DNA of 38,840 bases from Actinomycetota bacterium (GTDB taxonomy: Bacteria; Actinomycetota; Acidimicrobiia; Acidimicrobiales; Ilumatobacteraceae), in assembly GCA_016870215.1 (NCBI GenBank), contig VGCD01000017.1, positions 1 through 38,840 on the forward strand, read 5' to 3'. The stretch's first letter is position 1. Every line of letters begins with the position of its first letter. Shown here in pieces: positions 1 through 38,840 of the stretch. The position numbers were made by a program, and so were the translations under genes. The notes under the pieces are model-generated. The model did no database searches. It saw only the letters and a list, made by a program, of their open reading frames with translations, and was not told the DNA's origin.

Positions 1-144
1 AGTTTGTCGGACGAAGTGCTCGACCCATTCAGCTCGCGAGGAATCAGCAACATCGCAACAGAAACCACTGTCACCGTTCGAGTGGCAGAAGGTGTGTTGT
101 TCGTGATTCAACCCGGACATCACTCGAAAGGCGTCGCCCTGTGA
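1..144 (+). CDS. Thiamine pyrophosphokinase, C-terminal fragment (partial at window edge)
   Basis: Frame 1 is open from the first base to TGA at 142-144 and encodes the last 47 residues of a protein whose beginning lies outside the window. The tail has a Pro-Phe-Ser-Ser-Arg-Gly-Ile-Ser-Asn stretch followed by alternating hydrophobic residues and a Gly-Val-Leu-Phe-Val-Ile ending. This resembles the C-terminal beta region of thiamine diphosphokinases (ThiN/TPK), where a conserved S-x-G-x-S-N segment lines the thiamine pocket. The enzyme would convert imported thiamine to thiamine diphosphate in the cytoplasm. Its stop overlaps the GTG of the thiamine-binding protein gene (GTGA), implying translational coupling, and this context is a main support for the call. 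Only a short tail is visible, so identification is moderate. Confidence 0.6.
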   Translation, partial: SLSDEVLDPFSSRGISNIATETTVTVRVAEGVLFVIQPGHHSKGVAL

Positions 145-1166
145 AAAACAAGCCAACGAAACAAACGACCATGACACGAACAACAATTGCGAGAATCGCG
201 CTGTTGTCGCTGGTTGGGCTGTCGGCCTGCTCAGCATCTGGCGCCAATGGCAATTCTGCCGAACAAAGATCTGTGACCCTGCTTGCGTACGATGCATTCA
301 CACCACAAGAGGGCATCTTTGAGCCCTTCACTGCAGACACCGGTATCGAGGTGAAGATTGTGACCGGTGGCGACACCGGAACTCTTGTGTCGAAGGCGAT
401 ACTCACGGCCGGCAACCCTGAAGCAGATGTTCTTTGGGGCGTCGACAACACATTCCTTGCACGTGTGCAGGAGGCAGACGTACTTGACACCATCGAGGCC
501 GTAGATACCGGCGACGTCTGCATCAATATTCACGATGACTACTTCGAGAATGCAGGACTAAGGCCACCGTCATCATTGGCTGACCTGATTGACCCTGCAT
601 ACAAAAGCATGCTCGTGGTGCAGGATCCGCGAACAAGTTCGCCGGGGCTCGCCTTTCTTCTTGCAACAATCGCCACTTTCGGAGAGAGCGGCTGGCGTGA
701 CTATTGGACACAGCTTCGAACAAACGGCGTGAAAGTTGTCAGCGATTGGACCTCTGCATACACCGTTGAGTTCTCGGGGTCCACGGGCAAAGGAAGTCGC
801 CCACTCGTGGTCAGTTATGGGTCGTCACCGCCAGCTGAAGTTCTGTACAGCGACCCACCGGTGACTGAGCCGCCTACATCGGTAATGGAATCCTCGTGTT
901 TCCGTCAGATCGAATATGTGGGCCGACTAAAAGGCACCAAGAGACCAAAAGAGGCCGACAAACTCATTGAGTTCTTGCTTGGGAAAACCTTCCAAGAATC
1001 CATGCCCCTCACCCTGTTTGTGTTTCCTGTGAATGAATCTGCTGAGTTGCCAGAAGTGTTCGAGAAGTTCGCAATACAACCAAGTAACTCTCTGACTATT
1101 GATGCTGACGCCATCGCGGCAAACCGTGAGCTGTGGATCGAGCAATGGGCCGACACAGCGCTCTGA
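141..1166 (+). CDS. thiB: Thiamine ABC transporter substrate-binding lipoprotein (ThiB-like)
   Basis: Captures thiamine (or its phosphates) outside the membrane and delivers it to ThiP. The GTG start at 141 overlaps the preceding stop; ATG 171 is an equally plausible start and gives a shorter signal peptide. A lipobox Leu-Ser-Ala-Cys puts the lipid anchor at Cys30. Family motifs are the LLAYDAF start of the mature domain, ADVLWGVDNTFL, the GDVCIN strand, a DPRTSSPGLAFLLATIATFG block, VVSYGSSPPAEV, and CFRQIEYVGRLKGT near the end. The 341-residue length is normal. Compared with E. coli ThiB, the segment between VQEADVLD (about residue 115) and VDTGDVCIN (about 121) seems to lack roughly 20 residues of a loop. 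The upstream TPK tail and downstream ThiP/ThiQ support thiamine over iron or another ligand. Confidence 0.85.
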   Translation: MKNKPTKQTTMTRTTIARIALLSLVGLSACSASGANGNSAEQRSVTLLAYDAFTPQEGIFEPFTADTGIEVKIVTGGDTGTLVSKAILTAGNPEADVLWGVDNTFLARVQEADVLDTIEAVDTGDVCINIHDDYFENAGLRPPSSLADLIDPAYKSMLVVQDPRTSSPGLAFLLATIATFGESGWRDYWTQLRTNGVKVVSDWTSAYTVEFSGSTGKGSRPLVVSYGSSPPAEVLYSDPPVTEPPTSVMESSCFRQIEYVGRLKGTKRPKEADKLIEFLLGKTFQESMPLTLFVFPVNESAELPEVFEKFAIQPSNSLTIDADAIAANRELWIEQWADTAL

Positions 1167-2743
1167 CACCGGGCGTCTCCGTGACCCGATTCGATGACAA
1201 GCCAGTTGTCTTCAACAGGATTGTCACGTTTCTGCTGCTGCTTCCTGTCGGTCTATTGACCGTCTTCTACGTACTGCCGACACTGAACCTCATCACATCA
1301 GCCACCTCGGCTTCGTCGGCGGTCGAACATCTCACCTCAAGGTCCACCTGGAATGTTCTGTGGTTCACCACGTGGCAAGCAGCGCTCAGCACACTTCTCA
1401 CACTCGTCGTCGCTCTACCGGTCACATGGGCAGTGTCAGTCTTCCGATTTCGTGGTCGCTCCATCGCACAGGCAGTCATGGTCACTCCATTTGTCATGCC
1501 ATCAGTAGTGGTAGCTGCTGCGGTGCGCTCGATCATCCCCGGCAACGACGACACCGGATTGATTCCCATCTTGATTGCGCACTGCATTTTCAATGTGGCT
1601 GTTGTCGTTCGCGTCGTCGGCGGGCGGTGGAGTCTGATTCCACGCGATGTCATCCACGCCGCCATGTCGTTGGGTGCCAGCCCATACAAAGTATTCACGA
1701 CAGTGACGCTTCCCCTCCTTCGTCGTTCGCTTGCCGCTACAAGTGCTCTGGTGTTCGCCTTCACATTCATGTCCTATGGCGTGGTCGCGATTCTCGGCGG
1801 CCCGACATACCGAACCATCGAAGTGGAGATTTTCGCCCAGGCCGTCGCCTTCGGGGACGTCGAAGAAGCTGTGGTTCTCTCAATCCTGCAGGTTGTTGCA
1901 GTCGGATTGCTGTTCACTCTCACCTCTGGGGAATCACCAATCTCACAGCGCACGGCAGCATCACGCGGCGTACCGCTCACGCTTCATCCTCGCAGTCGAA
2001 CAATCAGAATTTTCCTCACAATCTCGTGTGCACTCATGTGTGCCCCTTTTGTCTTCCTTATTCGAAGGTCGTTCGGCAGCGAAGGAACTTTCACCACTGT
2101 CGGATGGCGGGCACTGTGGGACAATTCACTTTCGACTGTTGGTGTCGATGTTCCCCGTGCCGCCCTCAACACACTTGTGTTTGCAGTCGGGTGTGTCGTC
2201 ATCACACTTCCCTGTGCCGTCATCATTGCCACAGCACGTCAGCGCATGGTGATACGAGCTCGACAAGTGGAGCTACTCACCGCGGGTCCGGTGATCACTT
2301 CTGGTGTCATCCTCGGGTTCGGTGCCCTCATAACCTTTGACACCTCGCCGATGGACTGGCGCACTTCGACATGGCTCATTCCAGTCATGCACGGTGTCGT
2401 GGCACTTCCGCTCGCCACTCGCATCATTGTTCAATCACTCTTGGAAATTCCGCAAGGACAGCGTGAAGTAGCAGCAACTCTCGGGGCTGGTCCCTTCGGT
2501 ACATGGTGGACGATTGATATCAGCGCATCACGTCGCGCACTTCAATCTGCCGCTGGGGTCTCTGCGGCACTTTCGATCGGTGAGTTCGGCGCCACGTCAT
2601 TTCTCAGTCGACAAGACAGCCAAACTTTGCCCGTGGTTCTCGCTCAATTGCTCGGCCGACCAGGCGAGATCGTGCAGGCCGCTGGCTTCGCCGTCTCTCT
2701 ACTCATGGCAACGTTCGTGGCTCTGGTGGTTGCCCGTGCTTGA
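1145..2743 (+). CDS. thiP: Thiamine ABC transporter permease (ThiP-like)
   Basis: Inner-membrane channel of the thiamine importer. The protein has about twelve hydrophobic segments arranged as two homologous binding-protein-dependent permease halves. Each half carries an EAA-type loop that docks the ATPase: AAMSLGASPYKVFTTVTLPLL in the first half and EVAATLGAGPFGTWWTIDI in the second. This two-in-one architecture and a length of about 530 residues match E. coli ThiP. ATG 1145 overlaps thiB by 22 nt; GTG 1133 and GTG 1181 are in-frame alternatives, and no strong Shine-Dalgarno sequence decides between them. The 3' end overlaps the start of the ATPase gene by 8 nt. Family FutB/CysU-like iron or sulfate permeases are the main alternative, but the ThiB neighbour argues for thiamine. 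Confidence 0.85.
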   Translation: MGRHSALTPGVSVTRFDDKPVVFNRIVTFLLLLPVGLLTVFYVLPTLNLITSATSASSAVEHLTSRSTWNVLWFTTWQAALSTLLTLVVALPVTWAVSVFRFRGRSIAQAVMVTPFVMPSVVVAAAVRSIIPGNDDTGLIPILIAHCIFNVAVVVRVVGGRWSLIPRDVIHAAMSLGASPYKVFTTVTLPLLRRSLAATSALVFAFTFMSYGVVAILGGPTYRTIEVEIFAQAVAFGDVEEAVVLSILQVVAVGLLFTLTSGESPISQRTAASRGVPLTLHPRSRTIRIFLTISCALMCAPFVFLIRRSFGSEGTFTTVGWRALWDNSLSTVGVDVPRAALNTLVFAVGCVVITLPCAVIIATARQRMVIRARQVELLTAGPVITSGVILGFGALITFDTSPMDWRTSTWLIPVMHGVVALPLATRIIVQSLLEIPQGQREVAATLGAGPFGTWWTIDISASRRALQSAAGVSAALSIGEFGATSFLSRQDSQTLPVVLAQLLGRPGEIVQAAGFAVSLLMATFVALVVARA

Positions 2744-3398
2744 CATTCGCAATGTCTCTGTTGACTTCGATGGAAGACGAGTGATCAACGACTTCTCTCT
2801 CACCGTGACTACCGGTGAAGTGGTGGCGGTCACCGGACCAAGTGGTTGTGGAAAATCCACTCTCCTGCGCGTCATCGCCGGATTCCAACGCCTCGTGATG
2901 GGGTCGGTGTGGTTCGACGGCCAAGACCTCAGCTCGACACCACCACATCACCGTCGATTTGGGATGGTGTTTCAAGACAGCCAATTGTTCTCGCACATGA
3001 ATGTCGGGAGCAATGTTGCATACGGGCTGCGTGCAATGGGTGTCGACAAAAGAAAGGTTCGAGAGCAGGTCGAGCAGATACTCGACTTCGTCAACTTGAG
3101 TGGTTACGAAACTCGAGATGTGACCACGCTGTCTGGTGGCGAAACACGACGCGTTGCCCTTGCACGAACGTTGATTGTTGAACCGCGACTGCTGCTACTT
3201 GACGAACCATTGACTGGGCTCGATGCAGACCTTCACGACCAACTGCAGCGTGACCTTGTGACCATGCTGACCGACATGAACATCCCTACGCTGCTCGTGA
3301 CTCATGACCCACGCGAGGCATCGACCATCGCACACCGAACCGTGTCGCTATCGTTGCTTCATGGCGACTCACACGGTCGAGGAACTACCGCTCGCTGA
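2736..3398 (+). CDS. thiQ: Thiamine ABC transporter ATP-binding protein (ThiQ-like)
   Basis: Cytoplasmic ATPase that powers ThiP. The Walker A motif GPSGCGKST lies near residue 31, followed by a Q-loop (GMVFQDSQLF), the signature LSGGETRR, Walker B LLLLDEP with the D-loop TGLD, and the switch histidine in LLVTHDPREA. At about 220 residues it has the compact size of ThiQ, without the C-terminal regulatory TOBE domain seen in MalK or FbpC. I placed the start at GTG 2736 because the conserved ABC fold begins immediately there (LDIRNVSVDF); the open frame extends further upstream but only inside thiP. It overlaps thiP by 8 nt and its 3' end overlaps the next gene by 38 nt, so all are probably co-translated. 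Confidence 0.88.
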   Translation: MLDIRNVSVDFDGRRVINDFSLTVTTGEVVAVTGPSGCGKSTLLRVIAGFQRLVMGSVWFDGQDLSSTPPHHRRFGMVFQDSQLFSHMNVGSNVAYGLRAMGVDKRKVREQVEQILDFVNLSGYETRDVTTLSGGETRRVALARTLIVEPRLLLLDEPLTGLDADLHDQLQRDLVTMLTDMNIPTLLVTHDPREASTIAHRTVSLSLLHGDSHGRGTTAR

Positions 3399-3819
3399 CA
3401 TCCTCGAGTTGCGCATGAAAGTGCTTCGCAAAGGAACGCCGTCGTCAAATCCGTCATATTCCGAAGACAGCGACTCGTCGACGGTCCATCTCGGCGTGCG
3501 CGACTCGGGCCGCGTGATCGCGGTGTCGTCATGGATCAATCGGCCGTTTCCACACGACACAACATCCGTTGCGATTCAGCTGAAGGGCATGGCAGTCGAC
3601 GAGGCCCTTCAAGGCAGTGGCTTCGGTCGCCTGATCATCGATGCAGGTGAAGCACATGCACGGCAACGTGGTGCATCAATTGTGTGGGCACGCGCACGCG
3701 ATGCTGCGTTGGATTTCTACATCAAGTGTGGCTACTCCGTTGTGGGAGAGATGTTCATGGATGAGGCAACCGGAATGCCGCATCACATTGTGGTGAAACA
3801 ACTCAAGCCAGAGCGGTAG
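3361..3819 (+). CDS. GNAT family N-acetyltransferase
   Basis: A 152-residue single-domain GNAT protein that would transfer an acetyl group from acetyl-CoA to an unknown amine. The central acetyl-CoA-binding region reads LKGMAVDEALQGSGFGRLIID: a beta strand followed by the Q-x-x-G-x-G pyrophosphate loop, in the variant Q-G-S-G-F-G. The C-terminal ALDFYIKCGYSVVGE is the usual Y-x-x-x-G-F/Y region. I chose ATG 3361, which overlaps the end of thiQ by 38 nt; an earlier in-frame start exists only deeper inside thiQ. It is the last gene of the thiamine operon, but nothing in the sequence shows that its substrate is related to thiamine. It converges on the copper gene at 3832, with 12 nt between them. 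Confidence 0.8.
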   Translation: MATHTVEELPLADILELRMKVLRKGTPSSNPSYSEDSDSSTVHLGVRDSGRVIAVSSWINRPFPHDTTSVAIQLKGMAVDEALQGSGFGRLIIDAGEAHARQRGASIVWARARDAALDFYIKCGYSVVGEMFMDEATGMPHHIVVKQLKPER

Positions 3820-3831
3820 TTAACAAGTTCA

Positions 3832-5475
3832 TTAGTCGACCACCTTCACAGAGGTGGAATACGACAAGGTTGCATTCTTTGTTGGTGTCACCACAACATC
3901 GAGAGACCATTCCCCGGGATAAGGAATTTGGGCAACTCCACTCCAGTGGTTTGGGCCAAGCTCGATCATGTCGACTGGAATTGTCGGAATGTCGCGTGAA
4001 GGAAGTTGTAGACGAACTTCCACATTCTCGACAGGAGATAAAGAACCACCTGGTGGACTGAACAGTGTGTGTATTTCGACGGTGCCAACGCGAGCAGGAC
4101 TAACCGTGATGTCTGCCAGCACGCCACCTTGCACCAACGTCACAGATGAATATGCACTTCCCCCATCACCTGAAGTTGGAGACGTCGACACCATGACCGC
4201 TGCCAGACCAAGAACCACAATCGCTACGAGCGCCTCAGAGCGAAGTGCCCGTTTCAATGCACCGGTATTGCCCTGCGTGAGTCGCCGGCGAATTCCTGTT
4301 CCGATTGCGACCGCGAGAATTACCAACCCAACCTTGGCGAGAAGAGCTCGGCCGTATGTCGTGTCGAAAACACCGCTTCGGTCTTCAATGAGCATCCAAG
4401 CCTGCACACTTCCGGTCAGAACGACAACCGGCATAGCCCACGTGAAGACGCGAGAGAGGCGCGACAGGTGTTGATTTGCATCGTCATCTTCGCCGGTATC
4501 GAATACCTCGTGACCCACAACCACCGCTGCAAGGAGAGTGCCGATCCAGACACCGATAGCCGAAAGATGAACCGCGTCGAGTGCGACGAGCAATGCCGCC
4601 CACGGACGTGCACTCGCATGTCCGCTCGCGCTGAAAGTGAGCACGATGCCAAGCGTGGCAAGGCCCACGGCGTTCAACCACAACGAGGATCGTCGGCGAA
4701 TGATTACTGGCGAGAACAAGATGACGAGCACAAGCACCAAACTCACCCTGGCAACGAGGGCCACACCGAGGCGAGTTGCCATGACGTCACTGATGAGCCC
4801 CGTGTCGAATACATCACCCCAGCGACCGTTTGTCGTGTAAGGACCCTGCAACAACAAAATGCCTACTGATGAGGTAGCCAAGCCTGCAAGACAAACAGCC
4901 GACATGAGACGTGATCTGTGGTTCAACAGGACATCACCACCAGCGGTCACGATCATCACTCCGATGAGCAAAGTGATTGCAAGAAGAGAAAAGAACCGGA
5001 TAACACCGATTGCAACACCGAGAGATTCATCACGCGACTGCGAGGCCACGATGTTCTGGAGCAGATCAGACGCTGACCCGCTTGACACTTTGCCCACCTC
5101 AAAGGGGAACGCACCTGTCACCGGATGACCATCAACACTGGTGACGCGCCACACCACCACATACGGTCCGTCTGCCAAAGGCATGACACTTGCCCTCACA
5201 ACAGATTGATCAACAACATCTCGTACGAGGTCGCCGACTTCCATCTCACGACCAGCGTCATCAAACACCTTCAACGACCCGAGCCGTGGTTCGACGGTCT
5301 CATCGAAATCAAGCACGATTTCGTCGGGTGACTTCGACACCACCGATGACGCTGCTGGGGTACTTCCATCGAGCGTTGCATGCGCTGAGGCCACACTCGG
5401 CAAAGACAATGCCGCTACTAATCCGACGATGACGGCACTGCAACGACGAAAAATTGAAAGTGATGTTGACGTCAT
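3832..5475 (-). CDS. CopC-CopD fusion copper resistance/uptake protein (YcnJ-like)
   Basis: A 547-residue membrane protein that fuses an extracytoplasmic copper-binding CopC domain to a multi-spanning CopD domain. A signal peptide ends at Ala31, so the mature protein begins with His32 (HATLDGSTP), the amino-terminal copper ligand typical of CopC. The other expected ligands sit in VTSVDGHPVTG (Asp115, His117). Residues 155-435 form about eight hydrophobic helices with conserved histidines (ALDAVHLSAIGVWIGT is the diagnostic CopD segment). The last 100 residues form a beta-rich domain after TM8. YcnJ-type fusions handle copper acquisition in Bacillus. The start lies 1 nt downstream of the stop of the mycothiol-type gene, so the two are almost certainly co-transcribed. 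Confidence 0.9.
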   Translation of the reverse strand: MTSTSLSIFRRCSAVIVGLVAALSLPSVASAHATLDGSTPAASSVVSKSPDEIVLDFDETVEPRLGSLKVFDDAGREMEVGDLVRDVVDQSVVRASVMPLADGPYVVVWRVTSVDGHPVTGAFPFEVGKVSSGSASDLLQNIVASQSRDESLGVAIGVIRFFSLLAITLLIGVMIVTAGGDVLLNHRSRLMSAVCLAGLATSSVGILLLQGPYTTNGRWGDVFDTGLISDVMATRLGVALVARVSLVLVLVILFSPVIIRRRSSLWLNAVGLATLGIVLTFSASGHASARPWAALLVALDAVHLSAIGVWIGTLLAAVVVGHEVFDTGEDDDANQHLSRLSRVFTWAMPVVVLTGSVQAWMLIEDRSGVFDTTYGRALLAKVGLVILAVAIGTGIRRRLTQGNTGALKRALRSEALVAIVVLGLAAVMVSTSPTSGDGGSAYSSVTLVQGGVLADITVSPARVGTVEIHTLFSPPGGSLSPVENVEVRLQLPSRDIPTIPVDMIELGPNHWSGVAQIPYPGEWSLDVVVTPTKNATLSYSTSVKVVD

Positions 5476-5476
5476 G

Positions 5477-6124
5477 TCAGATTCCTGGTCCTGGCTCTAC
5501 ACCTTCGATACTGGTCCGCTGCAGCAACCATGCCAGTCGCTTGGCATCTGGAAGTCTTCGAACGTGCTCAGGGAAGTCTTTGACGCCCATTGGCTGCGAT
5601 GCTCGCCATGCCATGAGTTGACGATCAAGCTCGAAGCGCACATAGTCGTTCGGCCAGTTGGCCCACGTGTAGGCATAACCAAGATCAGACGTATGAACGA
5701 CGACTTCCCGCCAACGACGAAAGACCGACTCTTCCAAGGTGACCTCAGCTCCGGTGAGAAGTCGACCCTTTGATGCCCACACTTCTGCGCTCGCCCGAGC
5801 CCACGCGCCTTCGAGTTCCCATATTGAGGTTCGCACCTCCGACACGATGACGCTGAAGTCTCGGTTGGCACCGTCGTCAATGTCTGCGTCACGCTTGGCG
5901 CGACCACCCGGGTACTGCTCCCCCACGAGGCCGTCTTCTGCAGCGACAAAAAATCTCCTGAGGCCCTCAGCATTTCGCGCGATATGACTGAGCACATGAG
6001 CCCTGCTCCAATTCGGAAGCAACGATGGTTCACGCACAGATGTCGGCTCGATGCTGTCGACCAGCCCGAGAAGAGTTTGATGTGCTGACGCACAGCCTTC
6101 GACATACCTATCGAGCACACTCAT
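5477..6124 (-). CDS. Mycothiol-dependent maleylpyruvate isomerase family protein
   Basis: A 215-residue cytosolic DinB-like four-helix protein of the MDMPI family, which in Actinobacteria uses mycothiol as cofactor. The metal site is visible: His47 in AHVLSHIAR and the E-x3-H pair Glu140/His144 in WREVVVHTSDLG, spaced as in the Corynebacterium enzyme. The region after it, TWANWPNDYV, is the usual D/N-W-P segment. True maleylpyruvate isomerases sit with gentisate genes, which are absent here, so the substrate is unknown. A short-spaced Shine-Dalgarno sequence (GGAG at 6129-6132) precedes the ATG. It lies 1 nt upstream of copCD, pairing a low-molecular-weight thiol enzyme with a copper transporter. 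Confidence 0.82.
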   Translation of the reverse strand: MSVLDRYVEGCASAHQTLLGLVDSIEPTSVREPSLLPNWSRAHVLSHIARNAEGLRRFFVAAEDGLVGEQYPGGRAKRDADIDDGANRDFSVIVSEVRTSIWELEGAWARASAEVWASKGRLLTGAEVTLEESVFRRWREVVVHTSDLGYAYTWANWPNDYVRFELDRQLMAWRASQPMGVKDFPEHVRRLPDAKRLAWLLQRTSIEGVEPGPGI

Positions 6125-6169
6125 ATGACTCCGTCAGGCTACGGCTAGTTCCCTCACCGCCTCCAGCGA

Positions 6170-6946
6170 TTAGCTACCGCGACGAGGAATGATTGCTATT
6201 GAGCCGTCTGGCTCGGTGTGAACATTCACTGAGACTCCGTAGAACTCGGCAAGTGTCTCTGATCTCAGCACTTCCGTCGGTGTTCCGCTCGCCACGACAT
6301 GGCCTTCATGAATCAGGCTCAAACGATCCGCATAGGTTCCGGCAAGAGTCAGGTCATGCATTGCAGACACGACAGTGAGGCCGTGCTCGCGTCGCAACTT
6401 GTCGACCAACTCGAGAGCTTTCTGCTGATGTCCAATATCGAGCGCACTTGTCGGCTCATCGAGCAGCAGCACCGGTGCTTCCTGAGCGATGGCTCGTGCA
6501 ACCACGAGTCGCTGACGCTCTCCGCCAGACAGATTGGCCAGCTTTCGATCTGCGAGTGACTGTAAGTCGAGACGCGAAAGGATGTCGTCGACAAATGACT
6601 TGTCGTGATGTGCCTCGGAACCAAAATGTGACACGAAAGGATTTCTCCCGAGCAACACGTACTCTCGGCCCGTCATGTCTGGTGGTAGTACCGGCGTTTG
6701 TGGCACATATGCAATCAGTTGCGCTCGGCGACGTTGCGGGCGCGAAGAAAGCGCCACGCCATCGACCAGAACTCGCCCCGTATGTGGCGTGGTGCCGACA
6801 ATTGCGCGCAACAACGACGACTTGCCTGCACCATTGGGCCCGATCAAACACAGCCACTCGCCTGGCTTCACCAAATCGCTGAAGCCAACCAATGCCTGGC
6901 TACGGTCATAACTGACAGAGACGTTTTCGAGGGCGAGCGACGTCAT
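6170..6946 (-). CDS. btuD: Vitamin B12 ABC transporter ATP-binding protein (BtuD-like)
   Basis: A 258-residue ATPase of the FecE/BtuD/HmuV group that drives the adjacent FecCD permease. Walker A GPNGAGKS is at residues 36-43. The Q-loop YVPQTPVLPP, the signature LSGGERQRLVVARA, Walker B VLLLDEPTSALD and the switch His in AMHDLTLAG follow. The C-terminal tail with LAEFYGVSV is typical of this group. The ATG overlaps the permease stop by 4 nt (ATGA). From the protein alone, heme or siderophore transport would be equally possible; the cobalamin riboswitch upstream of the first gene makes cobalamin the best ligand. Confidence 0.88.
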   Translation of the reverse strand: MTSLALENVSVSYDRSQALVGFSDLVKPGEWLCLIGPNGAGKSSLLRAIVGTTPHTGRVLVDGVALSSRPQRRRAQLIAYVPQTPVLPPDMTGREYVLLGRNPFVSHFGSEAHHDKSFVDDILSRLDLQSLADRKLANLSGGERQRLVVARAIAQEAPVLLLDEPTSALDIGHQQKALELVDKLRREHGLTVVSAMHDLTLAGTYADRLSLIHEGHVVASGTPTEVLRSETLAEFYGVSVNVHTEPDGSIAIIPRRGS

Positions 6947-7986
6947 CGGGCCACCTGCCGAGTACGAAGCAACAGCAGGAAGAACGGCGCGCCAAGAAAT
7001 GCCGTCACAACACCTATTGGTGTCTCTGCAGGATTATCAAGAATTCGACCCGGAATGTCGGCAAGTATCAGAAATGCTGCACCAACAAACAGACTCATCG
7101 GCAAGACAACGCGATACGACGTGCCGCACAGAAGCCGCACCGCGTGCGGAACAATAATGCCAACGAAACCAATGAGCCCGCTGACTGCAACGGCAGCGGC
7201 CGTGCCGAGTGTCGCGGCGACAACAACTACGAGGCGAACCCGACGCACGTTGGTTCCGAGAGCTGATGCTTCGTCGTCACCCACTCGAAGTACATCGAGA
7301 AGTCGACGATGCAACAGCAGTGCAGTCGTACTGATGACCACATACGGAACGACCAGTCGCACGTCATCCCATGTGGCAGTCGACAACCGACCCAAGATCC
7401 ACGAGTACACCTGGCGTACGACATCAGTATTTCGCTGCAACATGAACGTCTGTAGTGCGGTTGCAAGTGAAGTAACTGCGACCCCAGCCAACACGAGCGT
7501 CGTCGATGATCGATCACCACCGAATGCGGTACCTACTACGTACGTCACGAACACCGCCAAGAGGCCCCCAATGAAGGCTGCAAGTGGAAGCGGGTCAACG
7601 AGCCAACCACTTGTTCCCGCACGATTGACGGTGAAAACGAACGTCGCACCAAGACCTGCGCCAGCTGCCACTCCGAGGAGATACGGGTCAACCAAGGGGT
7701 TTCGAAACACACCTTGATAACTCGCACCAGAGACTGACAGCATTGCTCCCACCAAGGCCGCCAACAACACTCGTGGCGTACGCACTTGCCACACGATCAA
7801 CCACTCAGATGTAGAAACTCCGCTGTCAATGGTGATGAAGGGCAACTTGTCAAGAAACACAAGCGGTACGCGCCACCACGTGGGACCGGCGGGGCCAATC
7901 ATCACGCCGGCAAGTAACGCCACACATAGTGCGGCGATACCTATGGCGAACCACCACCGGGAACTTCTCCCGATGGTGGTCACCAC
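6943..7986 (-). CDS. btuC: Vitamin B12 ABC transporter permease (FecCD family, BtuC-like)
   Basis: A permease of about 347 residues with roughly ten transmembrane helices, which as a dimer forms the channel for a large chelate. FecCD landmarks are WQVRTPRVLLAALVGAMLSVSGASYQGVFRNPLVDPYLLGVAAGAGLG near the N-terminus (quoted in parts: R-x-P-R, G-x-x-Y-Q, N-P-L-x-x-P), the Trp-Ile-Leu-Gly segment in the middle, and GLIGFVGIIVPHAVRLLCG as the ATPase-coupling loop. The frame stays open upstream to 8076, but that part lies inside btuF and is arginine-rich without a membrane helix. I therefore prefer GTG 7986, 23 nt after the btuF stop. The 3' end overlaps btuD by 4 nt. Confidence 0.88.
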   Translation of the reverse strand: MVTTIGRSSRWWFAIGIAALCVALLAGVMIGPAGPTWWRVPLVFLDKLPFITIDSGVSTSEWLIVWQVRTPRVLLAALVGAMLSVSGASYQGVFRNPLVDPYLLGVAAGAGLGATFVFTVNRAGTSGWLVDPLPLAAFIGGLLAVFVTYVVGTAFGGDRSSTTLVLAGVAVTSLATALQTFMLQRNTDVVRQVYSWILGRLSTATWDDVRLVVPYVVISTTALLLHRRLLDVLRVGDDEASALGTNVRRVRLVVVVAATLGTAAAVAVSGLIGFVGIIVPHAVRLLCGTSYRVVLPMSLFVGAAFLILADIPGRILDNPAETPIGVVTAFLGAPFFLLLLRTRQVAR

Positions 7987-8009
7987 GGTGTTGAGCGAAG
8001 ATGTCGCGA

Positions 8010-8966
8010 CTATGACGCGACCTTTGCAGCGGCACCCGCGATTGCCTGCACCAGTTCCACGATGCGTGGTCCCCAACGTGACACAACATCATCGTCGAGC
8101 TCCACCACATTTGAAGCAGTTACTGCATCGACTGCAGACCAGCCCGGTCGAGCGGCAACTGTTGCAGCATCTTGCGCACAGCACTTCGTGTCGGCAAGGA
8201 AGATGACCTTGGGATTGGCGGAAATGATTGATTCAGCGTTCAACTGCGGATAGTCGTTCCCGGCTTCGACACCGTCGGCGATGCTCTTGAAGCCGAATTG
8301 CGTGAGCACTGCACCAACAAATGTGTTCGAGGTGATGCTGTAGTAGGTGTCATCAAGTTCCCAGAACACCGGCACATCCGCAAGCTTCTCGACCCCAGCC
8401 AAAGCACTCTCGATGTCATCCTTCATCTGCGTGACGAGAGCCTGTGCACCAGCAGCATTCCCCGTCAGGGTTCCCAACTGATCAACCTGTGCGTACACGT
8501 CATCCAACGTGGCGGCGGCAGAGCCGAGCCACACCGGAATGTTCAGACTGGTGAGTTGTTGAGCAATTGAGGCGATGTCGTTCGCGATAACCACCAGATC
8601 AGGTTCATAGGCAGCGATTGCTTCGACATTGGGCTCGAAACCAGACAGCTTCGAAGCTTTCGCCGATGACTCTGCCGGGTAATTGCTCATGTCGTCAATC
8701 GCGGCGACCTGGTCACCCGCACCGATTGCGTACAACATCTCGGTGGCTGTCGGTGACAGGCTGACAATTTTTGTCGGGCGTGCAGCGAGCGTGACGTCTC
8801 CGTTGGCCGCCGCGACAGTGACTGGGTAGGTCACTTCACTGGCAGTTGTATCTGGTGCAGCGGTTGTGTCTGACGATGATTCAGACCCGCCACAGGCGGC
8901 AAGGGTGATGAGTGGCGCAGCGAGAAACGCAAGGATTCTTCGTCGGCGAGTGGATGTTGGTTTCAT
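8010..8966 (-). CDS. btuF: Cobalamin-binding lipoprotein of ABC transporter (BtuF-like)
   Basis: A 318-residue substrate-binding protein. The N-terminal signal ends in LITLAAC, a lipobox with Cys25, followed by a Ser/Asp/Thr-rich tether. The rest is a class III periplasmic-binding fold: KIVSLSPTATEMLYAIGAGDQVAAID is the hallmark of the B12/Fe-siderophore family (split here as KIVSLSPTATEML and AIGAGDQVAAID), then the EPDLVV strand, and PKVIFLADTKCCAQ near the end. The Cys-Cys pair in that last strand is unusual by eye. A strong Shine-Dalgarno sequence (GGAGGA, 8972-8977) stands 5 nt before the ATG, and a cobalamin riboswitch lies just upstream. It is first in the btuFCD operon. Confidence 0.88.
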   Translation of the reverse strand: MKPTSTRRRRILAFLAAPLITLAACGGSESSSDTTAAPDTTASEVTYPVTVAAANGDVTLAARPTKIVSLSPTATEMLYAIGAGDQVAAIDDMSNYPAESSAKASKLSGFEPNVEAIAAYEPDLVVIANDIASIAQQLTSLNIPVWLGSAAATLDDVYAQVDQLGTLTGNAAGAQALVTQMKDDIESALAGVEKLADVPVFWELDDTYYSITSNTFVGAVLTQFGFKSIADGVEAGNDYPQLNAESIISANPKVIFLADTKCCAQDAATVAARPGWSAVDAVTASNVVELDDDVVSRWGPRIVELVQAIAGAAAKVAS

Positions 8967-9074
8967 GTTCTTCCTCCATATGGAATTGGAGAAAGAAGAG
9001 TGGGTCGCAGCTCCGACAGATGCCGGGTTCCCTCCGCGGACCGCCCTTCTTTCGAGGACTGGTTGTCGCGTACA

Positions 9075-9210
9075 AAATCAGGCGACCGGACTTATCTGTC
9101 ACAGACATGTTGTCTGCTCAGCATCACCGTTGCGGGACAGTGTCGGAATCTCACCGACTTCGCTGGGTCTTGTACTACGTCGCTATTGCGACGCATCAGT
9201 CACCGTAGCA
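9075..9210 (-). promoter_or_regulatory. Cobalamin (adenosylcobalamin) riboswitch
   Basis: On the minus strand the leader of btuF contains the conserved cobalamin-aptamer core. GGTGAC near 9205 opens the element. The GTCGGTGAGATTCCGACACTG stem-loop follows at about 9140-9160 (the usual CCGGTG-x-x-ATTCCGG stem-loop). Then comes the B12 box CTGTCCCGCAACGGTGA at 9126-9142, and AAGTCCGGTCGCCTG at 9080-9094 closes the core. This order and wording match the family consensus closely. Between the aptamer and the ATG at 8966 lie about 100 nt holding a GC-rich stretch (9032-9048) and the GGAGGA ribosome binding site. No stem followed by a U-run is evident, so control is more likely by hiding the ribosome binding site than by termination. 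High B12 would shut off btuFCD. Confidence 0.9.
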
Positions 9211-9248
9211 GAACACTGACCACCCCACCGTTAAGGCAGACGACAGGG

Positions 9249-11603
<2,355 letters not shown>

Positions 11604-11612
11604 ATTGATGGC

Positions 11613-12491
11613 GTGACATCTTCGGTCGACGAAGTTCTCGGTTCGTACTGGGACGAGGTCGCCCCTCTTCGCAACCCTGTGTTGCTCGTCGCGCTGCACG
11701 GATTGTTCGACATTGCCAATGTCGCAACCTCCGCACTTGATTGGATGATCAAAGAGCGCGACACCACCGTCATCGCCGACGTCGACCCAGACCCCTTCTT
11801 CGATTTCACGCAAGAGCGTCCCGACGTGTTCCTTGACGAGTTCGACGAACGATGCATTCGCTGGCCCGAAAACGAATTCCATGCCATCAGATATCCGGAA
11901 GGTGCGCGCGATCTTGTGGTGTTGAACGGCATCGAGCCGCACCTTGGTTGGAACACCTTCACCGAGTGCATCGTTTCTGTCGCCCGTGGCATCGGATGCA
12001 ACTTGGTCGTCAGCCTTGGCGCCGCTGCCGAACAGGTGCCACACACCCGCGTTCCTTTCGTTGTTGGAAGTACCACAAATTCAGACTTGGCATCCGTACT
12101 CGGTTTGAGCAAACCCCAGTACCAAGGGCCCACGGGCGTGGCCGGAGTGATGTTGCACATGCTCGATGAAGCAAACATCCCGAGCGTCAGCCTCCGGGTT
12201 GGCGTTCCGCACTATCTGATGTCTGCGCAGCACCCGAAGAGTGCTGCTGCATTGCTTCAGCACCTACAACATGTTCTCGGTGTTCCCACCGACCATGCGC
12301 AGTTACGTGACGAAATCAGTCGTTGGCAAGAACTACACGACGCAGCAGTCGAGGGTGACCCTCAGGCATCGACGTATGTGCGCATGCTTGAGCAACGTCA
12401 TGACCAAGCGGCCGAGAACGACATGCCAAGTGGTGATGACCTGGCTGCAGAGCTTGAGCAGTTCCTGCGCGATCAGCGCAACGACGACTAG
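11613..12491 (+). CDS. PAC2 family (proteasome assembly chaperone-like) protein
   Basis: A 292-residue soluble protein of the PAC2 superfamily, which is widespread in Actinobacteria and archaea and related to eukaryotic proteasome assembly chaperones. Typical segments are LLVALHGLFDIANVATSALDWM near the start (G-x-x-D-A/I-G/A pattern), DLVVLNGIEPHLGWNTF, the LGAAAEQVPHTR strand-loop, and SVSLRVGVPHYL with nearby QHPKSAAALL. The C-terminus (about 230-292) is helical and acidic and could coil. The molecular role in bacteria is not established, and no proteasome gene is in view. GTG 11613 follows serC by 9 nt, so co-transcription is likely. Its TAG stop shares the palindrome CTAG with the stop of metY on the other strand. 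Confidence 0.85.
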   Translation: MTSSVDEVLGSYWDEVAPLRNPVLLVALHGLFDIANVATSALDWMIKERDTTVIADVDPDPFFDFTQERPDVFLDEFDERCIRWPENEFHAIRYPEGARDLVVLNGIEPHLGWNTFTECIVSVARGIGCNLVVSLGAAAEQVPHTRVPFVVGSTTNSDLASVLGLSKPQYQGPTGVAGVMLHMLDEANIPSVSLRVGVPHYLMSAQHPKSAAALLQHLQHVLGVPTDHAQLRDEISRWQELHDAAVEGDPQASTYVRMLEQRHDQAAENDMPSGDDLAAELEQFLRDQRNDD

Positions 12492-13801
12492 TTGATAGCG
12501 GCGAAGCCCAAGTCGAGGTCGGCGAGGATGTCCTCGATTGACTCGAGCCCCACAGACAGACGCACGAGACCCGGGTTGACTCCTGCCGAGCGCTGCTCGT
12601 CTTCGGTCAACTGACTGTGTGTCGTGCTCGCCGGATGGATGACGAGGCTGCGTACGTCACCGATGTTGGCAACATGGCTGTGCAGCTTCAGTGCTTCTGC
12701 AAATTTCTGACCGTGTTCGCGGCCACCCTTCAACACGAAGGCGATGACAGAGCCGTAACCACGACCGCCGAAGTACTTCTTCGCGCGGTCATGCCACGGG
12801 CTGCTTGGTAGACCTGCGTAATTGATGCTCTCGACCTGGCCCTGCTTTTGCAAGTACGCGACGACTTTGTCGGTGTTTGACCAGTGACGGTCCATACGCA
12901 ACGACAACGTTTCAAGGCCTTGCAAGAATTGCCACGCATTGAACGGGCTTACTGCCATTCCAAGATCACGAAGCATCTGCACACGCGCCTTGATGATGTA
13001 CGAACCTGCACCAAGAGCCGGCCAATACGCAAGGCCGTGATAGCTCGGGTCTGGTTCAGTGAAGTTCGGGAAGCGTCCACTTGCACCGAAATCGAATGTG
13101 CCTCCGTCGATGATGGCGCCACCGATTGACGTTCCGTGACCACCGATGAACTTGGTGAGTGAATGCACGACGATGTCAGCACCCCACTCAATCGGGCGCA
13201 CACCGTACGGTGAGGGCACGGTGTTGTCGACAATCAATGGAATGCCATTTTCGTGTGCAACCTTCGATACACCTTCGATGTCGAACACGTCGTTGCGTGG
13301 GTTTGCAAGAACTTCTCCGTAAAACGCCTTGGTGTTCGGACGAATTGCGCTCTTCCACTGACTGAGATCATGTGGATCGTCGACGAACGACACTTCGATG
13401 CCCATCTTCGGCAGTGTGTAGTGGAACAGGTTGTACGTACCGCCGTACAACGATGGTGAGGCGACGATGTGGCTACCCGCTTCAGCCAACGTGAGGATTG
13501 CAAGTGTCTCAGCGCTCTGACCGCTCGACACAACCAATGCACCTGGCAGACCGACTGCGGTGGTGATGCCACCTTCGAGTGAGCTGAGACGCGCTTCGAG
13601 AACCCCTTGCGTTGGGTTCATGATGCGCGTGTAGATGTTGCCGATCTCGGCCAGTGCGAACAGATTCTGCGCGTGTGCTGAGTCGCGGAACTGATACGAC
13701 GTGGTCTGATAGATCGGAACCGCGCGTGCACCCGTGGTGGGGTCTGGCTCTTGTCCGGCATGAATCTGGCGGGTCTCAAAACCCCAATTGGCATTCGTCA
13801 T
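12488..13801 (-). CDS. metY: O-acetylhomoserine (thiol)-lyase / sulfhydrylase
   Basis: A 437-residue Cys/Met-metabolism PLP enzyme that makes homocysteine from O-acetylhomoserine and sulfide. It opens with the MetY signature GFETRQIHAGQEPDPTTGARA, then PIYQTTSYQF, the active-site YTRIMNPTQGVLE, SSGQSAETLAIL, VDNTVPSPY and the PLP lysine in VVHSLTKFIGGHGTSIGG. The C-terminal HPASTTHSQLTEDEQ holds the usual S-T-T-H substrate loop. A length above 430 and the insertion after the lysine fit O-acetylhomoserine rather than cystathionine enzymes. The start ATG is at 13801. No SAM or other riboswitch is evident in the 115-nt region upstream, only a weak 5-bp hairpin. Confidence 0.95.
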   Translation of the reverse strand: MTNANWGFETRQIHAGQEPDPTTGARAVPIYQTTSYQFRDSAHAQNLFALAEIGNIYTRIMNPTQGVLEARLSSLEGGITTAVGLPGALVVSSGQSAETLAILTLAEAGSHIVASPSLYGGTYNLFHYTLPKMGIEVSFVDDPHDLSQWKSAIRPNTKAFYGEVLANPRNDVFDIEGVSKVAHENGIPLIVDNTVPSPYGVRPIEWGADIVVHSLTKFIGGHGTSIGGAIIDGGTFDFGASGRFPNFTEPDPSYHGLAYWPALGAGSYIIKARVQMLRDLGMAVSPFNAWQFLQGLETLSLRMDRHWSNTDKVVAYLQKQGQVESINYAGLPSSPWHDRAKKYFGGRGYGSVIAFVLKGGREHGQKFAEALKLHSHVANIGDVRSLVIHPASTTHSQLTEDEQRSAGVNPGLVRLSVGLESIEDILADLDLGFAAIN

Positions 13802-13916
13802 AGGTGCCAGACGCTACAAGCCAAAACCCGACCAAACAAGTCGGATTTCGTTTTTTCTCCTCCCGCTCCAGTGTCGCCTAGCCGGCAGTGCTGCCCTCTG
13901 TGTCACCATTGCCCCA
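13802..13916. other. Divergent intergenic region between metY and Nudix gene with weak hairpin
   Basis: This 115-bp spacer must hold the promoters for metY (-) and the Nudix-MFS-EamA genes (+). A 5-bp inverted repeat CCGAC/GTCGG (13828-13832 with 13840-13844, 7-nt loop) is followed on the plus strand by a T-rich run ending in six T (13851-13856), and on the minus strand by GTTTT. It resembles a weak terminator or leader hairpin, but nothing needing termination is visible on the plus strand here. No S-box (SAM) motif was found. Confidence 0.35.
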
Positions 13917-14393
13917 ATGGGCTTGAGGGACGGTGACGGTTGGGTGTTTTGCGCCTGCGGAAATCGCCATTGGGGTCTTCACGGAGCAGCAGGTTTGCTG
14001 CTAGTGCGCACCGACCTCGACGCACCACATGTGCTTCTCCAACTGCGTGCCGCATGGACTCACGGTGGTGGAACATGGGCGCTACCCGGCGGTGCACTCG
14101 ACTCACATGAAGATGCCGTCGCGGCAGCAAAGCGCGAAGCAGAGGAAGAAGCAGGAATCAGCGCGCACATGGTCGAGGTGCGCGCAATCTTCTCTGACGA
14201 TCACGGAACTTGGCGATACGACACTGTGATTGCGCACACGCACGGAGATGCAGGAGCATTCGCTGCAAACGCAGAATCCGATGATTTGCGATGGGTGCAC
14301 ATCGATGAAGTCCATGAGTTCGACTTGCATCCCGGACTTCGTTCATCGTGGACTGAATTGTCACGACATGTGCATCTCACGTTAAACAGCTGA
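13917..14393 (+). CDS. Nudix hydrolase with N-terminal C-x-C-x3-H segment
   Basis: A 158-residue Nudix protein that would hydrolyse a nucleoside diphosphate linked to another moiety. The Nudix box is complete: G59-A-L-D-S-H-E, seven residues, then R-E-A-E-E-E-A-G-I. The metal-binding Glu residues are intact. Before the fold proper, the segment CACGNRHWGLHGAAGLLL carries two Cys and two His, recalling the zinc-ribbon-like or ADP-ribose group N-termini. ATG 13917 was chosen because the family similarity begins there; the open frame extends to 13788 but with no recognisable sequence. It is the first gene of a likely operon with the MFS gene 21 nt downstream. The exact substrate cannot be assigned. 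Confidence 0.88.
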   Translation: MGLRDGDGWVFCACGNRHWGLHGAAGLLLVRTDLDAPHVLLQLRAAWTHGGGTWALPGGALDSHEDAVAAAKREAEEEAGISAHMVEVRAIFSDDHGTWRYDTVIAHTHGDAGAFAANAESDDLRWVHIDEVHEFDLHPGLRSSWTELSRHVHLTLNS

Positions 14394-14414
14394 CCGCACC
14401 TTAGGCTGGCAATC

Positions 14415-15599
14415 ATGTCTTCTCGCAGGCTTGTGCCGACTCTTCAGGTCGTATCGCTGGCCAGCTCAATGGGATACGGCGTCATGTTCACCGTGCTCGA
14501 TGATTTTCGCGGCAACTACGGAATTCCTGAGTCGAGCCTCGGACTGTTGGTGGCACTCGGCTTCTTCACATCGTTTGCGGCACAAATTCTCATCGCTCCG
14601 CTCGCAGACAAAGGACATGCACGACGACTCGTGATGCTTGGCGCATGGGTCGAAGCAATCGGCACACTCGGAATGGCGTTCGGCACCAACTTCACGGTGC
14701 TCGCACTGAGTCGATTCCTCATGGGTGTCGGTGCAGGTGCTGCTCTGCCGGCCGTTCGTCGCATCGTGGTTCAGAGCGACCGAGAGAACATGGGTCGCAA
14801 CCTTGGCCGCATTCTCTCGTTCGATGTCGCAGGCTTTGCAACAGGACCTGTGCTGTCAGCAATTCTCGCTGACACTGTCGGGTTCGGCGCTCCATTCATC
14901 ATCGTTGCCGGCGCACTTCTCGTTCTCGGCTTTATGGTTGCGCGACTTGAAGTGCCCGAGACATCAGAAGAGTTACGCACTGAAAAACGACTGGCATTTG
15001 ACCTCCTGCGTGTGAAGCCTCTTGCCGGTGCAATTTTCATCGGAGTTGCGTTGTTCCTCATGATTGGCACATTCGATGCAACGTTCGTGGTGATGATGGA
15101 CGACCTCGGTGCTTCAAGTTGGATGTCGAATGTCGGCATCACGGCATTCGCGCTACCACTTGTATTTCTCGGACCCATTGGCGGTCGACTCACTCAACAT
15201 GTCGGACCATTTGTGGCAGCTGCGACGGGCATTCTGTTTGGCGCAATCTTCATGACGTCCTATGGAGCACTCACTGTGCCCCTCATCATCTTGACCATCG
15301 GTCTGTTCCACGGAATCGTTGACGGTCTCACCGTCACTGGTTCTGGAATGGCAGTCAGCATGGTGGCTCCGCCAGAACGATTAGCTGGAGCACAAGGTCT
15401 CATGGGCGGCCTGCAAACGCTTGTCGGTGGTGTCGCCGCCGCACTGGCCGGCCTGAATTACGAACACCTGGGGCGAACCGTCACCTTCTCAGTTGCGGCC
15501 GCGCTGATGGTGGCGCTCGTGGTGTGCGGGCTGTTGTTCGCCGGTGGTGCAGTGAGGTCCACTAGCCCTCGCTTTCGCAAAGAAGAGTTGGTGTCATGA
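14415..15599 (+). CDS. MFS transporter
   Basis: A 394-residue, twelve-helix major facilitator protein. The first half carries the loop 2-3 motif LIAPLADKGHARRLV (a D-x-G/A-x-x-R-R pattern) and a helix 4-5 region FLMGVGAGAALPAVRRIV. A charged cytoplasmic loop around residues 180-195 (EVPETSEELRTEKR) separates the halves. The second half has GPIGGRLTQHVG at the corresponding position. It resembles drug or metabolite exporters of the DHA1 type; a substrate cannot be named. ATG 14415 follows the Nudix stop by 21 nt. The stop overlaps the next start (ATGA, 15596-15599), so this and the EamA gene are coupled. Confidence 0.9.
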   Translation: MSSRRLVPTLQVVSLASSMGYGVMFTVLDDFRGNYGIPESSLGLLVALGFFTSFAAQILIAPLADKGHARRLVMLGAWVEAIGTLGMAFGTNFTVLALSRFLMGVGAGAALPAVRRIVVQSDRENMGRNLGRILSFDVAGFATGPVLSAILADTVGFGAPFIIVAGALLVLGFMVARLEVPETSEELRTEKRLAFDLLRVKPLAGAIFIGVALFLMIGTFDATFVVMMDDLGASSWMSNVGITAFALPLVFLGPIGGRLTQHVGPFVAAATGILFGAIFMTSYGALTVPLIILTIGLFHGIVDGLTVTGSGMAVSMVAPPERLAGAQGLMGGLQTLVGGVAAALAGLNYEHLGRTVTFSVAAALMVALVVCGLLFAGGAVRSTSPRFRKEELVS

Positions 15600-16471
15600 A
15601 GCGCAGCGACTGGGTGCTTCTCGTCATTCCCGGAGTCATCTGGGGTGCGAGTTTCTTCTTCATCGCCGAAGGTCTTGATGCATTCCCGCCGCAGCTGATC
15701 ACGCCGATGCGCTTGGTATTCGGCTTCCTCACCCTCATCCCGTTTAAGGGATCGCGCGTCAAACTTCCGCGCGAGGCGTACCCACGTTTGATTTTGCTCG
15801 GCTTGTTCTGGATGACATTTCCACTGTCTCTTTTCCCATTCGCGGAACAGCACGTGTCAAGCAGCATCACGGGCATGTTGAACGGTGCAACTCCGTTGTT
15901 TGTTGCGACATTTGCAGGCGTACTCGCTCGACGACTGCCGCCAAGGCAACAAGTACTCGGCCTCGTAGTTGGTTTCATCGGAGTTGTGTTCATTGCTGTT
16001 CCGACACTTGGTGAAGGATCCAACAGTGTGTTTGGGGTGTCGCTCATCATCCTTGCGGTGTCGTGTTACGGCATCTCGCTGAACATGTCAGGGCCTCTGC
16101 AACAAAAGTACGGAACTCTTCCGGTGATCGTTCACTCACAAGCAGTAGCCATCATCTGCACCCTTCCATTCGGGTTGGCATCGCTTCCCGACGCAACATT
16201 CGCGTGGCACTCGTTGTTGTCTATCGTCGCTCTCGGTGTCGGAGGAACAGGTATTGCCTACGTGATGGCCATCACCTTGGTCGGACGAGTCGGCGGCACT
16301 CGGGCGTCCGTCACCACCTATGTGATGCCAGTGGTCAGTTTGTTTCTTGGCGTCGTATTACGCAGTGAACCCATTGCGGTTCTGTCACTCATCGGATGTG
16401 CAATTGCGTTGATCGGTGCGTTCGCTACGAACAAGCCTTCGCCTGCTGTCACTGAAGCGTCAACGAACTGA
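15596..16471 (+). CDS. EamA/DMT family transporter
   Basis: A 291-residue ten-helix membrane protein made of two repeated EamA halves. The N-terminal half starts with WVLLVIPGVIWGASFFFIAEGL, the classical first helix with the W-G-x-x-F motif, then PMRLVFGFLTLIPF. The second half has GVSLIILAVSCYGISLNMSG and ends with GVVLRSEPIAVLSLIGCAIALIG. Members export amino acids or other small metabolites (RhaT/YdcZ/PecM-like). It is translationally coupled to the upstream MFS gene. Its 3' end overlaps the convergent molybdenum hydroxylase gene by 12 nt, leaving no room for a separate terminator. Confidence 0.9.
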   Translation: MKRSDWVLLVIPGVIWGASFFFIAEGLDAFPPQLITPMRLVFGFLTLIPFKGSRVKLPREAYPRLILLGLFWMTFPLSLFPFAEQHVSSSITGMLNGATPLFVATFAGVLARRLPPRQQVLGLVVGFIGVVFIAVPTLGEGSNSVFGVSLIILAVSCYGISLNMSGPLQQKYGTLPVIVHSQAVAIICTLPFGLASLPDATFAWHSLLSIVALGVGGTGIAYVMAITLVGRVGGTRASVTTYVMPVVSLFLGVVLRSEPIAVLSLIGCAIALIGAFATNKPSPAVTEASTN

Positions 16472-18709
16472 ATTCAGCGCTTCCCACACTCGTCGGGGAG
16501 TGCACGGCATATCCATGTGTTCAACACCCAGGTGCGCCAACGCGTCAACAACAGCGTTGTGCACTGCCGGTGTCGCCCCGATTGTTCCAGCCTCACCAAT
16601 TCCCTTTGCACCCAACGGGTTGCGTGGTGTCGGAGTTTCCATGACAACTCGTTCGAACGACGGTAACTCGGCTGCTGAGATGCACGCGTAATCGGCGAGG
16701 TTCGATGTGATGGGATTGCCATCTTCGTCATAACGCACTTCCTCTATTAGCGCCTGGGCAATGCCCTGCGCGAGACCACCGTGCACCTGCCCGTCGACGA
16801 TGAGCGGGTTGATGATGGTTCCGGCATCGTCACACGCCACATGACGCCTCACTTCAACAGACCCGGTTTCGGTATCCACCTCGACTACGCACACGTGACT
16901 TCCGAACGGAAATGTGGAACCTTCTGGCACGAAATCTGCTTCACCAAGAAGTGCACTCGAACCGCTACCGGCGACATCGGCCCAAGTCTTCACCGGTTGT
17001 GGCGAACCCGCCACGTGGAAGGCGCCGCGCGGCACATCGAACACCACATCATCGACTGAAGCTTCCAGAAGATCTGCCGCTACTGACCGAGCAGCGTCGA
17101 TGACTTTGTCTGCCGCCATCTGAACGGCTGTGCCACCTACCTGCAAGCTTCGTGAGCCGCCTGTGCCTCCGCCACGCTGAATGTCATCGGTGTCGCCGAA
17201 ACGAAAGTCGATTTTATGCATCGGTATGCCTGTGGACTCAGCCACGATCATTGCCCACACGGTGTGATGACCTTGTCCGTGCGAAGAAGAACCGGTGCGA
17301 ACGATTGCGCCACCATCGGCAGTGATTTCGACTGAACCAAACTCAGGCCCACTCATCGGATTTGTCGTTTCCACATAACTGGCAACTCCGATGCCCATCT
17401 GCACGACATCGCCACGTTCACGACGCTCGCGCTGCTCACGACGAAGTTCGGCATAACCGGCAGCAGTAAGTGCTGCATCGAGAGCTTTCTCATATTCGCC
17501 AGAGTCATACGCGGCACCCATTGCAGTCGTGTGTGGAAAAGCACTTGGCTGCAAGAAGTTGCGACGACGCACCTCTGCTGGGTCGAGGCCACACTTCGCG
17601 GCAAACACATCAATGATGCGCTCAATTGCCGCCGTGGCTTCGGGTCGACCGGCACCGCGGTACGCCTCAGTCGGAGTGGTGTTGGTGAGAACGGAATGCG
17701 ACTCATACTCGACCTTGGCAATGTTGTACACCGCACTTGTCATGAGGCGCGTCATGATTGGCAACACTGCACCCATACGTGCATACGCACCACTGTCTTG
17801 CAACACCTCAAGTCGATACGCGAGAAACTTGCCATCGCGCGTACCGCCAAGTGTTGCGCGCTGAACTTGTCCACGACCATGCCCCATTGACACCAAGTTC
17901 TCACTACGCGTCTCAGTCCATCGCGCTGCATGTCCGTGCGTCTTTGCCACCCAACCCACAAGAATTTCCTCTGGGTACTGACCAGACTTCGCTCCGAAGC
18001 CACCGCCTACATCCGGAGTGATCGCTCGCACCTGGGATGGTTCTAGACCCAATGCGTTTGCGATGCCATCTCGCGCACCGTGAACACCTTGACTACATGC
18101 CCACTGTGTGAGTGTCGTGCCGTCCCATATCGCCGCTGCGGCTCGCACTTCCATCGGCACTGGCGCCACACGCTGATTCTCGATCGTCAATGACACCACC
18201 ACATCACAGTCAGCAAAGATCGATTCATCAGCTGGGCCCGGAAAGGTGACCGCCACATTCGTGCCGGCATCAGGGTGCAACAACACATCACCGCGAAGTG
18301 ACTGCTCAAGATCGAGAACCGTGGGCAATGTGTCGTAATCGACAATCACCGACTCTGCTGCATCGATGCCTTGCTCTTTGGTCTCGCTGACAATCAGTGC
18401 AATTGGCTCACCCACGTACCGAACAACTTCGCGCGCAAGATACGGGCGCAGCATTTTCTGGTTCAACAAAACCATCGCCGGAGGGGCAGGTTGCAACGGC
18501 AACGAGGTGCCGGTGTACACCGCGACGACACCTGGCATTGACTCAGCCACACTCGTATCGACGCCTGTGATACGACCGTGCGCGACAGTTGAACGAACAA
18601 ATGAGAGATGCCATGCATCAGGCAGCGGCAGGTTCGCAATGTAGGTGCCTTGACCCGTGAGAAAGCGTGGGTCTTCGAGTCGCTGGACTCTGGTTCCGAG
18701 AATGCTCAT
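16460..18709 (-). CDS. Xanthine dehydrogenase/CO dehydrogenase family molybdopterin-binding large subunit (form-II CoxL-like)
   Basis: A 749-residue molybdenum hydroxylase large subunit. It begins ILGTRVQRLEDPRFLTGQGTY, the standard start of this family. The loop at the active site reads AYRGAGR (about residues 349-355), which is the form-II motif and not the AYxCSFR of true CO dehydrogenase. Other cofactor regions are TPDVGGGFGAKSG, SSHGQGHHT, GGGTGGSRS and the catalytic Glu706 in GAKGIGEAGTIG. The substrate is therefore probably an aldehyde, purine or N-heterocycle. The usual FAD (CoxM) and 2Fe-2S (CoxS) subunit genes are absent from this window. ATG 18709 overlaps the SDR stop by 1 nt (TGATG). 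Confidence 0.9.
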   Translation of the reverse strand: MSILGTRVQRLEDPRFLTGQGTYIANLPLPDAWHLSFVRSTVAHGRITGVDTSVAESMPGVVAVYTGTSLPLQPAPPAMVLLNQKMLRPYLAREVVRYVGEPIALIVSETKEQGIDAAESVIVDYDTLPTVLDLEQSLRGDVLLHPDAGTNVAVTFPGPADESIFADCDVVVSLTIENQRVAPVPMEVRAAAAIWDGTTLTQWACSQGVHGARDGIANALGLEPSQVRAITPDVGGGFGAKSGQYPEEILVGWVAKTHGHAARWTETRSENLVSMGHGRGQVQRATLGGTRDGKFLAYRLEVLQDSGAYARMGAVLPIMTRLMTSAVYNIAKVEYESHSVLTNTTPTEAYRGAGRPEATAAIERIIDVFAAKCGLDPAEVRRRNFLQPSAFPHTTAMGAAYDSGEYEKALDAALTAAGYAELRREQRERRERGDVVQMGIGVASYVETTNPMSGPEFGSVEITADGGAIVRTGSSSHGQGHHTVWAMIVAESTGIPMHKIDFRFGDTDDIQRGGGTGGSRSLQVGGTAVQMAADKVIDAARSVAADLLEASVDDVVFDVPRGAFHVAGSPQPVKTWADVAGSGSSALLGEADFVPEGSTFPFGSHVCVVEVDTETGSVEVRRHVACDDAGTIINPLIVDGQVHGGLAQGIAQALIEEVRYDEDGNPITSNLADYACISAAELPSFERVVMETPTPRNPLGAKGIGEAGTIGATPAVHNAVVDALAHLGVEHMDMPCTPRRVWEALNSVR

Positions 18710-19467
18710 CAGGCAGTCCAACCGCCGTCGACCACGAATTCGCCGCCGTTGCAGTACGAGCTTTCATCGCTTGCCAAGAACAACGCCATGGTGGCAACTT
18801 CCTGTGCTTCTGCTTCACGGCCCATCGGGATACGTGTGCGCACTGCCTCACGCACGCCCGAGCCGACGTTGTCGAATGTCTGCAACATCGCAGTGTCGAT
18901 GATGCCTGGGTGAATGGAATTGACACGCACTCCGAACGGCGCGAGTTCTTTGGCCACACCGCGCGACATTCCGCGCACTGCCCACTTGCTCGCGCCATAT
19001 GCAAGAAACCCCGCAGCACCTTGCAGTCCTGCGATGGACGAGATGTTGATGATTGAGCCTGATTGTTGCTTCACCATGTGTTCAGCGACAGCTTTCATTC
19101 CGAGAAACACACCAACCTGGTTGATATCAATGGTGCGCCGATACATGTCGAGTGTTGTGTTCAACACTGTTCCGGTCTCGAAGATGCCCGCATTGTTCAC
19201 CAACACATCGATGCGACCAAACGTTTCAATAGTCGAAGCAACCACTGTCGCCCACTCATCCTCGCTCACCACGTCGTGATGCATGTACACGCACGCCGAC
19301 GCATCGGGGGAAATGTTCTTCGCCGTCAACGCTCCGTCTTCATCGCGCACGTCTGTAATGACGACACGAGCGCCCTCACTAGCAAATAGTGCAGCCTCAG
19401 CTGCGCCCATTCCGCGAGCACCACCAGTGATGAGTGCGACTTTGCCTGCCAAGCGTCCTTCAGTCAT
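18709..19467 (-). CDS. SDR family NAD(P)-dependent oxidoreductase
   Basis: A 252-residue classical short-chain dehydrogenase. The cofactor motif TGGARGMG lies at residues 14-21, followed by a D after strand 2 (VVITDVRDEDG) that favours NAD(H), NNAG, the catalytic Ser in INISSIAG and the Y-x-x-x-K pair in YGASKWAVRGMSRG. The C-terminus GEFVVDGGWTA is standard. The overall look is close to 3-alpha/20-beta-hydroxysteroid dehydrogenases, but sequence alone does not fix the substrate. It is coupled to the molybdenum hydroxylase gene by a 1-nt overlap, suggesting sequential oxidations (alcohol to aldehyde or ketone, then hydroxylation). A TauE permease gene ends 9 nt downstream of nothing else: it lies directly upstream on the same strand. 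Confidence 0.9.
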   Translation of the reverse strand: MTEGRLAGKVALITGGARGMGAAEAALFASEGARVVITDVRDEDGALTAKNISPDASACVYMHHDVVSEDEWATVVASTIETFGRIDVLVNNAGIFETGTVLNTTLDMYRRTIDINQVGVFLGMKAVAEHMVKQQSGSIINISSIAGLQGAAGFLAYGASKWAVRGMSRGVAKELAPFGVRVNSIHPGIIDTAMLQTFDNVGSGVREAVRTRIPMGREAEAQEVATMALFLASDESSYCNGGEFVVDGGWTA

Positions 19468-19476
19468 AAAAACGTT

Positions 19477-20343
19477 CTACTCCACGACAGCGGTGACATC
19501 GCTACGGCTCTCGCGTCGTGCCTGCAACAACAGACGTACCGCCACCACGATGAGAAGAGTCGCGAAGAGGAAGTTGGACACAGAATCAGACATTCGAGCA
19601 GCGATCCATCCGCCTGCAACAGCCGCGACAATTCCCGACGTCGCCACGACCCCTGCAGCACGAAGATCGACATTGTCATTGCTTCGATTGCGCCAGGTTC
19701 CCATGGCTGCCGTGGGAATAATGACGGCAAGCGACGTTCCCTTCGCGACAACTCCTTCAACGTGAAGCAGCATCATCATCGCTGGCACCATCACGACACC
19801 GCCACCAACTCCGAGTAGTCCGGACAGAATTCCCGTGACCAGACCGATGACCACCAGTGCGATGGCACTTGCGAGGTGCATCGCACCGCGCCCTTCTGCT
19901 CCCATCGAGATGAACAATCGGATCGCCGACACCAAAAGAACCACTGAAAAGGCCACCGCAAGTGTGCGATGAGGGAGCACGTTCAAGAGCGCAGTTCCAG
20001 CCACCGCCCCGACGACCGCACCAACCACCAGCCAAGCTGCGACAGGCCAATCAACATGGTCATGCACCCAGTAGGTCACCAAACTCGATGCGGCAATCGG
20101 CAACACAGCCGCCAACGACGTTCCGTGCGATGTGCGCTGGTCCATTCGGGCCAGCGAGACAAGGCCTGGCACAATCAAGATGCCGCCACCGACTCCGAAG
20201 ACCCCCGACAGCAGCCCGGCTGCCAAGCCGACCAATAGGGCAGGTCCGGTGGGAAGACTGCTACTTGCGGAGTTTGTGCGATTGTGCAATAGCGTTCCCC
20301 GAACGAAAAAGATTTGAGTTAGCGCCCCATGAAATAGGTGCAC
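19477..20343 (-). CDS. Sulfite exporter TauE/SafE family permease
   Basis: A 288-residue TSUP-family membrane protein with about eight helices in two repeats. Each repeat carries the hallmark glycine loop: LLSGVFGVGGGILIVPGL in the first and ILSGLLGVGGGVVMVPAM in the second, both followed by an A/G-T-S-L-A-x-x-x-P-x-A helix (HGTSLAAVLPIAAS and KGTSLAVIIPTAAM). The family moves sulfite, sulfoacetate or related organic anions. The GTG at 20343 gives an N-terminal stretch of about 30 residues that is not membrane-like; TTG 20289 is a possible later start. It is 9 nt upstream of the SDR gene and may belong to the same transcript. Confidence 0.88.
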   Translation of the reverse strand: MHLFHGALTQIFFVRGTLLHNRTNSASSSLPTGPALLVGLAAGLLSGVFGVGGGILIVPGLVSLARMDQRTSHGTSLAAVLPIAASSLVTYWVHDHVDWPVAAWLVVGAVVGAVAGTALLNVLPHRTLAVAFSVVLLVSAIRLFISMGAEGRGAMHLASAIALVVIGLVTGILSGLLGVGGGVVMVPAMMMLLHVEGVVAKGTSLAVIIPTAAMGTWRNRSNDNVDLRAAGVVATSGIVAAVAGGWIAARMSDSVSNFLFATLLIVVAVRLLLQARRESRSDVTAVVE

Positions 20344-20347
20344 CCCC

Positions 20348-20377
20348 TTGTCAGTGCGCCAAAACTACTCGTATCCT
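20348..20377 (+). promoter_or_regulatory. Candidate promoter for the LIV-type binding protein gene
   Basis: TTGTCA at 20348-20353 (5 of 6 bases of the -35 consensus) is followed after 18 bp by TATCCT at 20372-20377 (4 of 6 of the -10 consensus). Transcription would begin near 20384, giving a leader of about 60 nt ahead of ATG 20443. This is the only place for a promoter, since the neighbour is divergent. It is a pattern match only. Confidence 0.4.
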
Positions 20378-20442
20378 TCACAGTCTTACCCAGTGGGAGG
20401 GTGTCCAAGCCCCCCAAAACATCCAATCTGCGGGGAGAAAAA

Positions 20443-21774
20443 ATGCAGAAGAAAACCGGACGTCGCGTTGCGGCGCTCATCGTGGGTCTTGGCCTTGTGG
20501 CCGCTTCCTGTGGTGGCGATGACAGCTCGACCGACACAACTGCAGCATCAGATACGACTGCTGCAGCATCAACATCCAATGGCGAACTCGCGGGCATGAA
20601 GGGCACCACTCCGTTGGTGGAACTTTCCCAAGAGTTCAAGGACCGTCTCCTTGAGGTCGATCCTGCACTGACTGACTACTCATACGCAGCCGAGACATAC
20701 GACTCGGTCACGGTGATTGCTCTTGCAGTGGAGAAGGCACAAGACGACGGCATTGCCTATGCCAACGAGATCAACGGCATTACGCGCGACGGTGAAAAGT
20801 GCACCGACTTCGCGACATGTGCTGCTCTCATCAAAGAAGGTAAGGACGTCGACTATGACGGCGTTTCTGGACCACTCGAGTTCTCCGGTAACGGCGAGCC
20901 CCTCAAGGCTTCCTACGGCGTTCTTCAGTTCGGTGCAGACAACCGTCTCGACGACAGCCTCACCACATACATCGAAGCAGCAGCTCCTGCTGATGCAGAC
21001 GTCGCCCCGATCCCTGCTGAGGGTGATCGCAAGGGTGATGGCGTTCTGACCATCGGTTCGATCCTGCCGCAGACTGGCTCACTCGCCTTCCTCGGACCAC
21101 CGGAATTCGCTGGTTTCGACCTCGCCATCAAGGACATCAATGCTGCTGGTGGCGTGCTGGGTAAGGACGTTGTGGGTATCAAGGGTGACTCTGGTGATGC
21201 CACCACTGACACTGCATCGAAGACAGTTGACGCTCAGCTTTCGCAGAACGTCGACGCCATCATCGGTGCTGCGTCGTCTGGTGTGAGCCTCACCGTGATC
21301 GACAAGATCACGGCTGCTGGTGTCGTCCAGTTCTCGCCTGCGAACACGTCGAAGAAGCTCTCTGACTACGCCGACAAGGGTCTCTACTTCCGTAGCGCCC
21401 CATCGGACATCGTTCAGGGTGCAGTGTTGGCTGAAGTCATCAAGGGTGACGGCGCATCGAACGTGGCGATCATCGCTCGTAACGACGCATACGGCACCGG
21501 CTTGGCCGAAGACCTCGCGAAGAACCTGGAAGCAGGTGGCGCAAAGGTCGTCGTAACCAAGATCTATGACGAGAAGGCAACCGCATTCGACGCGGAAGTC
21601 GACGAGATCAAGGCCGCTGGCCCTGACGCAGTTGCAATTATCGGTTTCGATGAGACCTCCAAGATCCTCGCCACCATGGTGGAGAAGGGTGTTGGACCGA
21701 AGGCCATCAAGGTCTACGGATGCGACGGCAACATGGGTAACGCCCTTGGTGAGAACTTCGACGCAGGTAAGTGA
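20443..21774 (+). CDS. Branched-chain amino acid ABC transporter substrate-binding lipoprotein, circularly permuted
   Basis: A 443-residue secreted lipoprotein with lipobox VAASC (Cys23) and a Thr/Asp/Ala-rich tether. A good ribosome binding site (GGGGAG, 20432-20437) precedes the ATG. The order of the family segments is abnormal. Residues 47-178 look like the C-terminal third of a type I LIV-binding protein (YAAETYDSVTVIALAVEKA, then DYDGVSGPLEFSGNGEP, then SYGVLQF). A linker rich in Ala, Asp and Pro follows (about 179-198). Residues 199-443 look like the N-terminal two thirds (LTIGSILPQTGSLAFLGPP, INAAGGVLGK, IIGAASSGVS, FSPANTSKKLS, RNDAYGTGLAEDL, VKVYGCDGNM-type end). The protein stops where a normal one would continue into the residue-47 segment. 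It has its own promoter-like sequence and terminator, so it looks like a functional gene. Confidence 0.85.
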   Translation: MQKKTGRRVAALIVGLGLVAASCGGDDSSTDTTAASDTTAAASTSNGELAGMKGTTPLVELSQEFKDRLLEVDPALTDYSYAAETYDSVTVIALAVEKAQDDGIAYANEINGITRDGEKCTDFATCAALIKEGKDVDYDGVSGPLEFSGNGEPLKASYGVLQFGADNRLDDSLTTYIEAAAPADADVAPIPAEGDRKGDGVLTIGSILPQTGSLAFLGPPEFAGFDLAIKDINAAGGVLGKDVVGIKGDSGDATTDTASKTVDAQLSQNVDAIIGAASSGVSLTVIDKITAAGVVQFSPANTSKKLSDYADKGLYFRSAPSDIVQGAVLAEVIKGDGASNVAIIARNDAYGTGLAEDLAKNLEAGGAKVVVTKIYDEKATAFDAEVDEIKAAGPDAVAIIGFDETSKILATMVEKGVGPKAIKVYGCDGNMGNALGENFDAGK

Positions 21775-21807
21775 TTACCCGCTAGTCGAATCTCATTCGA
21801 TCAACGG

Positions 21808-21840
21808 AAAGGCCCGGGCGAAAGCCCGGGCCTTTCTTCA
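21808..21840 (+). terminator. Strong rho-independent terminator after the binding protein gene
   Basis: A perfect 12-bp stem (AAAGGCCCGGGC, 21808-21819, pairing with 21824-21835) is capped by a GAAA tetraloop and followed by a short T-rich tail (TTTCTTC). It starts 33 nt after the stop codon at 21774. Read from the other strand it is followed by CCTTTCC, so it may also serve, less efficiently, the convergent operon whose last gene ends at 21880. Confidence 0.85.
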
Positions 21841-21879
21841 TGTCTGGGAGCTTCTCTAAATGTCAGTCGATGACCAGAG

Positions 21880-22845
21880 TCAGTCAATGATCAGCTCGTA
21901 GGTGACAGAGCGTCTTGCAACGGCGTAACCGAGGCGCTCATACACCGACACCGCGCCGGTCGGGTTGTCGCTATCAACATACAACCCTGCATGGGTGAGG
22001 CCGGCGCGTCCATACGTCTGAACGACCTGAGAGATGAGAGTCGACGCAACTCCCCGACCGCGCCATTCACGCACAGTCGCCACTTTGTGAACCCATCCCA
22101 CTCTCTCGACAACAGCACCGTTGTCGATGTCATCATCTGGAAATCGATGGGTTAGTACCAGCCCGATAACGACACCGTTCTCATCGAGCGCAACGAGCGA
22201 AAGGTCGCGGCGTGTTGCCACACCGGTGGTGAGTTGCGACCACCGCAATTCATCATCTGGCGCTGAGCCCCAATGATCGGCGAATGCTTCGTTCTTCACA
22301 CGTCGAAGCTCGCGGTCGTCAGCAGCATCCCATTCGATGACCGTGACACCTTCAGGTACAGGAACTATTGGCACGTCACTGAGCGGCGTACGCATTTCTG
22401 CAAACCAACGAATTGGGGTCATTCCTAAGTTGGTGAATATTCGTTGAGCGTCTGCGTCGTATTCAGGCGCATCGGCGCGCACGATCTTTCGGCCCACAAC
22501 TGGCCCCATGCGTAGCTTCTGTTCAGCTCGCCTCGCACCCCATGCAGACAGCTCTGTACCGACACCACGTGAGAGAAACTGTGGGTGCACACGGGCGAAC
22601 ACATAGCAACGTTGATCGTGAGTTTCACTGGCGAGGTGGTATGTATACACGTAGCCCACCGCACAACCATCCACGAGTGCGATGCAAATATCGAACTCAC
22701 GAAACACGAGTGGCTCAATGAACTCTTCGTCGAACAATTCGACTGTGTCCACAATTGGAATTCCGAAGTGCTCATTCCAAGCAGTTGAAATCGCTGCGAT
22801 TGATGCGAGGTCACCTTCTGCAAATGGTCGAAGCTCGACCGTCAT
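21880..22845 (-). CDS. Tandem GNAT acetyltransferase (mycothiol synthase-like architecture)
   Basis: A 321-residue protein with two GNAT domains. The N-terminal copy (about 1-150) is degenerate around the acetyl-CoA loop (HPQFLSRGVGTELSAWG). The C-terminal copy has a clear motif: HKVATVREWRGRGVASTLIS with R-G-R-G-V-A, then LYVDSDNPTGAVSVYERLGYAV, the N-P-x-x-x-x-x-Y-x-x-L-G-Y/F pattern. Mycothiol synthase (MshD) has this double arrangement and similar length, so MshD is one possibility, but many uncharacterised actinobacterial tandem GNATs look alike. It is the last gene of the liv operon, 11 nt after livF; its substrate is unknown. Confidence 0.8.
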   Translation of the reverse strand: MTVELRPFAEGDLASIAAISTAWNEHFGIPIVDTVELFDEEFIEPLVFREFDICIALVDGCAVGYVYTYHLASETHDQRCYVFARVHPQFLSRGVGTELSAWGARRAEQKLRMGPVVGRKIVRADAPEYDADAQRIFTNLGMTPIRWFAEMRTPLSDVPIVPVPEGVTVIEWDAADDRELRRVKNEAFADHWGSAPDDELRWSQLTTGVATRRDLSLVALDENGVVIGLVLTHRFPDDDIDNGAVVERVGWVHKVATVREWRGRGVASTLISQVVQTYGRAGLTHAGLYVDSDNPTGAVSVYERLGYAVARRSVTYELIID

Positions 22846-22856
22846 GTTGCGCTGCC

Positions 22857-23591
22857 TCAGTTTCGAGAAGACTTGGCGAGAGTGCCGAGGTACAACTCGA
22901 TGACCTTCGGGTCTTTCAGCAACTCACGACCGGTGCCGGTGTAGGCATTGCGGCCCTGGTCAAGCACGTATCCACGGTCAACCACTTGCAAACACCTATT
23001 GGCGTTTTGCTCCACCATGAGAATGGCAACACCCGACTCATTGATTTTCTTGCACTGAATGAACACTTGGTCTTGAAGTGCTGGCGACAGACCGGCCGAG
23101 GGTTCATCGAGCAGCAACACGGTGGGCTTCAACATGAGCGCACGACCCATGGCCACCATCTGACGTTCACCGCCAGAGAGCGAGCCTGCACGCTGATCAA
23201 TGCGCTCGCCGAGACGAGGGAACATCTCGACCGCATAATCGAGTCGTTCGTCCAGCATGTCGGGACACAAGAAGCACCCCATCTCGAGGTTTTCGCGAAC
23301 GGTCAACGAGGGGAACACATTGCGAGTTTGAGGCACAAAGCCCACACCACGGGCAACGAGCTCATATGGCTTCATTCCGGTGATCTCTTCACCGTTCAGC
23401 TTCACATGCCCGCTGCGAATGTTCACCAGACCGAGCACTGCTTTCAGAAGCGTGGACTTGCCAGCACCGTTGGGGCCGATGATGCCAACGAACTCACCAG
23501 CAGCGACAGTGAGGTCACAACCATTGAGAATGTTCACTTCGGCGACATAGCCGGCAATGACGTTTTCGACATCGATGACGTTCGCAGCCAT
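22857..23591 (-). CDS. livF: Branched-chain amino acid ABC transporter ATP-binding protein LivF
   Basis: A 244-residue ATPase of the LIV importer. Walker A GPNGAGKST is near residue 37, followed by the Q-loop FVPQTRNVFPSLTV, which has the typical LivF wording, the signature SLSGGERQMVAMGRALM, Walker B VLLLDEPSAGLSP and the switch histidine position occupied by VEQN (the LivF-specific E-Q-N in place of T-H-D). The C-terminus has LLKDPKVIELYLG, the conserved LivF tail. The start overlaps the livG stop by 1 nt (TGATG). The GNAT gene follows 11 nt downstream. Confidence 0.95.
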   Translation of the reverse strand: MAANVIDVENVIAGYVAEVNILNGCDLTVAAGEFVGIIGPNGAGKSTLLKAVLGLVNIRSGHVKLNGEEITGMKPYELVARGVGFVPQTRNVFPSLTVRENLEMGCFLCPDMLDERLDYAVEMFPRLGERIDQRAGSLSGGERQMVAMGRALMLKPTVLLLDEPSAGLSPALQDQVFIQCKKINESGVAILMVEQNANRCLQVVDRGYVLDQGRNAYTGTGRELLKDPKVIELYLGTLAKSSRN

Positions 23592-24421
23592 CAGCTACCT
23601 CCCAGATCTGAGTCATGGTGGGCGCCAAGGTAAGCGTCGATGACCGCCTGATTGGATCCGATGTCGTCTGACGTGCCTTCAGCAATGACGACACCTTCGG
23701 CCATCACGATGATCCAATCACTGATCTCGCGCACCATGTCCATGTCGTGTTCGACGAAGAGCACCGTGCGACCTTCATTACGCAGTCCTTTGATGTGTTC
23801 GAGCAAGCTCTGTTTGAGAGCAGGGTTGACACCCGCCATCGGCTCATCGAGCATCACCATTTCTGGTTCCACCATCAACGCACGCGCCATCTCCAGCAAC
23901 TTGCGCTGACCTCCAGAGAGACCACCTGCAAGTTCATCGCGCATGTGAGCAAGATTGAACCGTGTTAGAAGTTCTTCGGCCCGAGCGGTGATTTCTGCCT
24001 CCTGTGCACGCCACAGCGGAGAAAACAATCCGCGGAAGATGTTTTCGCCCTTCTGGTGTGCGGCTCCGAGGCGCATGTTTTCGATGACACTCATTCGGGA
24101 AAGCGCTTTGGTGAGCTGAAATGTGCGCACCATGCCAAGTCGAGCGACTTTGTGTGCAGCCATTCCATCGAGGCGTTGACTATTGAACACCGAGGTTCCG
24201 TGATCGGGAGAGTCGAACCCAGTGAGCAGGTTGAAAAACGTGGTTTTCCCAGCACCGTTCGGACCGATGAGAGCGGTGATCTTGTTACGCGGCACTTCGA
24301 CATGGTCGACATTGACCGCCACGAGGCCACCGAAGGCACGACGGACTCCGTCGACGACGAGAATTGCGTCATCTTTTTTCGAACCAGGAACAGGCTGATA
24401 CGACGCGGTGTTAGCGGACAT
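23591..24421 (-). CDS. livG: Branched-chain amino acid ABC transporter ATP-binding protein LivG
   Basis: A 276-residue ATPase paired with LivF. It has an N-terminal tail of about 20 residues before the ABC fold, then VRRAFGGLVAVNVDHVEV, Walker A GPNGAGKTT, the LivG-specific segment LTGFDSPDHG, RTFQLTKALSRMSV, an inserted helical region around residues 110-145, the signature LSGGQRKLLEMARALM, Walker B MVMLDEPMAGVNP, and the switch His in LFVEHDMDMV. ATG 24421 overlaps the last 11 nt of livM; the frame also runs to 24469 but inside livM. It forms a heterodimer with LivF under LivH-LivM. Confidence 0.95.
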   Translation of the reverse strand: MSANTASYQPVPGSKKDDAILVVDGVRRAFGGLVAVNVDHVEVPRNKITALIGPNGAGKTTFFNLLTGFDSPDHGTSVFNSQRLDGMAAHKVARLGMVRTFQLTKALSRMSVIENMRLGAAHQKGENIFRGLFSPLWRAQEAEITARAEELLTRFNLAHMRDELAGGLSGGQRKLLEMARALMVEPEMVMLDEPMAGVNPALKQSLLEHIKGLRNEGRTVLFVEHDMDMVREISDWIIVMAEGVVIAEGTSDDIGSNQAVIDAYLGAHHDSDLGGS

Positions 24422-25421
24422 CGAAGGCCTGCTCTCGCTTGTCACCGAAGATGCCTTGTGGCCGCACAATCACAAGAATTGCAAGCGCAAGACCAGCCAC
24501 GATGAAACGAACCTGTGAGAAGTTGTTCTCGTCCACAATCCACTCAGGAAGCAGCGGGGTTGGATCTGTCGGAGTTGTTCGCGTTGCCTGCTGCAACGTG
24601 ATGTCAACAAACTGGATAACGAAGAGGAAGATCATCGTTCCGATGACAGGACCCTTCGCACGCGCGATGCCACCCAAGATGATGATGGTGTAAGCGAAGA
24701 ATGTGAACGTGGTGGAAAAGTCCTGTGGCTGCGAGGACTGCTTATCGAGCACCAACCACATACCGCCGAGCGCCCCGACGAAACCACCAATAATCAGGCT
24801 CTGCATCTTGTACGCGAAGATGTTCTTACCGAGGCTGCGCGCAGCGTCTTCATCTTCGCGAATGCTCTTCAACACTCGGCCCCATGGGCTTCGCATCAAG
24901 GCCCAGATTCCGGTCGACACCAGCGCCACGAGAATCCAACCGGTCACCAAGAGCCACAGTCGGTAACCATCGACCTTCTGCGCCCACAGCGTGATGCCAT
25001 CGTCGGGGAACGGGTTGATGTTCTCCATGAAGCGGGTGAAACCTTGGAGACCGTCATTTCCGCCTGTGAGCCAAGTGAATCGCACTGAGTTCATGAACAA
25101 TCGAATGATTTCAGCCACGGCAATGGTGACGATGGCCAAGTAATCAGCTCGCAATCGCAGCGTCGGTATGCCGAGCAGCAACGCCAAAATCACGGACGAC
25201 ACGACAACCATCAACACTGCGAGCGGCCACGGCCAGTCATAGCGGCTGATCGGTATCGACAGTGAATACGCACCGATTGCAGCAAACCCGGCCTGACCGA
25301 AGTTCAGAAGGCCGGTGTAACCGAAGTGCACATTGAGCCCCGATGCCACAAGGATGTAGGCCACCGCGTTGGCACTAATGGCGGTGTAGAAGGAGTTCGA
25401 GAGAATGAGGTCCCACTTCAT
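24411..25421 (-). CDS. livM: Branched-chain amino acid ABC transporter permease LivM
   Basis: A 336-residue permease with eight to ten helices. It carries the LivM signatures LNVHFGYTGLLNFGQAGFAAIGAY (first helix and loop, quoted here because G-Y-x-G-x-x-N-F-G-Q is diagnostic), LRLRADYLAIVTIAVAEIIR, the coupling loop SIREDEDAARSLGKNIFAYK, and FAYTIIILGGIARAKGPVIG. The C-terminus GIFGDKREQAF is standard for the family. Its ATG overlaps the livH stop by 4 nt (ATGA) and its stop overlaps livG by 11 nt, so stoichiometric co-translation is expected. Substrate could be branched-chain amino acids, amides or urea; the family assignment is firm while the ligand is not. Confidence 0.95.
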   Translation of the reverse strand: MKWDLILSNSFYTAISANAVAYILVASGLNVHFGYTGLLNFGQAGFAAIGAYSLSIPISRYDWPWPLAVLMVVVSSVILALLLGIPTLRLRADYLAIVTIAVAEIIRLFMNSVRFTWLTGGNDGLQGFTRFMENINPFPDDGITLWAQKVDGYRLWLLVTGWILVALVSTGIWALMRSPWGRVLKSIREDEDAARSLGKNIFAYKMQSLIIGGFVGALGGMWLVLDKQSSQPQDFSTTFTFFAYTIIILGGIARAKGPVIGTMIFLFVIQFVDITLQQATRTTPTDPTPLLPEWIVDENNFSQVRFIVAGLALAILVIVRPQGIFGDKREQAFDVR

Positions 25422-26764
25422 CCGATGCGCTCCTTTCGTCCGAGGAATCCCTGTGGTCGAACCAGCAAGATGACGACGAGTGCAATGAGTGCGCCCAGGG
25501 TCTTCAACTCAACGACGTTCGGGAAGAACCACGTCCACAGTTCGGTGAACATGCCCACAACGAAGGCACCGAGCAATGCACCAAACGGGTTACCAAGCCC
25601 ACCAACTGTGATAGCGGCAAACATGAGGAGCAACAAGATGTTGCCCATGTCCCACTGAACGCCACTTGCCGCACCGAGCATGACACCACCAATACCTGCC
25701 AAAGCGCCTCCGACGAGCCACACGGTGAGAATGATGCGGTTGGTGTTGATACCGGTTGCTGAAGCGAGATCTGGGTTGTCAGACACTGCGCGAATTGCTT
25801 TGCCGAGCCGTGCTCGGAGCAGGAACATGGAGATTCCGACGACCCCGACCGCCGAGATGATCATGATGCCAAGGTCACGCGGCGTGATTCCGAAAGGTCC
25901 GAAGTCGATCTCTGGGTCACCCACGTATTGGCGGTAACGGCGGTTACGCCCACCGAAGAAGAACAAGTACACGTACCGAATGGCAATTGCCAAACCAATA
26001 GACACGATCATCATCGATGTGAGGCTGGTGCCTCGGCGGCGCAGCGGGCGCCACAGTTGGCGTTCGAACGCACCAGCCATGAGAGCGGCAGCCGCGATAC
26101 CGAACGGAGCAGCAATCAGAACATGAAGCTCAGGCCCGTTCTGATTCAACCAGAACACGACAATTGCCGCAATCGAGACAATCTCACCGTGGGCAAAGTT
26201 TGTGAGACCAGTTGTTCCATAGATCAGCGACAACCCGATGGCACACATGGCGATGATGAGGCTGTACTTGATTCCGTTCACGATGGTCTGAGGCAACAAT
26301 TCCCAGCGGTTGATCACCGCTCGCTTGGCATCACCGACAAAGAAGTTCACCGACTTTGCGCCAGTGCCGATGGTGACACCGGACGAGAAATTGACCGAGA
26401 TGGTGGTTGGCGACTCGTCGCTCGCTTCGACTCCCTTCGGAAGACTCGCAACATCGAGAGTGACCTCGTACTCGCCTTCCTTTGGAACCTTTAAAGACAC
26501 TTTGCCTGTCGAATCAGTGGTGCCCTCTGCAGTTCCGGCCGTGCCGACGGCTTTGACGAGCGCTCCTGCAACTGGAATCTTCTCGACGCCGTCGTCGGTC
26601 TGCTTCTGTTCCGTCACTGAGGCGACAATCTCGCCGTCGTCAGTAGCTGCAGAGACCGAGGAACCGAACATGGGCGCGATGAATGACAGCCCAACAATGG
26701 CCAAGAGCGACATCCGCATGACACGGCGCACTGTCACTTGTCTTGCGTCGACTTGTGTCCCCAT
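25418..26764 (-). CDS. livH: Branched-chain amino acid ABC transporter permease LivH with N-terminal extracytoplasmic Ig/transthyretin-like domain
   Basis: A 448-residue protein, about 150 residues longer than an ordinary LivH. Residues 1-40 look like a signal peptide (basic start, hydrophobic run LLAIVGLSFIAPMF, and a likely cleavage after VSA). Residues 42-145 form a beta-rich domain with VAGALVKAVGTAGTAEGTTDSTGKVSLKVP and EGEYEVTLDV, the pattern of carboxypeptidase-regulatory or Cna-B-like folds in which a D-x-x-G turn joins strands. From about 155 the permease begins: GLSLIYGTTGLTNFAHGEIV is the LivH hallmark, then a coupling loop GKAIRAVSDNPDLASATGIN, and GVMLGAASGVQWDMG. ATG 26764 was chosen as first in a coherent signal peptide; the frame opens at 26902 but those residues overlap the divergent gene. 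Confidence 0.92.
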   Translation of the reverse strand: MGTQVDARQVTVRRVMRMSLLAIVGLSFIAPMFGSSVSAATDDGEIVASVTEQKQTDDGVEKIPVAGALVKAVGTAGTAEGTTDSTGKVSLKVPKEGEYEVTLDVASLPKGVEASDESPTTISVNFSSGVTIGTGAKSVNFFVGDAKRAVINRWELLPQTIVNGIKYSLIIAMCAIGLSLIYGTTGLTNFAHGEIVSIAAIVVFWLNQNGPELHVLIAAPFGIAAAALMAGAFERQLWRPLRRRGTSLTSMMIVSIGLAIAIRYVYLFFFGGRNRRYRQYVGDPEIDFGPFGITPRDLGIMIISAVGVVGISMFLLRARLGKAIRAVSDNPDLASATGINTNRIILTVWLVGGALAGIGGVMLGAASGVQWDMGNILLLLMFAAITVGGLGNPFGALLGAFVVGMFTELWTWFFPNVVELKTLGALIALVVILLVRPQGFLGRKERIG

Positions 26765-26839
26765 GCACACCCTTGTTGCTGCAGGCTCCCCTGCTAGACA
26801 GAAGTGGCCCGAAAGTTTTTCCAACACTAGTGCCGAACC

Positions 26840-27769
26840 ATGCCCACTCCTAAGGCCCCCGCCGCATTCACGAAGACACCTGGCCGTAGCCTTTTTGGTC
26901 ATCCGGCGCTGGGCGTGGTGGCAGCCTCGGTGCTCTTCGGAACCTCCGGCACTGCTCGGTCCTTTGCCCCAGACAGCGCCACTTCGCTCTCAGTGGCTGG
27001 TGTGCGGCTCATGATCGGAGCCGTGCCGCTACTCCTTGTTGGCTACCTCAAGGAGAAGACCAATCGACCGAGTCTTCGTGCCGAAGCCGTGGCGGCCGGA
27101 GGGGCGATGATGCTCTTCCAGGTCTGCTTTTTCAGTGCGATGGAGAACTCTGGTGTCGCTGTCGGAACCATGCTCACGATTGGAAGTGGTCCGATCATTG
27201 CCGCCGGCATCGACCTTGTCACCGGTCGCCGTCCGTCGTCACGAGTGGTTGGTGCACTCGTCTTGGCTCTTGCCGGTCTGGCGATGCTCGTGCTCGGATC
27301 TCCACCAGAGGGCGACACAAGCTTCTCGATTGTCGGAGTGCTCTTCGGAATCGGTGCAGGTGCCAGTTACGCCATCTACACACACTTGTGCAAGCGGCTC
27401 CTCGATCACGGCTGGAGTGGCACATGGACCATGGCATGGACATTCACGGTGAGCGCAATCTGTTCAGTCGTACTCGTCATGCCTTCTTCGCTTGAGTGGT
27501 TGTCAACTCCGAGTGGTTGGTTCACCATCATTTATCTCGGACTCGCGACGATCTCTATTGCGTATCTTCTTTACGCACATTCATTGTCGCGACTCACTGG
27601 CTCGATGGTTGTGACCCTCACACTTGTGGAACCAGTGACTGCAACAACACTTGGCGCTCTCGTACTGAACGAGAACATTCGACCTATCAGTTGGATTGGC
27701 GCAGCGATTGTCCTAGCCGCACTCGTATTCGTTGGTACAACGACTGAAGAAGACGTCCCACTCACCTAA
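26840..27769 (+). CDS. EamA/DMT family transporter
   Basis: A 309-residue ten-helix transporter made of two EamA repeats. The first helix LGVVAASVLFGTSGTARSFAP, the AGVRLMIGAVPLLLVG segment and AMENSGVAVGTMLTIGSGPIIAA belong to the N-terminal repeat. The C-terminal repeat starts around GVLFGIGAGASYAIYTHLCKRLL and ends VVTLTLVEPVTATTLGALVLNENI, the P-V-x-x-x-x-G-x-x-x-L-x-E signature, followed by the final helix. It probably exports a small metabolite. It is divergent from livH with 75 bp between start codons; no Shine-Dalgarno sequence precedes ATG 26840, suggesting a leaderless or weakly translated message. Confidence 0.9.
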   Translation: MPTPKAPAAFTKTPGRSLFGHPALGVVAASVLFGTSGTARSFAPDSATSLSVAGVRLMIGAVPLLLVGYLKEKTNRPSLRAEAVAAGGAMMLFQVCFFSAMENSGVAVGTMLTIGSGPIIAAGIDLVTGRRPSSRVVGALVLALAGLAMLVLGSPPEGDTSFSIVGVLFGIGAGASYAIYTHLCKRLLDHGWSGTWTMAWTFTVSAICSVVLVMPSSLEWLSTPSGWFTIIYLGLATISIAYLLYAHSLSRLTGSMVVTLTLVEPVTATTLGALVLNENIRPISWIGAAIVLAALVFVGTTTEEDVPLT

Positions 27770-27789
27770 CAATTGTCGCTCGTATGACG

Positions 27790-30615
27790 TCAGGTGACTT
27801 TGATGTTCAGGGTTGTCGTATAGGGCTTTGCTGTGACAGTGATAGTCAACGAGCAGGTTCCTGTTCCAAGGCCTTTCACCGTGTTGTTCCCAGACACCGT
27901 GCAACGACGTCGGGACGTGGAGTTGACCACGACCAAAACCTTTGCCCCTCTGGTGCTCGGAAGTCCAGCGCTCTGAGCAATCGATGACACTGACACCGAC
28001 TTTCCCTTGGTGACTGACGTTGACGTCTTCTTCGTGACAGGACCTGGCTTCACCGAGGTAGAGACAGCACACGTGCCGGCTTTCAGACCAACGACATTCG
28101 ACCCAGAAACCTTGCAGATTGCTTTGCTGGCGGCACCAACCTTTGCGGTCGCTGTTGTCCCCTTTGGTGCCGTCTTTCCTGCGGTCACTAGCGCTGAAAC
28201 AAGCGAAAGGGTCTTTCCTTTCGACACTGCTGGCGTACCTATTTTCACCGGTGTGAACGTGGAGGTCGCGGTGGTAGTTGACGTTGCTTGACCAACAGTG
28301 GTGCTGGTGCGATTCGTGATTGCCCCTGACGCAGTCACAGTCTTCAAGTCAATCGATGGCTGCGAGTAATGGAAGCCCGAGACTGAAACGTTCAAAACGT
28401 CATTGGCAAAGGTGATGGACTGCGTGAAGCCGGTCTGTTCAACACTGTCTTCAGAAATCGTCACTGTGAACTTGTCGGTGTCGGCACCTGATACTCCCCA
28501 CACACACTGAACCATCGCCTCGGGAATCTGCGCCTGATAGGCGCCTGAGATGAACGACGTTTTTGCCGACGAGGTGAAGTGCGGCGCGCTCGGCATGAGA
28601 TAGAGCGCCTTCGTTGCGGAGTTGTAGCGAGGGAATACAGGTCCGTACCCATTTTCCTTCACGAGCATTGGCCCCTTTTCTGCGCAGGCAGGCAACTGCG
28701 GCAAGTACCTCGTGTCGAGAACCATGAACTCCATGTATTTCTGGCTCCATGCTGGATAACTGGTTGGACCAATGCCGCCCAATTCATTTGCCACACCAAA
28801 GGTTTCGAGAATGCCACCCTCAACGACGAGACGGTACGAACCGTTCTGAGTCCACCGTGCTGACTGCAGCGTTCCGTTGACGATGCCACCACTCACGATG
28901 GTGGGCAACAACCAACTCGTTCGCAACACAACTCGGTACTTGGCAGTGTCGTCTAGGTTTCCGTACCGGACACACTTTCCGCTGATGACTTCGCACCCCG
29001 ATGCACTTGCGAGACCACTCTCCCATTCAGGCCGAAGACCAGGTAGCGCACTGCCACCAGTTCCGATCATGATGCTCGAGGCGTACATATTGAACTGAAT
29101 TCCTGTTGGCTGTTGAGACCCTGGCCTCGTCAGAATTGACCGAACTTCTACAAGCCCGGCAAAGGCTGCTCGCGAATCTTCGGTGACTAGCCCTGGTATC
29201 TGAAACTCGGGGCGAACATAACCATCTGGGTTCATCGTCGGAGCCGACGCACTTCGCTGTGTCCACTTTCCTTTGACCAACGTGGAAGGTGCGCTCGACA
29301 GATACGCACCGACTTCTTCGATGCAGTCGGTCTGCGTCGAAGTGGTGCAGTACGGCATCAGCATGCGATCACCGTCACTGGCTGGCGTCTGCGCAGTCCA
29401 ACTAGCCGGAGCAGTACCAGTGGCGAGTGTTGTCGACGTCGTCGTCGCTGCGCTGCTGTTTGCTGCCCAGGCTGATCCTGTCCACATCGCAAGTCGCCCC
29501 ACTGCTGAGCCACCTGCTGAGGTGAAAGTTCCGCCAACTGCAATCTCACTACCAAGCGAGCGCACCACGAGTCCGGTACCACCTGTTATTCCCGTACCGA
29601 GTGCGTCCCACGTCCCACTCGACAGCTTCGCCACACCTGCAGCTGGTGCTGAATTCACGCTTGTAAAGGACCCCGCTGCATAGACATCACTCCCTGACAT
29701 GAAGAGTGACTTTGCAACAGAGTCTGAAGCAGAGTTGCTCGTGGTGATGGTGGACCAGGTACCAGACGCAAATTTCTTGATGGCACCATCGCCGCTTGGC
29801 GGATCGGTGCCGACGTACACCTCGGAGCCTCCGGCGCCGACTGCAACCGAAACAGCTGGATCAGTAAGTCCGGTACCAAGTGCTGCCCATGCGCTTCCGT
29901 TCCACGTGGCAACATTCACTGAGTTGGAGACCACTGCGAGTGCTCCTGTAAGGACATTGGTGAATGTTCCGACCACTGCCACGTTGGTTCCCGACACCGC
30001 GAGCGCTCGACCAACGCCGCTCGATGCCAAACCTCCCCCGACTGCACTCCATGTCGTGCCATTCCACATCGCGATGCCGTTGACCGTCACTGGCGAACGG
30101 GAACTCACCGCCCCGTACGCGGTGGTGAAGTTTCCTGTCACGTAGAGGTCGCTTCCGACTGCTGCGATGTCGTACACCGTGCCGTTCACACCTCCACCGA
30201 GTGCCGACCACGACGTTCCATCCCACTTCGCAATTCCACGCATGCCTTGCGCGGCATCGAAGGTGTCGTCGGGGTGCGAGATTCCCATCACCGAGAAGTC
30301 ACCGCCGGCATACAGATTTCCACCGAGAGTCTCGAGTGCGTATACGGTCTTGTCAGAGCGGCCCGCTCCTACCGGCAACCATTCGCTTCCGTTCCATTTC
30401 GCGACACCGCTTGACACGAATCGCCCACCGACACGTGACAACTTGCCGCTGATGTACACATCACTTCCAACGGCGACGACATCATGCACTTCATCACCTG
30501 CCGTACTTGCGGCAACACCGAACGCGAATGCGCGACGTTCATCGTCGGGAACCACAGCCCAAGTTCCAACCACCAACGTGACCGCAACGATGTGTGACCA
30601 GCGCTTCGGCTTCAT
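27790..30615 (-). CDS. Large secreted protein with seven propeller-like repeats and C-terminal Ig-like repeats
   Basis: A 941-residue protein with an N-terminal signal sequence. Residues 40-390 contain seven copies, spaced 43-57 residues apart, of a unit ending in G-[IV]-A-x-W-[ND]-G-[ST]-x-W-x-x-[LV]-G, at about residues 70, 127, 180, 233, 276, 326 and 373. Each unit also has a D-[LV]-Y-[VA]-[TGS]-G-x-F strand. This suggests a seven-bladed beta-propeller. A Ser/Thr-rich linker (385-400) leads to a central region of about 370 residues, with several Cys, that I do not recognise. Residues 795-941 hold two related beta domains, each with a V-[ST]-K-G-K-[ST] start and a C-x-V-S-G-[SN]-N-x-V-x-x-L-x-x-G-T-C core. 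No LPxTG motif or terminal anchor is seen. It is likely a surface or extracellular protein; its function is unknown. Confidence 0.8.
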   Translation of the reverse strand: MKPKRWSHIVAVTLVVGTWAVVPDDERRAFAFGVAASTAGDEVHDVVAVGSDVYISGKLSRVGGRFVSSGVAKWNGSEWLPVGAGRSDKTVYALETLGGNLYAGGDFSVMGISHPDDTFDAAQGMRGIAKWDGTSWSALGGGVNGTVYDIAAVGSDLYVTGNFTTAYGAVSSRSPVTVNGIAMWNGTTWSAVGGGLASSGVGRALAVSGTNVAVVGTFTNVLTGALAVVSNSVNVATWNGSAWAALGTGLTDPAVSVAVGAGGSEVYVGTDPPSGDGAIKKFASGTWSTITTSNSASDSVAKSLFMSGSDVYAAGSFTSVNSAPAAGVAKLSSGTWDALGTGITGGTGLVVRSLGSEIAVGGTFTSAGGSAVGRLAMWTGSAWAANSSAATTTSTTLATGTAPASWTAQTPASDGDRMLMPYCTTSTQTDCIEEVGAYLSSAPSTLVKGKWTQRSASAPTMNPDGYVRPEFQIPGLVTEDSRAAFAGLVEVRSILTRPGSQQPTGIQFNMYASSIMIGTGGSALPGLRPEWESGLASASGCEVISGKCVRYGNLDDTAKYRVVLRTSWLLPTIVSGGIVNGTLQSARWTQNGSYRLVVEGGILETFGVANELGGIGPTSYPAWSQKYMEFMVLDTRYLPQLPACAEKGPMLVKENGYGPVFPRYNSATKALYLMPSAPHFTSSAKTSFISGAYQAQIPEAMVQCVWGVSGADTDKFTVTISEDSVEQTGFTQSITFANDVLNVSVSGFHYSQPSIDLKTVTASGAITNRTSTTVGQATSTTTATSTFTPVKIGTPAVSKGKTLSLVSALVTAGKTAPKGTTATAKVGAASKAICKVSGSNVVGLKAGTCAVSTSVKPGPVTKKTSTSVTKGKSVSVSSIAQSAGLPSTRGAKVLVVVNSTSRRRCTVSGNNTVKGLGTGTCSLTITVTAKPYTTTLNIKVT

Positions 30616-30625
30616 GAGCCCCCCA

Positions 30626-30649
30626 AACAGTCGACGCGTGTCAACTGTT
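30626..30649. repeat. Near-perfect 24-bp palindrome between two minus-strand genes
   Basis: AACAGTCGAC (30626-30635) and GTCAACTGTT (30640-30649) are inverted repeats with one mismatch (a G-U pair in RNA) around a 4-nt centre GCGT. The element lies in the 41-bp gap between the acyl-CoA synthetase stop (30657) and the secreted-protein start (30615). As minus-strand RNA it would form a 10-bp hairpin, but the bases after it are TTTGGGGGG, not a U-run. A -35-like TTGACA lies inside it on the minus strand (30644-30639), so an operator overlapping a promoter is possible. Confidence 0.55.
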
Positions 30650-30656
30650 CATGAGG

Positions 30657-32189
30657 CTAACTCACGAATTGTTGACGCAATTCGCGCTTCAAGATTTTGC
30701 CCGATGGGTTACGTGGAATCGCCGCCACGAATTCAACCTTCACTGGCATCTTGAATCGAGCGAGTTTTCCTTCGCAATGGTCAATGACAGCCTTCTCGGT
30801 GAGGGCTTCGTCCTTTTTCACCACAATTGCAAGGGGCGACTCACCCCACTTATCCGATGGAATTCCGATGACAGCAGCATCGCCGACACCGGGGCACGAC
30901 AAGATCACATTCTCGACCTCGGCGGGATACACGTTCTCTCCACCAGAGATGATCATGTCCTTCAAACGGTCTTTGATGTAGATGAAACCGTCCTTGTCGC
31001 GAATGGCGATGTCACCGCTGTGGAACCAGCCGTCCCGGATGGCTTCAGTTGTTGCTTCCGGACGATTCCAGTAACCCAACATGATGTGGTCACCCTTGAT
31101 GACTACTTCACCAGCTTCGTCAACGTCGCACTCCGTGCCGTCGGGACGCATGACCTTTACTTCAGTGTGGAAGTACGAACGCCCTGTTGAGCCCGCGTGC
31201 GAAATCGCATCTTCTGGCATGGTGATGCATGCTGGGCCGCATGTCTCTGTGAGGCCATACACCTGGTGAATTGCGATTCCCATTTCGGCATACATCTCGA
31301 TGACCGACACCGGAACCGGTGCGGCACCACTCAAAAGCCAACGAAGGTTCGGGTACTTGTGTTTGCTCGGATCAAACACAAGCTTCATGAATTGCAGCAT
31401 GGCAGGCACCATGAGCGCATTCGAGATGCGCTCCTTCTCGATGATCTCCCAGATGGCATTTGGGTCGAACGACTTCACCAATACATGTGCGAGCCCGCGG
31501 TACGCCGTTGCGATTGCGGGGGTGAGTGCACCAACGTGGAACATCGGCATCGGGTTCAAGTAGCGATCGCTTGATGCAAAGTCACTACATGCATTCAGGG
31601 TGATGAGGGCCGCCATTTGAGTGCGGTGTGAATGCATCACGCCTTTCGGCAATCCGGTGGTGCCCGATGTGTACATGATGTACAGCAGGTCATCACCCAT
31701 CGCAGTCACCGGCGGGTTCGCAGTCGACTTGCCATTCGAATAGTCAGCGTGGTTTACCGCGAAGGCGGGCTGTGATTCTTTCGAACCCACGTGAATCCAC
31801 TGACGAACATCGGTCTTGGCGCCACGTGATTGCAACTCAATGACACTCGGAGCAAACTCTTCTCCCGCCACGAGCACAGTTGATCCTGAGTCCTTCAGAA
31901 TGAATTCCAATTCGTCGGGTACAAGACGCCAGTTCAACGGAACAATGACGCCACCGATTTTGGCGATCGCAAAAAACGTCGTGAGGAACTCAGTCGAGTT
32001 CATGACAAGCAGTGCGACTCGGTCACCCTTTTTGACACCCGACTCCAATAGCGCGTGTGCCACCTTGTTGGTCTCGGCATTCAATTGAGCGAACGTGAAC
32101 CGCTTGTTCTGGGCGACATCGAAGAGTGCCTCCAGATCGGGGGTGATTTCCGCGCGCTTAGTGAGGATGTAACCGATGTTGTCGTTCAT
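30657..32189 (-). CDS. Acyl-CoA synthetase (AMP-forming, long-chain fatty-acid-CoA ligase type)
   Basis: A 510-residue ANL-superfamily enzyme that activates a carboxylic acid to its CoA thioester via an acyl-adenylate. The P-loop-like A3 motif is YIMYTSGTTGLPKGVMHSHR, A5 is YGLTETCGP, A7 is GWFHSGDIAIRDKDGFIYI, A8 the hinge RLKDMIISGGENVYPAEVE, and the catalytic A10 lysine is in NPSGKILKRELR. ATG 32189 starts the normal MNDNIGYILTKRAE N-terminus; the frame extends upstream but includes no family sequence. It is the last gene of the minus-strand catabolic block, 52 nt after the F420 enzyme. Which acid is used cannot be read from the sequence. Confidence 0.92.
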   Translation of the reverse strand: MNDNIGYILTKRAEITPDLEALFDVAQNKRFTFAQLNAETNKVAHALLESGVKKGDRVALLVMNSTEFLTTFFAIAKIGGVIVPLNWRLVPDELEFILKDSGSTVLVAGEEFAPSVIELQSRGAKTDVRQWIHVGSKESQPAFAVNHADYSNGKSTANPPVTAMGDDLLYIMYTSGTTGLPKGVMHSHRTQMAALITLNACSDFASSDRYLNPMPMFHVGALTPAIATAYRGLAHVLVKSFDPNAIWEIIEKERISNALMVPAMLQFMKLVFDPSKHKYPNLRWLLSGAAPVPVSVIEMYAEMGIAIHQVYGLTETCGPACITMPEDAISHAGSTGRSYFHTEVKVMRPDGTECDVDEAGEVVIKGDHIMLGYWNRPEATTEAIRDGWFHSGDIAIRDKDGFIYIKDRLKDMIISGGENVYPAEVENVILSCPGVGDAAVIGIPSDKWGESPLAIVVKKDEALTEKAVIDHCEGKLARFKMPVKVEFVAAIPRNPSGKILKRELRQQFVS

Positions 32190-32241
32190 GGCTACATGGT
32201 GGCACAGGTCACATGTGGGTTCTAACTGTGCGTCAAAAACG

Positions 32242-33153
32242 TCAGCGAAATGGGGCTGCAACCTCGTCGAAGTAACGAGCCAGTGTGTTTGAACGTTCTT
32301 CAGCCGTGTTCCCCACGGTGAAATCAGGGACGCACACTTCGTCAAATCCGGCCTCGCGATAGCGATTGACCACGTCCTGCATCTCTCCGACATTGCCTAT
32401 GACAGCACGGTCAGCGGGCATGAGGGCCCGAAGTTCCTCGGCCTTTTTGTCGTCCTCGACGAGGAACACCAAGGCTTGAACGGTCTTGTGTATTGATGCC
32501 GGGTCACGGCCGACGCTGTCACAGGCTTGCTCGAGTTTCTTCAACACCGCACCTGCTGATTCAGGCGAACCCCAAGTGTTCCACTCACTGGCCCAACGTG
32601 CAGTGAGCCTCAACATGCGAGGTCCGCCCGTACCAACGAGAAGAGGCAGAGGTGACTGAACAGGTTTGGGTTCGCACGGCGCATCTGTGATGGAGAAGTG
32701 TCGACCAGCGAAAGTGACGCGCTCTTCGCTCAACAGTCGGGCGATGATCTCGATTGCCTCTTCGAACCGATCGACGCGATTCTTGTTGTCGAAGAGCTCG
32801 ATGCCGTAGGCGCGATGCTCGTTCACTTGCCAACCAGCACCAAGACCGAGAACAAATCGTCCACTGCTCACACGATCGATGGTTGCAGCACGATTAGCGA
32901 GTACGGCCGGATGATGCACAGTGGTCGGCGCAACAAGTGAACCAAGTCGTACCGTCGATGTCACTGCGGCGAGTGCCGTGAGAACTGTAAAGCATTCGTG
33001 GAAATCGCCACCGACTGTCGCCCCATCGTCAGTGTTTGGCATGTAGTGATCGGCATACCAGATGCCGTCCCACCCTTGCTGCTCAAGTTTTGTAACAAGA
33101 GACTTCACTTCATTCCATGGTCGACTTGAATTTGGCCACACTGAGAATTTCAT
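32242..33153 (-). CDS. LLM class F420-dependent oxidoreductase
   Basis: A 303-residue luciferase-like monooxygenase-fold enzyme of the actinobacterial F420 group, expected to transfer hydride between F420 and an unknown substrate. Typical segments are GWDGIWYADHYMPN at the N-terminus, VRLGSLVAPTTVHHPAVLANRAATIDRVSSGRFVLGLGAGW (the conserved barrel region, in parts A-x-x-x-D-x-x-S-x-G-R and G-x-G-x-G-W), NKNRVDRFEEAIEII and PLLVGTGGPRMLRLTARWASEWN. Residues for F420 rather than FMN are not absolutely diagnostic by eye, but the GxGW and Asn-Thr-Trp pattern is common in F420 members. It lies 4 nt after the SnoaL-like gene. Confidence 0.88.
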   Translation of the reverse strand: MKFSVWPNSSRPWNEVKSLVTKLEQQGWDGIWYADHYMPNTDDGATVGGDFHECFTVLTALAAVTSTVRLGSLVAPTTVHHPAVLANRAATIDRVSSGRFVLGLGAGWQVNEHRAYGIELFDNKNRVDRFEEAIEIIARLLSEERVTFAGRHFSITDAPCEPKPVQSPLPLLVGTGGPRMLRLTARWASEWNTWGSPESAGAVLKKLEQACDSVGRDPASIHKTVQALVFLVEDDKKAEELRALMPADRAVIGNVGEMQDVVNRYREAGFDEVCVPDFTVGNTAEERSNTLARYFDEVAAPFR

Positions 33154-33157
33154 GGTG

Positions 33158-33613
33158 TCAGAACTTCTTTAGTGGGTTGCCGTACACGTGCGTGCTCAAG
33201 TCACCAATCAATTGCATCTCCATCAAACGTTCGGCAAACAGCCAGATCCCATCAACTTTGTGCACCTTGTCGTGGTAGGTGCCGGCCACAACCGGATGCA
33301 GTGGCCCACCCGGGCCCTGATGCAACACCTGCACATAGCTCTTGCACGACCCTGACGCGCCATCTTGGTTGACGTCAATGAGCACGTTGGTGATCATGTG
33401 ACGCGTTCGAGGAACACCGTCGTACAAAATCACCGTCTTGTGCAACAGTTCTCTCACGGCCTCCGCACCCGCGACACCTCGTCCCTTGAATGGGCCATAC
33501 GCGCCATCACTTCCGAAGAGTGCCGCAACATCGTCGAGTCGACCTTCGTCGATTCCGGCACAGTACGCAGTCAACAATCGAAAGATGTCTTCACGAATCT
33601 GATGAGTATCCAT
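33158..33613 (-). CDS. SnoaL-like / NTF2-fold protein
   Basis: A 151-residue cone-shaped NTF2-fold protein of the SnoaL_4 type. It opens with a helix (REDIFRLLTAYCAGIDEGRLDDVAALFGSDGAYG in parts: I-x-x-L-x-x-Y-C-x-x-x-D and L-F-x-x-D-G), then a strand-rich half with TRHMITNVLIDVNQDGASGSCKSYVQVLHQ and a closing GTYHDKVHKVDGIWLFAERLMEM. The buried Tyr, Asp and His pattern resembles ketosteroid isomerases, epoxide hydrolases or dehydratases, but members also serve as non-catalytic partners. It lies 3 nt after the SDR stop and 4 nt before the F420 gene, so all three are co-transcribed. The exact reaction is unknown. Confidence 0.8.
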   Translation of the reverse strand: MDTHQIREDIFRLLTAYCAGIDEGRLDDVAALFGSDGAYGPFKGRGVAGAEAVRELLHKTVILYDGVPRTRHMITNVLIDVNQDGASGSCKSYVQVLHQGPGGPLHPVVAGTYHDKVHKVDGIWLFAERLMEMQLIGDLSTHVYGNPLKKF

Positions 33614-33616
33614 GAG

Positions 33617-34423
33617 TCACAACCCCAGAAATGAGCCACCGTCACACACGATGGTCTGTCCTGTCACATAACTCGAATCGTCGCTGGCAAGAAAGAGCGC
33701 AACTGATCCGATGTCTTTGGTGATATCCCCCACTCGACCGAGCGGCGTTCGAGCTTCTATGGCATCTTTCAACGCCGGATTTCGTTCGAAAGCAATCGCC
33801 AATGCAGGGCTTCCTGCCACTGGCGCAATGCAATTGACGGTGATGCCCTCTGGCCCCCATTCACGCGCCAAGCTCTTGGCAATTGCCCGCTCGGCTGCTT
33901 TCGCCGGTGAATACAGCGCGATGTTTGCACTGCCCTCTACGCCAGAAGGCGACGTGATGAGGATGAGACGACCACCACCGAGCCCGGTTCCGCGACGTGA
34001 TGACTCTTGTAGATGGGGGTACGCAGCCCGCGCACAGAAGAAACATGCCCACACGCCGGTCTTCGACATGAGTTTCCAGTTCTTCTCCATTGTTGCCTCG
34101 TGCAGAAGATGCGGGACAGCACCAGAGAAAGCGTTGTGCACCATGATGTCGAGTCGGCCGTGGCGACGAACTGTCTCATCAACGCACTGTTGAACCGAGT
34201 CGCCCTTGGCAACGTCGGTCACAATGCACTCAGCAATTCCACCGGCTGCACGAATAGTTTCGGCAACTGGCTCACCTGTCTCGGCACGACGTGCGGCCAA
34301 AATGACAGTCGCACCCTCCTCGCCCAATCGGCGCGCAATTCCTTCGCCAACACCTTGACCTGCACCGGTGACAATTGCAACGCGGTCTTGAAGTCGTGTA
34401 CCGGTGTGTGTTGTCACATCCAT
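33617..34423 (-). CDS. SDR family NAD(P)-dependent oxidoreductase (full-length)
   Basis: A 268-residue classical short-chain dehydrogenase. The cofactor loop is TGAGQGVG (about residues 19-26), followed by a helix and AARRAETG, where the Arg pair after strand 2 suggests NADP(H). In place of NNAG it has HNAF. The catalytic Ser is in LITSPSGVEG and the Y-x-x-x-K pair is YSPAK. The C-terminus is GQTIVCDGGSFLGL. It overlaps the degenerate SDR gene by 10 nt, which implies coupled translation and possibly a hetero-oligomer. It precedes the SnoaL-like gene by 3 nt. Confidence 0.88.
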   Translation of the reverse strand: MDVTTHTGTRLQDRVAIVTGAGQGVGEGIARRLGEEGATVILAARRAETGEPVAETIRAAGGIAECIVTDVAKGDSVQQCVDETVRRHGRLDIMVHNAFSGAVPHLLHEATMEKNWKLMSKTGVWACFFCARAAYPHLQESSRRGTGLGGGRLILITSPSGVEGSANIALYSPAKAAERAIAKSLAREWGPEGITVNCIAPVAGSPALAIAFERNPALKDAIEARTPLGRVGDITKDIGSVALFLASDDSSYVTGQTIVCDGGSFLGL

Positions 34424-34929
34424 GATCCACCATCCACGATGAACGTTTGTCCGGTGACGTCGCCAGCTGCTTCGCTACACAACCACTGAACTATGCCCTT
34501 AGCGCTCACTTCATTCGTCATTGCACGTGGAGCAATTGACACTGGCCCGGCGACTGACTCATCGATGCCATATGCAGCCGACTCGAGAGCAACAGCGTTC
34601 ACCACGATTCCATCCTTGCCCCACTGGCGCGCAGCTGACTTGACGACAATGCGCGCTGCCTCCGCAACTGCTGCTTGCGCCGAATACCCTGCAGCACCTG
34701 ACATTCCGATGAGTGGCGTTACAACAACGATGCGTTTGCAGCCGGAGGAATGGGCATCTTGCAATTCCGTGATGACTTTCTGAATTGGTTGTTCCCACAG
34801 CTCTTGAATCTTGTCGTCAGTCAGGTCGACAGCAAGTGACGGAATGTCACTGATGTCAACGACAATGACACGTGCCTGTGAAGGAACATCACCAAGCTGG
34901 CTGTTGATGGTGGTTGCATGTGACGGCAC
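34414..34929 (-). CDS. Truncated, degenerate SDR-like protein
   Basis: A 171-residue protein that matches only the second half of an SDR fold: KRIVVVTPLIGMSGAAGYSAQAAVAEAARIV, then WGKDGIVVNAVA and the ending GDVTGQTFIVDGGSW. The glycine-rich NAD(P) loop is absent. At the active site Tyr82 is kept but the lysine four residues later is Ala86, and the Ser position appears to be Thr71. It begins with GTG 34929, only 15 nt after the MFS stop, and overlaps the full-length SDR by 10 nt. It may be a non-catalytic partner of that SDR or a decaying duplicate. The reading frame is intact and no frameshift is visible. Confidence 0.78.
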   Translation of the reverse strand: MPSHATTINSQLGDVPSQARVIVVDISDIPSLAVDLTDDKIQELWEQPIQKVITELQDAHSSGCKRIVVVTPLIGMSGAAGYSAQAAVAEAARIVVKSAARQWGKDGIVVNAVALESAAYGIDESVAGPVSIAPRAMTNEVSAKGIVQWLCSEAAGDVTGQTFIVDGGSWM

Positions 34930-34944
34930 GAGCGTGACGATACT

Positions 34945-36165
34945 TCAGGCGAGCGAGCCGCGATGCGCCCGACGCGCTGCCGCAAGCAATGCCGCCGACA
35001 CGAACGAGCTGATGCCAGCCAGAGTCATTGATGCGAGCGGACTGCCAGTCACATCATTCAATTGACCAGCGATGATTGGTGCTACTCCGGAACCGATGCT
35101 GTAGATGAATGCCATCGCACCCATCAGCGAACCAAAATCGTCTGGTGGAAGAAGCTCCCGCGAGACCATGCCGTCAAGAGCTGACAATGCACCAATCGCC
35201 GCACCGGCTACGACGACGTAGACGATGGCAATTGCAACGTTCCCGCTTCCAAGAATGACGAGGCACGACACCCCCACCACCACTCGAGAAACACCAAGCA
35301 ACCTCCACGCATCGGAGCGCTCGACTAGTCGTGGCAAGGGCAAACGACCAGCCAGTTGAAACACCCCACGTAAGCCTGCAAGTGACGCAGCAGTGGCAGC
35401 AGTGAGACCGGCCCACTTCATGGTGGGAACCTGAAACACCAGAAGTACCGACACACCGATGCTCGTGGTGAACGATGCAGCAATGTTGAGGCGTATGGCC
35501 CGATGCCCTAGTGCATAACGAATGGCTGCGAGCAAACCCGATGAACGTTGCTGAACATGAGTGGCGCGCATGTTCCGCGTGGCAAACGCAGTGATGGCGT
35601 ATGCGCCAGCAGCAATGATCGCCGGAATAACCACGGCTTGACGCCAACCCAACGTGTCTCGCATTACTTCAGTGAGAGGAATCGCAATGGGAGATGACAA
35701 GGCTCCCCAGATGGTGATGCGTGTGATGGTCCTGATTGGGTCATCGGGGAACAGTCGCACCGCAACTGCTTGAGTCATCGCATAGAACGCAGATGCACCC
35801 ATCAACCCCCCACCGAGACTGAACGCCATCACAAACAACACCGGCGAATGTGTTGCCGCAGACAATGCATAGAGCATGCAGCCGAGCGGTCCGACGGCAA
35901 TGAACACAGCGAATGGTCCTCGTACATCGAGACGACGACCTGCGAACACTGCAAATACTCCGGTGAGAATGTTCGCGGCGCCATAAGCGAACCCAAGTAC
36001 GCCAAGACCGACTCCGAGATCATCACCGACATCGTCGATGATGACACCAAACCCATAAAACCAAGACCCGTACACGAGCACGGCCAGCATGCCCAACACG
36101 TCGAGGCGCCAGTGCCTCCAGAGCCATCTGCTGCTTGTGGGCAGCGTTACTTCAGTTGGCTGCAC
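34945..36165 (-). CDS. MFS transporter (catabolic block)
   Basis: A 406-residue, twelve-helix major facilitator protein. The first helix DVLGMLAVLVYGSWFYGFGVII is followed by GVLGFAYGAANILTGVFAVFAGRRLDVRG, where the A-G-R-R-L-D-x-R-G loop corresponds to the G-x-L-x-D-R-x-G signature. A second related loop appears at RLPLPRLVERSD after helix 8. The N-terminal hydrophilic region is short if the GTG at 36165 is used, which overlaps the SRPBCC gene by 14 nt; GTG 36216 would overlap by 65 nt. Position inside the operon suggests import (or export) of the compound degraded by the neighbours; the substrate is not identifiable. Confidence 0.85.
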   Translation of the reverse strand: MQPTEVTLPTSSRWLWRHWRLDVLGMLAVLVYGSWFYGFGVIIDDVGDDLGVGLGVLGFAYGAANILTGVFAVFAGRRLDVRGPFAVFIAVGPLGCMLYALSAATHSPVLFVMAFSLGGGLMGASAFYAMTQAVAVRLFPDDPIRTITRITIWGALSSPIAIPLTEVMRDTLGWRQAVVIPAIIAAGAYAITAFATRNMRATHVQQRSSGLLAAIRYALGHRAIRLNIAASFTTSIGVSVLLVFQVPTMKWAGLTAATAASLAGLRGVFQLAGRLPLPRLVERSDAWRLLGVSRVVVGVSCLVILGSGNVAIAIVYVVVAGAAIGALSALDGMVSRELLPPDDFGSLMGAMAFIYSIGSGVAPIIAGQLNDVTGSPLASMTLAGISSFVSAALLAAARRAHRGSLA

Positions 36166-36613
36166 GGACGAGAGCGTCGAGAGTCTTTTCCATGTTTGCT
36201 GCGTTGTGGGATGCACGATCCTTGACGCCGCTCACCACTCCGCCCAGCCACGCTGCGACGCGACTTCGATGGTCAACCCAAGAATGCGTCACGCGAACAC
36301 CGGTGGATGTCGGTTCGATTTCATAGACCCAATCACACCACTTCGACTTCCCCACAATCAGAGAAAAGGCAAACTCTCGTGGCTCGTCACATCGAATGAC
36401 TTCGACAGTGGTGCTCCAACTGCGCTTGCCATTCTTGTTGCGACCCTTGAAGCGCACGCCAACAGCAGGCTGTGTCGCATTGATCCATTCACCGCCCCGG
36501 TTCTCAGGCGACCACTCGCCCATTCGAGGAAGATCAGTGACGAGTCCCCACATGGTTTCAGCGGAACAAGTGACGTCGCGCGACACGCTCACTATTTTGT
36601 TCACGTTGCTCAT
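36152..36613 (-). CDS. SRPBCC (START-like) family protein
   Basis: A 153-residue helix-grip protein of the polyketide cyclase/dehydrase type, which binds hydrophobic ligands in a deep cavity. Features are the N-terminal strand VSVSRDVTCSAETMWGLVTDLPRMGEWSPEN (in parts: A-x-x-M-W-x-L-x-T-D-L and W-S-P-E), the middle GVRFKGRNKNGKRSWSTTVEV and the long C-terminal helix. ATG 36613 overlaps the acyl-CoA dehydrogenase stop (ATGA). Such proteins are common beside acyl-CoA and sterol-type genes, where they may carry or modify a lipid. No catalytic residue can be assigned. Confidence 0.82.
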   Translation of the reverse strand: MSNVNKIVSVSRDVTCSAETMWGLVTDLPRMGEWSPENRGGEWINATQPAVGVRFKGRNKNGKRSWSTTVEVIRCDEPREFAFSLIVGKSKWCDWVYEIEPTSTGVRVTHSWVDHRSRVAAWLGGVVSGVKDRASHNAANMEKTLDALVRAAN

Positions 36614-37929
36614 GCTGGCCCCGAGAACATGGTGCCTGGTGATGGCTTCCATTCAGGAGTTGGTTCACCTTCGTACCGCGCGATTTCCGTACGACCAACC
36701 ACGTGCCAGTGAACTTCGTCTGGGCCGTCAGCGAAGCGCAAGGTGCGCTGGCTCGCATAAATACGTGCCAGCGGAGTCCAATGTGAAATACCAGTGGCAC
36801 CAAACATCTGAATGGCCTCGTCGACGATCTTGCACACGCGCTCTGGCACCATCGCCTTCACCGCGCTCACCCACACTCGCGCTTCGGCATTGCCCATGGT
36901 GTCCATGGCTTTTGCGGCGCGTAATACCATGAGACGCATCGCTTCGATTTCGATTCGTGCCTTCGCTATGACTTCGGGGTTCTTTCCGATTCGCGCAATC
37001 GGCTTTCCGAATGCTTCACGACTGAGTCCGCGTCGAATGGCAAGTTCCAAAGCACGCTCTGCCGCGCCAATGGATCGCATGCAGTGATGGATGCGCCCTG
37101 GTCCGAGACGAACTTGTGAGATTTCAAAGCCGCGACCTTCACCCAGCAACACGTTGTCCTTCGGTACTCGAACGTCTTTGAATTCAATGTGCATGTGTCC
37201 GTGCGGGGCATCATCTTCACCGAACACTTCCATCGCCCCTAGAATGCGGATACCAGGAGTGTCCATGGGAATCAGAATTTGTGAGTGACGACGATTGGGT
37301 GGTCCGTCAGGACTGGTCAACACCATCGTGATGAGTACCTTGCAACGCGGATCTCCCGCACCAGAGGTCCAATACTTCTGACCGTTGATGACCCATTCGT
37401 CACCATCGAGCACCGCACGACACGAGATGTTTTTCGCATCAGAAGACGCCACATCTGGTTCGGTCATCGCGTAGGCCGACCTGATTTCACCGCGCAACAA
37501 CGGCTCAAGCCATTTCTTCTTTTGTTCCGGTGTGCCGACTCTCTCGAGCACTTCCATGTTGCCGGTGTCTGGAGCACTGCAGTTGAACACTTCCGAAGCA
37601 ATGGGGTTCTTACCCATTTCGACTGCGAGGTATGCGTAGTCGAGGTTGCTTAAGCCTTCTCCACTTTCGGCATTGGGCAAAAAGAAATTCCAGAGCCCGG
37701 CTTCCTTGGCCTTGTTCTTCAACTTCTCGAGTAACTCAAGTTGACCATCGCCGTAACCCCAATGATCAGCACGGCCTTCACCCAAACGGAAGAACTCTGC
37801 GGTGTGCGGTTCTATCTCGGAATTGATGAAGTTGACGACGGCTTCGTACAGCGGAATCGCTCGCGCAGACATCGCCAGATTGAGGCTGTCATCTGTGGTT
37901 GAGCCCGAATGCATTCCTGTTTTTGGCAT
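36610..37929 (-). CDS. Acyl-CoA dehydrogenase (ACAD10/11-like)
   Basis: A 439-residue flavoprotein that would introduce an alpha,beta double bond into an acyl-CoA. FAD and substrate motifs are AYAMTEPDVASSDA, GDEWVINGQKYWTSGAG, ILIPMDTPGIRI, MHIEFKDVRVPKDNVLLGEGRGFEI and the helical REAFGKPIARIGKNPEVIAKARIEIEAMRLMV. In place of the usual catalytic Glu motif it has RFADGPDEVHW, the Asp-containing variant of ACAD10/11 proteins that take 4-hydroxy or unusual acyl-CoAs. The ATG is at 37929; the stop overlaps the SRPBCC start by 4 nt. A 42-nt gap separates it from the upstream SDR. Confidence 0.9.
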   Translation of the reverse strand: MPKTGMHSGSTTDDSLNLAMSARAIPLYEAVVNFINSEIEPHTAEFFRLGEGRADHWGYGDGQLELLEKLKNKAKEAGLWNFFLPNAESGEGLSNLDYAYLAVEMGKNPIASEVFNCSAPDTGNMEVLERVGTPEQKKKWLEPLLRGEIRSAYAMTEPDVASSDAKNISCRAVLDGDEWVINGQKYWTSGAGDPRCKVLITMVLTSPDGPPNRRHSQILIPMDTPGIRILGAMEVFGEDDAPHGHMHIEFKDVRVPKDNVLLGEGRGFEISQVRLGPGRIHHCMRSIGAAERALELAIRRGLSREAFGKPIARIGKNPEVIAKARIEIEAMRLMVLRAAKAMDTMGNAEARVWVSAVKAMVPERVCKIVDEAIQMFGATGISHWTPLARIYASQRTLRFADGPDEVHWHVVGRTEIARYEGEPTPEWKPSPGTMFSGPA

Positions 37930-37971
37930 GTCGCCACAGTACCCCTGCGACGCTGATGCAGAGTAAGTGGA

Positions 37972-38840
37972 CTATCCGCGAGCGAACCCCAATGCATTGC
38001 GGCTCTGCAATCGCGCGAAGAACTCGGGCGTATATGCATCACGCGGGGTCGATCGAACTTCTTCGTCCAGAACATGTGCGTCATCTCCAACGAGAACTCG
38101 CCACTCGTCACGGCGCACTGCACCGAGCATGATTTCAGCTGCTTCCCGCGCAGACGTCGGAGCTGCATCGCGGAAGGCCTCACCCTGAGCGATGATTCCA
38201 ACGCGGATGTCTTCATCGCTCACACCAGACAGATCAAGTCCAGCACGACCGGCACGCACTCGGACTTGAGTCAACTGTTCCTCTGTCATCTCCTTTGGGT
38301 CAAAGCCGAGAATCTTTCCGGAGTTGATGACAATTGAAGTGCCGATGTGCCCTGGCATCACGACTGACACATGCACGTGTGGCGCATTCACTTGAAGGTC
38401 GGTGATGAGCGCTTCGGAAAAACCTTTCACGGCGAATTTCGCTGAGCTGTACGCGGAATGTGGCGTGTTGGGCCCGAGTGAAGCCCAAAAGCCATTCACT
38501 GAACTGGTGTTGACGATGTGGGCAACGTCAGCTTGCAGCAGCAGTGGCATGAATGCGCGCGTGTTGTAATACACGCCAAAAAAACACACTGTGAAAGTCT
38601 TGTCCCAGGACTCGCGATCTTCGTCATGTACGACACTTCCACCACCACCAATACCGGCGTTGTTGAACAGCACGTTCACATGAGGGCGCCACTTCGCAAC
38701 AGCGTCACGGAATGCGAGTACCTGCAGTTCGTCACTCACGTCGGCAATGAAGGACATCACTTCACCTTCAGAACCATCAGCTGCACACAGACCCACTGTT
38801 TCTGCAAGGTTGTCGCCCAAGACGTCACACGTGGCGACGT
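37972..38840 (-). CDS. SDR family oxidoreductase, partial (5' end beyond window)
   Basis: A minus-strand open frame that continues past the end of the window; the first visible residues (V-A-T-C-D-V-L-G-D-N-L) are the end of strand 2 and the cofactor-specificity loop, so about 30-40 residues including the glycine-rich motif are missing. NNAG is present (VLFNNAGIGG), the catalytic Ser is in NTSSVNGF and the Y-x-x-x-K pair is YSSAK. The end is longer than in classical SDRs, with a tail of about 90 residues after HIGTSIV that includes EAAEIMLGAVRRDEWRVLVGDDA, typical of SDRs acting on long acyl or retinol-like substrates. It is the first visible gene of the nine-gene block. Confidence 0.88.
   Translation of the reverse strand, partial: VATCDVLGDNLAETVGLCAADGSEGEVMSFIADVSDELQVLAFRDAVAKWRPHVNVLFNNAGIGGGGSVVHDEDRESWDKTFTVCFFGVYYNTRAFMPLLLQADVAHIVNTSSVNGFWASLGPNTPHSAYSSAKFAVKGFSEALITDLQVNAPHVHVSVVMPGHIGTSIVINSGKILGFDPKEMTEEQLTQVRVRAGRAGLDLSGVSDEDIRVGIIAQGEAFRDAAPTSAREAAEIMLGAVRRDEWRVLVGDDAHVLDEEVRSTPRDAYTPEFFARLQSRNALGFARG

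Follow-up and report, generated by a model that had tools for sequence, protein, structure and literature searches.

A conserved circular permutation of a LIV-type solute-binding lipoprotein in Actinomycetota

Natural circular permutation of a substrate-binding protein is already known from a sugar-binding relative of the proteins considered here. TpMglB-2 (Tp0684), of the glucose/galactose family, is a lipoprotein classed as circularly permuted ‘Type Ic / Cluster Bc’, its first three N-lobe strands having moved to the C-terminus, and its authors report that the chain crosses between the lobes a fourth time, that the protein binds glucose and that it changes conformation; for the permuted part they give 13% identity, and it is barely recognisable in sequence (PMC4990184). 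They also raised permutation as a possible adaptation to tethering, an idea that by analogy would apply to permuted LIV-type proteins also. Among the open-access matches listed, this was the nearest published precedent found, and in their titles and the starts of their abstracts no permuted LIV-type protein was named. As to how such an order can arise, a review describes for saposin/swaposin and DNA methyltransferases a model in which a gene is duplicated, fused and then trimmed, a course that should leave intermediates (PMC3320104). Compared with those cases, an exported lipoprotein carries an additional constraint, since its signal must stay ahead of whatever segment has been moved.

Is natural permutation in this fold a matter of sugar-binding proteins alone? 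The protein described here is of the LIV type, probably for amino acids, and its permuted relatives occur in many actinobacteria. Its gene lies in the window, by which is meant the whole stretch of 38,840 nucleotides that was analysed. The window protein is like the LIV/HAAT proteins (Peripla_BP_6; LivJ, LivK, Atu2422) in its sequence profile, in the fold predicted for it, in its lipoprotein signal and in having LivFGMH genes as neighbours, and it has residues that align with their putative pocket positions; from them it differs in having the order of its parts reversed, its tether at the other end of the fold and a linker between the old termini. Like TpMglB-2, it is a lipid-anchored type I binding protein in a naturally permuted form; however, the cut is elsewhere, with the last third of the chain moved to the N-terminus, and, in contrast to the 13% above, both parts keep 54–65% identity to the nearest ordinary relatives (L017, L018, L068). 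The binding-protein families matched in Pfam at E up to 10 were Peripla_BP_6, ANF_receptor and Peripla_BP_5 only, and by that search it is not a member of the MglB sugar-binding sequence family. The gene and its parts are as follows.

20432 to 20437, plus strand: GGGGAG, resembling a ribosome-binding site, 5 bases upstream of the ATG (sequence read)
20443 to 21774, plus strand: gene of the window protein, a lipoprotein reading frame of 443 residues
20443 to 20511, plus strand: lipoprotein signal peptide (residues 1–22) and lipobox Cys23 (translation, by eye; relatives start alike)
20512 to 20580, plus strand: tether, residues 24–46, probably disordered (AlphaFold2 pLDDT below 50 at residues 1–45)
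20581 to 20982, plus strand: first segment, residues 47–180, equivalent to the C-terminal third of LIV-type proteins (ANF_receptor 233–350; ordinary relatives place it second)
20983 to 21042, plus strand: linker, residues 181–200, connecting the former C- and N-termini (alignment; pLDDT 90 and 95)
21043 to 21771, plus strand: second segment, residues 201–443, equivalent to the N-terminal two thirds (Peripla_BP_6 2–226; LivJ 4gnr 8–233)
21772 to 21774, plus strand: stop codon and new C-terminus, soon past the CDGNMGN loop (translation)
21806 to 21837, no strand assigned: GC-rich hairpin in the gap between convergent genes, probably a shared terminator (RNA fold)

A sequence-only reading of this DNA had proposed the permutation from the Cys23 lipobox and the two transposed segments, and had taken an intact ribosome-binding site, signal and terminator as signs that the gene works. 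Translation bears out the coordinates, the lipobox and the segments, and the GGGGAG is in keeping with a ribosome-binding site. For the terminator there is a stable hairpin (folding energy −30.9 kcal/mol, z −6.5), though a simple terminator scan listed none there, probably because its T run is short. Within the linker R196, G198 and G200 are invariant in a 28-row alignment.

That the order is reversed can be seen from profile matches alone. Residues 202–428 align in Pfam to positions 2–226 of Peripla_BP_6 (PF13458; 126 bits against a curated cut-off of 31.7), and residues 49–163, when the first 187 residues were submitted alone, to positions 233–350 of ANF_receptor, so that aligned segment by segment both parts match and the earlier one in the profile comes later in the chain. 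Second matches in the PDB search are also reversed, residues 127–167 falling on LivK 2lbp 300–340 and residues 78–100 on 4mlc 282–304, both being weak and alone not significant. As had been predicted for unpermuted proteins, in ordinary relatives (L066–L069) the residue equivalent to 442 abuts that equivalent to 47.

A more general measure was obtained with an HMM of 12 unpermuted relatives against which every third cyclic rotation of a protein, taken from its first conserved segment, was scored. In native order the window protein scored 381 bits over 62% of the profile and in its best rotation 562 bits over 89%, which is not the outcome for segments in normal order; it is only after rotation that most of the profile is covered once. 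Rotation gained at least 104 bits in 27 of 28 permuted rows and at least 147.8 bits in all 10 rows of a second lineage (see below), i.e., at least 104 bits in 37 of the 38 pooled, where one protein is scored in both groups (as L128 among the 28 and as L160 in the second lineage); none of 56 ordinary rows gained more than 4.6 bits. The sole permuted row without a gain, L065, is truncated at a contig end. With the disordered tail retained, the match was split in two for several rows and the scan then told nothing about them (the window protein, one of these, went from 380.8 to 382.7 bits). The canonical linear order of LIV/HAAT proteins is therefore absent, but this reversal is the permutation itself and hence no bar to membership. 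There is a consequence for annotation, as in native order the best single family-profile match covers just ~60%.

Would a chain so rearranged be expected to fold? AlphaFold2 (28 sequences) places both segments in one confident fold, with mean pLDDT 85.7 and pTM 0.83, the sole stretch below 50 being residues 1–45, and blocks 181–190 and 191–200 of the linker averaging 90 and 95. For the ordinary protein L068, from Pseudonocardia sp. ICBG1293, the values are 82.2 and 0.80, and when the two models are compared by eye, all but one of the 27 helices and strands listed for the window protein can be paired in rotated order with elements of L068, the one unpaired being helix 304–308. Foldseek against solved structures gave LIV-type proteins as top matches of the window protein over part of its chain, with 227–260 columns aligned in 48 of the best 50 matches listed, and 288 and 303 columns (rmsd ~20) for two entries of an engineered LivJ sensor; for L068 it was 366–461 columns in 50 of the best 50 listed. 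A two-lobed type I fold is thus predicted, and its new termini presumably lie in lobe II, going by the anatomy of LIV proteins. A joining of two different domains is ruled out by the one confident predicted fold and the one profile covered once after rotation. The engineered LivJ sensor NeIle appears among both PDB and Foldseek matches.

This is not the isolated rearrangement of a single locus. Segment order was permuted in 33 of 57 loci, ordinary in 23 and in one (L091) the protein was a fragment; the permuted loci are mostly from Acidimicrobiia groups, with others labelled just Actinomycetota or bacterium. A collinear near-full-length match was present in 11 of 61 relatives’ genomes, a set whose assemblies partly overlap those of the 57 loci. 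Presence is patchy, nine of these 11 belonging to the window’s genus, of which 32 genomes, several of them incomplete, were covered; the permuted gene is also in 19 of 397 sampled genomes of its order, and in none of those 19 was an ordinary copy found beside it (E 1e-40; four candidates scored per genome). Ordinary relatives are found in the window’s own family and order, and further in Frankiales, Pseudonocardiaceae, Nocardioidaceae, Microbacteriaceae, Micrococcaceae and Streptosporangiaceae. The nearest, L017, is 65% identical in the longer segment and 61% in the shorter, followed by L018 (62 and 56%) and L068 (58 and 54%), identity falling to 46 and 35% in L083–L085 and lower still in more distant loci. 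In eight pairs with the closest relatives dN/dS was 0.06–0.16 (residues 47–443, simple counting), synonymous differences being large in six of the eight. Profile order, the rotation scan, the AlphaFold2 model, this dN/dS and the shared gene place now to be described support the reading that the window protein is a LIV-type binding protein whose circular permutation is real, conserved and under selection.

LivH, LivM, LivG and LivF partners are nearby (22857–26902), on the opposite strand.

21880 to 22845, minus strand: gene of a GNAT acetyltransferase, with the binding-protein gene on one side and LivF on the other
22857 to 23591, minus strand: LivF-like ATPase of a convergent LIV operon (Pfam ABC_tran; also near relatives)
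23591 to 24469, minus strand: LivG-like ATPase (Pfam ABC_tran, BCA_ABC_TP_C)
24411 to 25421, minus strand: LivM-like permease (Pfam BPD_transp_2)
25418 to 26902, minus strand: LivH-like permease with an extra N-terminal domain, likely start near 26719 (Pfam BPD_transp_2)

Of the 33 permuted loci 30 have a convergent LivF-like gene downstream, as do 20 of the 23 ordinary ones, and in the six without it, three of each kind, the contig ends within 1.1 kb. From this common location on the LivF side it would seem that the permuted gene took over the site of the ordinary one. Exceptions to the arrangement, among other loci, are ordinary L109 and L113, where a LivH-like gene is downstream on the same strand, and permuted L117 and L118, where the gene order differs and the binding-protein gene is divergent from LivH. 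The window shares the GNAT gene at this place with no locus searched other than those of its two nearest relatives. With permuted and nearest ordinary proteins so alike in both parts, in neighbouring lineages and beside the same type of convergent pump operon, the effects of tether and chain ends on binding, closure and delivery are directly testable.

How many times did this occur? There is, beyond anything in the sequence-only reading, a second permuted lineage, and there are two smaller permuted pairs. The first member of the second lineage, L128 (genome G619), came from a phylum search; of 101 genomes sampled in family f113, to which its relatives belong, 70 gave collinear matches, 79 in all. 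All 20 loci read from that family have the motif (R/H)LYGxDGN a short way past the lipobox and a C-terminus just ahead of the position equivalent to that motif in the window protein, i.e., the cut is ~25 residues earlier than in the main lineage. (A plasmid search with a second-lineage protein gave two partial matches.) One pair, L117 and L118 of genus g287, was found in 2 of 36 genomes in the order of G520. The other, the divergent L146 and L147, is from two family f19 genomes, each of which has a main-lineage copy also, and neither protein has a DGN near its C-terminus.

Trees were made from concatenated segments. From 165 units 147 were kept, with 12 frames lacking a full segment pair and exact duplicates left out, and from these 88 rows, with units shorter than 250 residues and near-duplicates of more than 80% identity left out; one reduced tree had 69 rows, 14 name groups (long-branch or tandem) having been left out, and in a further tree 17 name groups were left out, the f19 pair restored and L128 exchanged for 10 of the 20 f113 loci. 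The main permuted lineage is one clade (SH-aLRT 97 and 98). Several independent permutations, in the main lineage, family f113, genus g287 and the divergent f19 pair, have in our estimation somewhat below an even chance. Two trees require at least four changes of order, three of them forced by well-supported branches, the f113 cut differs in every locus read, and L117, with its different gene order, groups with ordinary L153 (SH-aLRT 98) or, in the other tree, with L153, L127 and L132 (SH-aLRT 95). However, two reduced trees need just three changes, both cut sites could stem from one fused ancestor that was trimmed differently, and AU tests reject no single permuted clade: p was 0.318 for the main lineage with L117, 0.606 with L128 (the likelihood being higher when these are constrained together), 0.419 with f113 and 0.119 for all permuted rows. 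The tests (p 0.12–0.61) thus leave the number of origins at one to four. A more far-reaching suggestion, which we offer as tentative and hold to be rather unlikely, is that in actinobacterial LIV-type proteins a single stretch of lobe II was opened on two or more independent occasions, at cut sites ~25 residues apart, and that each form was kept lineage-wide because a membrane-tethered binding protein works better with its lipid anchor on the second lobe than on the first.

With respect to the route, the sequence-only reading had favoured a tandem duplication followed by loss of the outer parts. An ordinary binding-protein gene would have been duplicated in tandem, in place, the copies would then have fused and their redundant ends been trimmed, with the old N- and C-termini becoming joined through a short linker and new ones opening past the CDGN loop, where the short helix that comes after it gives way to the next strand (in lobe II, going by LIV-protein anatomy). 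In ordinary relatives the stretch ...DGNMGNALGE...GMKGTTP... reads through unbroken, and in permuted proteins the linker leads from the former C-terminal end (DDSLTxY...) into GDGVLxIG, a sequence like the one that ordinary relatives have just ahead of the domain. That junction is as a head-to-tail fusion predicts and, together with adjacent copies and in-frame doubles elsewhere in the family, argues against the two other routes named as alternatives in the review (PMC3320104), gene fission with re-fusion in reverse and cut-and-paste of a segment inside the gene. These we regard as unlikely, even though the permuted branch yielded neither a fused intermediate nor one with redundant ends; a one-motif test detected no redundant ends in permuted proteins. 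Side-by-side double copies are present in L061, L078, L081, L088 and L092, and in-frame double proteins of order C-N-C-N in six genomes of genus g48 (L140–L145), five of them complete and the sixth truncated at the end of its locus. Such natural tandem-fused doubles, also additional to the sequence-only reading, are of the kind that the duplication route needs. The part of the proposal that fits is thus the linker and the existence of tandem and fused copies; what does not is their position, as L140–L145 are on a distant branch away from the permuted one, and so they demonstrate the existence of such fusions rather than the actual intermediate.

The doubles of L140–L143 are 818–828 residues from stop to stop with liv genes alongside, and L140–L145 adjoin one or two extra single copies. 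A different sort of composite is present at L154:1016-3712, where an ordinary binding protein shares an 899-residue frame with a long second half which by eye resembles another, different binding protein, Pfam finding two Peripla_BP_6 stretches.

What does the permuted protein do? We think it highly probable that it is a working lipid-anchored binding protein of a LIV/HAAT-type ABC importer, its chain circularly permuted through duplication, with the old termini linked and new ones opened, and that it serves the convergent pump. The protein would still fold as a two-lobed clamp, its lipid tether shifted from the first lobe to the second, and would hand bound solute to the convergent LivFGMH pump. 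S279, A300, T302 and Y350 align with LivK 79, 100, 102 and 150 in the PDB search alignment, and D428 with a DG of LivJ 4gnr, all of them candidate positions of amino-acid contacts. If the clamp is retained, the putative ligand is most likely an amino acid or a solute of similar kind. Were the protein to sense or scavenge solutes instead of supplying the adjacent pump, this might explain why the second lineage lacks nearby liv genes in 9 of 9 loci (tblastn, 10–13.5 kb), and why in one permuted copy the binding protein follows, as part of a fusion, an Hsp70-like domain and a likely membrane helix. For the window protein we consider that role very unlikely, since the main-lineage gene stays beside LivF-type genes at nearly every locus, as counted above, and no second close copy was seen in the window’s genome, the five other matches (E 0.001) being short and weak. 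The fused copy just mentioned (L061:1031-4000, from the genome of L159) is a second permuted binding protein, the Hsp70-like domain being identified by Pfam and the hydrophobic stretch taken by eye as a membrane helix.

An assembly artefact or decaying pseudogene, for which it could be said that the draft genome is in 55 contigs, the window being just one of them, is rejected with near certainty by collinear matches across many separate assemblies, for the second lineage in single-contig genomes, by the low dN/dS and by the intact reading frame and signal.

The LivH-like permease has a feature of its own. In its 433-aa reading BPD_transp_2 is at residues 146–417, preceded by an extra domain of ~110 residues that looks exported and is weakly carboxypeptidase-regulatory-like (CarboxypepD_reg at 47–88, below the Pfam cut-off). 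With the window’s own copy of this domain as tblastn query, matches were found in 16 of the 33 permuted loci and 1 of the 23 ordinary ones (L080), some loci ending before LivH.
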